In this document: positions 1 to 64,000 of the stretch, one piece after another
How positions within the stretch are numbered: position 1 is the first letter of the stretch
Layout: each line of letters opens with the position of its first letter
NCBI RefSeq assembly: GCF_016859125.1
Contig: NZ_CP069338.1
Span: 992,001 to 1,056,000 of the forward strand
Origin: Archangium violaceum
GTDB lineage: Bacteria; Myxococcota; Myxococcia; Myxococcales; Myxococcaceae
DNA length: 64,000 nucleotides
Direction of reading: 5' to 3'
Notes under the pieces: generated by a model
The model's input: the letters and a program-made list of their open reading frames with translations, nothing else
What the model was told of the DNA's origin: nothing
Database searches by the model: none
Position numbers and translations under genes: made by a program

Positions 1-852
1 CGCGGCATCCTCCTGGACCTCGCCCCCCTCCGCGCGACGCAGCTCCGCTCCGAGCCACACGAACGCCTCCCGGAGACGCGGCACCACCGAGGGCCCCACG
101 TGATCCGCGCCGCGCACCAGGTGGTACTCGTGCGAGATGTCGAGGTCCCAGAGCACCCGGTGGATGAACTCCGCGACATCATGCGCGTTGAGCGCGTCCG
201 CGTCTCCCGCTTCCAGGTAGATCGCCAGGCCATGCTCGAGGATGGCCCGCGCGTTGTCCCGAGCGCGTACGGCCGGATTGTTCGCCTCGAAGAGCGCGGG
301 GTTCCGCTTCGGCCCGACGAGCTCCTCCGGACCCCCTCCGACGAAGTAGAGGTGGTTGCGCTCGCCCGCGTCCGCCGCGCGAAAACCCGGCTCCGTTATC
401 GGTGCGAGTGCAGCGACCGCTCCGAAGGTCTCGGGATGCTTGAACGCGATCTTCAGGCTCCCGTACCCGCCCATCGACATGCCCAGGAGCGCCGTGGAGG
501 TCCGCTCGGGCCGGACCTTGTACGTGGCGCGCAGATGCCGCGGGAAGTCCTCGGCGAAGAAGCTCTCCCAGCGATAACGGCCGTCCGGATGGTCGAGGTA
601 GTAGCTGAACTCGCCCACCGTCGCGCACGCCAGCACCACCGGCGGTGCGCTGCCCGCGCTCCAGCACTGCTCGAACACCGGCCTGGCCTCGACGAGCGAC
701 TGCCGTGAGCCGCCCCCCCCGTACAGGAAGAGCACGAGCGGGTACGGCCCCCCCGAGTCGTAACCGGGCGGAAGCAACACGGCATACGGAACTCCCCCCT
801 CGCGAACGAAGTCCACCGCGAGCTCACCCAGCTCGATGCGTGACGGATTCAT
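1..852 (-). CDS. Putative esterase (esterase D-type alpha/beta hydrolase), 3' end outside window
   Basis: The frame is open from an ATG at 850-852 down to base 1 with no stop, so the C-terminus lies outside the window. The protein begins MNPSRIELGELAVDF and shows the PF00756 layout: an oxyanion strand PLVLFLYGGGG, the nucleophile elbow LLGMSMGGYGS, an acid region EAGDADALNAHD and a His in RGADHVGPS. All three triad positions are therefore visible. No signal peptide is seen, so it is probably cytoplasmic. It is divergent from the PHB-depolymerase-like gene at 1041 with about 190 bp between them. The substrate cannot be told; carboxylic esters (S-formylglutathione or enterochelin-type relatives) are typical of the family. 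Confidence 0.8.
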   Translation of the reverse strand, partial: MNPSRIELGELAVDFVREGGVPYAVLLPPGYDSGGPYPLVLFLYGGGGSRQSLVEARPVFEQCWSAGSAPPVVLACATVGEFSYYLDHPDGRYRWESFFAEDFPRHLRATYKVRPERTSTALLGMSMGGYGSLKIAFKHPETFGAVAALAPITEPGFRAADAGERNHLYFVGGGPEELVGPKRNPALFEANNPAVRARDNARAILEHGLAIYLEAGDADALNAHDVAEFIHRVLWDLDISHEYHLVRGADHVGPSVVPRLREAFVWLGAELRRAEGGEVQEDAA

Positions 853-1040
853 GGGACGGAAGGGTACCGGACCGAACCGTTCGCGGCCGTGCCAGGAAGG
901 CGCGTTCTGTCAGGTGCTCGTCCATGCGGGACGGGTGAACGATGTCGACGAGCAGAAGCGTTCACTGGCGACTCGATTCCCGCGGAAGGCGGCATCACTC
1001 GCTGACGCGTGCGTCCCGGATCATTAGAGCTGATGGCGTC

Positions 1041-2084
1041 ATGAACGCTCGCCCCTTTCCACTGAACGCACTCAGCGCCGCCGCGCTGTTGCTCACCGCC
1101 GCGGCCTGTTCCGACTCCGAGCCGGAGACCACGCCGCCCCCTCAGCTCCCGGACTATGGGCCCCCTTCGGCCCCTGCCCCCGCGCCACTCCCGGAGCGCA
1201 CCTCGTGCACCGGGCTCACCGTGGGCGCCGGCACCTACGATTGGACCCTCACGCACCAGGGGCGCACCCGGCTCTACCGCGTCGTCGTTCCCACGGGCTA
1301 TGACCCGACGAAGCCCACCCCCGCGGTGTTCTCCTTCCACGGCTTCGGCTCCAACGAACAGGAGCAGGAGGGACTGAGCCGGATGTCCGAGCAGGCCAAT
1401 GCCCAGGGATTCATCGCGGTGTATCCCCGTGGCCTGAACCAGATGGAGATCACCGGCACCACGGATCCCCGCTACGAGGACACGCGCAGTTGGAACGCGG
1501 GCGTGTGCTGTGGACCGGCGCAGATCTCCCGCGTGGACGACGTGAGCTTCGTGGACGCGATGCTCGCGGAGCTGGACACGCGCGTGTGCCTGGACACGAA
1601 GCGCATCTACGCCACCGGCCTGTCCAACGGAGGCTTCTTCTCCTACCGGCTCGCCTGCGAGCGCGCGGGGCAGTTCGCGGCCATCGCGCCCGTGGCCGGA
1701 ATGGAGGGCTACTCCCCCTGTGAGCCCGTGCGCCCGGTCTCGGTGATGCACTTCCACGGCACGGACGATCGGACCATCCTCTACGAGGGCGGAGCCAACA
1801 TCCTCTTCGGCGGTCCCTACCCGTCCGCGCGCGAGTCGGTGGAGCGCTGGGCGCGACGGAACCTCTGCGCCGGCAACACCGTCAACACCTACGCACAGGG
1901 CGACAGCTCCTGCGAAACGTACGACACGTGCGGTCAGAACACGTCCGTCACGCTCTGCACCGTGCTGGGCGGCGGCCATACCTGGCCTGGAGGGCTCGTT
2001 CCGCCGCACCTCGGCTACACCACGCAGGACCTCGACGCGACCCGGGAAATGTGGCGCTTCTTCTTCGACCACCCGCGTCCCTGA
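1041..2084 (+). CDS. Secreted PHB depolymerase/feruloyl esterase-like lipoprotein
   Basis: 347 residues from the ATG at 1041; an upstream GTG at 942 would only add an unlikely Arg-rich leader. A hydrophobic leader ends LLTAAACSDSE, a plausible though not ideal lipobox, followed by a Pro-rich linker, so surface or periplasmic lipidation is inferred. The catalytic part carries FSFHGFGSNEQEQ (oxyanion region), the lipase box TGLSNGGFF with Ser195, an Asp in HFHGTDDRT and the His in GGGHTWPGG. This is the order of the LpqC/PHB-depolymerase family (alpha/beta hydrolase). Several paired Cys suggest an oxidising, exported environment. Natural substrates may be polyhydroxyalkanoate or aryl esters; this is not decidable from sequence. 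Confidence 0.85.
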   Translation: MNARPFPLNALSAAALLLTAAACSDSEPETTPPPQLPDYGPPSAPAPAPLPERTSCTGLTVGAGTYDWTLTHQGRTRLYRVVVPTGYDPTKPTPAVFSFHGFGSNEQEQEGLSRMSEQANAQGFIAVYPRGLNQMEITGTTDPRYEDTRSWNAGVCCGPAQISRVDDVSFVDAMLAELDTRVCLDTKRIYATGLSNGGFFSYRLACERAGQFAAIAPVAGMEGYSPCEPVRPVSVMHFHGTDDRTILYEGGANILFGGPYPSARESVERWARRNLCAGNTVNTYAQGDSSCETYDTCGQNTSVTLCTVLGGGHTWPGGLVPPHLGYTTQDLDATREMWRFFFDHPRP

Positions 2085-2214
2085 CGAACCGTTGAGCCCT
2101 GTACCCAAGCCGATGGCACCTGCGGTGGAGGGCATGGCCGCCCGCCGCCTCTTGTCCGAGGGACAGGTGGCCTCCAGCGTTGAGCTGGGTACCCACACGC
2201 GGGAGGGATGCGTC

Positions 2215-3384
2215 ATGACCACGAAGCTCGAGCGCCACGGGAGGCGCCAGGTCTCCTGCCTCCCCACCCTGATGATACTCGGGGCCCTGCTGATGCCCGG
2301 TCTGGCCCTGGCCGCCGAGTTCCGCAGCGGCGACCTGGTGCAGGTCGGTCCCCAGGAGGTCATCGACGAGGATCTCTACGCCTTCGGCCGAGTCGTGAGC
2401 ATCCTGGGCACCGTGCGGGGAGATGTCATCGCCGCGGGCGAGCAGGTGGATATCTCCGGCACCGTCGAGGGGGATGTGATGTCCGCCTCCGCGAGGAGCC
2501 GGATCTCCAGTCAGGTGCGCGGCAGCCTCCGGGCCGCGAGCAACGAGCTCCTCGTGAGCGGACCCGTGGGTGAGGACGCGATACTCGCCGCTGGCAACCT
2601 GATACTCACCCCTCAAGCCCGCGTGGGCGGGGATCTCTACCTCGCCTCCGGCGATGCCCGCGTCAACGCCCCGGTGGTGGGCGAGCTACACGCCGCCGCG
2701 GGGACGCTCACGCTATCGGCGCCGGTGGGACAGGATGTGCGGGCGGAGGTGGACACGTTGCGGCTCAACGAGGGCGCGCGCATCGGCGGCAACCTGAGCT
2801 ACCGCGGAGACCGGGACGCGCAGATGGCCCCCGGTGCCGTCGTGGCCGGCACGGTGGAGCGGTTCGACCCCGAGCGCGCCCGGGGCCGGGGCCCCTTCCT
2901 GGGCCTCTACTTCTGGGCTCGCTCGCTCATCGGACTGTTCGCGCTGGGGCTGCTGCTCGTGCTCCTCTCTCCCAACTTCGCGCGCCGCGCGCCCGCGATG
3001 CTGCGCCAACAACCCCTGCCCAGCCTGGGTTGGGGCGCCGCGCTCTTCGTGGGCATCCCCATCGCCGCCATCTTCGTCTTCCTCGTGGGCCTGTTCCTCG
3101 GAGGCTGGTGGATCGGCCTCTTCATCCTCGCCCTCCATGCCCTCGCCATCGCGCTGTGCTTCCCCGTGGTGGGCATGCTCATCGGCCGATGGCTGCTCGA
3201 GCGCTTCCACAAGGCGGGGGCCCACCTCGTGGTGGCACTACTCGTGGGGCTCGTCCTGCTGACGCTGGTGGGGCTCGTGCCCGTGCTGGGCGGGCTCGCC
3301 GCGCTGGCCACCATCCTCTTCGGACTGGGAGCGCTCCTCCTCACCGTGGTGCGGAGCCGCCAGCCCACCGAGGCCCGCGCGTGA
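2215..3384 (+). CDS. Bactofilin-like polymer-forming domain with C-terminal membrane segments
   Basis: 389 residues from the ATG at 2215, which has GGGAGGGA about 10 bases upstream. A signal peptide (LMPGLALAAEF) is followed by about 200 residues of short beta repeats (VRGDVIAAGEQVDISGTVEG and similar), the right-handed beta-helix pattern of bactofilin-type polymer-forming domains. The last 150 residues hold four to five hydrophobic helices. This exported beta-helix plus membrane anchor differs from cytoskeletal BacM-type bactofilins, so a cell-envelope role is more likely. Its stop overlaps the next start (GTGA at 3381-3384), so it is translationally coupled to the YdjC-like deacetylase. Confidence 0.75.
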   Translation: MTTKLERHGRRQVSCLPTLMILGALLMPGLALAAEFRSGDLVQVGPQEVIDEDLYAFGRVVSILGTVRGDVIAAGEQVDISGTVEGDVMSASARSRISSQVRGSLRAASNELLVSGPVGEDAILAAGNLILTPQARVGGDLYLASGDARVNAPVVGELHAAAGTLTLSAPVGQDVRAEVDTLRLNEGARIGGNLSYRGDRDAQMAPGAVVAGTVERFDPERARGRGPFLGLYFWARSLIGLFALGLLLVLLSPNFARRAPAMLRQQPLPSLGWGAALFVGIPIAAIFVFLVGLFLGGWWIGLFILALHALAIALCFPVVGMLIGRWLLERFHKAGAHLVVALLVGLVLLTLVGLVPVLGGLAALATILFGLGALLLTVVRSRQPTEARA

Positions 3385-4133
3385 ACCCTCCGAGGCGTGC
3401 CCTCATCATCAACGCCGACGACCTGGGGTACGACCCGGCCGTCACCCGCGGCATCCTCCGCGCCATGCAGGAGGGCATCGTCTCCTCGGCCACCTTGATG
3501 GTGAACACGCCCTACTCCGGGACCGCCGCTCGCGAGGCCCGGGGGCTGTCGCTCGGCCTGCACTTCAACCTCTCCCAGGGCCTTCCCGTGTGGGCCGCGT
3601 TTCCCAGCCGCTTCCTCCGGAACGGTGCCTTCTCGGAGCCGCTCGCCCAGCACCTGACGCCGGACGTGGTGGAGGCGGAGGCGCTCGCCCAATTGGAGCG
3701 GTTGGACGCGCTGCTCGGCCGGCCGGCCACGCACGTGGACGTGCACAAGCGCCTGCACCGCCACCCCGGCGTGCTCGAGGGCCTGGCACGAGCCGCCCGC
3801 GCGGCCCTGCTGCCCGTGCGCTCCATGGACGCAGACATGCGCCGCGCGCTGCGGGCCCTCGGCGTGCCCACCAACGACCACTTCATCGGCGGAGCGGGCG
3901 CGGAGGCCTACTGGACGCTGGAGCGACTGGAGCAGCACCTCGCCACGCTCCCCGAGGAGGGCGTCACCGAGCTGATGTGTCACCCGGGCCATACGCCCGA
4001 GGTGGTGAAGAGCGGCTATGCCCGGCAGCGGGAGGTGGAGCTCGCCACCTTCCTCCACCCGCGGGCCCGCATGGCGCTCACACGGCTCGGGTTGAAGCCC
4101 ACCGACTTCCGTGTCCTCACGGGTGCCGGGTAG
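3381..4133 (+). CDS. YdjC/ChbG-family carbohydrate deacetylase
   Basis: 250 residues from a GTG at 3381 overlapping the preceding stop by four bases. The N-terminus ALIINADDLGYDPAVTRGIL is the diagnostic YdjC motif with the metal-binding Asp pair; GLHFNLSQG supplies the family's His, and HVDVHKRLHRHP and ELMCHPGH supply the other metal ligands and catalytic His. The family includes the chitooligosaccharide deacetylase ChbG and the hopanoid enzyme HpnK, both of which remove N-acetyl groups from small glycans or glycolipids. Coupling with the bactofilin-like membrane protein hints at envelope glycan work. The 3' end overlaps the convergent helicase gene by 17 bases. Confidence 0.85.
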   Translation: MNPPRRALIINADDLGYDPAVTRGILRAMQEGIVSSATLMVNTPYSGTAAREARGLSLGLHFNLSQGLPVWAAFPSRFLRNGAFSEPLAQHLTPDVVEAEALAQLERLDALLGRPATHVDVHKRLHRHPGVLEGLARAARAALLPVRSMDADMRRALRALGVPTNDHFIGGAGAEAYWTLERLEQHLATLPEEGVTELMCHPGHTPEVVKSGYARQREVELATFLHPRARMALTRLGLKPTDFRVLTGAG

Positions 4134-7100
4134 CCTCGGCCAGCCGCGGGCGCGCCCTGGCCAGGGGCTCGGGCAGCGAAGCCCCGGAGGTGGACTCCTC
4201 CTCGGGCCCGTGACGCAGCAGCGAGAGGAGCTGCTCGGTGGAGAGCGCCGCCGCCCCATCCGCCTCGGACAGGAGGCTGTTGGCCAGGTCCCGCTTCTCC
4301 TCGTGCAGCGCGAGGATGGCCTCCTCGATGGTGCCCTCGGAGATGAGGCGCGTCACCGTGACGGGCTTCGTCTGGCCGATGCGGTGCGCCCGGTCCGTGG
4401 CCTGGTCCTCAGCCGCCGGGTTCCACCACGGGTCCAGGTGAAGGACGTGGTCCGCCATGGTGAGGTTGAGCCCCGTGCCTCCCGCCTTCAGCGAGATGAG
4501 GAAGACATCGCCCTCGCCCCGCTGGAAGGCCGCCACCCGCGTCTCCCGCTCGGCCGCGGGCGTCTGCCCGTCCAGGTACTGCAGCGGCACGCCCCGGGCC
4601 TCCAGCGCCTCGCGCACCAGCGCCAGGTGCTTGACGAACTGGCTGAAGACGAGCGCCCTGCCCCCCCCGGCGCGCACGGCGTCCACCACCTCCAGCAGGC
4701 GCTCCAGCTTCGAGGAGGACAGCGGCGAGTCCGCGTCCACCAACCTCGGGTGGCAGGCCGCGAGCCGCAGCCGGGTGAGCGCCGCCAACACCTCGAAGCG
4801 CTTCTTCGGGCCCCGCGCCTCCTCCAGCCGCGCCAGCGCCGCCAGCCGCGTGTCCTCGTACAGCTGACGCTCGCCCTCGGAGAGGGTGATGGGCACCACC
4901 GTCTCCATACGGGGAGGCAGCTCGCGCGCCACCTCGCCCTTCGTGCGCCGCAACAGGAAGGGCCGCACCAGCCGCGCCAGCGTCGCGCGCGCCCGGGGAT
5001 CCTTCATGCGCTCGATGGGGCCGATGAAACGCTCGCGGAAGGACTCACGGCTGCCCAGCAGGCCCGGGAAGACGAGCCGGAAGAGGCTCCACAGCTCCGA
5101 CAACCGGTTCTCCACCGGCGTGCCCGAGAGGGCCATGCGCGCCTCGGCCTTCAGCGCCCGCACCGCCTTCGCCCGGGCCGTGTCGGGATTCTTCACCGCC
5201 TGGGCCTCGTCCAGCACCAGCGTGGCGAAGGACACGGCGGCGAAGCGCTCGGCCTCGCGCATCAGCAGCGTGTAGCTCACCACCACCACGTCCCCGGCGC
5301 CCAGGCCGGAGAGCAGCGACTCCCGCTCCGCCTCGCGGTAGGCGTGGACCTTCAGCGAGGGAGCGAAGCGCGCCGCCTCCCGCAGCCAGTTGAAGCACAC
5401 CGAGGTGGGTGCCACCACCAACGCCGGGCCCTGCTCCGCGCGGTGCAGCAGCAGCGCGAGCGCCTGCAGCGTCTTGCCCAACCCCATGTCGTCCGCGAGG
5501 CACCCACCCCCACCCCAGGCCGCCAGCCGCGCCATCCAGACGAAGCCCTCGCGTTGGTAGTCGCGCAGCTCGGCCTTCAGGTTCGCGGGTACCGGCACCT
5601 CCATCCGCTGGGCCTCGCGGATGCGCCCGGCCAGACGGAGCCAGTCCGGAGGAGCCTGTACGTCCGCTCCCGCTTCCGCCAACTCGTCCAGCACGGGCGC
5701 CGCCGCGGCGCTCACCTCCCACCGTCCACGCGAGGCGTGCGCCACGTCCGCCAGGGGCGAGAGCCGCTCGCGCAGCGCATCCGTGAGCCGCATCCAACGG
5801 CCGGGTGCCAGCGGCACGTAGCGGTGCCCGCGCCGCAGCGCGTCCAGCATCACGGCCAGCGCCACCCGCTCACCCTCCAACTGCACGCCGCCCTGCACGC
5901 CGAACCAGTCCCGCTCCCGGCGCACCTCCACCTTGAGGCCCTGCGCGTCCGGCGAGCGCACCACGCTCCACGGCCGATCCTCCCACTCCACGCGCAGGGC
6001 GGGGCCCACCTGGGGCTCCAACCGCTCGAGGAAGCCGAGCGCCGCCTCCGGCCCCTCCAAGGTGAAACGGGCGTGCGCCTCCACCGGCAGCTCCAGCCGC
6101 TCCAGCAACGCCGCCGCCTCGGCGCGCTCGGCCTCCAGATCCCTGCGAGTCCGGACACGCTCGCCCCCTCTCACGCCCCGGACGACCTCGGCGCCCTCGC
6201 CCGGTACCTGCGGCGCGGCCTCGGGCAGGGGCCGGACGAGCAGCGCGCCCTCCAGCGTCTCCGCGCCCGTGGGCCTCAGACGCAACAGCAGCCCGGGCTC
6301 GGCCGGCACCTCGCGCCCCTCCAGGGACGGTGGCAGGGACACGGGGAAGGCCGACTCCACTCCGCCCAGATGGCGCAGCAGCTCTCCGCGCACCGCCTCC
6401 GGCAGTCTCCCCCCATGGTTCACCACGAACTCCAGCACCGCGAGCGCCTCGGGAGACACGGACACCAGCGATAGCCGCGGTAACTCGGGCTCCAGATAGA
6501 GCCACGGCTGTGGCACCTGATTCCGCACCAGCTCACGCCACACACCCGGCGACACCGGGGTGCCCCCGACGGCGGGACGCACCCCCAGCCCCTCCTCCGT
6601 GTCCTCGAACACGAAGCCGAGCGGCACCTCGCGCACCCGCAGCGGCTTGCCGAGTATCGACTCGTGCACCAGCCGGGGGCTGTGCGCCAACAGACGCAGG
6701 CTCTGCACGAGGAGTCGGCGGCGATCCTCCGCGCTGTACTGCTGGGGCAGCATGCGGCACAACTGGAAGGCCTCCACCTCCTCGGGCGAGGAGAGAACGG
6801 CCAGGGCATCGCGCTCCTCGAAGGGTGACACGGGTGAGCCCTTGGACCAGCCGCCCCGCTTGAGCGGCCGGTGGAGGAAGGGCCGCAGGCGTGGCTCCCC
6901 CTCGTTCATCCCCTCCAACCGGAAGGACACGGAGAGGGCGGGGGCTCGGGACTCCTGACGGGTTCGCGCCAGCGACTGGGCCTTCTCCAACGTGAGGAGG
7001 AACTGCCGGCCCGGGAGCACGAAGAGGAGCTCGGCGAGCTCCGCGTTCTCCCGCTTCCGCCGGACATCCCCTAGCGCGCCGAGCAGCCCATCCACCGCCG

Positions 7101-8082
7101 AGAGCGCGTGAACACAACGAGGGGGGGCTCCCGGCCCACACACCGAGCAGCTGACGGCGTCCTCTCCCTCGAGCACCCGCGGCAGCTCCAGCAGCACGCA
7201 TTGGCGGTGGGTGTAGCCATGGGTCCTCGACGGGCCGCTCGCCATGGACATCTCATGGGCGTGCACCACGAGGGGCTTGTCCCGCGGGGGAAAGAGGAGC
7301 TGGAGCTCTCCCTCGGAGAGCAGGCGGGGGAACGCATGCTCCCGAATGCGGGCGCGTACCTGCTGGAGCGCCTGGACGAGGGGCATGAGGCGCGCATCGG
7401 TGGGGGGCGGCCGGGAGGCCTGGCGCTCCCAGTCGAGCCCCTGACGAACCCGCCGCACCTCCTCCTTGGCCAGCTCCCAGGCCGCCCGTTCGAGCGTGGA
7501 GCGAGCGTGGGCGAAGGCCATCGGGAACACGGGCAGTGTCCCATCCAGCAACGACACGATGGGCAGGGAGTCGAGGGAGTGCAGCCTGTGGGTGACGCTG
7601 AAGCCACGCGGGAGGAAGGGCTCCAGCTCGGAGAGGGGGACACGGCGCAGGTGGGTGACGTGGTGCGTCTCCAGCCACTGCTGCACGTCCGCATGGGTGC
7701 GGGCAGGAGGCTCCGCGAGGGAGGAGCCTGAATGAAGGGTCTTGGATTCGGGGGAGACGCGCTCCAGGAGCGCCAGCCCGAGCGCCACCGCGTGCTCGCA
7801 GACGCCGGACTCGAGGAAGAGAACGCACCGGCAGTCGAGGTCCAGACCGTCCGCGTCGGCGGACACCCGCACGGGGAGGAACACACCGCCACGTCCCCGC
7901 ACCTCGCCCTGGACGGTGTCGCCCTCCACCGTCCACCGAAGCACACGGTCCTTGATCACCAGTGAATGGCCCTTCGCGTATACCTCTTCTCCAGCCAGCT
8001 CGCGGAGCTCCGCCCGCTTGAGCCAGCGGCCCAACCAGGGTCCGAGTTGGGGAGATGACTTCTCAAGTGGTTCCTGTGACAT
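4117..8082 (-). CDS. SWIM zinc-finger SNF2-family helicase
   Basis: 1321 residues from the ATG at 8082 (MSQEPLEKSS); a longer frame exists but its leader is low-complexity. Near residue 80 the CRC-x8-CEH motif is a SWIM zinc finger. A long variable middle region is followed by the SNF2 ATPase: DDMGLGKTLQ (Walker A), VVAPTSVCFNW, DEAQAVKNP (DEAx box), ALSGTPVENRL, and the second RecA lobe with VFSQF, GGTGLNLT and DQATDRAHRIGQ. This is a dsDNA translocase of the bacterial Snf2/RapA-like group; the target complex is unknown. SWIM domains usually bind DNA or protein. Convergent with the deacetylase gene, overlapping by 17 bases. Confidence 0.9.
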   Translation of the reverse strand: MSQEPLEKSSPQLGPWLGRWLKRAELRELAGEEVYAKGHSLVIKDRVLRWTVEGDTVQGEVRGRGGVFLPVRVSADADGLDLDCRCVLFLESGVCEHAVALGLALLERVSPESKTLHSGSSLAEPPARTHADVQQWLETHHVTHLRRVPLSELEPFLPRGFSVTHRLHSLDSLPIVSLLDGTLPVFPMAFAHARSTLERAAWELAKEEVRRVRQGLDWERQASRPPPTDARLMPLVQALQQVRARIREHAFPRLLSEGELQLLFPPRDKPLVVHAHEMSMASGPSRTHGYTHRQCVLLELPRVLEGEDAVSCSVCGPGAPPRCVHALSAVDGLLGALGDVRRKRENAELAELLFVLPGRQFLLTLEKAQSLARTRQESRAPALSVSFRLEGMNEGEPRLRPFLHRPLKRGGWSKGSPVSPFEERDALAVLSSPEEVEAFQLCRMLPQQYSAEDRRRLLVQSLRLLAHSPRLVHESILGKPLRVREVPLGFVFEDTEEGLGVRPAVGGTPVSPGVWRELVRNQVPQPWLYLEPELPRLSLVSVSPEALAVLEFVVNHGGRLPEAVRGELLRHLGGVESAFPVSLPPSLEGREVPAEPGLLLRLRPTGAETLEGALLVRPLPEAAPQVPGEGAEVVRGVRGGERVRTRRDLEAERAEAAALLERLELPVEAHARFTLEGPEAALGFLERLEPQVGPALRVEWEDRPWSVVRSPDAQGLKVEVRRERDWFGVQGGVQLEGERVALAVMLDALRRGHRYVPLAPGRWMRLTDALRERLSPLADVAHASRGRWEVSAAAAPVLDELAEAGADVQAPPDWLRLAGRIREAQRMEVPVPANLKAELRDYQREGFVWMARLAAWGGGGCLADDMGLGKTLQALALLLHRAEQGPALVVAPTSVCFNWLREAARFAPSLKVHAYREAERESLLSGLGAGDVVVVSYTLLMREAERFAAVSFATLVLDEAQAVKNPDTARAKAVRALKAEARMALSGTPVENRLSELWSLFRLVFPGLLGSRESFRERFIGPIERMKDPRARATLARLVRPFLLRRTKGEVARELPPRMETVVPITLSEGERQLYEDTRLAALARLEEARGPKKRFEVLAALTRLRLAACHPRLVDADSPLSSSKLERLLEVVDAVRAGGGRALVFSQFVKHLALVREALEARGVPLQYLDGQTPAAERETRVAAFQRGEGDVFLISLKAGGTGLNLTMADHVLHLDPWWNPAAEDQATDRAHRIGQTKPVTVTRLISEGTIEEAILALHEEKRDLANSLLSEADGAAALSTEQLLSLLRHGPEEESTSGASLPEPLARARPRLAEATRHP

Positions 8083-8345
8083 GACTTCCAAAATAACCCC
8101 AGCGAACGCATTTGTCCGCTGCCGCGACACGGGATTCGCGGTCGTCGGACCCTCGGCCGTGGGGCCTCTGCCCCGGACGGGGAAACCCAACCCTTCAAGT
8201 GGGAGGGGGTCACCAGAAGCACCAGGTCGTCTCGATTGTGGACCCGGTGGGGGCACGTCATGCCCCGGGGCGGCCGGAGGGAGCTCACGGCCCTCCGAGC
8301 ACCGGAGCGCGGACGGCTGGTCGAGCTCCTGTCGACTGGGTGTGC

Positions 8346-8810
8346 TTAGATGTCGTGATCACAGACAAGACACTTGGACTTGCCCGCGCTTCCTCCATTG
8401 GCGATGACTGGTCCCTGGATGAGCGGGAAGGGAGGCGTGTTCTTGTCGTTGTGCAGCATGAGATCCATGGCGCGCGCCACGTTCTTGCCCTCGAACTTCA
8501 CGTCAAAGGAGAAGTTGACGAACTCGGCCTTGCCCTTTGTCTTGCTCGAGACCACGCCGCCGCCAGCGGAGCCCGCCTCGTCGCCCGTGCTGGTGCTGAA
8601 GTTGGAGTCCTTCACGCACACCGGGTTTCCGCCCACCGTTACCTTCTTGGTGCCTTTGGCGGTATCCGAGGACTTCGCCACGTTGGGGTAGGGAATTGGG
8701 ACGGGGCCTCCGGGGCTGGGCGTCTTGCACACGTCCGGGAAGGCCACGGTGGTGCCGTCGCTGTCCTTGGTGACGACGGACATCTTGTTGACACCGGTGT
8801 TGACGGCCAT
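8346..8810 (-). CDS. PAAR-like (DUF4150) protein, type VI secretion spike tip
   Basis: 154 residues from the ATG at 8810, with GGAGG about 8 bases upstream. The sequence MAVNTGVNKMSVVTKDSDG, then VCKTPSPGGPVPIPYPN and VTVGGNPVCVKDSNFSTSTGDEAGS, is typical of DUF4150. These proteins sharpen the VgrG spike of the type VI secretion system and carry or recruit effectors. It lies downstream of an Imm49 remnant on the same strand and close to an AHH nuclease and Imm11, so it belongs to a payload locus. No VgrG or DUF2169 gene is in the window. It ends in KCLVCDHDI, so it has no fused toxin domain. Confidence 0.85.
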   Translation of the reverse strand: MAVNTGVNKMSVVTKDSDGTTVAFPDVCKTPSPGGPVPIPYPNVAKSSDTAKGTKKVTVGGNPVCVKDSNFSTSTGDEAGSAGGGVVSSKTKGKAEFVNFSFDVKFEGKNVARAMDLMLHNDKNTPPFPLIQGPVIANGGSAGKSKCLVCDHDI

Positions 8811-8913
8811 GGGTCTACCTCCGAAGGGCACATATTACTTACCGCACGGGGTCCACAGAGCGCGAGCACCGGTCTGGTGAGGAGTCCCTGGTGGCCTGGT
8901 GGGTGACATGCGG

Positions 8914-9412
8914 TCATGCGCGGGGTTGGGTGCGAATGGCCCAGTCCCCGGTGTACCGGACCTTCATGGGCACCCGCGCGAGCGGTGGGCAATAGCGGTA
9001 CATCATGTCCGTGAGCTGGAAGCCCGCTCGCTCACCCAGGCGCAGCAGGCCCAGTCCTTCCAGCCAGAGGAAGCGGTGGGGCGCGAACGCAGTGACGGGC
9101 GTGGCGAAAGCTCGGGCGCGCTTCTCCGTCTCTTCCTCGTATTCCATCCGGGCCGTGGCGAAGTACTCGGCGAAGGCACTCTGATTCCCGGAGAGCAGGG
9201 CGCGGACCAGTCCACACCGGCTGGCATGTGCCTCCTGTCCCACTTCTTCCAACCGGGTGAGCAAGCACTCCAATGAGGGGAGAGAGGGATGATCCTGACG
9301 CGCCAGCTCTTGCAGCACGCGAGCCCAGAGGAACTCATCCTCGTACTCCTCCTGCTTCTGCCACTCGGTGGGGGACACTGCGGCTACTGCTTCCGCCAGG
9401 GGGGAGTGTTCG
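8914..9412 (-). pseudogene. Imm49-family immunity gene, 5' half missing
   Basis: The frame reads SPTEWQKQEEYEDEFLW, then helical residues, then FLWLEGLGLLRLGERAG and MYRYCPPLARVP before the stop, matching the C-terminal half of myxobacterial Imm49 (PF15575) as I remember it. Upstream of about 9410 the same frame runs antisense through the AHH toxin and loses resemblance. No start codon with a ribosome site sits near the break. Full-length members have roughly 250 residues; only about 165 remain. It is therefore most likely an inactive remnant, although a short product cannot be ruled out. The coordinate of the break is approximate. Confidence 0.6.
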
Positions 9413-10089
9413 GTAAGGACGACGAGTACGCCCAGCGGGGCTCCGACTACATCCGCGCCAAGAACGGACGCGGGGTTTATCGCAACTTCGGACACCCCCA
9501 TCTGGAGCAGATCCGCGACATGGTGCGGCAGATGGCCGAGTTCCCGGGCGGCCCGGTACAGAACTTCAGCCCGAAGGCGAAAGAGGAAAACGGCAAGCCG
9601 GTGGGGCAGAGCACTCCCTATATCTGGGAGGCGCACCACATCCTTCCGGGCTCTGCCTTCTATTACGAGACCGCCAGAGGCCCCTGCTTTACCTACCAGC
9701 AGCTCCGGCTCATCCTGCTGACCGACTACAACCTCAACCACGGCCACAACATCATCATGCTCCCCAAGGAGTCCTGGGCCGTGCCCGTCCACACCCTGCT
9801 CCAGCACCCGGGCGACCACCCCCGCTACACCCAGCGGGTGATGGGACGGCTCAAGGACATCTCCAAGGACATTCAGGCGAAGATCGACAAGGGGGAGGAC
9901 CACAAGGACGTGGAACTGGACCTCTTCGAGCAACTCAAGGACCTGGAAGAAGAATTCTGGGACTTCATCGTTGGCCTGAGTGAGGTCGTCGTGGCCGCGG
10001 TGACCTCGGGCCAGACCTACGTCCACGACAACGTCCGTTTCGCCCCGGAGAAGGGCAGTAGCACCTACGAGAACGGGGCGCTCTTCTGA
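9406..10089 (+). CDS. AHH-type HNH/Endonuclease VII nuclease toxin, N-terminus probably truncated
   Basis: The recognisable protein starts at about 9406 (GTG, VFGKDDEYAQRGSDYIRAKN) and runs 227 residues. It contains WEAHHILPGSAFYY, the conserved AHH core of the A-nuclease family (PF14412), then NLNHGHNIIMLPK, the second half of the HNH/Endo VII fold. An in-frame ATG at 9289 exists, but the added residues are antisense to the Imm49 remnant. The GTG at 9406 has a G-rich stretch immediately adjacent, too close for a good ribosome site. Imm11 follows 13 bases after the stop, the usual toxin-immunity arrangement. Family members are DNA-cutting effectors, often type VI-delivered; whether this one is expressed is uncertain. 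Confidence 0.7.
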   Translation: MFGKDDEYAQRGSDYIRAKNGRGVYRNFGHPHLEQIRDMVRQMAEFPGGPVQNFSPKAKEENGKPVGQSTPYIWEAHHILPGSAFYYETARGPCFTYQQLRLILLTDYNLNHGHNIIMLPKESWAVPVHTLLQHPGDHPRYTQRVMGRLKDISKDIQAKIDKGEDHKDVELDLFEQLKDLEEEFWDFIVGLSEVVVAAVTSGQTYVHDNVRFAPEKGSSTYENGALF

Positions 10090-10102
10090 GGAGCATCAGC
10101 GT

Positions 10103-10687
10103 ATGAACTATTTTGTCCTGAAGACGGCTTCCCAGGATGGTGCGGTCATTGACGCGTACCCACAGGGCAGCCCGGCAGATTGGAAGTTCGACGAGGGCAT
10201 CAGTCTGGCCCGCGAGTTCCCTGGCCGGGCGGAGGTCGTCTTCTCGAAGAGCTTTCCTGACTTCCGGAAGCTCTACGACTTCCAGCCCAACATCCTCAGC
10301 GCATTCATCGTCTCCGAGAAGGCCCGGCAGCTCATCGAGTCCCTGAAGGTGCCCAACGCCGAGTTCCTCCCCGTGGCGCTCAAGGACCACCGAGGCAACG
10401 TGGTGGCCGAGAACTACGCCATCCTCAACCTGCTCGGGGGCGAGGACGCCATCGACATGGAGCGCTCCGACTACAAGATGAACAACATCAACAAGGAGCA
10501 GATTGGCCGCATCAAGAAGCTCGCCCTCAAGCCGGACGCCATCTCCCCTGAGGCGAAGCTCTTCCGTTGCAGCCGCATGCGCCGATTGATCCTCCTCCGC
10601 GAGGATGTGCTCGCCGCCTTCAACGAGGCGGGCCTCACCGGCTTCCGCACCTACCCCGCCGAGGGCTGGAAAGGCCTGGAGCTCTGA
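10103..10687 (+). CDS. Imm11 (DUF1629) immunity protein
   Basis: 194 residues from the ATG at 10103, preceded by GAGGAG that overlaps the toxin stop. The body shows features of the family named after the Myxococcus protein MXAN_0049 (PF07791): NYFVLKTASQDGAVIDAYP at the N-terminus, the central KVPNAEFLPVALKDHRG, and the C-terminal LFRCSRMRRLILLREDVLAAF followed by LTGFRTYPAEGW. The presumed role is to bind and neutralise the AHH nuclease encoded just upstream. The gene is intact, unlike its partner, as expected if protection is still selected. The next gene starts 15 bases after its stop and may share the transcript. Confidence 0.8.
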   Translation: MNYFVLKTASQDGAVIDAYPQGSPADWKFDEGISLAREFPGRAEVVFSKSFPDFRKLYDFQPNILSAFIVSEKARQLIESLKVPNAEFLPVALKDHRGNVVAENYAILNLLGGEDAIDMERSDYKMNNINKEQIGRIKKLALKPDAISPEAKLFRCSRMRRLILLREDVLAAFNEAGLTGFRTYPAEGWKGLEL

Positions 10688-10702
10688 CTCACCGCGAGCC
10701 GC

Positions 10703-11418
10703 ATGTCATCGCACCTCGCCTTCGAAGCCTTCGTCGATACCCTCGCCGACACGTACTGGCTCGTCATCCGCCGGTACCTGCCCGTGCCCGAATTGGAGCG
10801 GGAGCGCTGGGCCCGTCCCGATGAGTTGGCGTGGCTGGGTCTGGGCCATGAGCAGGAGAGCTTTTACTTCGGCTACGCCCTCGGACTGTCCGATGAAGGG
10901 GCGCCGAGTGGGGCGAGTGCGGCTCTGTCGCTGCGTGATCTGCTCAACCCGGGTGAGCACGCGACGCTCGTCACCGCCGTTGAGCGCTTCGCCTACCCCC
11001 CCCTCCCGATTTCGAGGCTCAGGACGCCTGGTATGAGGACTGCCAGGTGTTCGCGCGGTACGCGATTCGCCTCGGGCTGGGGCTGGTGGCCCACCGGCTG
11101 TGGTCGCACCCGGAGGCTCTGCCGATGGCGCCGGGCCCGGGCTTCCGGGTGACCGTCTTCGACGATATCGATTCCCCCGGTTTCGAGGCGGAGATTCCTC
11201 GCTGCGAGCTGCCCTCCGCTGGTGGCAGGGACGAGGCCTCGCGCCGACATCTCCTGAGCGGGGCATTCGCCTCCACCCCCGCCTGCCGGGAGCTGCTCTC
11301 GGACCTGGGTGACGGCCGACTCCTGCACCAGCCTCTCTCGGTAGTGCTTGCGCGGTATCGCACGTCGCGCGCCAGCCTGCTGGCCGACCTCCAGGCGGCG
11401 AAGGGGCAGCCCAGGTAG
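10703..11418 (+). pseudogene. Unknown protein gene split by a frameshift in a C run
   Basis: The first frame starts at 10703 (MSSHLAFEAFVDTLADTYW) and runs sensibly to AVERFAYPP near 11000. The continuation is in another frame: DFEAQDAWYEDCQVFARYAI through LLADLQAAKGQPR, stop at 11418. The switch is in a run of eight C at 10996-11003; one more C would restore a single frame of about 238 residues. Either the run is miscounted or the gene is genuinely broken. The protein is not recognised. Its place directly after Imm11 suggests a role in the toxin-immunity cassette, perhaps as a second immunity or accessory factor. Confidence 0.65.
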
Positions 11419-11498
11419 ATGGCCAAGGACCCTGCCTCGAAGACTGGAGCCAGATGCTCTTCGTGATGCGTGGACCCGCTCGCCGGGTGTCCTCGCGC

Positions 11499-12620
11499 TC
11501 AGCCCGCGCGGCCCGGGGCCAGCGCCAGGTGGATGGCGGCACGCTCTCCCGTGTCTGAGGAGGAAAGGACGAGGAGGGACGGGGCACGAGCGTAGCCACG
11601 CCGCAAAGCCCGGAGCGCCGTGGCGGTGCCCACTCCTCCAGAGGCCGCACCGGTGGCGCCGAATCCTTCAGCGGGCAACCAGATACGACAGTCGCGGAAG
11701 CGCGCTTCCTGGGCACTCAAGTGGAGCAGCATCATTCCACACTCGTGCGCGCGGTGCTGCTGGCCATCATGGTCCAGGACGAGCACGGGAGGAGGTACGC
11801 CAGGGGGGAGGGGCCCCAGTGCCGTCTGCGCGCACCGAGCGATGGCTCGCCCATCGGATGGACGCCCGACGTGTCGAAGGTGGGGCTCCATGTCCAGCAC
11901 CACGTCCCGGACGAGCACGGGCGGCTCCGGCACCTGAGTCCTGGCCGGAGGGGGCGGGACGAGTACCAGCGCCACGCCGGCCTCGCCCGCCATGAGGCCC
12001 ACAGGGTGCGCGGCCGTCTTGAGCCGGCCCTCCTCGTTGAGGAGTTCCAGCGTCCGCGAGGAAACGAGGCTATCCACCGCGCAAATGAGCCCGGCTTGAG
12101 TCCGTCGAGCGCGTAGATCCTCCTCCGCAGCGGCCAGCGCCTGGGCGAAAGCGGCGGTGCCTCCATGGAATGCGCGCAGCGGACCCTTCCAGGAAGGCAA
12201 CCCCAAGACCTCCCAGGCTCCGCGCACGACCCGTTCCGCCAGCAGGGCCACGCGCTTGCTCGCGTCGGGGGGATCCTCGTCCCTCGGCTCCTTCCTCGTG
12301 GTGAAGCCGCGCGTCTCCGGATCCGGCAGGGCGAGGTACAGGCCCGCCCCAGGGCTCAGGTGCTCGAGGTTCTCACGCGAGCACAGGTCCACCAGCGTTT
12401 CCACCAACAGAGCCACCAACCGACCCACTCCGGAGAAGCCATAGGTGGCCGCGCCCGCCGCATGTATCGCCACGGTGCCGGGCTCCTCGTCTCCGGGAAA
12501 GAAGGTCTCGAAATCGGGAGCTGGAGCCGACCGGACCAGCCCGGCCCGGAAGGCAGCGCACCCTGGTACCAGTGGCCCCAAAGCCGATGCCATCCCCATG
12601 GCCTTCACCCAGGTCTGCAT
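11499..12620 (-). CDS. Thiolase-like (beta-ketoacyl synthase fold) protein without catalytic Cys
   Basis: 373 residues from the ATG at 12620. The ketoacyl-synthase fold is suggested by ICAVDSLVSSRTL, MAGEAGVALVLV and GFGATGAASGGVGTATALRA, which correspond to conserved strands and the C-terminal Gly-rich segment. Where true synthases carry the nucleophilic Cys in an A-C-x-S/T-G elbow, this protein reads RAFHGGTAAFAQAL, with no Cys. It probably does not condense acyl chains. Thiolase-like pseudoenzymes of this sort occur beside PAAR/DUF4150 genes in type VI clusters of other Proteobacteria, so a role in effector loading or assembly is inferred. It is convergent with the frameshifted gene. Confidence 0.6.
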   Translation of the reverse strand: MQTWVKAMGMASALGPLVPGCAAFRAGLVRSAPAPDFETFFPGDEEPGTVAIHAAGAATYGFSGVGRLVALLVETLVDLCSRENLEHLSPGAGLYLALPDPETRGFTTRKEPRDEDPPDASKRVALLAERVVRGAWEVLGLPSWKGPLRAFHGGTAAFAQALAAAEEDLRARRTQAGLICAVDSLVSSRTLELLNEEGRLKTAAHPVGLMAGEAGVALVLVPPPPARTQVPEPPVLVRDVVLDMEPHLRHVGRPSDGRAIARCAQTALGPLPPGVPPPVLVLDHDGQQHRAHECGMMLLHLSAQEARFRDCRIWLPAEGFGATGAASGGVGTATALRALRRGYARAPSLLVLSSSDTGERAAIHLALAPGRAG

Positions 12621-12894
12621 ACGAGCACCGCTCACCGTGTTGGCTCTCCTTCGACCGAGATTGCAAGGCCTCTGCTCCGACGGACGACGAGGGCCCCATT
12701 CTCCGGCAGCCCTACGGCACGGTACAAGCCGCACTGGGCGTGGGGTGCTGACGCCGATGCGAAGCTTCGACCTGCTGCCGGTGAGGCCTTCCATCCCGAT
12801 ACTGTTCGACTGCTGGTCCGCTTGCGGCATTCGGGGCAAGCACGGAGGGCTCGTCCTGCGCGAGCCCCCCCTGACAGGACTTACTTCAACTGGC

Positions 12895-13512
12895 TTAGCC
12901 GTTCACCTTCTTCCACGAGGGACGGGTGCTGATGCGCTGCCACCACGACTTCACGAACGGACGCTCGGTGATGAGGGTGCCGTGGGGAGTGGCCGAGAGG
13001 TACTGCAGGTACGGCAGCCAGGAGATGTCCGCGAGCGAGAACGTGTCGCCCGCGAGGTAGGCCTGGGACATGAGGGCCCGGTCGACGACATCGAGCACCC
13101 TGGCGCTCTCGCTCCGGCCCTTGTTCACCTTGTCCATGTCGGGCGTGCCGCCGCGCATGGGCTTGAAGACGAGCTCCATGACGATGGCCATGCAGTGCGG
13201 GGTGAAATAGGACTGCTCGACGCTGAGCCACTGCTCCATGCGGCCGAAGGAGGGATGGTCGCTCGGGGTGAGCTTGGGCCCCGGCAGCTTCGCGTCGAGG
13301 TAGCGGATGATGGCGCGGGACTCGTACAGGGTGAAGCCGTCATCCTCGAGGAAGGGGACGACGCCGAAGGGGTGCTTCGCCAGGTAGTCGGGCGACTTCT
13401 GCTGGCCCTTGGAGAGGTCGATCAACACGAACTCGGCCTCGCGGCCCTTCTCGGCGAGCGTGGTGAGGACCTTTCGGGTGCAGGTGCTGCCCGGATGACC
13501 ATAGAGCTTCAT
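12895..13512 (-). CDS. Glutathione S-transferase
   Basis: 205 residues starting at the ATG at 13512 with GGAGGAA just upstream. The thioredoxin-like half reads MKLYGHPGSTCTRKVLTTL, where the Ser of GST is the likely glutathione-activating residue, and contains the cis-Pro motif GVVPFLEDDG and the glutathione-binding ESRAIIRYL. The helical half ends with FSLADISWLPYLQYL, the conserved N-capping/hydrophobic staple region. Length and layout match phi-type bacterial transferases. It conjugates or reduces electrophiles and peroxides in the cytoplasm. The gene is divergent from the carboxypeptidase-regulatory protein, sharing a 74-base intergenic region. Confidence 0.9.
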   Translation of the reverse strand: MKLYGHPGSTCTRKVLTTLAEKGREAEFVLIDLSKGQQKSPDYLAKHPFGVVPFLEDDGFTLYESRAIIRYLDAKLPGPKLTPSDHPSFGRMEQWLSVEQSYFTPHCMAIVMELVFKPMRGGTPDMDKVNKGRSESARVLDVVDRALMSQAYLAGDTFSLADISWLPYLQYLSATPHGTLITERPFVKSWWQRISTRPSWKKVNG

Positions 13513-13586
13513 GAGTGTTCCTCCGTGGGTTGAAGCGGCGCGAGGCTATAAGAGCCATCCCGTCCGTTGCGCTAGCCTTTCGCGCC

Positions 13587-15545
13587 ATGGACCGGAAGCG
13601 CACAGTCTGGTTGCTCATCATCGTGTTGGTGCTCGTGGGTGGACTGCTCGTCCTGCTCCGTGGGGACGGTGGGGAGCGGGTGCCCGATGGACCACGGGCA
13701 GGAGGCGCGGGGGCCTCGAAGCCGGCACCCGCTCGCGCCGGAACACGAACGTCACAGAGGCCGGAATCCCCGCACGCCGCGACCGCCCTCCCCTCGCGTC
13801 TGGTGCCCGCCACGCACGCCGAGGACCCGGCCGAGTCGCGGGGCTCCTTCGAGGGCCTCGTCATCTCGGCCACCACGGGTGAGGGCGTGGCGAACGCCGA
13901 GCTGACCTTCGCCGGAGCGGGGGGCGCCGCGTCCACGCGCACGGAGGCCAACGGACGCTTCCGCTTCGTCCCGCCCACGGCGGGCACGTGGCAGCTCGCG
14001 GTGGTGACGGCACGGGGCTACCTGCCCTTCGGCCCCGAGTGGGGACAGAGCCCCATCCGATTCACGGCCGTGCCCGGCCAGCGCATCTCGGACATCGTGC
14101 TCGCCCTGACGCCCGAGGTGGAGCTGCTGGGCCGCGTGGAGGACCCGGACGGACAGCCCGTCGCTGGAGCGCAGGTGCGCGTGCTGACGGGCCGGGGGGG
14201 TGAGTCGGTGCTCTTCCCCACGTCGGACCACTTCACGTCCGATGCGCGCGGGGAGTTCCGCTTCCGCGCACCGGAAGGCGCCAGCGTGGAGGCCCGCCAC
14301 CCGGCCTACGCCTCCGCCCGCGCCGAGGTGACACCCTCGGCCGCGCTGGCGCGCCGCGTGGTGTTGAAGCTGGGCAGGCGCGAGAGCGCTCAGGCCGCCC
14401 CTCCGGGAGAGTCCCTGGCGGGGCGCGTGGTGGACGGAGAAGGAGCGGCCGTGCCCCAGGCCCTGGTGTCCGTGACATCCGCCTCGAGCGCCTGGCCTCG
14501 CAGGTATGGCGATGAGCTCGGGTACGAGACGCTGACGGACGCGGAGGGACGCTTCACGCTCGAGGGCCTGGAGCCGGGCACCTACGATGTCACCGCGAGG
14601 TCGATGGGACTGGCGCCCGGGGAGCTGCGAGACGTGAGGACGGGCCGGAAGGACCTGGTGCTGACGCTCGCGGCGGGGACGAGGCTGGTGGGCACGGTGC
14701 GCGACGCGGCCACGGGCAGGCCGCTGCCCTCCTTCACCCTGGCCGTGTTCACGAAGCGAGGGCCCTTGCAGCGGGACGTCTTCACGCAGCACTCGTTCAT
14801 CGACGCGCAGGGCCGCTACGTGGTGGCAGGAGTACCGGCCGGGAGCTATGTGCTCCAGGCGGCCGCGTCCGGCTACGCGCCATCCGAGGCGCAGGTCGAG
14901 GTGCCGGAAGGGGCCTCGGGACCGGTGACGACGGACCTCTCCCTCTCGCGCGGGACGAAGATGGCGGGGCGCGTGGTGGAGGAGGGCTCGGGAGTCCCGC
15001 TGGAGCACGCGAGCATCTCCGTCGAGGGCGTGGGAACGGGAGAGGGAGCGCTGTCCCTGCGCTATGACGCCCTCACGGACGCACGGGGCGACTTCACGCT
15101 CGACGGGTTGCCCCCGGGCGAGCTGTCCCTGTTCGTCTCCGCCGCCGGGCACCACAGCCGCATCCTCTCCGGCATCACCGCGCGTGGAGACACCGCGCCC
15201 CCGCTGACCATCGAGTTGCGGAAGACGGAGGAGGGCGAGGAGCCTCAGGTGGAACTGGTGGGCATCGGGGCGGTGCTCGCCCCGCGAGAGGACGCGCTGG
15301 TGCTGGGCGAGATCGCCCCGGGCGGAGGCGCGGCCGAGGCGGGGCTCGTCACGGGGGACAGCATCGTGCACATCGACGGGCGCCCCGTCGTGGAGATGGG
15401 CTTCGCGAACGCCGTCCAGCGCATCCGGGGCCCCGAGGGCAGCCGGCTGGTGCTCGGCGTGCGCAAGGCCTCGGCCGTGGGCACGGACGGAAGCGCCGCG
15501 CCCATCGTGGACATCCCCGTGACGCGGCGGCGCATCCGCCGATAG
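13587..15545 (+). CDS. Membrane-anchored protein with carboxypeptidase-regulatory repeats and C-terminal PDZ
   Basis: 652 residues from the ATG at 13587. One N-terminal membrane helix (VWLLIIVLVLVGGLLVLL) is followed by a Pro/Ala linker and about five transthyretin-like CarboxypepD_reg modules. Each repeats the pattern of a G-x-V-x-D start, ADGRF/DAEGRF in the middle and G-PAGSYVLQA at the end (for example near residues 90, 190, 290, 390 and 490). The last 90 residues form a PDZ domain: LVLGEIAPGGGAAEAGLVTG and DSIVHIDGRPV. Such proteins in myxobacteria are exported and thought to bind surface or peptide ligands. No protease active site is present. Confidence 0.8.
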   Translation: MDRKRTVWLLIIVLVLVGGLLVLLRGDGGERVPDGPRAGGAGASKPAPARAGTRTSQRPESPHAATALPSRLVPATHAEDPAESRGSFEGLVISATTGEGVANAELTFAGAGGAASTRTEANGRFRFVPPTAGTWQLAVVTARGYLPFGPEWGQSPIRFTAVPGQRISDIVLALTPEVELLGRVEDPDGQPVAGAQVRVLTGRGGESVLFPTSDHFTSDARGEFRFRAPEGASVEARHPAYASARAEVTPSAALARRVVLKLGRRESAQAAPPGESLAGRVVDGEGAAVPQALVSVTSASSAWPRRYGDELGYETLTDAEGRFTLEGLEPGTYDVTARSMGLAPGELRDVRTGRKDLVLTLAAGTRLVGTVRDAATGRPLPSFTLAVFTKRGPLQRDVFTQHSFIDAQGRYVVAGVPAGSYVLQAAASGYAPSEAQVEVPEGASGPVTTDLSLSRGTKMAGRVVEEGSGVPLEHASISVEGVGTGEGALSLRYDALTDARGDFTLDGLPPGELSLFVSAAGHHSRILSGITARGDTAPPLTIELRKTEEGEEPQVELVGIGAVLAPREDALVLGEIAPGGGAAEAGLVTGDSIVHIDGRPVVEMGFANAVQRIRGPEGSRLVLGVRKASAVGTDGSAAPIVDIPVTRRRIRR

Positions 15546-15561
15546 GAGAACCCGGACGGGC

Positions 15562-17025
<1,464 letters not shown>

Positions 17026-17028
17026 GGC

Positions 17029-21585
<4,557 letters not shown>

Positions 21586-21728
21586 CTGCGTTCCCCTTCG
21601 CGACGGGTACATCCCGTTTGACGCGGAGAGTCTAGTGCGATGGGGCTTTCACTGTAAGCAGATCTAGCACCCCCGGTCGTCCGCAAGCGCCAGGAGCGGA
21701 CAGGGAAGCAGGGGCTCCGGTGCGATGC

Positions 21729-23654
21729 TCACGAGGGCATGGAAGAATCCGCTGGCACTCTCTCCAGGTGCTTGACGGAGGAGGAGCGCTCGAGGGCACG
21801 TGCGCGCTCCTCGGGGTGTGTGAGCGTGGCGCGCACCGCGGCGAGCAACTCCGCCTCGCGGTAGGGCCGCGAGCACAGCGCGTGGTCCGGCTGGGCCCAG
21901 GCGGGCCGCGAGGCCCCGGCGAGCACGATGGGGATGGGCCGGGCGCGCGGCAGTTCCGCGAAGGCCGCCAGGAAGATGCCCATCTGCGTGGGCGCGGCGC
22001 TCGCCGACAGCAGCACCAGGTCCACCGGCAGGTACGAGGCCCGACGCAGCCCCTCCACGCCCTCCTGCGAGGTGAGCACCTCGAAGCCCTCGGCGCGCAG
22101 CACGCGCTCGGCCACCTGCTCCTGCGAGGGGTCCTCGTCGAGCAGCAGCACCCGGCGCGGCAGCCGCCGCACCTCGTTCACGGTCATCCGCGGCAGCCCC
22201 AGGCTGAAGGTGGAGCCCTGGCCCTCGGCGCTCGAGAGCGACAGCGAGCCTCCGTGCAGCCGTGCGATGGAATGGCTGATGAAGAGGCCCAGCCCCAGCC
22301 CGCCGAAGTGACGGTGCGAGGAGTTCGCCGCCCGGTAGAAGCGCTGGAAGAGCCGCGTCTGGTCCGGCGCGGGAATCCCGATGCCCCGGTCCCTCACGTG
22401 GATGCGGGCCTCGCCCGACAGCGACTCCACCTCCACGCAGATGGGCTCGCCCGTCGGGCTGTACTTGTGCGCGTTCTCCAGCAGGTTGACGAGCACCTGC
22501 TCCAACCGGTCCCTATCTCCCTGCACCCAGACGCGCTCACTGGGCACGGTCAGGGAGAAGGGGCGCTCGAAGGCGTGGCGGAACTGGTCCACCACCTCCG
22601 CCACCAGGTGGCCCACCTCCAGCGGCGCGGGCTGCAGTGACAGCCGGCCCAGCTCCAGCCGCGAGACGTCCAGCAAGTCGTTCACCAGGCCCGCGAGCCG
22701 CTCCACCTGCCGCTTGGACTTCATCACGCTGGAGAGCTCCACGGGCTGGCCCTGCACGAGGCGGCGCTCCATGGAGTAGAGCGTCAGCTTGAGCGGGGTG
22801 AGGGGCGTCTTCAGCTCGTGCGAGGCGATGGACATGAACTCCTCGCGCACGCGCAGGGCCGCGTGGGCCTCGCGCAGCAGGCGGGCGTTCTCCACCGTCA
22901 CCGCCACCTGCCCGGCCGCGGCGCTCCACAGGTCCAGCTCGCGCAGGGAGAAGGAGGTGCCCTGCTCCTTGTAGAGCACGAGCAGCCCCAGGGCGCGCTT
23001 CTGGGACAGCAGCGGCACCGCCGCGAAGATGGAGCCCACGGCGTCGCCATAGCCGCGCTGGACGCCAATCTGCGGCTGCCGGGTGATGAGCGCCGCCTCG
23101 AAGGAGTCGGCGTGGTTCTCGAGCGCGTCCTCGGGGGAGTCCACGCTGGCCAGGTCCGACACCGCCACGCGGCGCAGGGGCTGGCCCTCCTCGGCGAGGA
23201 ACACCTCGGCGCGGCGCACCTGGGCGCAGCGCACCACGGCCAGCACCGCGGCCTTGCACACGCTGTCCACGTCCAGCGTCTCGCCCACCTCGCGGGCGAT
23301 CTCCTGGAGGGCCTGGGCGAAGGCCACGTCGTCATCCGCGCCGGAGGGCTCGAAGAAGAGCCAGGCGCCGGGGGCCGAGCCCTGACGGCCGGGGCGGGCC
23401 TGGACACGCACCTGCTTGAGGCCCGAGGTGATGACGTGCCCCGAATGGCCACGGCCCTCGCGCAGGGCACGCTCCAGGGCATCCCGGCCCCAACCCCCCT
23501 CCAGGGCCGACAACACCGGCTCTCCCACCTGGAGGGACACCCCCGTCTTGGAGGTGAAGTCCGGCTCCACCCACTCCACGCGCAGGTCCGGCCCGAGCCG
23601 CACCACAGCCTGGGGGACGCAAGCGAGGATGTCCTGGAAGTCGGGTGGCAACAT
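21729..23654 (-). CDS. Hybrid sensor histidine kinase: PAS-like, GAF, HisKA/HATPase, degenerate receiver
   Basis: 641 residues from the ATG at 23654; a TTG 45 bases upstream is an alternative. Order: PAS-like segment (to about 90), GAF domain (about 110-270), HisKA with [17 protein letters not shown], HATPase with [18 protein letters not shown] and [12 protein letters not shown], then a receiver fold beginning [11 protein letters not shown]. In the receiver the phospho-acceptor Asp is replaced: [12 protein letters not shown], and the usual Lys-Pro is SRPYR. It is thus a pseudo-receiver, probably for protein contacts. No membrane segment, so a cytosolic sensor. It lies 143 bases upstream of gltB on the same strand, but a link with nitrogen is only a guess. 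Confidence 0.88.
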
Positions 23655-23699
23655 GAGGGGCTGGAGATTGGAGTTACGCCCCTGGGATGGATCACACAA

Positions 23700-23765
23700 G
23701 GCGCCCCCCTCCGCCTGCTCCCCCCTGGACAGAGGGGGCGTTGGGGGCAGGACAGGAGGGGCGCC
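23700..23765. repeat. Imperfect long hairpin between divergent histidine kinase and queF
   Basis: GGCGCCCCCCTCC at 23700-23712 pairs with GGAGGGGCGCC at 23755-23765, and CCTGCTCCCCC at 23714-23724 pairs with GGGGGCAGG at 23743-23751. The structure lies in the shared upstream region of the two genes, so it could act as an operator or leader structure, or merely be a GC-rich repeat. No preQ1-riboswitch-like pattern was recognised around it. Confidence 0.4.
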
Positions 23766-23835
23766 CGGCGGGGGGGAGAGCGTTCACCACTGGGAGGCTG
23801 CAATCCGCCCGGTGTGTGTTAGACGACACCCCGCC

Positions 23836-24243
23836 ATGCCTTCCCAGCCTTCCAAGGACCTGCAGACCTTCCCGAACCCCGCGCCGGATCGGGACTACGA
23901 GATCGCCTTCGACGTGCCGGAGTTCACGTGCCTCTGCCCGCTGACCGGGCAGCCGGACTTCGCGAAGTTCAAGATCCGCTACGTGCCGGATCAGCTGTGC
24001 GTGGAGCTCAAGAGCCTGAAGCTCTACATGTGGGCGTACCGGAACGAGGGCGCCTTCCACGAGAAGGTGACCAATACGATCGCCGACGACATCGTGCGCG
24101 CCATCCAGCCGCGGAAGCTGACGGTGGAGGGGGACTTCTTCGTGCGCGGCGGCATCGGGACGCTCGTCACGGTGACGCACGAGAAGAAGGGCAGGGGCGC
24201 GAAGCCGGCGGCGAAGAAGAGCGCCCCCGCGCGCCGCAAGTAG
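23836..24243 (+). CDS. queF: NADPH-dependent 7-cyano-7-deazaguanine (preQ0) reductase
   Basis: 135 residues from the ATG at 23836. The short-form QueF signature is clear: [20 protein letters not shown] carries the catalytic Cys and Asp, [22 protein letters not shown] is the QueF motif that binds NADPH and substrate, and [13 protein letters not shown] closes the tunnel fold. It reduces preQ0 to preQ1 in queuosine biosynthesis, in the cytoplasm. A basic, Ala/Lys-rich tail ([17 protein letters not shown]) extends beyond the usual core. A stem-loop repeat follows the stop by five bases. The divergent QueA-like gene at 60-61 kb is not linked to it. Confidence 0.95.
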
Positions 24244-24248
24244 ACACT

Positions 24249-24281
24249 CCCTCTCCCTCCGGGAGAGGGTCGGGGTGAGGG
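24249..24281 (+). repeat. REP-like GC-rich repeat, copy 1 (stem-loop after queF)
   Basis: CCCTCTCCC-tcc-GGGAGAGGG forms a perfect 9-bp stem at 24249-24269, followed by tcggggtgaggg. Read on the opposite strand it is the same element as the copy at 25761-25793. It sits between the convergent queF and kinase genes and may double as a terminator. Confidence 0.75.
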
Positions 24282-24301
24282 TATGTGTGCCCGGAGGTGC
24301 G

Positions 24302-25393
24302 TCAGCGGGTGGTCAGCTGCTGCACCAGCCCCATCCAATAGGGTTGGGTCAGGACGAGCCCCGTGCCGAGCGCCCCCGCGACGGCGAGGAACGCGATGAC
24401 CCAGCGGACCCACGCCTGGGGAATCCGCGCCTGCTTGTCGAAGACGTCGATGACGCTCAGCTCCTCCTGGGTGAGGTGGGCGAGCGCCTCGGTCTCGGTG
24501 AGCTTGTGCCGGTGGCGCAGGAAGCCCACGAGGAGGGCCTCATAGGACATGCCCACGCGCTGGGAGAGGAACGCCTCCAGCTCGCGGCGCATGGCGGCGG
24601 CGTTGGCGAAGCGGTCCTGGGGCCGAACCTCGAGGGCGCGCTTGACGATGTCCGTGAGCTGCTTGGGCAGGTGGGGGGCCGCCTTGTGCAGCGGGGTGTA
24701 CTCGCCGTCACGGATGCGGGCGAAGACCTCGCCGGCGTTGCGGCCCAGGAAGGGGCGGGTGCCCGAGAGCGCCTCGTAGAGCAGCACCCCGAGCGCGAAC
24801 AGATCCGTGCGCCCGTCCACCGGCGCGCCCGTAACCTGCTCGGGAGACATGTACGAGGGCGTGCCCACCGCCATGCCCTGCGCGGTGAGGGCCTCCAGGC
24901 CCACGTCCTTGGCCACGCCGAAGTCCATCAGCTTCACGTCGCCGGCCTTGGTGAGCATCACGTTGGCGGGCTTGAGATCGCGGTGGATGATGCGGCGGAA
25001 GTGGGCGTGCTCCAGCGCGTCGGCGATGCGCGCCCCCACGGCGGCGCCCACCTCGGGCGCCAGCGGCCCCTCCTTGATGAGCTCGTGCAGGGTGGGCCCG
25101 TCCACGTACTCCATCACCATGAAAAGGACGTCGTTCTTCTCCACCAGGTCGTACAAGGTGACGATGTTCTGGTGGCGGAAGGCGGCGAGCGCGAGCGCCT
25201 CACGGCGGAAGCGCGACACGGCCTCCTTGTCCCGGACGGGGTCCGCGAGCATTTCCTTGATGGCGACCTCGCGCTGCAACATCTCGTGCAGCCCCCGGTA
25301 CACCTGGGCCATGCCACCCCGGCCCAGCTCGCCGAGCACACGGTAGGCGCCTATCTTCCGATGTCTGACAACGGGCTTCTCGGTGGAGGGCAC
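24302..25393 (-). CDS. Ser/Thr protein kinase with C-terminal membrane helix
   Basis: 363 residues from a GTG at 25393 (VPSTEKPVVRHRKIGAYRV); the open frame runs much further upstream but that part is antisense to the phospholipase gene. Kinase motifs are complete: GELGRGGMAQVY (P-loop), VAIKEML (Lys), IIHRDLKPANVML (catalytic loop), LMDFGVAK (DFG), GTPSYMSPEQ (activation/APE), TDLFALGVLLYEAL. A helix AFLAVAGALGTGLVL near the C-terminus anchors it, with almost no external domain. Typical myxobacterial Hanks-type kinase; substrate and signal unknown. Confidence 0.9.
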   Translation of the reverse strand: MPSTEKPVVRHRKIGAYRVLGELGRGGMAQVYRGLHEMLQREVAIKEMLADPVRDKEAVSRFRREALALAAFRHQNIVTLYDLVEKNDVLFMVMEYVDGPTLHELIKEGPLAPEVGAAVGARIADALEHAHFRRIIHRDLKPANVMLTKAGDVKLMDFGVAKDVGLEALTAQGMAVGTPSYMSPEQVTGAPVDGRTDLFALGVLLYEALSGTRPFLGRNAGEVFARIRDGEYTPLHKAAPHLPKQLTDIVKRALEVRPQDRFANAAAMRRELEAFLSQRVGMSYEALLVGFLRHRHKLTETEALAHLTQEELSVIDVFDKQARIPQAWVRWVIAFLAVAGALGTGLVLTQPYWMGLVQQLTTR

Positions 25394-25531
25394 GGACGGG
25401 AGGCTACCGATTTGCGCGCGAGGCGTCGATACGCCCGGAGTGCAGACAGCCGTGCGGTAGAAATCGCTATTTACGACATTCACGAGAAGTGAGAGGACCC
25501 GCCGCCACGCTCCCGCTACGCTGCGCGCGCC

Positions 25532-25714
25532 ATGAAGAAGCTCCTCCTCCTCGTTCCCGCCCTCCTCATCGCCACCCCTGGCTGCATCTACGTCCGCGAG
25601 ACGCGGTACGTATCCAAGAAGAAGGAGCGCAACTGCCACCCCAGCCAGTACTGGGATGGGGATCAGTGCCGCCACAAGGGAAAGGGCAAGGGCGCGCGCA
25701 AGCACGACCACTGA
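25532..25714 (+). CDS. Small Lys/His-rich lipoprotein
   Basis: 60 residues from the ATG at 25532. MKKLLLLVPALLIATPGCIYV is a short classical lipoprotein signal with the lipobox ATPGC, so the mature peptide is about 43 residues. It reads RNCHPSQYWDGDQCRHKGKGKGARKHDH, with two Cys that could form a disulfide and a strongly basic tail. No family is recognised. The residue after the lipidated Cys is Ile, not Asp, so outer-membrane sorting is likely by general rules. It stands alone between the kinase and phospholipase genes. Confidence 0.7.
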   Translation: MKKLLLLVPALLIATPGCIYVRETRYVSKKKERNCHPSQYWDGDQCRHKGKGKGARKHDH

Positions 25715-25738
25715 CGTACGCGCCCCCCTCTGACACGG

Positions 25739-26890
25739 ATGGAAGCCCCGGCCCGACAGACCCTCACCCCGGCCCTCTCCCCGGGGGAGAGGGAGTGGCT
25801 GTCCGCGGAGGCCCGGGGGCAGCGCATCACCCTGCTCGATGGCGGCGCCGAGGCCTACCCGCGCATGCTGGAGGCCATCGGCACGGCCACCCGGCGCGTC
25901 CACCTGGAGGTCTACGCCTTCGAGCGAGAGGGCGTGGGCACGCGCTTCGTCGCCGCGCTCACCGCCGCGGCCCTGCGGGGCGTGGAAGTGAAGGTCATCG
26001 TCGACGGCTGGGGCTCCATCGGCGAGAGCCGCGCGCTGGCGGGCACCCTGCGCGCGGCCGGCATCAAGGTCCGCATCCACAATCCCCTCACCTCCCTCTT
26101 CCTCGGCCGCTTCTGGCGCAACCACCGCAAGATCCTCCTGGTGGATGACGCGGTGGCCTTCCTCGGGGGCATCAACATCGGGGACCACTACGCCGCCGAG
26201 GAGGGACGGCCGGGGTGGGCGGACCTGGCGCTGGAGCTGCGGGGCGACATCTGCGCGAAGCTGGGCGCGAAGCTCACCGCCGGAGCCTCCACGTTGGTGG
26301 CGGGCCCGGTGAGCATCCTCCTGTCCGGCGTCGGGGGTGGGCGGCGCCTGCGGGCGCGCTACCTGGCGGGCCTCAAGGACGCGCGGCGCAGGGTGGTGCT
26401 GGCCCACGCCTACTTCCTGCCGGACACGGGCTTCGTGCGGGCCCTCCGGCGCGCGGCACGGCGCGGGGTTGAGGTGCACCTGCTGCTGGCCGGCCGCAGC
26501 GACGTCCCCTTCGCCCGCGCGGCCACCATGCGCCTGTACCGCACCCTGCTGCGCGCGGGCGTGCACATCCACGAGTGGACGGCCACCACCCTGCACGCCA
26601 AGGCGGCGGTGGTGGATGGGGAGCGCCTGCTGGTGGGCAGCTTCAACCTGGATCCGCTCTCCCTGGTGAACCTGGAGACGCTGGTGGAGGTGGAGGACGC
26701 GGCCGTGGCCGCCCAGGCCACCCGCTGGATGGAGCGGCACGTGAGCGGCGCTCGTCCGGTGGGCCTGGAGGACTGCGCGCGCTCGGGCCCGCAGCGCTGG
26801 TTGCTGGACGTGGTGGGGCTCGCGGTGGCGCGCCTCTCCGAGCGCATCGCCAGCTTCATCGGCTCCCGGAGGATGCGCCGCCGGGGATGA
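25739..26890 (+). CDS. Phospholipase D-superfamily protein (cardiolipin synthase-like)
   Basis: 383 residues from the ATG at 25739. Two HKD motifs are seen: NHRKILLVDDAVAFLGGIN with GDHYA after it, and LHAKAAVVDGERLLVGSFN. The first has His-Arg-Lys spacing but keeps the His and Lys; both sites look active. The arrangement fits cardiolipin synthases or related phosphatidyl transferases acting at the membrane, although no N-terminal membrane helices are present (ClsB-like). The first 18 residues include TLTPALSPGEREW, a translated copy of the GC-rich repeat, so the true functional start may be near LSAEARGQRITLL. The 3' end overlaps the convergent response-regulator gene by 35 bases. Confidence 0.85.
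   Translation: MEAPARQTLTPALSPGEREWLSAEARGQRITLLDGGAEAYPRMLEAIGTATRRVHLEVYAFEREGVGTRFVAALTAAALRGVEVKVIVDGWGSIGESRALAGTLRAAGIKVRIHNPLTSLFLGRFWRNHRKILLVDDAVAFLGGINIGDHYAAEEGRPGWADLALELRGDICAKLGAKLTAGASTLVAGPVSILLSGVGGGRRLRARYLAGLKDARRRVVLAHAYFLPDTGFVRALRRAARRGVEVHLLLAGRSDVPFARAATMRLYRTLLRAGVHIHEWTATTLHAKAAVVDGERLLVGSFNLDPLSLVNLETLVEVEDAAVAAQATRWMERHVSGARPVGLEDCARSGPQRWLLDVVGLAVARLSERIASFIGSRRMRRRG
25761..25793 (-). repeat. REP-like GC-rich repeat, copy 2, inside the phospholipase gene start
   Basis: CCCTCACCCCGGCCCTCTCC followed by ccgggggagaggg forms a stem at 25773-25793. It is nearly identical to the reverse complement of 24249-24281. The two inverted copies enclose the kinase and small lipoprotein genes. 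Confidence 0.75.
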
Positions 26891-27230
26891 CCCGGGCCAC
26901 CGCGTTCAGGAGCTGCTCGAGCCGGAAGGGCTTCTTCAGGAAGGCCTGCCAGAGGCGCGGCTCTCCGGAGCGGGGCGGCATCTCGCTCATCAGGATGACG
27001 GGCACCCCGTCCAGGCCGGGCGTCTTCCGTATCTGCTCGAGCGCCTGCGCCCCGGAGAGGATGGGCATCATCACGTCCATGACGACGACGTCGGGGCGGT
27101 GCTCGCGCAAGCGCTCCAGCGCATCCCGTCCGTTGCCACAGACGGAGACCTCGTACCCCTCGTCCCGCAGCACGTCCGCCACGACCTGCTGCACGTCGAA
27201 CTCGTCCTCGACGACCAGAATGGAGGTCAC
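26856..27230 (-). CDS. Single-domain response regulator
   Basis: 124 residues from the ATG at 27230; the start overlaps the KaiC-like stop by four bases (ATGA). It is only a receiver: MTSILVVEDEFDV has the acidic pair, Asp52 in VVVMDVMMP is the phospho-acceptor, Ser82 in ILMSEMP and Lys100 in FLKKPF complete the site. There is no output domain. As the last gene of a kinase-KaiC-receiver operon it is presumably phosphorylated by the kinase at 28749-29828 and may act on or report from the KaiC-like ATPase. Confidence 0.93.
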   Translation of the reverse strand: MTSILVVEDEFDVQQVVADVLRDEGYEVSVCGNGRDALERLREHRPDVVVMDVMMPILSGAQALEQIRKTPGLDGVPVILMSEMPPRSGEPRLWQAFLKKPFRLEQLLNAVARVIPGGASSGSR

Positions 27231-28756
27231 CGCCCACCCCCGCCGCCCCGGCCCTTGCCCCCGGTACGCCTCACCTTCTTCAGCGCCTTCCCGAGCGGCC
27301 CCGGCGCCTTCCCACCGCGCACCCTCGCCTGACCGCTGAGGATGGACTCCGCGCTCTCGAAGGAGTCGGCCACGTCGATGCCCTCGCGGGAGATACGGAA
27401 CTCGCGCAGCGAGGTGTCATAGCGGCTCTCCCGCATCTTCATGATGGAGAGCAGCCGGTAGAGCTGGGAGCGCAGCTCCAGGTAGCGCAGCAGGATGACC
27501 GTCTCCACCACGTTGGCCAGCTCGGGCGTGGGCAGCTCGAGCTGGGACTGGAAGAGCTCCAGCTCGTCGGTGATGACGGTGGTGACGTCCAGCGAGCGCA
27601 GCTGGTTGGTGAGCGCCGAGAGGAAGCGGGGAATGCGATCCGGGTACACCGCCGCCGCGCGGAAGCCCTTGGCCCCGTCGATGAACAGGCGCCGGCGCTC
27701 CTTCTGCTCCTGGGACTTCAGCCCCTCCAGCAACTGCTCCGCCAGCGAGTCCATGAAGTGCTCCAGCGGCGGCTGCCAGATGAGCTCGATGCTTCCGTCC
27801 TTCACGTACCGCTCCAGGGGGATGCCCACGTCCTCCGCCTTCTCGATGAGGCGGGGGGGCGGCTCGTAGAACCCGAAGTAGGTGCCGTGCTGGCCCCGCC
27901 GGGCCCCCTCCACCAGGAAGGAGAGCCCCAGCAGCGTCTTGCCCGTGCCCGGAGAGCCCAGCAGCGCCGTGGTGGAGCCCGAGGGCAGTCCCCCGTCGAG
28001 CATCTCGTCCAACCGCGGGAGGCCGAAGCCCATGCGGACGCGCTGCTCACGTGCGTTCTCCGGCGGCTTGCTGAATTGAACCTCCGTGCGCGGGTGGATG
28101 ACCATGCCCTCGCCAGTGATCTCCACCTCGTGGCGGCCCCGGAGGTAATCGCCGCCGCGGAACTTGTGCACCGTCAGCTCGCGCACCGCCCGCGGACCGA
28201 TGAGCTTGTCGGACAGCTCGATGACGCCGTCCACCAGGGCGTTCTCCACGTGCGAGCGCTCGCGCATGTTGGAGATGAGCAGCGTGGTGCAGCCCAGGAT
28301 GCTGGCGAGCGCCTGGAGCGAGTGCACGAACTCCCGGTAGGACTGGGGACTGGTGGCGAACTGCTCCACGCTCTCCATGCCGTCCATGACGAAGAGCGTG
28401 GCCTTGCGCTCGCGCAGGGTGCGGCGGATGAGCTCCAGCAACCCGCTGAAGCCCTCGTCACGCACCATCTGGTAACCACTGACGTAGTAGAGCCGGTCGG
28501 GGATGTACTCCGGCTTGAAGAAGTTCAGGCTGGAGAGGTGCCCCACCATCTTCGCGTGCGATTCGATGAGCAGCGTCATGTAGACGCACCGCCCGCCGCT
28601 CCGCGCGATGTGGTTGCAGCACAGCTGGTTGGCGAAGATGGTCTTTCCGCCGCCCGGCGGCCCCATCAGCGCATAGGTGCCGCCCTGCTTGAGACCGCCC
28701 TGGAGGATGAAGTCCAGGCGTGGAATGCCGCTCTGGACGCGCCCCTCGCTACTCAT
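27227..28756 (-). CDS. KaiC-like double-domain RecA-superfamily ATPase
   Basis: 509 residues from the ATG at 28756, which overlaps the histidine-kinase stop by 8 bases. Two KaiC domains: Walker A GPPGGGKT at 32-39 and GSPGTGKT at 267-274; Walker B LFVMD at 121-125 and RLFID at 356-360. The second domain ends ILLRYLELRSQLYRLLSIMK-MRESRYD, matching KaiC. The residues aligning with cyanobacterial phosphosites Ser431/Thr432 appear to be Ala414/Asn415, so clock-type autophosphorylation is unlikely. A basic, Gly-rich tail (KKVRRTGGKGRGGGGGR) is added. Non-cyanobacterial KaiC homologues are thought to be ATP-driven signalling switches. Confidence 0.92.
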   Translation of the reverse strand: MSSEGRVQSGIPRLDFILQGGLKQGGTYALMGPPGGGKTIFANQLCCNHIARSGGRCVYMTLLIESHAKMVGHLSSLNFFKPEYIPDRLYYVSGYQMVRDEGFSGLLELIRRTLRERKATLFVMDGMESVEQFATSPQSYREFVHSLQALASILGCTTLLISNMRERSHVENALVDGVIELSDKLIGPRAVRELTVHKFRGGDYLRGRHEVEITGEGMVIHPRTEVQFSKPPENAREQRVRMGFGLPRLDEMLDGGLPSGSTTALLGSPGTGKTLLGLSFLVEGARRGQHGTYFGFYEPPPRLIEKAEDVGIPLERYVKDGSIELIWQPPLEHFMDSLAEQLLEGLKSQEQKERRRLFIDGAKGFRAAAVYPDRIPRFLSALTNQLRSLDVTTVITDELELFQSQLELPTPELANVVETVILLRYLELRSQLYRLLSIMKMRESRYDTSLREFRISREGIDVADSFESAESILSGQARVRGGKAPGPLGKALKKVRRTGGKGRGGGGGR

Positions 28757-29828
28757 TCTCCCCCTCCGTGACCTCCAGGGGCAGACGCAACGTGAAACAG
28801 GAACCGCCGCCGTCCCGCCCCATGACTCCCACCGAGCCCCCATGGGCCCGGGCAATCTCCCGGACGATGTACAGGCCGAGCCCCAGGCTCTCCACCCGAT
28901 GACCGGACGCGGCGCGCTCGAACGGGTTGAAGATGCACTCGCGGTCGCCCTCCGGTACGCCGATGCCCCGGTCCTCCACCCGGAGGGACACCACACCGTC
29001 GCGCGCCTCGGCCCGGACCGTGATGGGCCCACCGGCGCCGTATTTGATGGCGTTGGTGATGAGGTTGCTGAGCGCCTGCTCCACCCGCAGCCGGTCCCAG
29101 TGGACCTCCACCTGGGGACAGTCCTCCACCGTCAGCACCGAACCCACCTGGCGGGCCTGCTCGACGAAGCGCTCGCCCACCTCGCGCACCAGGCCACCGA
29201 GCTCGAAGCGCTCACGGTCCAGCACGAAGCGGTTGTTGCGGGCCCGGCTCACGTCGAGCAGGTTCTGCACCAGCACGCCCAGCCGGCGCACCTGTCGCAG
29301 GGCGGGCTCCAGCCGCTCGGCCAGCAGGGAGCCGGCGAGGCTCGCCTCGCGCTGGGCCCCCCGCTGCAACCGCTCCAGGACGAGCTGCAGCACGGTGATG
29401 GGGGACTTGAGCTCGTGCGAGGCAACGGACAGGAAGGTGTCGCGAGCCCCGAGCGCCCGCAGCAGGTCCGCCTCCGCGCGCAACCACTGCGTCACGTCCT
29501 GGAAGGTCATCGTCACCACGCCCGGCGAGCGGGTCCGGTCCGGACGGGCGTGCACCACGAAGGTCCGGACTCCCTCGGGCCGCGCCCAGCGGAACAGCAC
29601 GCCCTCCAGGGGCTCGCCACGCGCGGCCCGCTTCACCGGATGCTGCTCGGGAGGGAGCGGAGTGCCCTCCGGCTCCACGAGGGTGCCACGGCCGGAGACC
29701 TCGAGGATGAAGGGGAACTGCCGTGCCGCCGCGTTGGCGAACAGCACCCGCGCGGTCCCCTCTTCGACACGCAGTGTGGGCACGGCGAGGAAGTCGAGGA
29801 CCCTCTCCAGCCCTGGCTGCTCGGACAC
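28749..29828 (-). CDS. Cytosolic PAS-type sensor histidine kinase
   Basis: 359 residues from a GTG at 29828 (VSEQPGLERVLDF), chosen for the GGGAGAAGG directly upstream; an ATG at 29891 and a GTG at 29906 are alternatives without a ribosome site. A PAS-like sensory part (to about 115) is followed by HisKA with TFLSVASHELKSPITVLQ, and HATPase with NLITNAIKYGAGG, VEDRGIGVPEGD and LGLGLYIVREIA. No membrane helix. First gene of the coupled operon with the KaiC-like ATPase and receiver. The phosphotransfer partner is presumably the response regulator at the operon's end. Confidence 0.9.
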   Translation of the reverse strand: MSEQPGLERVLDFLAVPTLRVEEGTARVLFANAAARQFPFILEVSGRGTLVEPEGTPLPPEQHPVKRAARGEPLEGVLFRWARPEGVRTFVVHARPDRTRSPGVVTMTFQDVTQWLRAEADLLRALGARDTFLSVASHELKSPITVLQLVLERLQRGAQREASLAGSLLAERLEPALRQVRRLGVLVQNLLDVSRARNNRFVLDRERFELGGLVREVGERFVEQARQVGSVLTVEDCPQVEVHWDRLRVEQALSNLITNAIKYGAGGPITVRAEARDGVVSLRVEDRGIGVPEGDRECIFNPFERAASGHRVESLGLGLYIVREIARAHGGSVGVMGRDGGGSCFTLRLPLEVTEGENE

Positions 29829-30056
29829 GCCCTTCTCCCTTTCCACCCGTGCAGCACGAACGGATGGGGCCCGCGGCACCCGATGTCGCATGGTGATCGC
29901 AGTCACCCAAGATGGGCCGCGGGGTCAAGGACGGCAACCACGGGGTGGAAGTCGAGCCGCCCCGGAGCGTCGCCTGTCGAACGGTCCGCTCCCTTCGCAC
30001 GCGTCCACGGGTCCGGAGAGGTTCTGCTACAGTGACCCACTTCGGAGGTCATGCAC

Positions 30057-32087
30057 ATGAGCGGCGCCATGGAGGGACGGGCGGAGCGGGAGGGACGGAA
30101 GGCACCGGGACGAATCCCGAGGAGACGTGTCCCGCGCGAGCGCCTGGACATGCCATCACCCCCGCTCGGCACCCGGGTGGGCGGCTACCGGCTGGAGGCA
30201 CGGCTGGGAGAGGGGGGCCAGGGCACAGTGTACCGGGCCCGGCGCGGCGGCCGGCTGTACGCCCTCAAGTTCCTCGCCCTGGAGTCACCCGATTGGGCGT
30301 GGCGGGAGTTGGAGGTGCGGCTGCGGCTGCGGCACGTGGGTGAGCTGGCCGTGGAAGGCCACGGACTGTGGCCGCACCAGGGCCCGCGCTTCCTCTACCT
30401 CGTCACCCCCTACGTGCGAGGGCGCCCGCTGTACGCGTGGGCGAAGGAGAAGAATCCCACGGCGCGGCAGGTGGTGCGCCTGGTGCTGGAGGTGGCGAGG
30501 CAGTTGGTGGAGGTGCACCGGGCCGGAGTGGTGCACCGGGACATCAAGGGCCCCAACGTACTGGTGTGGCGCGAGGACGGGCGTCCGGTGCTGGTGGACT
30601 TCGGCGTGGGCACGTACGTGGGGGCGCCCGAGATCACCAACCCCCTGGGACTGCCGGGCACGCGCCACTACCGAAGCCCCGAGGCGCTGCGCTTCCGGCG
30701 CGAGCACGCGGGCGAACACTCCCCGGCACGAACCTCGGACGACCTGTGGGCGTTGGGAGTCGCCCTCTATTGGCTGCTGACGGGCGGCTACCCCTTCGAC
30801 ACGGAGGTGGGGGACGAGGGCGCGCTGGCGGACCTCATCCTGAAGCAGGAGCCCGAGCCGCCACACGCGTGCAACCCACGCGTGCCCCGGACGGTGAGCG
30901 AGCTGTGCCTGCGCATGTTGGAGAAGCGCCCCGAGGCGCGCTTTCCGGACGCGGAGGCCCTGTGCGAGGCGCTGGAGGAACTGCTGGAGGACGCGGACGG
31001 CACGTGGGACGTGCCGCTGTGCGAGGAGTGGGGCCCGGACGGTGCCACCACGCCCCAGGTGGAATGGCTCGGCCTGGGCGACTGGCTGGACAAGGCGCGG
31101 CGGCTGTTGGCGTACGCGAGGAGGCACCCCCGGCGAGGCCGGCCCGTGTCACTCGCGGACGCGACCACGCTACCGGGTCCGCCGGATGACCCGGCCCCAG
31201 GGAAGGACGACACCGGAGAGGAAGCGAGTCCTCATGGGCAACGGACACGGACGCCTCCGCGGCGCGCGAGCGTCTGGGGTAGCGCCTTGCTGGTGCTGGG
31301 ACTGCTCGGAGTCCTGGCCGTACTGCGCTTCCCACCCCACCCCGAGCCCGAGGTGCCAGCCACTACTCCTGAAGTAGTCTCCGCTCCTACCATATCGGAG
31401 GTCACGAACGCCGGTCAGGAAGTGGCGCCCCGGGGAGAGCCGCCGGAAGGTGGAGGAGGCGCGGCGCCCGAGAAGGCGGAAACCTCCGCGCCCGTCGCCA
31501 GCGCGACGCCCCCAGAGGACAGCACGCGCGTGAAGACTCCACGGCAGGGCTCCCAGCCTCAGAAGACGCAGCAAAAGAAGAAGCAGCGAACGGTGCTCGG
31601 CGAAGTGGCCAAGGTGTGCGGCACGGCCCTGGCCGTGAGTCAGGCCGCCTGCGCCAGCCCCGCTCCCCAGGTGCTGCCTACCCCTCCGGCCGCGGAGTGC
31701 CCACCCGGCGCGGTGCAGGCCATGAATACGCTGGGCCTCGAGTTCAACACGACCGGCTCTTTGCTCTTCTTTCCCTACGACAAGAATAGCGACAATCCCA
31801 GAATCACCCTCGTGCGCCAGGGTCCAGGCACGTTGCAATTGCTTGGAGACGTCTGGGAAAAACTTCCGGAAGATACAGTGTTCTCCGGGGAGCTCTTCTT
31901 CGGGAAGACGCATGTGTACGGCCGATTCACCACGGCCCACCCTCCCGGAGGACCCACTTATCCCGTCTGCATGGAGCTGTGGCAGTCGGAAGTGGTGAAA
32001 GGGGTCGAGAAGAAACCCGCCGACGAACGAGACTCCGCCAGGGTACGGACCGCCGTGTTCCTCAAGCCGGTGAAGCGCTTCGAGTAG
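30057..32087 (+). CDS. Transmembrane Ser/Thr protein kinase with unknown exported domain
   Basis: 676 residues from the ATG at 30057, with GGAGG eight bases upstream (another ATG lies at 30051). Kinase domain at about 37-300: GEGGQGTVYRARRGG, YALKFLALE, VVHRDIKGPNVLV, LVDFGVGTYVG, GTRHYRSPEAL, DDLWALGVALYWLL. A linker, then a membrane helix (VWGSALLVLGLLGVLAVL) near residue 410, a Pro/Ala/Lys-rich stalk and a C-terminal region of about 160 residues with Cys residues and LGLEFNTTGSLLFFPYDKNS, not recognised. The DUF2381 gene follows on the same strand after 101 bases, a pairing that appears common in myxobacteria. Confidence 0.88.
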   Translation: MSGAMEGRAEREGRKAPGRIPRRRVPRERLDMPSPPLGTRVGGYRLEARLGEGGQGTVYRARRGGRLYALKFLALESPDWAWRELEVRLRLRHVGELAVEGHGLWPHQGPRFLYLVTPYVRGRPLYAWAKEKNPTARQVVRLVLEVARQLVEVHRAGVVHRDIKGPNVLVWREDGRPVLVDFGVGTYVGAPEITNPLGLPGTRHYRSPEALRFRREHAGEHSPARTSDDLWALGVALYWLLTGGYPFDTEVGDEGALADLILKQEPEPPHACNPRVPRTVSELCLRMLEKRPEARFPDAEALCEALEELLEDADGTWDVPLCEEWGPDGATTPQVEWLGLGDWLDKARRLLAYARRHPRRGRPVSLADATTLPGPPDDPAPGKDDTGEEASPHGQRTRTPPRRASVWGSALLVLGLLGVLAVLRFPPHPEPEVPATTPEVVSAPTISEVTNAGQEVAPRGEPPEGGGGAAPEKAETSAPVASATPPEDSTRVKTPRQGSQPQKTQQKKKQRTVLGEVAKVCGTALAVSQAACASPAPQVLPTPPAAECPPGAVQAMNTLGLEFNTTGSLLFFPYDKNSDNPRITLVRQGPGTLQLLGDVWEKLPEDTVFSGELFFGKTHVYGRFTTAHPPGGPTYPVCMELWQSEVVKGVEKKPADERDSARVRTAVFLKPVKRFE

Positions 32088-32188
32088 GTGGCTGGCAAGC
32101 GACAGCGGCATCAGCGGGTGAAAGACGGGACAGCGGCCAACGCCGGAGGTACCTGCTAGTCTCCATCACTCTGGAGGTCTTCCCATCC

Positions 32189-33112
32189 ATGTGCGCCCTG
32201 CCCCATACCGCGCCTCTGATGCTCGCACTCCTCGCTAGTACCCCGGCCATCGCACAACCAGCCTCCGACGAATGGGACACAGCGGGAGAACGCCACCTCG
32301 AATTGACAGCGGACAACACCGGACAGGCCTCCGAGATGCGAATCAGCCCCAACCAGGCCAGTACCCTCATGTTCAACATGCCACTGCAACACGGGGGTGT
32401 GCTCGTGGAGGAGAAAGAGAGCTTCCGGTCGGTCATGGTGGACGAGGTCGCTGGCGTGGTCACACTCATTCCCTCGGACTCAGTGCCACGGGAGAGGCCG
32501 TTGTCGGTGGCGGTGCGGTTCGCGGATGACGCGCTCCCACGAAGTGCGATCTTCCGGTTGGTGGTGCATCCCTCCCGAGCCGAGCGACAGGTGCGAGTGT
32601 ACCGCCGCCCCCGCTCCGGCGAGTCCTATCAACAAGAGGCAAGGCAGGAGCATGAGCGGGCCGAGCAGTGTGTGGCCGAGTTGGAACGGACCCGGGCGGA
32701 GCAGAAACGCCCTGATGGCCTCACGGGACTGCTTGATGCCGGATTGGTAAAGCGGGGCAGAGGTGTCCACGCACGGGACATTTCCGAGCTCACCCAGCGC
32801 CCCGGAGAAACCCTCCAGGTGTTCAGCGCCTTCAGCTACCGCGCCGAGCGCCGGGTGGCCGTGGCGGTGCACGTGCAAAACACGGGACCACAATCCTGGG
32901 CGGTCGAATGGGCGGAGTTGGTGGACCCCAAAGGCTCTCGGCCGCGAGTTCTACGCGTGTGGCCCTTCGAGCCCATCGCCCCGGGGAAGACGCTCCAGCT
33001 CGTGGTGGAGGCGGAGGCAACGGAGGAACAGGCGCGCGGAACCTTCATCCTCAAGCTGTGGGAGGCGAACGGCCCGCGAACCATCACCCTGCGCGGCGTG
33101 GCCTTTCCGTGA
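32189..33112 (+). CDS. DUF2381-family exported protein
   Basis: 307 residues from the ATG at 32189 with GGAGG about 13 bases upstream. A signal peptide ends STPAIAQPAS. The body has the DUF2381 (TIGR02268, Myxococcus paralogous family) layout as I know it: early HLELTADNTGQASEMRISPN, a beta-rich middle with RFADDALPRSAIFRLVVHPS, a coiled stretch QEARQEHERAEQCVAELERT and a C-terminal AFSYRAERRVAVAVHVQNTG and PWPF-type Ig-like part. Function unknown. It lies downstream of a membrane Ser/Thr kinase, whose exported domain it may contact. Confidence 0.8.
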   Translation: MCALPHTAPLMLALLASTPAIAQPASDEWDTAGERHLELTADNTGQASEMRISPNQASTLMFNMPLQHGGVLVEEKESFRSVMVDEVAGVVTLIPSDSVPRERPLSVAVRFADDALPRSAIFRLVVHPSRAERQVRVYRRPRSGESYQQEARQEHERAEQCVAELERTRAEQKRPDGLTGLLDAGLVKRGRGVHARDISELTQRPGETLQVFSAFSYRAERRVAVAVHVQNTGPQSWAVEWAELVDPKGSRPRVLRVWPFEPIAPGKTLQLVVEAEATEEQARGTFILKLWEANGPRTITLRGVAFP

Positions 33113-33524
33113 GAAATACGGAAGGTAGAAAGCAGCCGCACCATTGGTAACTGCGGTACGTCTTCCTGTGCGTCCCGTGTGGGAAACAACAACGGGCAAG
33201 TGCGCGTCCGGGCACGGAGTATCCAGAACGAGCGCCAAGCCATGGGGCTCACGACTGAGGACATCCTCGTCACGCGGATGATGGATTCCGGCTATATGTG
33301 GGTGTTCCCTCGGTGGGCGGCATCGTGTTGGAACTCGGCGGCCAGATCCCACATGGAGCCATCGTCGCACGAAGGCAGGGGTGTTGCCTGAAGAAGGCTG
33401 CACGGCTGAAGCACAAGCGCGGCGCACGGCCCTTGTGGCAACCGCCAGGGGCCTGCCGCTTTCCCTCATGCTCGAAGCTGCCTACCAAAGACCCCCCCTA
33501 TCCGTCATAGGGATGTAACGGGCT
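33113..33524. other. About 410 bases without a recognisable gene
   Basis: Only short frames exist here (the longest about 70 codons on either strand) and none resembles a known protein or has a ribosome site. Base composition is visibly less GC-biased than flanking housekeeping genes. It marks the left edge of the accessory island and may be decayed coding DNA. Confidence 0.5.
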
Positions 33525-34121
33525 ATGCTACCGGCCATGCCCGACAGTCCCGACAGTAAAGAGACTACGTCCGCCGGCTTGCTGCCTCATCTTCCCCTGG
33601 GGGTTCGCACGACACTGTTCGGTCCGGCGTTCGATGGTACGGGGGGACTAGTGAGCGAGGTGCTCGATGACGTGCTCCGTAACCTCGATCGCACAGCTCG
33701 CGCCCCTCTCCAGCAGACGGAACGCCAACGCGCCCTTCAGCATGCACTGGGGTGGGGATTGGCCGCCGCACTACAGCACTGGAAGCCGCAGGCCCCTGAG
33801 GCCCCAGAGATGGACCGGCTGCGCGATTGGATGCGGGAGCGAATCGTCTCAAAGGAGTTGCTGCACTTGGTGCACCCGAGAGCCGACAGCCAACTCGACG
33901 TGCGGCGGCTCCAGGAAGAAATGGAGGCTAGCGGTCTCGGCGCCAAGCACCTTGGCCAACCTGATACCGAGTCCCTGCTGCGCGAACTGACTGTCGGCTT
34001 CTATCGAGGCATAGAGGAACAACCGGCCCTGCACGAGGTGGTTCCACTGGCACCTTTGCGCCACGTAGCGGAACGGTTGGGTGCACAACTCACTGCCCCC
34101 AGTAAGAGCCTGTTCCGGTAG
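33525..34121 (+). CDS. Unknown helical protein next to a truncated metallophosphoesterase
   Basis: 198 residues from the ATG at 33525; a second ATG at 33537 (MPDSPDSKETTS) is possible. The protein is predicted from composition to be mostly helical: EVLDDVLRNLDRTARAPLQQ, ALQHALGWGLAAALQHWKPQ, RRLQEEMEASGLGAKHLGQP. No catalytic motif, signal or membrane helix. The layout resembles small N-terminal adaptor domains found before effector enzymes in bacterial conflict proteins, but this is only an impression. It ends inside the left arm of an inverted repeat (34108-34122), just before the metallophosphoesterase remnant, so it may itself be truncated. Confidence 0.5.
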   Translation: MLPAMPDSPDSKETTSAGLLPHLPLGVRTTLFGPAFDGTGGLVSEVLDDVLRNLDRTARAPLQQTERQRALQHALGWGLAAALQHWKPQAPEAPEMDRLRDWMRERIVSKELLHLVHPRADSQLDVRRLQEEMEASGLGAKHLGQPDTESLLRELTVGFYRGIEEQPALHEVVPLAPLRHVAERLGAQLTAPSKSLFR

Positions 34122-34183
34122 GAGGCTGCACTGCATCCTCGCCCGAGGAGCAATCGCCAGGAATGATCCCTACCGGAACAGGC
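34108..34183. repeat. Perfect 15-bp inverted repeat with nested central hairpin
   Basis: GCCTGTTCCGGTAGG at 34108-34122 is the exact reverse complement of CCTACCGGAACAGGC at 34169-34183. The 46-base spacer holds a smaller hairpin, CCTC-gccc-GAGG, at 34137-34148, almost at its centre. The left arm covers the last codons of the unknown gene and the right arm the first codons of the metallophosphoesterase remnant. Confidence 0.85.
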
Positions 34184-34759
34184 ACTTATCCGATTGAGCC
34201 AGAGGCCCAGTTCAGCCTGCAACACTTCCCGACCCTCAACCTCCTGGTTCTCGGCCTCAACTCCGCGTGGGAGATCGACTGGTTCTTCAGGAGTCGAGCC
34301 AGCATCCACAGAGTGGCGCTTGAACGCGCGTTGAACCACGTCCGCAGCACTCCAGAATACAGCACCTGCCTCAAAGTGGCCGTTTGGCACCACCCACTCG
34401 TAGGGGCAGAGGCGGATCGAATCACGGATCACGGTTTCCTGGAGCGATTGGCTGTTGCTGGCTTCCGAATCGCGTTGCATGGCCACATCCACAAGGCCGA
34501 AAAAACAGATTTCCACTACGACCTCAGCCCAGGCGGCAGAGGCCTCGACATCGTAAGTGCCGGTACCTTTGGCGCGCCCACAAGGGAGTGGCGCCAGGGC
34601 GTTCCTCTTCAGTACAACCTGCTCCGCTTCGAACCGGGTCGTGTGATGGTCGAGACCCGCAGGCGCGAAGAACCTAACGGCGCATGGAAGCCCGATGCCC
34701 GATGGACACAAGGGGCTGGCAAAGATCCACTTCCCCGCTACTTCATCAAACTGACCTGA
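34163..34759 (+). pseudogene. Metallophosphoesterase, C-terminal half only
   Basis: The frame encodes 198 residues ending LPRYFIKLT. It contains LLVLGLNSAWEIDWFFRSRA, KVAVWHHPLVG and FRIALHGHIHKAE, which are the later metal-binding motifs of calcineurin-like phosphoesterases, then SAGTFGAPTREW and LQYNLL typical of the C-terminal end. The obligatory early motifs (D-x-H, G-D-x-x-x-x-G, G-N-H-D/E) are absent, both in this frame and in the 600 bases upstream. A complete active site cannot form. It is probably the relic of a larger gene, cut at or near the inverted repeat at 34108-34183. Confidence 0.75.
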
Positions 34760-34811
34760 TTAATTCAGGCAGGGGTTGGCGGGCTCCTCGTGAAGGCCCA
34801 ATTGATATATT

Positions 34812-35540
34812 TCACATCTTCGCTGAGAACGAATCGCTGAAATCCCTCAACAAGCCCGCCCGGTCGAGCAAACCGCGAACCTGATCGGCCAGGGCCACGT
34901 GAGCCGGATTGTCAACCGAGAAGCGCTCCGGTGTGAGGATGAGGAGCGCCCCCTTGTCCTCCACGGGCTCGACGCGTACAGGGGCGGGCAAAGGAGGAAT
35001 CTCTCCCCGAGGCCTCGAGAGGTACATCAACCAGCCCGTGCGCGGGTGGCCGACGGGCTCATCACGCATGTCCTGGTAGGCGTGCGAGATGACACCGCCC
35101 CAGTCCGGTTCCCAAGCCAGTACCATGGCGCGCATCACCCCGGTCAAAACAGGTGCAGTCAGTACGCGCTCCTCTTCAGGTCCCGCATAGGGCAGGTCGA
35201 GAAGACAAGAGTTCGGAGGAGGAACAACGCCGGAGCCACAACTGAGCAGCACTGCGCCACCGTGCCCGTCCTCCTCGTGCCCCGTCCAAGCACCAAAGCC
35301 GAACCCGAACGCGCCTTCGTTGTACTTCCTACTCTTGAAGAAGCGCAGGAACGTTTCATGGGTGGGCTCGAACTGAAGCTGGAGCGCTTTCTTGAGCGAG
35401 TTCGCTTGTTCGAACCAGCGGGTGTAGATGGGATCGCACTGCGAAAGGAGGCGAAAGAAGATCTCCGCGCGCCGTGCGCACTCGTCAGCCGACTCCTTGC
35501 GGCCTTGCCAATAAACACCTGCGTAGAAGGTCTCTTTCAC
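34812..35540 (-). CDS. Imm52-family immunity protein, copy b
   Basis: 242 residues from a GTG at 35540 (VKETFYAGVYWQGRKESADE), with GGAGG eight bases upstream. The Imm52 (PF15579) features are the N-terminal YAGVYW-GRKES-ECARRAE, then IYTRWFEQANS, FLRFFKSRKYNEGAFGF, GHPRTGWLMYLS and the C-terminal VEDKGALLILTPERFSVDN. Closely similar to copy a at 35914-36642. Last gene of the operon headed by the Tox-REase-5 lipoprotein toxin, which it presumably neutralises; the slightly different sequence may give protection against variants of the toxin made by other strains. Confidence 0.88.
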   Translation of the reverse strand: MKETFYAGVYWQGRKESADECARRAEIFFRLLSQCDPIYTRWFEQANSLKKALQLQFEPTHETFLRFFKSRKYNEGAFGFGFGAWTGHEEDGHGGAVLLSCGSGVVPPPNSCLLDLPYAGPEEERVLTAPVLTGVMRAMVLAWEPDWGGVISHAYQDMRDEPVGHPRTGWLMYLSRPRGEIPPLPAPVRVEPVEDKGALLILTPERFSVDNPAHVALADQVRGLLDRAGLLRDFSDSFSAKM

Positions 35541-35565
35541 GGGTGTTCCTCCGTGGGGCTCCCCT

Positions 35566-35913
35566 TCAACTACTGGCGGGCGAAGAGGCACTGAAATCCT
35601 TCAGGAGCCCCGCCCTATCGAGCGATGACCGCACCTGGTCAGCCAGGGCAACGTGTGCCGGGTCGTGCACGGTGAACCGCTCTGGAGTGAGGATGACGAG
35701 CGTTCCCTTGTCCTCCACTGGCTCGATGCGCACGGGCTCGGGCTGGGGTGGCACTTCTCCCTGTCGATGCGAGAAGTACATCAGCCATCCCATGTGGGGG
35801 ATGCCTACGGGTTGGTCCCTCAGTTGTTGAGAAGGTCTCGCGCGACGCGCACACTCCTCGACCGACTCCTTGAGAACTGGCCAATAGACTCCTGCATCGT
35901 GGGTATCGCTCAT
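35566..35913 (-). pseudogene. Imm52 copy with large internal deletion
   Basis: The frame starts at the ATG at 35913, immediately after the stop of copy a (TAAATG). Its first 25 residues (DAGVYWPVLKESVEECARRA) match the N-terminus of the neighbours, then it jumps to RDQPVGIPHMGWLMYFSHRQ and the normal C-terminus VEDKGTLVILTPERF. About 125-130 central residues are missing, leaving 115. The frame is preserved across the deletion. A folded immunity protein seems unlikely, but a short in-frame product could still be made; hence pseudogene is the favoured, not certain, call. Confidence 0.8.
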
Positions 35914-36642
35914 TTATGTTGGAATGGGGCCGTAATCGCTGGACTCCTTCATCAGGCCCGCCTGCTCGAGCAACGCGCGCACCTGATCGGCGAGATTGAC
36001 ATGATCGGAATTGCTGACGGTGAATCGCTCGGGAGTAAGGATGATGAGCGAACCCTTGTCCTCTACCGGCTCGACACGTACGGGCGCAGGAAGGGTCGGC
36101 ACCTGTCCTCGGCGATGGGAGAGGTACATGAGCCAACCCGTGCGAGGGCAGCCCACTGGGTTGTTTCGCAGCTCCTGATAGGCGTTCGACATGACGCCTC
36201 CCCAGTCGGGTTCCCAAGCCAGTACCATGGCTCGCATCAGCTCAATCAACACCGACGCGGTGAGGACCCGCCCCGCTTCAGGTTCCACTTTCGGCAGATA
36301 GAGAAGACAAGAATTGGGTGGAGGCACAACGTCAGAGCCACAACTGAGCATCACCATACCGCCGCGCCCATTCTCTTCGTGTCCCGTCCAAGCACTGAAG
36401 CTGAACCCGAACGCGCCTTCATTGTACTTCCTACGCTTGAAAAAGCGGAGGAACGCTTCATGAGAGGGCTCGAACTGGAGCTGAAGCGCCTTCTTGCGCG
36501 AGTCCGCCTGTTCGAACCAACGGGCGTAGATGGGATCACATCTAGAGAGAAGACGGAAGAAGGTCTCCGCGCGCCGTGCGCACTCCTCAGCCGGCTCCTT
36601 GCGACCTGGCCAATAAACACCTGCGTAGAAGGTCTCTTTCAT
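35914..36642 (-). CDS. Imm52-family immunity protein, copy a
   Basis: 242 residues from the ATG at 36642, 15 bases after the toxin stop, with GCGGAG upstream. It shares almost every block with copy b: MKETFYAGVYWPGRKEPAEE, IYARWFEQADSRKKALQLQF, FLRFFKRRKYNEGAFGFSFS, VVPPPNSCLLYLP, CPRTGWLMYLSHRRGQ and VEDKGSLIILTPERFTV. Being directly downstream of the toxin, it is the best candidate for the cognate immunity protein. Imm52 was originally described in polymorphic-toxin loci with Tox-REase-5 nucleases, which agrees with the neighbour. Its cellular site is presumably the cytoplasm, as no signal peptide is seen. Confidence 0.9.
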   Translation of the reverse strand: MKETFYAGVYWPGRKEPAEECARRAETFFRLLSRCDPIYARWFEQADSRKKALQLQFEPSHEAFLRFFKRRKYNEGAFGFSFSAWTGHEENGRGGMVMLSCGSDVVPPPNSCLLYLPKVEPEAGRVLTASVLIELMRAMVLAWEPDWGGVMSNAYQELRNNPVGCPRTGWLMYLSHRRGQVPTLPAPVRVEPVEDKGSLIILTPERFTVSNSDHVNLADQVRALLEQAGLMKESSDYGPIPT

Positions 36643-36657
36643 AGGCGCTCCGCAGGG

Positions 36658-38427
36658 CTACGGCGGCGTGTAGACCACGTCAATGCCCTTGATGTCATTC
36701 TGATTGAAGAGCTTCTTGAGAATATCCACCATCCTGGGCTCCGCCACATTCCAGCGGATGGGAACTCCATTGGCCACCCTGAGCTGCCGCGCAGCCTGCC
36801 TGACGATTCGATTTGCGCCTCTGAAATAACCCTTGGGCTCGAGGTCCACGTCGAAGTGCTTGTCGTAGCCCATCCCCTTGGTTTCCAGTAGAACACCCGT
36901 CACCGGGTCTCGGCCGTCGAAGTCCGCCTGTTCGCCATTGCGGACGACGCGGTACACCCAGCCCTTGGGCGCCTTCGTCACCTTGTGCTGGAACCTGCGC
37001 GAGCGCTCGGACATGTGCTCGTTCTTGGGCACCCACTGGCCCGGCCCTCCCACGGGTGGCGTCCAGGAGGGGCCGCCGCCCGCCGCCGCCACGCCCACCG
37101 CAGCCGTGTTCAGCACGTACGTGGCGCTGAGCGCCCCTCCCGCCACGGTGACGACCCTCCCGGGCACCGCCACCAGCCGCAGCGCCAGCTCGCCCTTTCC
37201 CGTCAGTGACAAGAGGGGCACCGAGAGCCGGCTCAGCTTGTCGCCCCACGAGGCCGCCGCGACCGCCCCCTCTCCCGCGGTTCCCACCGTCAACAGCACG
37301 TGCGTGGTGAGGCGCGAAATGGCCCGCGCCTGCTCGCCTCGTGGCTTGTGGCGGAAGGACTCCCAGTACTCGGGCGCGTTCTGGACGAGCTCGCGCACGG
37401 CCCCCGGCACCCGGGTGAGGCCCTCCAGTGTGTCCACGGGGTGGACGAAGGACCGGACGAGCCCGTGCACCGTGTCACCCAGCGCCAGCCCCGCTCCCTC
37501 CAACGCCGGCAACAGCACGCCGTCGTCCGGTACATACGGGCCGAGTGGCCGCGCCCCTCGTGGCACCTCCAGCCCCGTGTCCACCGGCCACAACTGCCCG
37601 TCCTCCACGGCGTAGAAGGGGCCCACCTCGTAGCGGCCCGCGCGCAGGGTGCCGTCCTCCGCCAGCCGCACCTCGCCCGCCTTCTGCACGGCCTCGCCTG
37701 TCACGGGCCGCACCAGGTAGCCGTCCGGCCTCAGCACCCGCAGCCGGTGGAAGCGGTCCATGCGAGCGTGGAGCTCCTCGCGCGTCACCGGCCTCTCGCC
37801 CGTGGCCACCTCCAACAGCAGGTGCGCCGCCATTCGCCGCCGGGCGAAATCCCCCAGCGTCACCTCCGTGTTCAACACGTGCGGCAGCAACCCCAGGGCC
37901 TGCTCGGGAGACAGGGTGCGCCCGTCCACCGGCAGCTCCTCCTCGGGCACGCCCGCGTGCGCCAGGAGGCCCTGGAAGTAGTCGAGGCTGATGGGCACGG
38001 GAGAAGGGCGCCCATCCCCCACTCCGTCACGCCAGCCCACCTCGCCCTCGCCCCTGTCCTCCAGCGACGCGTCCTCTCCGGCGTCCGGGCGGCGCGCCCT
38101 CCAGTGAGTCGACGGAGCCTCGGGCTCACCCGCCATCGTTCCGGGAGCGAGCGCCTCCTCGTCGACGTCGTCCTCCGGGTCGTCGTCCTCGTCGCTCGGA
38201 CTCGCGTCCTCCGGCGCGAAGGCCGCGTTGGAGCCCACCGTGGGCCGCTGCCCTTCCGCGCTCCGGAAGAAGGACGGCGTCAGGGAGGAGTGGCCCCAGC
38301 CCGACACCAGGTCCCCCCGTGGCACACCCGTGGCGCACCCGGCCAACACGCCCAGGACCACCATGGCCAGCAGCACGGGAAGAGCCCCACCACCGCGCGC
38401 CTGGACACCCGAGGACAGCAGGGGCAT
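36658..38427 (-). CDS. Lipoprotein toxin with C-terminal Tox-REase-5 nuclease domain
   Basis: 589 residues from the ATG at 38427 with AGGAGG upstream. The leader ends VVLGVLAGCATGVP, a strong lipobox; Ala after the Cys is compatible with outer-membrane sorting. An acidic, low-complexity stretch (SDEDDDPEDDVDEE) precedes a long middle region (150-460) that is not recognised but contains hydrophobic segments near 385-450. The last 120 residues are a restriction-endonuclease-like domain: ADFDG at 502-506 and LLETKGMGYD with Glu515 and Lys517 give the D-(E/Q)xK site. Three Imm52 genes follow in the operon. The combination resembles SitA-like toxins delivered by outer-membrane exchange; that delivery is an inference. 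Confidence 0.85.
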   Translation of the reverse strand: MPLLSSGVQARGGGALPVLLAMVVLGVLAGCATGVPRGDLVSGWGHSSLTPSFFRSAEGQRPTVGSNAAFAPEDASPSDEDDDPEDDVDEEALAPGTMAGEPEAPSTHWRARRPDAGEDASLEDRGEGEVGWRDGVGDGRPSPVPISLDYFQGLLAHAGVPEEELPVDGRTLSPEQALGLLPHVLNTEVTLGDFARRRMAAHLLLEVATGERPVTREELHARMDRFHRLRVLRPDGYLVRPVTGEAVQKAGEVRLAEDGTLRAGRYEVGPFYAVEDGQLWPVDTGLEVPRGARPLGPYVPDDGVLLPALEGAGLALGDTVHGLVRSFVHPVDTLEGLTRVPGAVRELVQNAPEYWESFRHKPRGEQARAISRLTTHVLLTVGTAGEGAVAAASWGDKLSRLSVPLLSLTGKGELALRLVAVPGRVVTVAGGALSATYVLNTAAVGVAAAGGGPSWTPPVGGPGQWVPKNEHMSERSRRFQHKVTKAPKGWVYRVVRNGEQADFDGRDPVTGVLLETKGMGYDKHFDVDLEPKGYFRGANRIVRQAARQLRVANGVPIRWNVAEPRMVDILKKLFNQNDIKGIDVVYTPP

Positions 38428-38577
38428 GGCCGCCTCCTGGAAACGGGGTTTTTCTCCAGCCTACCAGCCCCGGTCCGGACCTACCGGCTGACGGCTCCTC
38501 CTGTCCTCCACACGTCATTGCGGCGTTCGGGCGAATACGAACCTGCCGTACACTGTGTTTCACCGAGAGGACGCATG

Positions 38578-39009
38578 ATGCCCAGCCCGCACGAGTGGAG
38601 GATTGGACCCCATTCCCTCCACTTCGAGCCACCCGACCTGCTCTGGGTGACGTTCCAGGGAAGACTGTCCCTGAACGAAGCCGCTGATCTGGTGGCCCTC
38701 TACAAGGAGCTGGGTTCGGAGCAGCCCTTCTTCGTATTGGCGGACATGAAGGACGCCGAGCTGCTCGAGCCGGAGGTGAGGGACTACATCAGTGAGCACA
38801 TGCGGTCCGGGCTCCTGCTGGGGACCGTCTACATCGGGGCGCGTCTCGCGCAGAAAGGGCTGGCCAAGGGGATCGTGCTCGCGGCCCAGATGGAGGAGCG
38901 CGCGGAGCCAACGGCTCTGGAGACGCTGCACTTCGTCGCTACGGAGGACGAGGCGCGCGCGCTCGTCGTCCAACTGCGCGCGCGGATGAGCGGCATGGGA
39001 CGCTCTTGA
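38578..39009 (+). CDS. STAS/SpoIIAA-like hypothetical protein
   Basis: 143 residues from the ATG at 38578 (another ATG immediately before it at 38575), with GAGAGG seven bases upstream. The protein WRIGPHSLHFEPPDLLWVTF, GRLSLNEAADLVALYKELG, PFFVLADMKDAELLEPEVRD shows the alternating strand-helix pattern of STAS-like domains that many myxobacterial proteins of this size have. There is no clear phosphorylatable Ser motif as in anti-sigma antagonists. Function unknown; no membrane segment. It is divergent from the toxin gene and is not part of that operon. Confidence 0.7.
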   Translation: MPSPHEWRIGPHSLHFEPPDLLWVTFQGRLSLNEAADLVALYKELGSEQPFFVLADMKDAELLEPEVRDYISEHMRSGLLLGTVYIGARLAQKGLAKGIVLAAQMEERAEPTALETLHFVATEDEARALVVQLRARMSGMGRS

Positions 39010-39134
39010 TTCTTTCTTTTCCCGGTACTGACAGCCTCGAGACCGGCCACCTTGCCCTCGCCCTCGCCGCTGCCCGGGGTGCCCGACCCGACCAGGCCGA
39101 GCACCCTTCGCGACCCCCATCAACAACCTCGCGC

Positions 39135-39728
39135 TCAATACAGCAGGGAGAGAACGGGGGTGGGTGCTCTCCCGGGATGGCCATGGCCCAGCTGGCCGTA
39201 GCTGTTGAATCCCCAGGACCACAGGAAGCCCTTGGCATCCAGCGCCAGCGCGTGGTGACCGCCAGCGCTCACGGCCGTCACCCCCTTCAACCCTTGCACC
39301 AACACCGGCTCGGAGCTGTTGCTCGTGGTCCCATTCCCCAGCTGACCGAAGGCGTTGTAGCCCCAGGCCCACACGGTGCCGTCGTAGCGCAGCGCCAGCG
39401 AGTGCCTGATGCCCGCGGCCACGGCCGCAACTCCTCTCAACCCTTGCACCCGCACCGGTACGTGGCGCCAGGTCGTGGTCCCATCCCCCAATTGGCCGTC
39501 GGAGTTGGCACCCGCCGCCCAGACCGTCCCATCCAGGCGCACCACCAGGGAATGATACATTCCCGCCGAGACACGGGCCTGGGCCCACGTCCCCAGCAGC
39601 GAGGAGTCCAGCTCCTCCGGCTCTTCTGAAACGCCGCCAGCCCGCGGCTGCCCACAGCCAGCCACCAGCAAGACTCCAAGCCAGACTCCCAACAGCCTGG
39701 TCATCCACCACGGCGTGCTGATTCGCAT
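39135..39728 (-). CDS. Short RCC1-repeat lipoprotein
   Basis: 197 residues from the ATG at 39728. The leader ends LLGVWLGVLLVAGCGQ, a good lipobox. Three RCC1-type repeats follow with the hallmark DGTVWAAGANSDGQLGDGTT, DGTVWAWGYNAFGQLGNGTT and KGFLWSWGFNSYGQLGHGH. Typical RCC1 propellers have about seven blades, so three cannot close a propeller; the gene may be a 3'-truncated relative of the large RCC1 lipoproteins that are common in myxobacteria, or may act as an oligomer. It ends PTPVLSLLY, soon after a partial fourth repeat start. Exposed on the outer membrane by inference. Confidence 0.75.
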   Translation of the reverse strand: MRISTPWWMTRLLGVWLGVLLVAGCGQPRAGGVSEEPEELDSSLLGTWAQARVSAGMYHSLVVRLDGTVWAAGANSDGQLGDGTTTWRHVPVRVQGLRGVAAVAAGIRHSLALRYDGTVWAWGYNAFGQLGNGTTSNSSEPVLVQGLKGVTAVSAGGHHALALDAKGFLWSWGFNSYGQLGHGHPGRAPTPVLSLLY

Positions 39729-39907
39729 TCCGCTACTCCTGATTCAACAGGGCTTGAAGGAATTCCCCAACTAGATGAACCGAGCAGCGGCGAAACACAA
39801 ACATCCAGCAATCCATCATCAAATCCTAAACAGTCGGATTCCAATGCCATCACATACTTCCCAGACTCCGGCCCGGCACGGGGAGGACCCGTGCCCCCGA
39901 GGGGAAG

Positions 39908-40723
39908 TCAGCTCAGCAGCTTGCGCTTGGCCGCCGAGAACTCCTCGTCGGTCAGGTGGCCCCGCTCCTTCAACGCCGCGAGCCGCTCCAGCTCAGCGGC
40001 CAGACCGGGCTGCTGGGCTGGCGCATCCTCGGGCGACGCACCTCCCACCGCGATGATGGCCGTGCTGATGCTGGAGGCCACCACGCCAATCAGCCCGATG
40101 CCCATCAGCATCAGCACCGTTGCGACGAGCCGGGCCAGACCCGTCTGGGGGGTGATATCGCCGTAGCCCACCGTCGTGGTGGTGACGATGGCCCACCAGA
40201 GCGCGTCACCGAAGTGGCTGAGCGCCGGGTTGGTGTCACGCTCCAGCAGCCACACGACCGAGGCCAGGCTCAGCACCACCGCCGCGGAGATGACCAGCGT
40301 GTGCCCCAGCTTGTTGCGGTTGATGAGCACGTCCACGAAGGCCAGCCCGCGCAGGCGCCGGAGCGCGGTGAGGGCCCGCAGCAGCCGCAGCACCCGCGCC
40401 AGCCGCAGCACCTGGGCGATGCGCAGGAAGGCGAACGCCTCGAAGTAGAGCGGCACGAGGCCCGGGAGCTCGTACCAGTGCTTCTTCCACCAGCCCTTGC
40501 GGTCCTCCGCCCGCGCCCATCCCACCAGGAAGTCCCCGAGGAAGAGCAGGACGAAGAACAGATCCACCACCGCGAGCACCTGGAAGCGTGGGTCCGGCCA
40601 GGCGATGCCCTCCAACTCGACCCACAGGATGACCCCGAAGCTGGCCACCGCCAGCACCACCATCAACAGGTTCCACGCGGCGCTCCAGCGTGGATTGACT
40701 CCCCCCGCCTCATGCCTTTCCAT
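39908..40723 (-). CDS. Voltage-gated-type potassium channel (Kv-like) with SHOCT tail
   Basis: 271 residues from the ATG at 40723. The membrane part has six helices: S1 at WNLLMVVLAVASFGVILWV, S2/S3, a positively charged S4 (RIAQVLRLARVLRLLRAL) with Arg at every third or fourth place, and pore helix plus filter TTTTVGYGDITPQTG, specific for K+. After S6 (MLMGIGLIGVVASSIS) a soluble tail ends LERLAALKERGHLTDEEFSA-AKRKLL, the SHOCT pattern often found at oligomer ends. It would form tetrameric K+ channels in the inner membrane. No cyclic-nucleotide or RCK domain is fused. Confidence 0.93.
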   Translation of the reverse strand: MERHEAGGVNPRWSAAWNLLMVVLAVASFGVILWVELEGIAWPDPRFQVLAVVDLFFVLLFLGDFLVGWARAEDRKGWWKKHWYELPGLVPLYFEAFAFLRIAQVLRLARVLRLLRALTALRRLRGLAFVDVLINRNKLGHTLVISAAVVLSLASVVWLLERDTNPALSHFGDALWWAIVTTTTVGYGDITPQTGLARLVATVLMLMGIGLIGVVASSISTAIIAVGGASPEDAPAQQPGLAAELERLAALKERGHLTDEEFSAAKRKLLS

Positions 40724-40801
40724 GCGCCCGGACGCTACGCTACGCACGGCCCTCTGGGAATCGAATTGCCATCCCAACCGGGCTCCGGATGGCCCGCGGC
40801 G

Positions 40802-41221
40802 TCAGCGGGGCGGGAGGTTCTTCGGGAACTTCGGCAGCGCGGGGTTCATCACGTCCCAGGGCTGGGCACTCTGTGTCCAGATGTCGAGCATCGGCGCGAA
40901 CCCACTGGGATCATCGAGGCTGCCGACCTTGATGGCGATGAATTGCGACGGGATGCCGCCGCCCGCGAACAGAGGGGTACCACACTCCGCGCAGAACTCC
41001 CGCTTCACCTCGCTGCCACTGTCCGCCTTCGACATATACTGCCTGGGAGTACCGCGCAGCAGGCGCAGCGAATCCGTGGGGACGATGGCCACCGTGGACG
41101 ACCCCGTACCGCTGGAGCGCTGACAGTCGCGGCAGTGGCAGTTGAGCACGGCGATGGGCGCGGCGGAGCCCTCATAACGAATGGCCCCACAGGCGCAGCC
41201 TCCGGTGAAGGGAACAGGCAC
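40802..41221 (-). CDS. GFA-family (glutathione-dependent formaldehyde-activating-like) zinc protein
   Basis: 139 residues from a GTG at 41221 with GGGAGG eight bases upstream. The GFA fold (PF04828) is shown by FTGGCACGAIRYEGS at the N-terminus, LNCHCRDCQRSSGTGS as the second Cys cluster, and REFCAECGTPLFA as the third; together these hold two zinc ions. Despite the family name, most members have no shown formaldehyde activity, so the function is open. It is divergent from the serine-hydrolase gene, with about 160 bases between them. Confidence 0.88.
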   Translation of the reverse strand: MPVPFTGGCACGAIRYEGSAAPIAVLNCHCRDCQRSSGTGSSTVAIVPTDSLRLLRGTPRQYMSKADSGSEVKREFCAECGTPLFAGGGIPSQFIAIKVGSLDDPSGFAPMLDIWTQSAQPWDVMNPALPKFPKNLPPR

Positions 41222-41380
41222 CGAGATACCTCCCGAGGAAATCGTTTCGGAACAGCGTCGTAGACCCATCACCCCACGAGGGCAAAACCTCCACGGTGGC
41301 CGTGGGGTTGTGCGCCTTGCTCCCCCTGTCGTCGTCGTGGGAAGTGGGCAGGCACATCCGCGCATCAGTTGGGGAACCCC

Positions 41381-42871
41381 ATGAATTGGCTCAACGCACG
41401 CATACGCATGGTCGTCGCGCTCCTGGTCTTCGCGCTGGTCGGCTCCACCGCCGACGCAGCGACGCGGCAGCAGGACATCGATCGGCTCGTCACGAAGTAC
41501 CATCAACTGCGCCAGTTCAACGGTGCCCTGCTGGTCGCCGACGAGAAGGGGGTCATCCTCGAGAAGGGCTATGGCCAGGCGAACTTCGAGTGGAAGGTGC
41601 CGAATACCCCGGACACGAAGTTCCGCATCGGCTCGGTGACCAAGCAGTTCACGGCGATGCTCATCCTGCAGCTCGTCGCGGAGGGGAAGCTCGCGCTCGA
41701 TGACAAGCTCACGAAGCATCTTCCGGACTATCGCAAGGACACGGGCGACCGCGTCACCATTGCCCAACTGCTGAACCACACCTCCGGAATCCCCAGCTAC
41801 ACGACGCCCGCGTTCTTCCAGAACGACTCGCGCGATCCCTACACGGTGGCGGACTTCGTGAAGAAGTTCGCCAGTGGCGACCTCGAGTTCGAACCCGGCA
41901 CGAAGTGGTCGTACAACAACTCCGGTTACTTCCTGCTCGGCGCCATCATCGAGAAGGTCACCGGCGTGACGTACGCCCAGGCGCTGCGGCAACGGCTCTT
42001 CGAGCCACTGGGGATGAAGAGCACCGGCTACGACGTCTCCATGGAGGTGCTGCCGAAGCGAGCGAGTGGCCATCAACTCACGCCCAACGGGTACGTCAAC
42101 GCCCCCTACCTGGACATGTCGCTGCCGTACGCCGCCGGCTCACTGTATTCGACGGTGAAGGACCTCTATCTCTGGGACCGCGCGCTCCACCAGCACAAGC
42201 TGCTGCCCGCTCCGCTCGAGCAACAGATGTTCACGCCAGGGCTGGAGCAGTACGCGTATGGCTGGTGGGTGAAGCCGCTCAAGCTGAACGATGGCAAGAC
42301 AGAGGTCGTCACGGTTGGCCACAGTGGCGGCATCAACGGGTTCAACGCGCTGCTCATCCGTGTACCCGAGCGCAAGGAGCTCGTCGTCGTCCTGGACAAC
42401 ACGTCGCGTGGTGACAAACTCGGCGGCATCGTGGCCGGAGTGCTGAGCATCCTTCATGGCATCAAGCCCCAGCAGCCCCTGAGGGAAATCTCGGAAGTCA
42501 TGATGGAGACCCTCGCGAAGGCGTCCGTGACGGAGGGAGTCGCCAGATACAAGGCCTTGAAGGCGACGAAAGCGGCCGAGTATGACTTCTCCGAGCAGCA
42601 GCTGAACCGCGTTGGCTATCAGCTGCTCGGCTCCGGGCGCCTGGCGGACGCGATCGAGATCTTCAAACTGAATGTGGAGATGTTCCCCCAGAGCGGGAAC
42701 ACCTACGACAGCCTGGGAGAAGCGTACCTGGCCAGCGGGAACGAGGAGCTGGCGCTCGTGAACTACCGCCGGGCGCTGGAGCTGGACCCCTCCAATGCGA
42801 ACGCGGCGAAGACGCTCGAGCGGCTGGAGAAGGCGGGGGGTTCCGCCGGGAAGAAGGCGAAGGCCGAGTAG
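41381..42871 (+). CDS. Serine beta-lactamase-like hydrolase with C-terminal TPRs
   Basis: 496 residues from the ATG at 41381 with GGGGAAC just upstream. A signal peptide (VVALLVFALVGSTADAATRQ) directs it to the periplasm. The penicillin-binding/class C-like fold has the SxxK motif IGSVTKQFTA, the YxN motif KWSYNNSGYF and the HSG motif VGHSGGINGF. After about residue 370 come TPR-like helices: SGRLADAIEIFKLNVEMFPQ, YDSLGEAYLASGNEELALVN and YRRALELDPSNANA. Such enzymes hydrolyse D-amino-acid peptides or esters, rarely antibiotics; the substrate cannot be decided. Convergent with the giant kinase gene. Confidence 0.9.
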   Translation: MNWLNARIRMVVALLVFALVGSTADAATRQQDIDRLVTKYHQLRQFNGALLVADEKGVILEKGYGQANFEWKVPNTPDTKFRIGSVTKQFTAMLILQLVAEGKLALDDKLTKHLPDYRKDTGDRVTIAQLLNHTSGIPSYTTPAFFQNDSRDPYTVADFVKKFASGDLEFEPGTKWSYNNSGYFLLGAIIEKVTGVTYAQALRQRLFEPLGMKSTGYDVSMEVLPKRASGHQLTPNGYVNAPYLDMSLPYAAGSLYSTVKDLYLWDRALHQHKLLPAPLEQQMFTPGLEQYAYGWWVKPLKLNDGKTEVVTVGHSGGINGFNALLIRVPERKELVVVLDNTSRGDKLGGIVAGVLSILHGIKPQQPLREISEVMMETLAKASVTEGVARYKALKATKAAEYDFSEQQLNRVGYQLLGSGRLADAIEIFKLNVEMFPQSGNTYDSLGEAYLASGNEELALVNYRRALELDPSNANAAKTLERLEKAGGSAGKKAKAE

Positions 42872-42928
42872 CAGTCTCCGCCCGTGCAGTCGCCGGGGCG
42901 CGTTGTGGCGAATGGTCGTGCTGTCATC

Positions 42929-42955
42929 CCGTGGACATCGGCCCGATGTCCACGG
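42929..42955. repeat. 13-bp-arm palindrome between convergent genes
   Basis: CCGTGGACATCGG at 42929-42941 mirrors CCGATGTCCACGG at 42943-42955 around a single central base. It lies between the ends of the serine hydrolase and the giant kinase genes, so it may act as a bidirectional terminator, or be a protein-binding site. No T-run follows on either side. Confidence 0.75.
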
Positions 42956-43079
42956 ACTCGCCTCGCCCTCCGGCCCTCGATTCGGCCCCGTGCAGAGCTC
43001 CACCTCAGCCAACGTGGAGCTCACCCCCGCCATGGCCGCCGGGCTCGACAACTACCTCGTGGCGTGGGCGGACTCGCGG
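42945..43079 (+). pseudogene. One-repeat remnant of a beta-propeller-type repeat protein
   Basis: The + strand frame reads DVHGLASPSGPRFGPVQSST-SANVELTPAMAAGLDNYLVA-WADSRDRS. This matches the unit D-[IV]-[YH]-G, then P-A-x-A, then N-Y-L-V-x-W-x-D-S-R that repeats in large secreted myxobacterial proteins. Only one unit is present and there is no start site, so it is probably a gene relic between the two convergent genes. Confidence 0.4.
42995..43022. terminator. Hairpin between convergent genes
   Basis: GAGCTCCAC at 42995-43003 pairs exactly with GTGGAGCTC at 43014-43022 across a 10-base loop. The site lies 124 bases past the serine-hydrolase stop and 73 bases past the kinase stop, compatible with termination from either side. 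No T tract is seen, as is common in very GC-rich genomes. Confidence 0.4.
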
Positions 43080-43094
43080 GACCGCTCGGCCCTG

Positions 43095-46000
43095 CTATTG
43101 CTTTCCGGGTGGGCCGCGTCGTCCCGTCGCCGGCACGCGGCCAGGAGGAAATCCGTCCTCTCCGAGCAAGGCATTGGCTCGCTGGAGCAGACCCCGGTAG
43201 CCAAGCTGGTTCGCCTCTTGCCGGATCGACAGCAGGACCTTGCGCGCCGCCGCGGCCTTCGTGTCGCGGCGAAGCTCCACCTGGAGGAGCCGCGCCTCGA
43301 GCGCCACCCGCTTCATGCCGGCGCGAGCCGCCCGCGCCGCGAGCGCCTGGAGCTGCCGCGCCGCGTCCTCCCGCTCCGAGGGTCCTCCATCCCTCGACAA
43401 CAGGGACGCGCCCGTGAGCACGACCTCCGCCGCGATGAACACGTCCTCGCTGCCACCCGCGAGCGCCCGGGCGTGCTCCAGGGACTCACGCGCCGCCACG
43501 GGCTTCCCCAGGGCCATCAGCGCCCGGGCCTTCACCGCGTGCGAGTGGCCTTCCCCGTCCAGGCTCTTCAGCGCCGCATAGGCCGACAGCGCGGATTCCA
43601 CTACCGCGAGCGCCTCCTGGGGCCGCCCCTCTTCCAGGGACAGACATGCCAGGCCCAGCTCGGTCTCGGCCACGAAGGCGCCCAGGCCTCGCGCCCGCCG
43701 CAACTCCAGCGCGCGCTCCAGCTGACGGCGTGCCTGCACCAGCTCTCCCAACTCCATCAGCAGACAGCCCAGCTCGTAGCGGCCCCAGGCCTCGGTATAG
43801 CCATCCTCGAAGAGCACCTGGGCCGCATGACTCCCCTCCTCGAGCAGACGCTTCCCCTCGTCCAGCGCCCCCATGAGCCGCCGCACGGAGCCCTTCAGGA
43901 TGGTGCTGGAGTTCATGTCGGAGAGCCGCCCGCGCTGCCGGTAGAGCTCCACGGCCCTGCTCGCACGCCTCAGGCCCTCGGAGAGCTCGCCCAGACGGCA
44001 GCTCAGCCCCCCGGAGCACAGGAGGGCTTCGGCCTCGAGCGAAGCGCCCTTGATTTCCCGGGCCGCCTGGATGGCGGAGACGAACACGCGCTCGGCCTCG
44101 AGCAGCCGCCCCATGTCGATGAGCGCCATGGCGTGCACGAGCATCGAGCGTGCCGCGCCTCCCCTGTCTCCACTCGCCAGGAAGAGCTCCTCCGACTCCT
44201 CCAGCAGCTCGACGGCGCGCCGGGGCTCTCCGAGGTTGCGCGCCGCGTAGGCCTCCATGATGAGCGCGGAAGCGGCGAGCTGGCCCTGGCTGGCCCTGAG
44301 GGAGCGGGACACCGCCGTCTCCGCGTGCCGCCGGGAGGAGATGAAGTCAGCGGTCGCGCTCGTGGCCACCGCCGCGGCCAGCTCTATTCGCGCATCCGCC
44401 CCCAGGGGGGGCGGGAGCCGGCGCAACGCCTCCAGGGTGGACTGGGCCTCCCGGTTCTGCCCCGCGGACAGCTGCGCGAATACCAGCGCGGTGCCGTACT
44501 CCACGTTGTCCGGAAAGAACTCGAAGAGTGTCCGGTACGCCTCGATGGCTCGAGGCCACTCGGAATGGGCCTCGTGGTGGCGAGCCGAGACCAGGAGGCG
44601 CTCCTCTCGTGAGAGGCTCGCGGATAGCTCGAAGGCCCGGCGCGCTGCCTCCTTCGCCGCCTCCTCCTGGTAGAGCTGCTGGAGGGCGGCGGCCAGCGCC
44701 GAGTGGGCGGGGGCGAAGGCAGGCTCCCGCGCCACCACGCGTTCGAAGCGCTCCACGGCGGAGGCCGCGTCATGGCCGCGCAGGGCGGCGAGCCCCTCGG
44801 CGTAGAGCCGTGCGGCCTCGGGCTCTCCAGGCATCGCGCTGCGCACGCCGTGGGCCTGCTCGGTGGTCAGCGGCGCCAGACCCAGACGCTTTCGTAGCGC
44901 GGTGCCCACGCGCGAGACGAGCTCCAACAACTCCCGCTCCGCGCCCACCTCCGTCAGGTGGGCCAGCGTCTCGCCCGTGGTGGCCTCCTGCAGACGCAGG
45001 TTCAACCGCAGCCGCGCGTCCTCCTCGCGCCCCTGCACGAGGTAGGCCCCGGTGAGCACCAGGTCCACGCCCGAGTGCGCGCGGATGCGCTGCAGCGTGG
45101 CTTCCGCGAAGCCCTCTTCCTCTGGAAGGAGGAGATCCCGGCGCATCTGCACGACGCCTTCCCCGGGAAGCAGGCGGAGCTGTTCCCCCATGGCCAGCTC
45201 CGCGGAGAGCAGCTCCGCCAGGGCGGTGGACAACCAGGCCAATTCGGCCCTGGCCATCAGGTTGCGTGGAGCGAGCACCGCCACCACCCGCCGTGCCACC
45301 GACGGTGTCCCCGCGGTCGACGTCGCCGTCGTGGACTTCAAGGGAGAGCGCCTCCTGGACGAAGTAGGGGTCACGGGGGCCGGGGTGGGCGCTCCGCCGC
45401 GCAGCGCGGCGACGGCCTCGGACGCGGTGGCGAACCGCGCCTCCGGCTGGCGAGCCAGACAGCGCAGGAGCGCCTCCTCCCAGAAAGGAGCCAGCTCCGG
45501 TACCAGCTCGCGCGGAGAAGGGGGCGCCTGGCGCAGCCGCAGCAGGGAGGCGGCCATCGGCGTCTCCGCCACGAAGGGCCGCCGTCCCGTCACCATCTCG
45601 AAGAGCACCAACCCGAAGGCATAGATGTCGGAGGCAGGCGACAGCGGCAGGCCCTCCAGCTGCTCCGGGGACATGTAGAAGGGACTGCCGACGACATGGC
45701 CATCCTTCGATGCCGAGCCGTCTCCCTCGAGCAGCTCACCACGGGCCAGGCCGAAGTCGGTCACCACCGCGCGCAAGCCCCCCGCCATCGGCGGCGCGGG
45801 CACCAGCATCACATTGCCGGGTTTGAAGTCGCGGTGGATGATCTGCGCGGCATGCGCCGCATCGAGCGCGCCCGCCATCTGCTCGGCCAGCCGCAGCACC
45901 TGCTCCGGCGGCATCCTCCCGTGACGGGAGAGCTGCGCATGGAGCGTCCGCCCCGCGAGCAGCTCCATGGTGAGGAAGACGATCCGGTATGACGGCCCTC

Positions 46001-46373
46001 CCTCCACCGGGACGACCTCGTGCTCTCCGATATCGAAGACACGGCAGACGTTGGCATGCGTCACCCGGCGCGCCAGCCGCAGCTCGCGCTTGAAGCGCAG
46101 GAGTGCCTCCGGCGTGGCGGCCAGCTCCGGACGAATCGTCTTGAGCGCCACGGGCTCGTGAAGCGAGAGATCCTCCGCCGCGTACACCTCGCCCATGCCC
46201 CCCCGTGAGAGGAAACGCATCACCTGGTAGCGTCCGGCGACCTTCGTTCCCCCGGCGAACGCTCGTCCTGGAGAGGGAGGGGGGACCGGGCCCGGAAGCA
46301 GGGGCTCCGCCTCCGTACCACCCCGAATCAACGTGCTCGTGCTCTGCAGCGCCTCGGGGGATTTGCGCGCCAT
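43095..46373 (-). CDS. Large Ser/Thr protein kinase with TPR sensor/output region
   Basis: 1092 residues from the ATG at 46373. Kinase domain at about 45-315: LSRGGMGEVYAAEDLSLHEP, VALKTIRPE, IIHRDFKPGNVMLVP, VVTDFGLARGE, GSPFYMSPEQLEG and SDIYAFGLVLFEMV. A linker is followed by an adenylyl-cyclase-associated-like region (AELLSAELAMGEQLRLLPGE, VDLVLTGAYLVQGRE), then about 600 residues of TPR-like helices, for example YAEGLAALRGHDAASAVERF and YELGCLLMELGELVQARRQL. No membrane helix. This type is abundant in myxobacteria; the TPRs presumably bind partner proteins. The gene is preceded by a GTCACA-TGTGAC palindrome. Confidence 0.92.
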   Translation of the reverse strand: MARKSPEALQSTSTLIRGGTEAEPLLPGPVPPPSPGRAFAGGTKVAGRYQVMRFLSRGGMGEVYAAEDLSLHEPVALKTIRPELAATPEALLRFKRELRLARRVTHANVCRVFDIGEHEVVPVEGGPSYRIVFLTMELLAGRTLHAQLSRHGRMPPEQVLRLAEQMAGALDAAHAAQIIHRDFKPGNVMLVPAPPMAGGLRAVVTDFGLARGELLEGDGSASKDGHVVGSPFYMSPEQLEGLPLSPASDIYAFGLVLFEMVTGRRPFVAETPMAASLLRLRQAPPSPRELVPELAPFWEEALLRCLARQPEARFATASEAVAALRGGAPTPAPVTPTSSRRRSPLKSTTATSTAGTPSVARRVVAVLAPRNLMARAELAWLSTALAELLSAELAMGEQLRLLPGEGVVQMRRDLLLPEEEGFAEATLQRIRAHSGVDLVLTGAYLVQGREEDARLRLNLRLQEATTGETLAHLTEVGAERELLELVSRVGTALRKRLGLAPLTTEQAHGVRSAMPGEPEAARLYAEGLAALRGHDAASAVERFERVVAREPAFAPAHSALAAALQQLYQEEAAKEAARRAFELSASLSREERLLVSARHHEAHSEWPRAIEAYRTLFEFFPDNVEYGTALVFAQLSAGQNREAQSTLEALRRLPPPLGADARIELAAAVATSATADFISSRRHAETAVSRSLRASQGQLAASALIMEAYAARNLGEPRRAVELLEESEELFLASGDRGGAARSMLVHAMALIDMGRLLEAERVFVSAIQAAREIKGASLEAEALLCSGGLSCRLGELSEGLRRASRAVELYRQRGRLSDMNSSTILKGSVRRLMGALDEGKRLLEEGSHAAQVLFEDGYTEAWGRYELGCLLMELGELVQARRQLERALELRRARGLGAFVAETELGLACLSLEEGRPQEALAVVESALSAYAALKSLDGEGHSHAVKARALMALGKPVAARESLEHARALAGGSEDVFIAAEVVLTGASLLSRDGGPSEREDAARQLQALAARAARAGMKRVALEARLLQVELRRDTKAAAARKVLLSIRQEANQLGYRGLLQRANALLGEDGFPPGRVPATGRRGPPGKQ

Positions 46374-46406
46374 GACTCGGAAGTACTCCCGTCTCAGCCG
46401 ACGGCG

Positions 46407-46424
46407 GTCACACTAACATGTGAC
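46407..46424. promoter_or_regulatory. Palindrome upstream of the giant kinase gene
   Basis: GTCACA-ctaaca-TGTGAC is a perfect 6-bp inverted repeat 34-51 bases before the kinase start, where an operator would be expected. It is a mirror of the CRP/FNR half-site order and cannot be assigned to a regulator. Confidence 0.35.
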
Positions 46425-46506
46425 GCCGAGCGCCGTGACGGCCCTTCCCCCCGAGCGGCCGAAGCGCGGCGGCCGCTCACGACCTGGACGGTGGTGGTAC
46501 CCGCCC

Positions 46507-47151
46507 TCACACGCTCCCGCGCTCCTCCTTGCGCAGCACCAGGAGCTTCGACAGGTACCAGCGCTCCGTCTTCACCGTCCGCAACCCGTGGCGCGCGAAG
46601 AGCGCCGGAAGATCCAGCCGCGAGTAGTCCAGGAAGAAGGGCTCGTTGAAGTAGGCCTCGAAGTGCTCGAAGGGGCCCGGCTCCTCGCCGGAGCCGTCCC
46701 CCTCCTGAATGGCATCCATGAAGAGCAGCGTCCCTCCCGGCGCGAGCACGCGCGCCATCTCCGCGGTGACACGCTCGATGACCGGCAGCGGCAGCTCGTG
46801 GAAAAGCCAGATGCAGGTGAGCAGATCGAAACGGCCCGTCCACTCCGGGAGCATCCGCTCGGCGTTCATCTGCAGGAGCGTGGCCTTGCGGCGCAACAGC
46901 CGGGCCGCCTCCAGGTAGGCCGGGGAGAGATCGATTCCCGTGTAGCGATGCCGCCGGTTCTGCAGCCACGCCTGGCCCATCCACGTCGCCGGGCCACACG
47001 CTACATCGAGGATGTCCAGGTGGTTTCCCTCGGGAATCTGATCGATGACCCCCTGGCGCATGAGCCGATTGGCCCCCATGTTGTGCCAGTGAGCGGGGAA
47101 TGCTGGAAATCGAATTCGACATCCGCCGCAGGTAGCACGATGGACTGACAC
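46507..47151 (-). CDS. Class I SAM-dependent methyltransferase
   Basis: 214 residues from a GTG at 47151 (VSVHRATCGGCRIRF); an ATG at 47079 (MGANRLMRQGVID) would drop 24 residues and may be the real start. Motif I is LDILDVACGPATWMGQAW, motif II YTGIDLSPAYLEAARLL, motif III FDLLTCIWLFHELPLPVIER, and the post-motif APGGTLLFMDAIQEGDGSGE. This is the fold of small-molecule methyltransferases; the acceptor is unknown. No strong ribosome site is seen before either start, and the N-terminus looks short compared with relatives that carry a longer cap region. Confidence 0.85.
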   Translation of the reverse strand: MSVHRATCGGCRIRFPAFPAHWHNMGANRLMRQGVIDQIPEGNHLDILDVACGPATWMGQAWLQNRRHRYTGIDLSPAYLEAARLLRRKATLLQMNAERMLPEWTGRFDLLTCIWLFHELPLPVIERVTAEMARVLAPGGTLLFMDAIQEGDGSGEEPGPFEHFEAYFNEPFFLDYSRLDLPALFARHGLRTVKTERWYLSKLLVLRKEERGSV

Positions 47152-47160
47152 GCCGCAGGG

Positions 47161-47182
47161 GGCCCGGCGGGTCCGCCGGGCC
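47161..47182 (-). terminator. Strong stem-loop after the di-haem lipoprotein gene
   Basis: GGCCCGGCGG-gt-CCGCCGGGCC is a perfect 10-bp inverted repeat 13 bases past the stop of the gene at 47195-49402 on the same strand. No poly-T follows. It likely ends that transcript before the methyltransferase. Confidence 0.65.
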
Positions 47183-47194
47183 GCCCCGGTCAGC

Positions 47195-49402
47195 TCACAA
47201 CGACTCGAGGAAGGCGATCACCGCCGTACGGTCTTCCTTCGAGAGCGCCTCGTACAGTGCGCGGCTGGCGCTCGCCTCACCGCCGTGCCACCCGATGGCC
47301 TCGTTCAGGGTGCGGGCGCGGCCATCGTGCAGGTACCGGACGTTCTGCACGCCGCCCTGCACATACTTCAGCGAGCCCAGGCCCCACAGCGGCGCCGTGC
47401 GCCACATGCTCGGAGCGGCCTGGCCCTCGGTGAGCGTGTCGGCCAGCTCCGGACCCATGTCGTGCAGCAACATGTCGGTATACGGGCGGATGGTCTGGTT
47501 GCGCAGCTCGGCGAACGGATGGGTGTTGCCCGTGGTCATCTGCGCGGTGTGGCAGGCCGTGCACTGGGCCTGGGCGAAGAGGACACTGCCGCGGGCGATC
47601 AGCTCCGGGTTCACATCATGCTCCGGCGAGACGCGGATGCCCTCGGGGTAACCGCTGCGCAGGCTGCGCTGGGCCGGCACACCGATGAGCGCCAGGTAGT
47701 CCGACATGCGCTGGAGCTCCTCGGCCGACACCGCCGTGGCGCCAGCGCCGTTGCGGCAGTCGGGTGCGCCCTGCTGGCAGCTGCGCGACGGGAACACGGG
47801 AGAGGTGACGCCCATGTCCTTCACGAGCGCATCACCCACCTGGTGACGCAAGCTCGCCTTGGTGGCCTTCCAGCCGAAGCGGCCCAGGTGCACCTTGCCG
47901 GTCTCGGGGTCGTTCACCCAGTGCGGCACGCCACGCACACCGTCACCGTTTTTGTCATCGGGATCGGCCAGCGCCAGGATGGTGGGCTCGGCCACGGCTT
48001 CCAGCAGGCCCATGCCGATGACCTGCGGCGCCTGCCGCACGGAATAGAGCGACGGCACGGGCCCCTTGAAGGAGTAGACCGGCTTGACCAGCTCGACCTG
48101 CTCGCCACCGGCCAGCGTGCGCACTGTCTTCTCGTAGGACGCCACGCTGACCGCGTAGTCGGGGGCCGTGGTGGAGGCGGCCCGCTGCTGCACGTTCAGA
48201 CCGTAGGTGGGATCGGGCAATACCGTGCCGTTGGCGCTCGCGATACCGGTGAGCACCGACAGGGTGTCGAGCCGCGCGCCCTGGTCCGGCATCGGGCTGC
48301 GGCCGTTGGCCGTGTGGCACTCGATGCAGCGCGCCTGGTTGTAGCGCGGGCCCAGCTGCCCCACGTGCTCGGTGAACACGGGGTTGGTGTTCGGGTGCTC
48401 GGAGTGCTTGCCGTCGGCGAACGAGGTGTGGAACAGACGGCGTCCCTGCACGAACCGCTTGGTGTTGCCGATGCCAATGTTGTTGGCCATCTGCTGGAAC
48501 ACCCGATGCGGCTCTTCCGAGTAGTTGTAGGACACGCTGGCCTGGCCACCCAGCAGGGTCGAGTCGGGCAGGGGCTCGGAATCCAGGTTGGGGACGATGC
48601 CGTACCAGGGGCGCATCCCCTTGCCCACCACGTACAGCTGCTCGAACGAGTAGTAGCGCTCACCGCCACCGTCGATGACCGGGCGCTGGAGGCGCGGCGC
48701 GGGGGCCAGCTCGATCTTGTCGCCAATCTTCAACGGGCTATGCGGAGACGTGCGCCAGTTGGACGTGAAGGACATCCGGCACGTGCGCTCGCCCGCGTGA
48801 CAGATGGGCTTGTTGCCCTCGTTGGGGTTGTTGAAGCCATAGTTCAACGACCAGCCGAAGTCGCGCACGTTCGGGTCGTTGATGTTGCGGAACAGGCTGA
48901 AGGTGGTGCCGTCGAACGTGCCGTCGTTGACGTGGAGGATCACCTCGATGCGCTGGCGGCCGGCGGGCACTTCGTCGCGGATCTCCAGACCGAAGGTCCG
49001 GTTCTGGAAATAGAAGGTGGGGAAGGTGAAGTACCGGCCCGGGCCCTGGTCGGGGGCGTCCCAGGCCTCGCCCCGCTCACGCGCATGGCGCTCGGTGGGC
49101 CGTGCGCCCATGAAGGTGACGAGGGTGCCGTCGGGCTCGGTGTACTGGATCTGCTCGGTGATGGGGGTATCGGCCGCGAACAGCGGCGAGTACTCGGCCA
49201 ACACACCGGTGCCCACCGGGGCGGGGGTGATGGGCGCGTTGGGCGAGCCTTCCGGGGGCGGGGAGGAACCCGTGCCTCCGCCCTCGCTGCTACCGCCGCA
49301 AGCCGTCAACGACACGACAGCGGCAAACACCGTCGCCAGGGCCGAAGCGGAGGGGCGCCCAGACGAACCGGAGGATATTGTTGTCGGTTTCGTGGAGTTC
49401 AT
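47195..49402 (-). CDS. Di-haem cytochrome c lipoprotein (DUF1111, DHOR family)
   Basis: 735 residues from the ATG at 49402. A signal ends VVSLTACGGSSEGG, a lipobox with a Gly/Ser linker. After an N-terminal region of about 300 residues, not recognised, comes the di-haem oxidoreductase part: haem site CIECHTANGRSPM near residue 359, YSLRQ-like SLYSVRQAPQVIGMGLLEAV, DPDDKNGDGVRGVPHWV, and second haem site CTACHTAQMTTG near 614, then ELADTLTEGQAAPSMWRTAP and VRYLHDGRARTLNEAIGWHG. It is exported and electron-transferring; the electron donor and acceptor are unknown. Calcium-binding is plausible in DDKNGDG. Confidence 0.9.
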   Translation of the reverse strand: MNSTKPTTISSGSSGRPSASALATVFAAVVSLTACGGSSEGGGTGSSPPPEGSPNAPITPAPVGTGVLAEYSPLFAADTPITEQIQYTEPDGTLVTFMGARPTERHARERGEAWDAPDQGPGRYFTFPTFYFQNRTFGLEIRDEVPAGRQRIEVILHVNDGTFDGTTFSLFRNINDPNVRDFGWSLNYGFNNPNEGNKPICHAGERTCRMSFTSNWRTSPHSPLKIGDKIELAPAPRLQRPVIDGGGERYYSFEQLYVVGKGMRPWYGIVPNLDSEPLPDSTLLGGQASVSYNYSEEPHRVFQQMANNIGIGNTKRFVQGRRLFHTSFADGKHSEHPNTNPVFTEHVGQLGPRYNQARCIECHTANGRSPMPDQGARLDTLSVLTGIASANGTVLPDPTYGLNVQQRAASTTAPDYAVSVASYEKTVRTLAGGEQVELVKPVYSFKGPVPSLYSVRQAPQVIGMGLLEAVAEPTILALADPDDKNGDGVRGVPHWVNDPETGKVHLGRFGWKATKASLRHQVGDALVKDMGVTSPVFPSRSCQQGAPDCRNGAGATAVSAEELQRMSDYLALIGVPAQRSLRSGYPEGIRVSPEHDVNPELIARGSVLFAQAQCTACHTAQMTTGNTHPFAELRNQTIRPYTDMLLHDMGPELADTLTEGQAAPSMWRTAPLWGLGSLKYVQGGVQNVRYLHDGRARTLNEAIGWHGGEASASRALYEALSKEDRTAVIAFLESL

Positions 49403-49734
49403 GGGGGGTCTTTGACTCGGGTTCTACGACTGGATGTCATTCCAACTGCACTCCGAGTCTAACGTCCCATCCAGACAGTCACCAACTGGTTTAATGCTGA
49501 AAAGCGGATTTTCGCGATGACATGGACAGTGGCGGATGGTTTTCTCGTTTGATTGGAGAGTAGAGGCGTACCGGCACTTTTCGCGCCTGGGCGGTAGACC
49601 CGTTTTATTCAAGATTGAGAAACGGAGCCCTCGACGAGAGGGTGGGTTCCGATAGATCGCGGTGGCCGTCACGCCTTCATCACGCCTCGCCTGACATGTA
49701 CCTCCCCGCCTTTGTTACAGGGGAGACAATCCAT
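49403..49734. other. 332-base divergent upstream region
   Basis: This gap separates the starts of two divergent lipoprotein genes. It is clearly richer in A and T than the coding DNA around it (for example gattttcgcgatgacatgg). Only a small hairpin, CCCTC-gacga-GAGGG at 49628-49642, stands out. Promoters for both genes must lie here, but no confident -35/-10 pair was identified. Confidence 0.5.
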
Positions 49735-52700
49735 ATGCGATTCAAGAAGGCAGCCGCCCTGCTGCTCCTGGGCATCTACGGCTGTCAACCGGCGTTGGGG
49801 CCCGCGGAGCTGGAGCAACCGACAGGGCCTCTCATCACGAAGTCGGCGCGGATCAACAACGGCATCCATCCACCCTGGAGCTACAACGAAACCACGGGCC
49901 TCCCGCCCAGCCCCAAGGCCGCCATGATGCGGTTGAGCGAGCTCAAGGCCCGGATCGGCTCGAAGCACCCGGAGGTCATCGCCGCGCTGGAGAAGGCCCA
50001 CAAGAAGACGGACACGTATGATCCGAAGGTGCGCTATCTGGAGGCCAACTCGCGGGAGTACTCCATCTTCCTGTCGGGCAACCAGGTCCTGTTGCCCCAG
50101 GCGGACGGCGTGTTCGCGCAGCAGCCTCCCGGCATCACGCATGCTTCGCTGAACGCCGCGGCGGAGTGTGCATCTTCCGCGAACTTCCAATGCGACCCCC
50201 TCTACGAAACGGACTCCCTGGGCGCTCCCTTGACGGAGCAGCCGGTGGACGTGGTCCTGCTCCTGGGATGGAACGTCGAGCTCGCGGGTGACGTGGCCAC
50301 CCAGGGACGCTCGCTGTTCATTGTCTCGGAGTCCTTCAAGAGCAACGGCCACGAGATCGATACACGAGCGACCTTCTACCGGGAGCGACCGGAATCCGTG
50401 GACACCAAGGCCACGAGCGGTCGCCATGGAGAGAACGGCGGTTCCGTCATCGTCTTCGCCAACGTGCTCGACAAGCTGCGGACCCTGACCGACGGCGCCC
50501 CGGGAGAGAATGGAACGAACGGCAGGGATGTCGATGCCAATCCCGCGACGCCCACCGTCCATATCACCTACGAGCCCGCGGCGAAGGCCACCTGTACGGG
50601 TACCATCTATACAGACTCCCAGGACGGTGGTGATGGTGGCAACGGCGGCCACGCGGGTGACGTGCTCGTGCGCTACACCACGCTCGTCGGCAGCGGACCC
50701 TCTCGTGCACCGGTCTCCACCACGCCCATCACCGAGTGGCAGTGCTTCAGCGATCCTGCCCTCGGTTGCGCCAATCCGCTCTGCGCGAACAATCCCTCCA
50801 TCGCCATCTGCGACGTCCTCACCGAGGCCGATAACGCCCAGTGCCGTGACGGAATCGACAACGACGCGGACGGCAAGGTCGACTGTGAGGACCCCAACTG
50901 CGCGGCCAATCCCTACGTCTCGGTCTGCGCCCACAAGGTGACCTCCACGCCTCAGTTCCGGGAGTTCTCGGTCGAGGCCTGCACCGACGACGTGGACAAC
51001 GACGGTGACGGCTACAAGGACTGCGCCGATTTCAGCTGCCGCTCCCACGGCTTCTGCAAGGGCGAGGGAAACCCCGAATCGTGCAAGGATGGCCTGGATA
51101 ACGACCGCAACTCCGCCGCGGACTGCAACGACGACCAGTGCAAGTCCCTCTCCATCTGCGGTGGCCCGAGCAACGCGCTCTACATCCGGACCAGCGGCGG
51201 GGAGGAGGCCAGCACCGCGGCATGCAGCAATGGCCTCGACGACGACCTCGACGGCAAGGTGGATTGTGCGGACTACGAGTGCCGCAACAACCCGACCATC
51301 AAGGTGTGTACCACCGAGAACTCGCTGGAAGCCTGCACCGACGGCATTGACAACGACCGTGACGGGTTCGCCGACTGCAACGACTACGACTGCTCCAGGA
51401 ACCCCTATGTCAAGATCTGCACGCCGCAGTATTATCCGTTCCTGAAGGAAAGCACGGTCGCGACCTGCTCCGACCGGCTGGACAACGACAGCGACGGATT
51501 CGTCGACTGCAAGGACTTCCAGTGCAACAACAATCAGCTCGCATCCTCCGTGTGCGGCGACTTCGAGAACACGCTGGCCGAGTGCACGGACGGCATCGAC
51601 AACAACGGCAACGGCGCGAAGGATTGCGGTGAGGACACCTGCCGCTACAACCCCTTCTTTGGTGAATTCATCTGTGAGGGAAAGAGCCAGACCCCGCACG
51701 ACCAGATGGTGACACTGCCTACGGCATGGAATGGGGTGAACCCCGCCGCCGCGATTACCGCGTCCAGCAAGCTCGGCGCGGCCGGCGTATACGGGTTCAA
51801 GGGGAAGAGCTATTCGTACTCGAACTATGTGCCCAAGTGTCCCCCCACGAGCGACCCGGCCTGCATGAACACCAAGGTCTTCGTCTCCTGTCACCTCGGC
51901 CACCTGTCCCAAGACGGAGTATCGGGGCAACCGGGCACCGCCGGGGATATCAACGTCCGATGGATCGAGCGTCGTCAGACGGACACGTTGCGCTCGCTGC
52001 TCTCTCCCAACCAATGGATCACGGACCTCTCCGCCGCCAACCATTACTTCAAGATGGGGCAGCAGCAGATCGCGACCTTCCATTACCTGCACACCCTCGT
52101 ACGGCTGCAGAGCATGCAGGTGCGCAACGACATCAATTGCGAGCCGCTTCCGGAGGTGACCGCGCTGGATCCGCTCACCCTGAGCATCTGCCCCACCCTG
52201 GGACTGGTCCAGCTGCGGCTCTCGTACCTGCGGTCGGGCCTGGACTTCTGGGGCCAGTCGCGTGAAGCGCAGATCAACACCAACGAGCACTACAGCAACC
52301 TGTACCAGCAATTCATGGCGCATTACGACACGATGGACAGTGCGGTGGGTCGCTATCTGATGCTCTCCAACTCCATCGACTTGATGAACGATCTCAAGTC
52401 AAACGCCAATGTCCTCGAAAATGAGTCGAAGGAGATCGGGACCGATCTGAAGGAGGCGGCGATGAAGCAGGAGATCGCCAGGCAGGTCATGGTGGACCTG
52501 GCGACAGCGCTCTCGGATCGCAAGAAAATCATCGATGCGATTGAAGAGGACCTGGTGCTCACCCAACCCAAGGAGGATCCGCCGAACCTGGGTGATTTCA
52601 TCGTCGGCCTGGGTCTGGGCGTGGCCCAATCCTTCACCGGTCAGTTCCTGGGCCAGCTCGGTGGCAGGGTGGCCGATGCCATCGGCAGGGACCTGAAGGG

Positions 52701-54087
52701 CTTGCTCCAGAAGGAGGAAGGCAAACCCGTCACGGAGCCTCCCGCTGACAACCAGACACCACAGCAGACGAGCAGCAATTTCTGGGACATGGTGGCGGGG
52801 TCGGCGCAGGCCGCCATCGGGAGCGCACCGGTGAAGAAGGCCGTGTCGGACCAGGGGCAGGTACTCTGGGACCTTCTCTCGCGTGGGCGCGACACCTCGC
52901 CGGCGCCTCCGCTCGTCGTGCCGCGCAGCATCGTGGCGGAAGATGTCCGGCGCTTGCTGGCCCAGGAGACCCAGCAGCGGTTGACGCTCGAGTACACGGA
53001 TCTGGTGGCCGAGTATGAGAAGGCGAAGATGGATTACGAGGTAGCGAAGCTCGAGACCCGGGCCCTGCGCGTCCAGAGCATGGCCGCGAACGAGCTGGCC
53101 CGGCGTGCCAAAGCTGCCTCCACGAGCGCGGAGCTGAGCATGCTCGACCGCATCCTGCTCGCACGGCAGGCCTTTACGTCCGCCACCACGCGAGTGGACA
53201 TCCTGACGAGACTCTATTGGACGATGGTGCGACAGGCGGAGTACGAGTTCCTCCCCTTCAGTCCGACGACCGGAGCCTCCGGGTTACCGGCCGACATCCT
53301 CAAGCCCAACAACTTCACCCTGTTGAACTACGAGGAACTGAAGGACCGAGCCCTGACACTGGACAGTACCATCCCGCGAGCATCAGGCACGGTACGGCCC
53401 TACTACCGCCGCGTGGTCGGCAACCCCTTCGTCCCCGCCTCCGATACGGACATCGCGCAGCTCAGTGCCCTCGGCTTCCCCATTGGGAACGGCTCGTCGG
53501 CGGCGCATATCTACCGCTTCAGGCTGGACCATATGGATGTACGCAACGATTCATTTCTGGGAGTGCTGCGCAACCATCGCATCAACAATGTGCACGTCAA
53601 CCTGGTAGGCCCGACCATGCCGGTCCCCGGGTTGATCTACGTCGCACGCACACCCATTGACGCCTTCACCGTGGGCTATGACGCATGCTCGGCGGACGTG
53701 AGCTGGGTCGCCGACTTCGAGCTGCAGGAACTCGAGCGCTACTTCGATGGAGAAAACCCCGTCAAGAAGCAGCTTCACTTCGAGAACCTCGTGCCATGCA
53801 CCTCGCCAACCCCCACGTGTGACTTCTCGGACCCGAACTGCAGCACCGGCTTCCAGTCCAAGGTGCCCACGAGGGCGTGCAGCATCGCCGGGCAGGGCCA
53901 TGACCCCAGTGACATCCTGCTCTACAAGCGGAGCCTGCTGGGCGACTGGTTCCTGATCATCCCGGACAGCGTCTACGGCACCGCGACCACGCCAGGGATT
54001 GGACAGTCCATCCAAGGAGTGGAGCTCACGTTCGAGGTGTTCTCCCAGGATCGCGTCATCGACCCGGGCGGCTGCCAGGCGAACTGA
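49735..54087 (+). CDS. Very large lipoprotein with seven Cys/Asp-rich calcium-binding-like repeats
   Basis: 1450 residues from the ATG at 49735 with AGGGGAG nine bases upstream. The leader ends LLLLGIYGCQPALG, a lipobox. Regions: N-terminal 300 residues with a Gly-rich collagen-like stretch (GAPGENGTNGRD); residues about 368-635 with seven copies of C-x-D-x-x-D-N-D-x-D-G-x-x-D-C (for example CRDGIDNDADGKVDCEDPNC); a helical middle with long coiled-coil-like segments near 880-960 and 1070-1170; and a C-terminal beta-rich part. The Asp loops resemble thrombospondin type 3 calcium sites. Probably an outer-membrane surface protein; role unknown. Confidence 0.85.
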   Translation: MRFKKAAALLLLGIYGCQPALGPAELEQPTGPLITKSARINNGIHPPWSYNETTGLPPSPKAAMMRLSELKARIGSKHPEVIAALEKAHKKTDTYDPKVRYLEANSREYSIFLSGNQVLLPQADGVFAQQPPGITHASLNAAAECASSANFQCDPLYETDSLGAPLTEQPVDVVLLLGWNVELAGDVATQGRSLFIVSESFKSNGHEIDTRATFYRERPESVDTKATSGRHGENGGSVIVFANVLDKLRTLTDGAPGENGTNGRDVDANPATPTVHITYEPAAKATCTGTIYTDSQDGGDGGNGGHAGDVLVRYTTLVGSGPSRAPVSTTPITEWQCFSDPALGCANPLCANNPSIAICDVLTEADNAQCRDGIDNDADGKVDCEDPNCAANPYVSVCAHKVTSTPQFREFSVEACTDDVDNDGDGYKDCADFSCRSHGFCKGEGNPESCKDGLDNDRNSAADCNDDQCKSLSICGGPSNALYIRTSGGEEASTAACSNGLDDDLDGKVDCADYECRNNPTIKVCTTENSLEACTDGIDNDRDGFADCNDYDCSRNPYVKICTPQYYPFLKESTVATCSDRLDNDSDGFVDCKDFQCNNNQLASSVCGDFENTLAECTDGIDNNGNGAKDCGEDTCRYNPFFGEFICEGKSQTPHDQMVTLPTAWNGVNPAAAITASSKLGAAGVYGFKGKSYSYSNYVPKCPPTSDPACMNTKVFVSCHLGHLSQDGVSGQPGTAGDINVRWIERRQTDTLRSLLSPNQWITDLSAANHYFKMGQQQIATFHYLHTLVRLQSMQVRNDINCEPLPEVTALDPLTLSICPTLGLVQLRLSYLRSGLDFWGQSREAQINTNEHYSNLYQQFMAHYDTMDSAVGRYLMLSNSIDLMNDLKSNANVLENESKEIGTDLKEAAMKQEIARQVMVDLATALSDRKKIIDAIEEDLVLTQPKEDPPNLGDFIVGLGLGVAQSFTGQFLGQLGGRVADAIGRDLKGLLQKEEGKPVTEPPADNQTPQQTSSNFWDMVAGSAQAAIGSAPVKKAVSDQGQVLWDLLSRGRDTSPAPPLVVPRSIVAEDVRRLLAQETQQRLTLEYTDLVAEYEKAKMDYEVAKLETRALRVQSMAANELARRAKAASTSAELSMLDRILLARQAFTSATTRVDILTRLYWTMVRQAEYEFLPFSPTTGASGLPADILKPNNFTLLNYEELKDRALTLDSTIPRASGTVRPYYRRVVGNPFVPASDTDIAQLSALGFPIGNGSSAAHIYRFRLDHMDVRNDSFLGVLRNHRINNVHVNLVGPTMPVPGLIYVARTPIDAFTVGYDACSADVSWVADFELQELERYFDGENPVKKQLHFENLVPCTSPTPTCDFSDPNCSTGFQSKVPTRACSIAGQGHDPSDILLYKRSLLGDWFLIIPDSVYGTATTPGIGQSIQGVELTFEVFSQDRVIDPGGCQAN

Positions 54088-54099
54088 GCAGGGCCGGGT

Positions 54100-54810
54100 T
54101 CAACCTCGCGGCGGCGGCAGCAACCCCGCCGCCGCGAGCCGCACGCGAACACGCTCGGCCAGCTCCACATGGGCCCGGTTCTCCACGGAGAAGCGTTCCG
54201 GCGTGAGGACGACGAGCGTGCCCCTGTCCTCCATCGGCTCGACGCGCACGGGCCTGGGCAGGGGTGGCACGCGGCCCCGCTGGTGCGAGAAGTACATGAG
54301 CCACCCCATGCACGGGGCCGAGGCCTCCAGGGCCTTCTTCGAGCTCCGGTCCCCTTCCGAAATCACCGCGCAGCCGTCCGGGTCCCACGCCAGCACCAGG
54401 GCGCGCACCACCTCCGTCAGCACGGGCACGGTGAGCACGCGCCCGGCGGCCGGTTGCTCACGCGGCAGGTGGAGAATGCACCCGTTGGCGTAGAAGGGCA
54501 GGCTGGAGCCACAGGTGAAGCTCAGCAGGCCACCGCGTCCCCGCTGCTCCTGCCCCGTCCAGGCCTCGAAGATGAACCCGTCCCTGCCGAGCCGGTACTT
54601 CTTCCTCTCGAAGAAGCCCAGGAACGTCTCGGCGGTGGGCTCGAACGGGAGCCCGAGCGCGTGCTTGCGCGAATACACGTACTCGTACCACCGGGTATAG
54701 GCCGGGTCGCACCGGCCCAGCCGCCCGAACAGCACCTCCGCTCGCCGGGCACACGCCTCGGCGGACTCGTCTCGACATCCCCAGTAGGCGCCCGCCTGGA
54801 AAAGTTCCAT
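54100..54810 (-). CDS. Orphan Imm52-family immunity protein, copy c
   Basis: 236 residues from the ATG at 54810 (MELFQAGAYWGCRDESAEAC), chosen because it aligns with the N-termini of copies a and b; other ATGs at 54822 and 54855 are possible and none has a clear ribosome site. It keeps YTRWYEYVYSRKHALGLPFE, FLGFFERKKYRLGRDGFIFE, ACAPCMGWLMYFS-type APCMGWLMYFSHQRGRVPPL, and VEPMEDRGTLVVLTPERFSV. It is clearly more diverged than a and b from each other. No Tox-REase-5 gene adjoins it: neighbours are the Cys-rich giant and ppk. It may be a solitary immunity gene protecting against incoming toxins. Confidence 0.85.
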   Translation of the reverse strand: MELFQAGAYWGCRDESAEACARRAEVLFGRLGRCDPAYTRWYEYVYSRKHALGLPFEPTAETFLGFFERKKYRLGRDGFIFEAWTGQEQRGRGGLLSFTCGSSLPFYANGCILHLPREQPAAGRVLTVPVLTEVVRALVLAWDPDGCAVISEGDRSSKKALEASAPCMGWLMYFSHQRGRVPPLPRPVRVEPMEDRGTLVVLTPERFSVENRAHVELAERVRVRLAAAGLLPPPRG

Positions 54811-54900
54811 CGGCCATGACATACGCCATGGGTAACCCGGACACCAATCCCTCATCGCTCCGGATGAGGAAAAGGGTCCGGGAGCCCACGGGGGAGCGGC

Positions 54901-57093
54901 TCAGTTGGCGGTCTGCGGCGCCGGACGCACGAGCGGCTCGTCACGCCGCTCGGGGGCGGTCGCGTGGCGCAGGGCCTCGAGCGGCTTGGGGTCCTGTTGG
55001 TTGTTGCGCCGGGCCAGCTCCATCAGCACCGCCTGGCTGCGCACCTGCGTCCCATCCCTGCCCACCGGGACATAGGTGCCGTCCACCTGCAGCCGCCGCG
55101 CCTTCACGTTGTCCTTCAGGGCCACGCCCAGCACCTCGTCCAGCAACCGCTGGCGGATGGCCGGGTCCTCCACGGGGAACATGACCTCGATGCGGCGCAG
55201 GAAGTTGCGCGGCATCCAGTCCGCGCTGCTCATCCATACCTCCGGGGAGTTGCCGGCCCCGAAGGTGAACACCCGGCTGTGCTCCAGGAAGCGGTCCACC
55301 ACGCTCGTCACGCGGATGCGCTCGCTCACCCCCGGCACGCCCGGCCGCAGGCAGCAGATGCCGCGCACCAGCAGATCGATCTCCACGCCCGCCTGGCTCG
55401 CCGCGTACAGGGCGCGGATGACGGTGGGGTCCACCAGCGAGTTCATCTTCGCCACGATGCGCGAGGGCTCGCCCCGCCGGGCCTTCTCCGCCTCGCGCTG
55501 GATGAGCGAGAGCACCTTCTCCTGCAGTCCCATGGGCGCCACGGCCAGCCGCTTCCAGGGCGGCGCCACCGCGTAGCCGGTGAGCATGTTGAAGAGGGCG
55601 CTGACGTCGTCGGCGATCTCCGTGCGCGAGGTGAAGAGGGAGAGGTCCGTGTAGTGGCGCGCGGTGTTGGGGTTGTAGTTGCCCGTGCCCAGGTGCACGA
55701 AGCGGCGGATGCCATTGCCCTGGCGGCGCACCACCAGCGCCACCTTGGAGTGTGTCTTCAGGCCGATGAGGCCGTAGACGACGTGCACCCCGCTCTCCTC
55801 CATCTTCCGCGCCCAGGCGATGTTGTTGGCCTCGTCCAGGCGGGCCTTGATCTCCACGAGCACCGCCACCTGCTTGCCATTCTCCACCGCGCGCGACAGG
55901 GCCCGGGCGATGGGGCTGTCACCGCTGGTGCGGTACAGCGTCTGCTTGATGGCCAGGACGTCCGGGTCCTCGGCGGCCTCCTCCAGGAAGCGCACCACCG
56001 GATCGAAGGACTCGTAGGGGTGGTGCAGGAGGATGTCGCGCTCGGCGACGACGCTCAGGAGGGACTCGGCGTCGCGCAGCACCGCGGGCACGGTGGGCAC
56101 GAAGGGCTCCACGCGCAGCTCCGGCCGCGGGTCCAGCTCCGTGAGGACCATCAGGTCCGAGGGCTGCAACGGGGCCTGCTGCCGGTACACGTCCATGGGC
56201 CCCAGCTTCAGGGCCCCGGTGAGCAGGGACTCGATCTGGGGGCTGGCCACGGCGTCCAGCTCCAGGCGCACCGCCGCGCCCCGGTCCCGCCGGCGCAGCT
56301 CCTCCTGGATGGTCGAGAGCAGATCCTCGCTCTCCTCCTCGTCCACGTTGATGTCCCAGTTGCGCGTCACGCGGAAGGCGGCGGCGTGCTCCACCACGTA
56401 GCCGGGGAAGAGGTCACCCGCGCACAGGGCGATGAGCTCGCCCAGCAGCAGGAACGCGGAGCCCTTGTCGGTGGGCATCGGCACCAGACGGCGGAGCACG
56501 CTGGGCACCTGCACCACGGCCAGCGAGGTGCCACGCACGTTGCGCCGGCGCTTGGGGCCCTCGCGCCGCAGCAACACCGCCACGTTGAGGGACTTGTTGC
56601 GCAGGTGCGGAAAGGGGTGCCCCGGGTCCACCGCGAGCGGGGTGAGGGCCGGGAAGACGGAGGTGGTGAAGTACGTCCGCGCGGCCGCCTTCTGCTCGGC
56701 CGTCAACCTGTCGCGGGTGAGGACCGAGATGCCCGCGGCCGTCAGCCCGGGATGGAGCTCCTCCACCCAGAGACGGGAGGCCGCGTCCACCAGCTTGTGG
56801 ACGCGCTCGCTGATGGCACTCAGCTGCTCGGCGGGTAGCATGCCGTCCGCCGCCGTCTCGGCCACCCCACTGGCCAGCTGCTGCTTCAGGCCCGCCACGC
56901 GGACCATGAAGAACTCATCCAGGTTGGAGGATGCGATGGCGAGGAACTTCAAACGCTCGTAGAGAGGGAGCTCACGGTCGCGGGCGTCATCGAGGACCCG
57001 CTCGTTGAAGGCGAGCCAGGACTGCTCGCGGTTGATGAAGAGCTGCGGATCATTGAATTCCACGGGCGGAGACTCTTGCAGGTGCTCTTCCAC
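54901..57093 (-). CDS. ppk: Polyphosphate kinase 1
   Basis: 730 residues from a GTG at 57093; a GTG at 57063 (VEFNDPQLFINRE) is also possible. The N-terminal domain has FINREQSWLAFNERVLDDAR and FLAIASSNLDEFFMVRVAG. The catalytic core shows VRFLEEAAEDPDVLAIKQTL, GLKTHSKVALVVRR, where the His is the autophosphorylation site, GTGNYNPNTARHYTDLSLF and SSADWMPRNFLRRIEVMFPV. The enzyme makes long polyphosphate from ATP reversibly, at the inner membrane. It is divergent from the ppx gene, 106 bases away, so synthesis and breakdown of polyphosphate share one control region. Confidence 0.97.
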   Translation of the reverse strand: MEEHLQESPPVEFNDPQLFINREQSWLAFNERVLDDARDRELPLYERLKFLAIASSNLDEFFMVRVAGLKQQLASGVAETAADGMLPAEQLSAISERVHKLVDAASRLWVEELHPGLTAAGISVLTRDRLTAEQKAAARTYFTTSVFPALTPLAVDPGHPFPHLRNKSLNVAVLLRREGPKRRRNVRGTSLAVVQVPSVLRRLVPMPTDKGSAFLLLGELIALCAGDLFPGYVVEHAAAFRVTRNWDINVDEEESEDLLSTIQEELRRRDRGAAVRLELDAVASPQIESLLTGALKLGPMDVYRQQAPLQPSDLMVLTELDPRPELRVEPFVPTVPAVLRDAESLLSVVAERDILLHHPYESFDPVVRFLEEAAEDPDVLAIKQTLYRTSGDSPIARALSRAVENGKQVAVLVEIKARLDEANNIAWARKMEESGVHVVYGLIGLKTHSKVALVVRRQGNGIRRFVHLGTGNYNPNTARHYTDLSLFTSRTEIADDVSALFNMLTGYAVAPPWKRLAVAPMGLQEKVLSLIQREAEKARRGEPSRIVAKMNSLVDPTVIRALYAASQAGVEIDLLVRGICCLRPGVPGVSERIRVTSVVDRFLEHSRVFTFGAGNSPEVWMSSADWMPRNFLRRIEVMFPVEDPAIRQRLLDEVLGVALKDNVKARRLQVDGTYVPVGRDGTQVRSQAVLMELARRNNQQDPKPLEALRHATAPERRDEPLVRPAPQTAN

Positions 57094-57097
57094 GTCA

Positions 57098-57119
57098 CGT
57101 CACGGAGCTGTCACGAACA
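57098..57119. promoter_or_regulatory. Pho-box-like direct repeat between ppk and ppx
   Basis: CGTCACGGAGC and TGTCACGAACA are adjacent 11-base units with TCAC in the same place, as in PhoB-type boxes (consensus CTGTCAT repeated every 11 bases). A match to the divergent ppk/ppx context makes phosphate control plausible, but the box is only partly conserved. Confidence 0.3.
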
Positions 57120-57199
57120 CCTGATTCTAATAAAGATTGACCGCCCCCGCCGAGAGGCCCACTCCTTCGAGCCGCAACCATTCCGGACTTCTAGAGATC

Positions 57200-58702
57200 A
57201 TGCCCACATCGACCCTACAGCCCGTGCTCGCCGCCATCGACGTGGGCACCAACGCAGTGCGTCTGGAGCTGGCCCGGCCCGACGCCGAGGGCTCGCTGGA
57301 GACGCTCCACCAGGAGAGGGATCCCATCCGCCCGGGCGAGGGCGTCTTCGCCAGCGGGGAGATGCCCCGGGAGACGGCGGATCGGCTCCTGTCCACGCTG
57401 AGGCGCTACGCGGCGCTGTGCCGGCGGCACAAGGCCCGGGTGCGAGCGGTGGCCACCAGCGCCATGCGGGACGCGAGGAACCGCGAGGAGATCGTCCGGC
57501 GGGTGCGCGACGAGGCGGGGCTGAACCTGGAGGTGGTGAGCGGCAAGGAGGAGGCGCGCCTCATCTGCCTGGGGGTGCTGCACCGCAAGCCACCGCACAC
57601 GCGCTCGCTGCTGGTGGACATTGGAGGGGGCTCCACCGAGGTGGCGCTCGCCACGGGGGAGCGGCCGGATGAGCTGTGGAGCCTGCCGCTGGGCTCGGTG
57701 CGGCTCACGGAGATGTTCGACGCCGCCGGGAAGGTAACGCCCAAGCAGTTGCGGCTGATGCGCAGCTACGTGGAGGAGCAGATGCGCAAGGCCATCCCCG
57801 AGCGGCTGCCCAACCTGCCCCGGGTGGCATTGGGCTCCTCGGGCACCATCAACGCGGTGGTGGGCTACGCGGCCAGCGAGGGCACCGGGCACGCGTCGGT
57901 GCGCCAGCTCACCCAGGCGGTGGAGACGCTGGCGGAGATGACGCCGGAGCGGCGGCGCAAGCGCTTCGATCCCCGGCGCGCGGACATCATCGTGGCGGGC
58001 GCCACCATCCTCGAGCGGGTGACCAGGCAACTGGGCGTGGAGAGCGTCACCGGCGTCAACCGGGGCCTGCGCGACGGGCTGCTGGTGGACCTGATGTACC
58101 GGCAGGACACGACACGCGAGGACCACTCGCTGGCGGACGCGGCGGTGTCCATGGGGCGGCGCCTCTTCTTCGAGGAGAAGCACGCGCGGCAGGTGGCGGC
58201 GCTGGCCCTCACCCTCTTCGACGAGCTGGCCTCGCTGCACAACCTGCCGCTCTCGTGCCGGCCGTACCTGGAGGTCGCCGCGCTGCTGCACGACGTGGGC
58301 AACGCCGTCAGCTACGAGCGCCACCACAAGCACACGTACTACCTCATCCACAACGGCGACATCCCCGGCCTGACGGATCGCGAGCGCGAGCTGGTGGCAC
58401 GGGTGGCGCGCTACCACCAACGCAGCCCGCCGGAGCTGAACCACTCGGGGATGCAGGGGCTGAGCGCCGCCGAGGCCCGGCTGGTGCGCAAGCTGGCCAC
58501 GTTGCTGCGGGTGGCGAACGCGCTGGACAGCAGCCACCACCAGCCGGTGAAGGAGCTGCGGGCCGTCAACGGCCGCGACGCGGTGTCCCTGCACTTCAAG
58601 GCGCGCCAGCCGGTGGACCTGGAGGTGTGGACGGTGGAGCGTGAGACGGCCCTCTTCCGCCGCGTCTTCAACAAGCGGCTCACCCTGCACATCGGCCGCT
58701 AG
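57200..58702 (+). CDS. ppx: Exopolyphosphatase / Ppx-GppA phosphatase with HD-like C-terminus
   Basis: 500 residues from the ATG at 57200; an in-frame ATG at 57137 would add an unlikely Pro/Ser leader. The ASKHA phosphatase core has AAIDVGTNAVRLELARPD, AVATSAMRDARNREEIV, LLVDIGGGSTEVALATGE and ALGSSGTINAVVGYA. The C-terminal HD-type domain reads YLEVAALLHDVGNAVSYERH, then HKHTYYLIHN and ARYHQRSPPELNHS. It removes terminal phosphates from polyphosphate and, in GppA members, from pppGpp. Its pairing with ppk argues for polyphosphate turnover. Confidence 0.95.
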   Translation: MPTSTLQPVLAAIDVGTNAVRLELARPDAEGSLETLHQERDPIRPGEGVFASGEMPRETADRLLSTLRRYAALCRRHKARVRAVATSAMRDARNREEIVRRVRDEAGLNLEVVSGKEEARLICLGVLHRKPPHTRSLLVDIGGGSTEVALATGERPDELWSLPLGSVRLTEMFDAAGKVTPKQLRLMRSYVEEQMRKAIPERLPNLPRVALGSSGTINAVVGYAASEGTGHASVRQLTQAVETLAEMTPERRRKRFDPRRADIIVAGATILERVTRQLGVESVTGVNRGLRDGLLVDLMYRQDTTREDHSLADAAVSMGRRLFFEEKHARQVAALALTLFDELASLHNLPLSCRPYLEVAALLHDVGNAVSYERHHKHTYYLIHNGDIPGLTDRERELVARVARYHQRSPPELNHSGMQGLSAAEARLVRKLATLLRVANALDSSHHQPVKELRAVNGRDAVSLHFKARQPVDLEVWTVERETALFRRVFNKRLTLHIGR

Positions 58703-58833
58703 CCCCGCCGCTCGGCCTCCCGGAAGGGAAGCGCGTACGTCTGGCACCGGACGGAGCGCGTGTCCACCCCTAGCGGGGAGATTGCGACGCCAGCGCGCCC
58801 TGCGCCTGGTGCCCCACGGGGGAAGGAGCGGCA

Positions 58834-60054
58834 ATGAAGGCGGTCGTCTTTCATGGGATTGGGGACATCCGGCTCGAGGACGTACCAGAGCCCGTCATCC
58901 AGCAGGACACGGATGCCATCGTCAAACTGACGGCGAGCGCCATCTGCGGCACGGACCTGCACTTCGTGCGCGGCACCTTTCCGGGCATGAAGCCGGGCAC
59001 CATCCTCGGGCACGAGGGCGTGGGCGTGGTGGAGTCACTGGGCAGGGACGTGCGCAACCTGCGCGTGGGAGACCGGGTGGTGATTCCGTCCACCATCGCC
59101 TGCGGCACGTGCTCGTACTGCCGCTCGGGGTACTACGCGCAATGCGACGTGGCCAACCCGAATGGCAAGCGCGCGGGGACGGCGTTCTTCGGTGGGCCGG
59201 AGATGAGCGGGCCCTTCCACGGGTTGCAGGCGGAGAAGGCGCGGATTCCCTTCGCCCACGTGGGGTTGGTGAAGATTCCGGACGAGGTGACGGACGAGGA
59301 GGCCATCCTGCTGTCGGACATCTTCCCCACCGGCTACTTCGGGGCGGACATCGCGGAGATCAGCCCGGGCGATACGGTGGCGGTGTTCGGCTGCGGGCCG
59401 GTGGGCCAGTTCGCCATCCTGAGCGCGAAGCTGATGGACGCGGGGCGCATCTTCGCCATCGACTGCCACCTGGACAGGCTGGAGGCGGCGCGGGCGCAAG
59501 GCGCGGAGATCATCAACTTCGACGAGGAGGATCCGGTGGAAGCCCTCGTCCGGCTGACGGGTGGAATCGGCGTGGACCGGGCCATCGACGCGGTGGGCGT
59601 GGACTCGATGCACGCGCACCACGGCCCGGCGGCGAAGACGGCGCGCAAGGAGAGGGCCGAGTTCAAGCGCGAGCAGAAGGAAGTGGCGCCGCACACCAAC
59701 CCGCATGGAGACAACTGGGTGCCGGGTGATGCGCCGGCCCAGGCGATGATGTGGGCGGTGGACGCGCTGGCCAAGGCCGGCACACTGGCCATCATCGGCG
59801 TGTACCCGCAGCAGATGCGCACGTTCCCCCTCGGACAGGCGATGAACAAGAACCTGACGCTGAACATGGGCAACTGCAATCACCGCAAGTACATCCCCCA
59901 CCTGATGGAGCTGGTGCGCACGGGCGCGGTGGAGCCGACGGAGCTCCTCTCGCACGTGCAGCCGCTGACGAGCGCGCTCGAGGCCTACCGCTCCTTCGAC
60001 GCGCGCAAGCCGGGCTGGATGAAGGTGGAGCTCGAGCCCGCGATGCTGACGTGA
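58834..60054 (+). CDS. Zinc-dependent alcohol dehydrogenase (formaldehyde dehydrogenase-like MDR)
   Basis: 406 residues from the ATG at 58834 with GGGGGAAGGAG upstream. Catalytic zinc ligands are Cys38 (SAICGTDLHFVRG) and His60-Glu61 (LGHEGVGVVE); structural zinc Cys90, 93, 96 and 104 (CGTCSYCRSGYYAQC). NAD-binding Rossmann motif: VAVFGCGPVGQFAILSAKLM. The insert around 275-315 (AKTARKERAEFKREQKEVAP) is typical of the longer glutathione-independent formaldehyde-dehydrogenase-like group. It oxidises alcohols or aldehydes with NAD(P); the substrate is unknown. Confidence 0.92.
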   Translation: MKAVVFHGIGDIRLEDVPEPVIQQDTDAIVKLTASAICGTDLHFVRGTFPGMKPGTILGHEGVGVVESLGRDVRNLRVGDRVVIPSTIACGTCSYCRSGYYAQCDVANPNGKRAGTAFFGGPEMSGPFHGLQAEKARIPFAHVGLVKIPDEVTDEEAILLSDIFPTGYFGADIAEISPGDTVAVFGCGPVGQFAILSAKLMDAGRIFAIDCHLDRLEAARAQGAEIINFDEEDPVEALVRLTGGIGVDRAIDAVGVDSMHAHHGPAAKTARKERAEFKREQKEVAPHTNPHGDNWVPGDAPAQAMMWAVDALAKAGTLAIIGVYPQQMRTFPLGQAMNKNLTLNMGNCNHRKYIPHLMELVRTGAVEPTELLSHVQPLTSALEAYRSFDARKPGWMKVELEPAMLT

Positions 60055-60079
60055 GCCCCGCCCTTCACGGCTCCAGCCT

Positions 60080-61105
60080 TCACGGCTCCAGGATGAGGCA
60101 CGAGTCACCGAACTCGTGCCCCAGGTAGCCCCGTGACTCCGCGAGCACGTTGGCGGCGCGCAACAACTCTGGCGGCGCGAAGGCCTGGAGCAGGGTGAAG
60201 TGGCTGGTGCCGGGCTCGTGCATCCCGGAGAGCAGCCCGTCCACCACCCGTGGAACGAAGCCCGGCCCGAGGAGGAGGTCCGTCACGCCCTCCCCGGCCT
60301 CCAACCGGCCGCCCGTCTGCGCCGCGCGCCCCTCCAGTGCTCGCACCACGGTGGTGCCCACCGCCACCACGCGTCCCCCCGAGGCCCGCGTGGCGTGGAT
60401 GGCGTCCACGGTGGACGCGGGCACGTCGAAGCGCTCGGGGCGAGGGAGCGCGGCATCCAACGCGGCCTCTCCGGTGGAGGACAGCCCCGCCGCGTGCGTG
60501 AGCGAGGCCAGCCGCACGCCCCGGCGCTTCAGGTCCAGCAGCAGGGCCCAGGTGAGCGGCAGGCCCGCGGAGGGTGCCTCCACGGCCCACGGGCGCGCGG
60601 CGTAGGCCGTCTGGATGTGCCAGAGCGCGAGCGGGCGCTCCACGTGGGCGTACTGCACGGGCCGGCCAGCGCGGTAGAGCGCGGCCCACAGCGCGGCGCC
60701 CCGGGCCTCGAACATCACGCGCAGGAGGCGGGGAGAGGGAGGGAGCACGGCCACCACGCGCGCACCCAATCCACCCAGGACGAGCCGCTCGCCCGGAGCG
60801 ACGGGCGGTGGCGGTGGCCGCTCCTCGGTGCGGGTGCGCCAATCCCCCGCGCCGAGGAGGACGGCGGTCCAGGTGCCCTCTTCCTCGCGGGACACGAGCC
60901 GCAGCTCGATGGGGGCACCCGCTTCCGTCTGGCCAGGCAGGGCCGCGGGAAGTGTCGCGGCGTCATTGAGGACGAGCAGGTCGCCCGGACGCAGCATCCG
61001 GGGAAGCTCGGTCATGCGGACATCGTCGAGACGCCCGGAGCGGGGCGCCACGAGGAGAAGGCGTCCGGAGTCCGGATGCTCCCGAGGCCAACGGGCGGCG
61101 TTCAT
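60080..61105 (-). CDS. Divergent QueA-like S-adenosylmethionine:tRNA ribosyltransferase-isomerase
   Basis: 341 residues from the ATG at 61105, overlapping the SDR stop by four bases (ATGA). It follows QueA from end to end: LPRMLRPGDLLVLNDAATLP, GAPIELRLV, VQYAHVERPLALWHIQTAYA, VEAPSAGLPLTWALLLDLKR and GGRVVAVGTTVVRALEGRA. However, where QueA has a conserved T-L-H-V-G-x-G-T-F followed by an E-H-x-M-H stretch, this reads SLTHAAGLSSTGEAALDAAL, shorter and altered. It is thus a paralogous subgroup which may have another substrate than preQ1-tRNA. The tight coupling with a dehydrogenase supports that. Confidence 0.8.
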   Translation of the reverse strand: MNAARWPREHPDSGRLLLVAPRSGRLDDVRMTELPRMLRPGDLLVLNDAATLPAALPGQTEAGAPIELRLVSREEEGTWTAVLLGAGDWRTRTEERPPPPPVAPGERLVLGGLGARVVAVLPPSPRLLRVMFEARGAALWAALYRAGRPVQYAHVERPLALWHIQTAYAARPWAVEAPSAGLPLTWALLLDLKRRGVRLASLTHAAGLSSTGEAALDAALPRPERFDVPASTVDAIHATRASGGRVVAVGTTVVRALEGRAAQTGGRLEAGEGVTDLLLGPGFVPRVVDGLLSGMHEPGTSHFTLLQAFAPPELLRAANVLAESRGYLGHEFGDSCLILEP

Positions 61106-61842
61106 GCGGCCTCCGGACGCACCGGCTCCACGCGAGCGGCCTCCAGACGGGCGCCGGACGGGTGGGCCTGGGCGGACTCCACGAGGGAGACGATGCGCGC
61201 GGCCACGTCCTCCGGACGCGCGAGGCTGGCGGGGTCCGCCTCGGGAATGGCGTCGCGGTGCATGCGGGTGTCCATCTCGCCGGGGTCCACGTTGAGGAAG
61301 CGGACGTCCGTGCCCTCCAGCTCGGCGGCCCAGATGCGCCCGAGGTGCTCCAGGGCGGCCTTGGACACGCCATAGGCGCCCCACCGCGCGTAGGCGGCGA
61401 CGGCGGCATCCGAGGTGAGGTGCACCACCAGGCCCTCGCCGCGCAGCAGCATGGAGCCCACGATGGCCTTGGTGAGCCGGAAGGGTCCCACGAGGTTCAC
61501 CTCCAGCACGCGCCCGAGGTCCTCGCAAGCGGTGTCCAACAACAGGGGCAGCGGCGTGGGGCCCAGCGTGCTCGCGTTGTGGACGAGGACGTCGATGGGG
61601 CCCACCAGGGCGGCCGCGGCCCCCACCAGCGGATGGATGGCCTCCTTGTCACCCACGTCCGCGGCGAGCGCATGGGCCTCATGGCCCCGAGCACGCAGCC
61701 GGGAGGCCACCGCCTCCATTTCCCCGGCGTTCCGCGAGACGCCCACCACTCGCGCCCCCTTCCTGGCGAACGTCTCCATCAACGCCTCTCCGAGTCCCCG
61801 GCTCGCTCCCGTCACCAGTACTGCCTTTCCTTCGAGTTTCAT
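61102..61842 (-). CDS. Short-chain dehydrogenase/reductase
   Basis: 246 residues from the ATG at 61842 with AAAGGAGGAA upstream. Classical SDR motifs: LVTGASRGLGEALMETF for the cofactor, LVHNASTLG (NAG-like), Ser in LTSDAAVAAY and the YxxxK pair in YGVSKAALEHLGR, then NVDPGEMDTRMH. The Arg after the Gly motif suggests NADP preference. The substrate is unknown. It is the first gene of a two-gene operon with the QueA-like enzyme and diverges from the XRE-cupin regulator, which is a candidate for its control. Confidence 0.9.
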   Translation of the reverse strand: MKLEGKAVLVTGASRGLGEALMETFARKGARVVGVSRNAGEMEAVASRLRARGHEAHALAADVGDKEAIHPLVGAAAALVGPIDVLVHNASTLGPTPLPLLLDTACEDLGRVLEVNLVGPFRLTKAIVGSMLLRGEGLVVHLTSDAAVAAYARWGAYGVSKAALEHLGRIWAAELEGTDVRFLNVDPGEMDTRMHRDAIPEADPASLARPEDVAARIVSLVESAQAHPSGARLEAARVEPVRPEAA

Positions 61843-61925
61843 CGTGTTTCCTCCTTTCATCAGGAGTACGCCCGGGACGCCCATTCGTTGGCCTTGGTGA
61901 CAACCCATTGGCAGAATGCCATCTC

Positions 61926-62492
61926 ATGAGCGACGAGGAACTGGCGGGCTGGTTGGCGCGCAACGTCAAGGCGCTGCGTGAGGCACGAGGAGCGACCCAG
62001 GCACAGCTCGCGAAGCTGGCGGGAGTGCCTCGGGCGACGTGGGCGAATCTGGAGTCGGGAGCGAGCAACCCGACGCTGGGCGTGTTGCACAGGGTGGCGT
62101 CGGCGCTGCAGGTGTCGTTGGAGGAACTGGTGGCGAGGCCCCGGGCCAGCGCCCAGCACTACCCGCGGGACAGCCTGGTCGTGCGGACGAGGGGACCGGG
62201 CTTCGTGCGCAAGTTGCTGCCGGACCCTCTACCCGGAATGGAGTTCGACCGGATGGAGCTTCCTCCGGGAGCCCGGCTGACGGGCGTGCCGCATACGCCG
62301 GGCACGCGCGAGTACCTGGTGTGCGAGGCGGGGAGGATGGCGTTGGTGGCCAGCGGCGAGCGCTTCATCCTGGAGACGGGAGACGTGGTGGTGTTCCGGG
62401 GGGACCAGAAACACTCGTACGAGAACCCGGGGACGAAGGCCGCGGTGGGCTACTCGGTGGTGCTGCTGGCTCAGCCCGCGTTCCGGCCGTAG
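61926..62492 (+). CDS. XRE-family regulator with C-terminal cupin
   Basis: 188 residues from the ATG at 61926. The helix-turn-helix is at about 8-62: LARNVKALREARGATQAQLA, KLAGVPRATWANLESGASNP and TLGVLHRVASALQVSLEELV. From about 85 a cupin barrel follows: MEFDRMELPPGARLTGVPHT, GTREYLVCEAGRMALVASGE and LETGDVVVFRGDQKHSYENP, whose His and Glu may bind metal or ligand. This pattern is common in repressors of small metabolic operons. It diverges from the SDR-QueA-like operon, and its last 22 bases overlap the convergent oxygenase gene. Confidence 0.9.
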   Translation: MSDEELAGWLARNVKALREARGATQAQLAKLAGVPRATWANLESGASNPTLGVLHRVASALQVSLEELVARPRASAQHYPRDSLVVRTRGPGFVRKLLPDPLPGMEFDRMELPPGARLTGVPHTPGTREYLVCEAGRMALVASGERFILETGDVVVFRGDQKHSYENPGTKAAVGYSVVLLAQPAFRP

Positions 62493-63082
62493 AACCAGGC
62501 GGTGAGCGCGAGCCGGGGGCCGTGAGCGGGCAGCACCTCGTGTTCGATGCGCTCGCTGAGGAACACCAGGAGCCGATCGAGCGTGGGCTCCACGTCCACG
62601 GTGCCTCCCTCGAGGTAGAGGCGCAGCAGGCCGCCGTGCGCGGGCACCCAGTCCGGATTGAGGTAGTAGATGGCCGTGACGCGCCGGTTGGACTGGCCCG
62701 GGAAGGCATCGAAGTGGCGCGCGTACCGCTCTCCGCCGCCTGGATACCAGGCGAGCTGCAGATCGAAGCGTCCGAGCCCCAGGTAGGCCTCCGCCGACAG
62801 CGCTTCACCCAGCGCGGCATAGGCGTCGCGCAGGCGGCCGAGCGCCGAGCCCTGCTCCTCGGGCTTCACCCAGGTGATGAAGTCGCCGCGGATGTCCCGG
62901 TCCAGCGAGTGGTCCGCGCCCCGGCGGATGCCCGCGGGGCGCAGCAGGCCCGCCTCGACGCGCGCCTTCGCCTCCACGTGAAGGGCCCGTGCATTCGTCT
63001 CCCCGAGGAAGGACGCGCGGGTGAACCAACCCCGCTCACCGAGTGACTGGATTTCTTCATCTCGAAGGGACAGCGGACTCAT
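62471..63082 (-). CDS. 2-oxoglutarate/Fe(II)-dependent oxygenase
   Basis: 203 residues from the ATG at 63082. The double-stranded beta-helix iron site is complete: His123 and Asp125 in ERYARHFDAFPG, His181 in SERIEHEVLPAHGPR, and Arg190, which would bind 2-oxoglutarate. TAIYYLNPDWVPAHGGLLRL is the core strand pair. This is the prolyl 4-hydroxylase-like group (2OG-FeII_Oxy_3). The substrate is unknown; relatives hydroxylate proteins such as EF-Tu or ribosomal proteins. Divergent from the DUF4230 gene by 42 bases. Confidence 0.9.
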   Translation of the reverse strand: MSPLSLRDEEIQSLGERGWFTRASFLGETNARALHVEAKARVEAGLLRPAGIRRGADHSLDRDIRGDFITWVKPEEQGSALGRLRDAYAALGEALSAEAYLGLGRFDLQLAWYPGGGERYARHFDAFPGQSNRRVTAIYYLNPDWVPAHGGLLRLYLEGGTVDVEPTLDRLLVFLSERIEHEVLPAHGPRLALTAWFYGRNAG

Positions 63083-63124
63083 GGCGCGGCGAACCCTACC
63101 CCACAATGGCTAGAATGGCGGTCC

Positions 63125-63745
63125 ATGCTGCGTCTCCTCCTGCGGGTGTTGCTCGTCGTCGTCGCCCTGGCCGTCGGGGCCGGGGGCGCCTTCCTCTGGC
63201 TCCGTCCCAAGCCCCCTGCCCTGCCGGATACACCCGCGCTCGTCACCCGCATCCACGAGGTGGCCCGCCTGGAGACGCTGGACGTGTCCCTCTACAAGAA
63301 GGTGGAGTTCTCCCCGGAGCCCCAGGCCACCAACTCGCTCTGGAAGGACGTCATCAACTGGGCGGCCTACTCCCTCCATACGCCGCGCGGCCGCGCCATC
63401 GTCTTCGCGGACGTGCACCTCGGCTACGACTTCGGCCGGCTCACGGGCTCCTCGCTGCGCGTCCAGGGCACGCGCGTGGACGTGGCCCTCCCGCCCCTGG
63501 AGGTGAAGGTGGAGCTCAAGCCCGGCGAGACGGAGATCATCGGCTCCAACCTGGACAGCGCCCAGACGGCGCTCCTCCTGGAGAAGGCCCGCGAGGCCTT
63601 CGAGCGCGAGGTGAAGGGCGATGCCCGCTTGAAGGAGCGGGCCCGGCGCTCGGCGGAGAACACGCTGCGCGTGCTGTTCCTCTCGCTGGGCTTCCGCGAG
63701 GTGAACGTGGTGGACGTGCTGCCGCCCGTGGCCACCGCGGGCTGA
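63125..63745 (+). CDS. Membrane-anchored DUF4230 protein
   Basis: 206 residues from the ATG at 63125. One N-terminal helix (LLLRVLLVVVALAVGAGGAF-LWL) anchors it in the inner membrane with the rest outside. The external part follows the DUF4230 pattern: LVTRIHEVARLETLDVSLYK, a mid-segment VFADVHLGYDFGRLTGSSLR, VDVALPPLEVKVELKPGETE and a helical ALLLEKAREAFEREVKGDAR end. The family's function is unknown. It stands alone, convergent with the partial gene at the right edge. Confidence 0.8.
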   Translation: MLRLLLRVLLVVVALAVGAGGAFLWLRPKPPALPDTPALVTRIHEVARLETLDVSLYKKVEFSPEPQATNSLWKDVINWAAYSLHTPRGRAIVFADVHLGYDFGRLTGSSLRVQGTRVDVALPPLEVKVELKPGETEIIGSNLDSAQTALLLEKAREAFEREVKGDARLKERARRSAENTLRVLFLSLGFREVNVVDVLPPVATAG

Positions 63746-63746
63746 C

Positions 63747-64000
63747 TCAGGTGCGCTCGAGCCCACCGTCCGCGAGGCGGAAGAGGCCGGGAATCCCATC
63801 CGGGGCACTGCCCAACCGGGACAACGACTCACACGCGGGAGCGTCCGACTCGCGGCACACCAGCGCGAACTCCCGGCGGCCCAGGTGGACACGCAACGGC
63901 ACCTCGCCCGCGTGCAGCACCAGTCGCCGCCGCTGCTCCGCCGTGAGGAGCCGGGCCGCGTCGTACCCATCTCCCCCGGCCACCGCCCACAGGCCGCTGA
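63747..64000 (-). CDS. Unknown protein, C-terminal end only
   Basis: The frame is open from the right window edge to a stop at 63747. The visible 83 residues read SGLWAVAGGDGYDAARLLTA, then EQRRRLVLHAGEVPLRVHLG and PDGIPGLFRLADGGLERT. A GTG at 63983 could be a start, but the open frame continues beyond the edge, so it is likely the tail of a longer gene. Two Cys and no membrane helix are visible. Not recognised. Confidence 0.55.
   Translation of the reverse strand, partial: SGLWAVAGGDGYDAARLLTAEQRRRLVLHAGEVPLRVHLGRREFALVCRESDAPACESLSRLGSAPDGIPGLFRLADGGLERT

Follow-up and report, generated by a model that had tools for sequence, protein, structure and literature searches.

The KaiC-receiver gene pair in a three-gene operon of Archangium violaceum is probably a signalling switch and not a clock. 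The operon, which encodes a sensor histidine kinase (HK), a KaiC-like ATPase and a lone receiver (REC), lies in a window of 64,000 nucleotides (G000:C1:992001-1056000, ~69% GC) of the 12.68 Mb single-contig genome. The original prediction had called it a signalling switch rather than a clock, and this is the better-supported reading: the phosphosites of KaiC and its general base E318 (here Tyr) are lost, E77 is replaced by Ile, and no kaiB lies nearby. The motifs of the kinase, of the receiver and for nucleotide binding are intact, and the KaiC-receiver arrangement is deeply conserved. KaiC homologs are often annotated as "circadian clock protein", and the myxobacterial ones have been proposed to act as a timer. 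The receiver-KaiC pair could reveal the working of a KaiC ring that does not phosphorylate itself.

Organization of the operon

The three genes are located on the minus strand in the order HK, KaiC, REC (Table 1). Re-reading of the open reading frames and the junction sequences reproduced the predicted three-gene structure, the strands and the overlaps of 8 and 4 bases. The overlaps suggest translational coupling. A phospholipase-D-like gene converges on the receiver gene and overlaps its 3' end by 35 nt (26856-26890), and a Ser/Thr protein kinase gene diverges upstream of the operon.

Table 1. Features of the HK-KaiC-REC operon and flanking genes (window coordinates).
Feature	Position	Strand	Details
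Phospholipase-D-like gene	25739..26890	+	
Lone receiver	26856..27230	-	124 aa, no output domain; Response_reg
Receiver acceptor Asp52	codon 27075-27077	-	canonical acceptor position (alignment)
KaiC/REC overlap	27227..27230	-	4 nt GTGA; junction GGTGACC
KaiC-like double P-loop ATPase	27227..28756	-	509 aa, ATG; CI ~1-232, CII ~233-480
Ala414-Asn415 codons, place of KaiC Ser431-Thr432	27512..27517	-	phmmer, MAFFT
Tyr297-Glu298, place of CII catalytic pair E318-E319	27863..27868	-	alignment
Ile64-Glu65, place of CI catalytic pair E77-E78	28562..28567	-	alignment
HK/KaiC overlap	28749..28756	-	8 nt; overlap ATGAGTAG, junction AATGAGTAGC
Sensor histidine kinase, predicted soluble	28749..29906	-	385 aa from GTG 29906; motifs, no hydrophobic segment
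HK phosphoacceptor His164 in HisKA	codon 29415-29417	-	motif
Ser/Thr protein kinase gene	30051..32087	+	

Pfam searches recognized HisKA and HATPase_c domains in the first protein, two KaiC domains in the second and a Response_reg domain in the third. The kinase carries the H box and the N/G boxes of a two-component kinase besides HATPase_c; its start is uncertain between GTG 29906, ATG 29891 and GTG 29828, the last being the start originally assumed. Its N-terminal region (residues ~40-137) was not recognized by Pfam even at E = 1 and is predicted to be a PAS-like domain, an assignment that comes from the AlphaFold2 model and a structure search in which PAS/LOV histidine kinases are among the best PDB matches. 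The receiver has the residues of a two-component receiver, namely the acidic pair E8/D9, the acceptor Asp52, Ser82 and Lys100. Of 92 receivers compared, 90 retain Asp52, and the acidic pair, Ser82 and Lys100 are nearly invariant.

Phosphosites and catalytic glutamates of the KaiC-like protein

The KaiC-like protein has kept both Walker A sites, as predicted (GPPGGGKT at residues 32-39 and GSPGTGKT at residues 267-274). For its AlphaFold2 model (pLDDT 88.1, pTM 0.83, alignment of 50 sequences), all 50 PDB matches listed are KaiC, with TM-scores of ~0.70-0.81. The C-terminal tail after residue ~480 is basic and predicted to be disordered. With the NCBIfam equivalog circ_KaiC the protein scores 142.8 bits, far below the cut-off of 546.25.

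The residues Ala414/Asn415 had been placed at the positions of Ser431/Thr432 of cyanobacterial KaiC. In a phmmer alignment to KaiC crystal sequences, A414 falls on S431, N415 on T432 and P409 on T426, with no gap in this region, and a MAFFT alignment with orthologs and S. elongatus KaiC (the sequence of which was taken from the phmmer alignment) gives the same placement at 431/432. No Ser or Thr is thus found at the phosphosites, and since both methods concur, an alternative alignment restoring them was rejected. Nor does the phosphosite loop contain a conserved hydroxyl, Thr410 being Asn, Gln, His or another residue in relatives.

The same positions were compared among 85 non-redundant KaiC relatives (98% cut, the A. 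violaceum protein itself included). In the 44 relatives with at least 54% identity the phosphosite pair is AN (13), AS (13), AA (9), AH (3) or another combination (6); 42 of these 44 have Ala or Gly at position 431, and position 432 is mostly Asn, Ser, Ala or His. The 41 more distant paralogs have EA, SA, SM, SS and so on. As judged from these counts, Asn415 is a local feature common only to close relatives and loss of S431 marks the clade.

In KaiC, E318 activates T432/S431 and is the general base of the kinase, so that E318A is without phosphoryl transfer; E77 has been proposed as the water activator in CI, and E78 and E319 coordinate Mg (PMC2777353). In the A. violaceum protein the first glutamate of each pair is replaced, by Tyr297 in CII and by Ile64 in CI. 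Neither the E77 position (0/85) nor the E318 position (0/85) is ever Glu among the non-redundant relatives, and the E78 equivalent is Glu in 85/85 and the E319 equivalent Glu or Asp in 85/85. The equivalents of K52, K294, K224/R226 and K457/R459 are kept as well. Six paralogs that have Ser/Thr at both phosphosites also miss the first glutamate in both rings. Because this glutamate is absent from both rings of all members, autophosphorylation by the known KaiC mechanism appears very unlikely for the whole 85-member family and not for this protein alone.

The original prediction also had the KaiC-like protein hydrolyse ATP. RecA-type ATPases use one glutamate. Each ring retains Walker A, Walker B and one glutamate, which makes hydrolysis plausible by analogy with these enzymes, although E77, the proposed water activator of CI, is missing. 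An alignment with RecA and RadA of the same genome, in which the E78/E319 equivalent was compared with the catalytic glutamate of RecA, was ambiguous by one residue.

Conservation of the KaiC-receiver pair

Related loci were sampled by KaiC similarity alone. In 83 of the 85 non-redundant loci, all except L078 and L104, the next gene downstream of KaiC on the same strand encodes a receiver, and the two genes mostly overlap by 4 nt as in A. violaceum. The pair was found in several phyla, including in myxobacteria, Ramlibacter, Burkholderia, Planctomycetota and others. With up to ~280 receiver candidates in the A. violaceum genome, and taking ~10,000 genes, chance adjacency of KaiC and a receiver is roughly estimated at a few per cent. 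Distances between KaiC proteins and between receivers are correlated (Spearman rho 0.53; 0.31 for distant pairs; neither corrected for species phylogeny); none of 1000 permutations of the full set reached 0.53, the maximum being 0.20. For 71 of 79 receivers, the nearest relative is the partner of a KaiC from the same clade.

The kinase gene is immediately upstream in 36 of the 44 close relatives and in 41 of the 85 loci overall; it is absent upstream in 44/85, including those of a sister genus (L020-L023). Its sensor part also varies: it is PAS-like in this genus according to the model, the three examined loci of the Corallococcus-Hyalangium-Pyxidicoccus type have a receiver there, and that of a Ramlibacter relative is unassigned. 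The conserved core is the KaiC-receiver pair, and the upstream kinase is optional and has had its sensor part exchanged. These observations bear on two earlier claims. In place of a KaiC bracketed symmetrically by a kinase and a receiver, the conserved unit is the pair, to which exchangeable kinases are added. The claim that the products are made in fixed proportion is not supported, as overlaps point to coupled translation and not to stoichiometry and the kinase gene is so often missing. No further gene around the operon is conserved across genera, and a shared output gene was thus not found in its surroundings. Apparent natural HK-KaiC or KaiC-REC fusions, suggested by long open frames at several loci (L055 and L062 among them), turned out to be separate genes or frame artefacts.

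Horizontal movement is suggested because Sorangium, Ramlibacter and Planctomycetota MAGs, all outside the family of the host, have nearer relatives (64-68%) than Corallococcus (~59%); the branches, however, are weakly supported (0.25 to 0.79), and contamination of MAG bins is possible. A Bdellovibrionales MAG contains two tandem KaiC-REC pairs (L084:3100-6700). One KaiC-REC paralog group (L013, L049, L052, L058, L061) repeatedly adjoins acyl-CoA-ligase-like and oligoribonuclease-like genes, named by eye from sequence.

Related KaiC systems, proposed mechanism and alternatives

The following comparison draws on parts of PMC11832031, of De Luca et al. 2011 (PMC3164672) and of Galperin et al. 2018 (PMC5847659). 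The A. violaceum KaiC shares with the cyanobacterial clock KaiC, which works with KaiA, KaiB and SasA, two KaiC domains, the fold and both Walker A sites; it differs in lacking the phosphosites, E77, E318 and a kaiB partner, and the kinase is without a KaiB-like domain. The genome's only KaiB domain (G000:C1:6600282-6600515) is far from the operon; it is fused to a receiver and stands beside a different KaiC.

In the Ramlibacter genome paper, bacterial kaiC contexts were sorted into groups, of which the third ("black") contains kaiC genes that often precede a lone receiver gene or are near HK or GGDEF-EAL genes, with one or no phosphosite conserved (PMC3164672). The A. violaceum operon resembles this group in both the lone receiver gene after kaiC and the poorly conserved phosphosites. 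However, the third group is described in that part of the paper as diverse and less conserved in arrangement, whereas the KaiC-REC pair is nearly invariant in the family sampled here, and the loss of E77/E318, a feature of this family, goes without mention there. In our KaiC tree, from which the reference sequences of De Luca et al. are absent, the A. violaceum protein groups with relatives from Ramlibacter and Sorangium and apart from S. elongatus KaiC. In myxobacteria, which have several kaiC copies per genome, Graniczkowska et al. (2024; PMC11832031) counted 50 KaiCs without any phosphosite, expressed and of unstudied function. They favour a clock-like role tied to bacteriophytochrome, and neither the HK-KaiC-REC operon nor the catalytic glutamates are described in the part of their paper used here. 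Archaeal KaiC-REC fusions are reported in PMC5847659 together with the proposal of Makarova et al. 2017 that archaeal KaiC-like ATPases are signal transduction hubs. In both, a KaiC-family ATPase is connected to two-component parts, in the archaeal case also by a fused REC; the A. violaceum system differs in being bacterial, with a two-domain KaiC and separate genes. KaiC-receiver systems with lost phosphosites are therefore an already known, experimentally uncharacterised kind to which this operon adds a member; what is new here, as seen in the alignments and gene neighbourhoods, is that the first catalytic glutamates are lost in all relatives and that the pair is nearly invariant. Loss of the first catalytic glutamate in both rings, together with loss of the phosphosite and an attached receiver gene, provides a clear sequence criterion for telling signalling from clock KaiCs.

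The mechanism that we favour, with moderate confidence, is a two-component-gated, kinase-dead KaiC ring, with the signal running from the kinase through receiver Asp52 to the ring. The PAS-type kinase, predicted to be soluble, would sense a cytosolic signal and autophosphorylate His164, from which the phosphate would pass to Asp52. In one of its phosphorylation states the receiver would bind the KaiC double-ring hexamer and alter its nucleotide state or assembly, and the ring would then release or recruit a putative effector. Reversible phosphorylation of the receiver would thus substitute, in the KaiC-REC family, for KaiC's own phosphorylation at Ser431/Thr432. We infer hexamer formation, KaiC-receiver contact and phosphotransfer, as well as the direction from receiver to KaiC, the latter because the kinase is exchangeable and the receiver is not. 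As about half of the sampled loci are without an adjacent kinase, the partner kinase would be encoded elsewhere there, or the receiver used differently. A broader proposal, made tentatively, is that the KaiC rings of a multi-phylum bacterial family are constitutively kinase-dead and that their reversible switch is no longer the phosphosites but a dedicated stand-alone receiver, fed by exchangeable kinases. If true, the KaiC machine would have been re-wired from self-timing to external gating.

Co-conservation gives no direction, and by analogy with its action on SasA, KaiC could act on the kinase. The ring would then be a sensor, for example of ATP/ADP, that modulates the kinase in a SasA-like manner, and the phosphorylated receiver would be the output on a distant target. 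Such reverse flow has a precedent in SasA, discussed in PMC3164672, and agrees with the adjacency of kinase and KaiC in most close relatives and with a receiver that, without an output domain, must work through protein contact. We regard it as the main rival but as rather unlikely, since the kinase is the dispensable part while nearly all loci keep the receiver, and since the N-terminal part of the kinase is PAS-like or a receiver instead of the KaiB-like domain used by SasA for KaiC binding.

The favoured receiver-gated ring has also to be weighed against a remnant or simplified hourglass or circadian timer, with a KaiC that autophosphorylates at other residues. Fruiting bodies of M. macrosporus form rhythmic ring-shaped patterns, from which a KaiC-based timer has been proposed (PMC11832031), and in some orthologs Ser occupies position 432. 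This explanation appears highly improbable given the Ala or Gly at 431, a loop without conserved Ser/Thr, the invariable absence of E318, the lack of kaiB alongside and the low circ_KaiC score; De Luca et al. likewise argue that KaiCs such as Rta_35460 are probably unable to sustain a cyclic timer (PMC3164672). No more credible is a RecA-like, DNA-acting ATPase under two-component control: the single-glutamate active sites resemble those of RecA-type ATPases and the tail is basic and predicted to be disordered, but the structural matches listed are all KaiC and the conserved region does not include the tail. Least probable of all are three unrelated chance neighbours in a compact operon, for although genes in bacterial operons often overlap by 4 nt, KaiC and receiver are linked in nearly every locus across several phyla.

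Two-component parts are attached to nearly every KaiC of the A. violaceum genome. At L009:3311-5475 (G000:C1 ~6598810-6600974), a receiver-KaiB fusion (PF00072 and PF07689) overlaps by 4 nt with a KaiC gene whose product keeps S431-T432 and both EE pairs and is the most clock-like KaiC of this genome. Seven further genomes of the order (G045, G047, G080, G083, G046, G043, G137) have near-full-length relatives of the fusion, and the literature search found no description of it; the fusion and its clock-like KaiC are possibly more interesting than the HK-KaiC-REC operon. A KaiC homolog with three KaiC domains is followed by a GAF-GAF histidine kinase at L010:3115-5328 (G000:C1 ~446614-448827), and at L012:1893-4471 a KaiC paralog has a 4-nt overlap with a receiver-histidine kinase gene.
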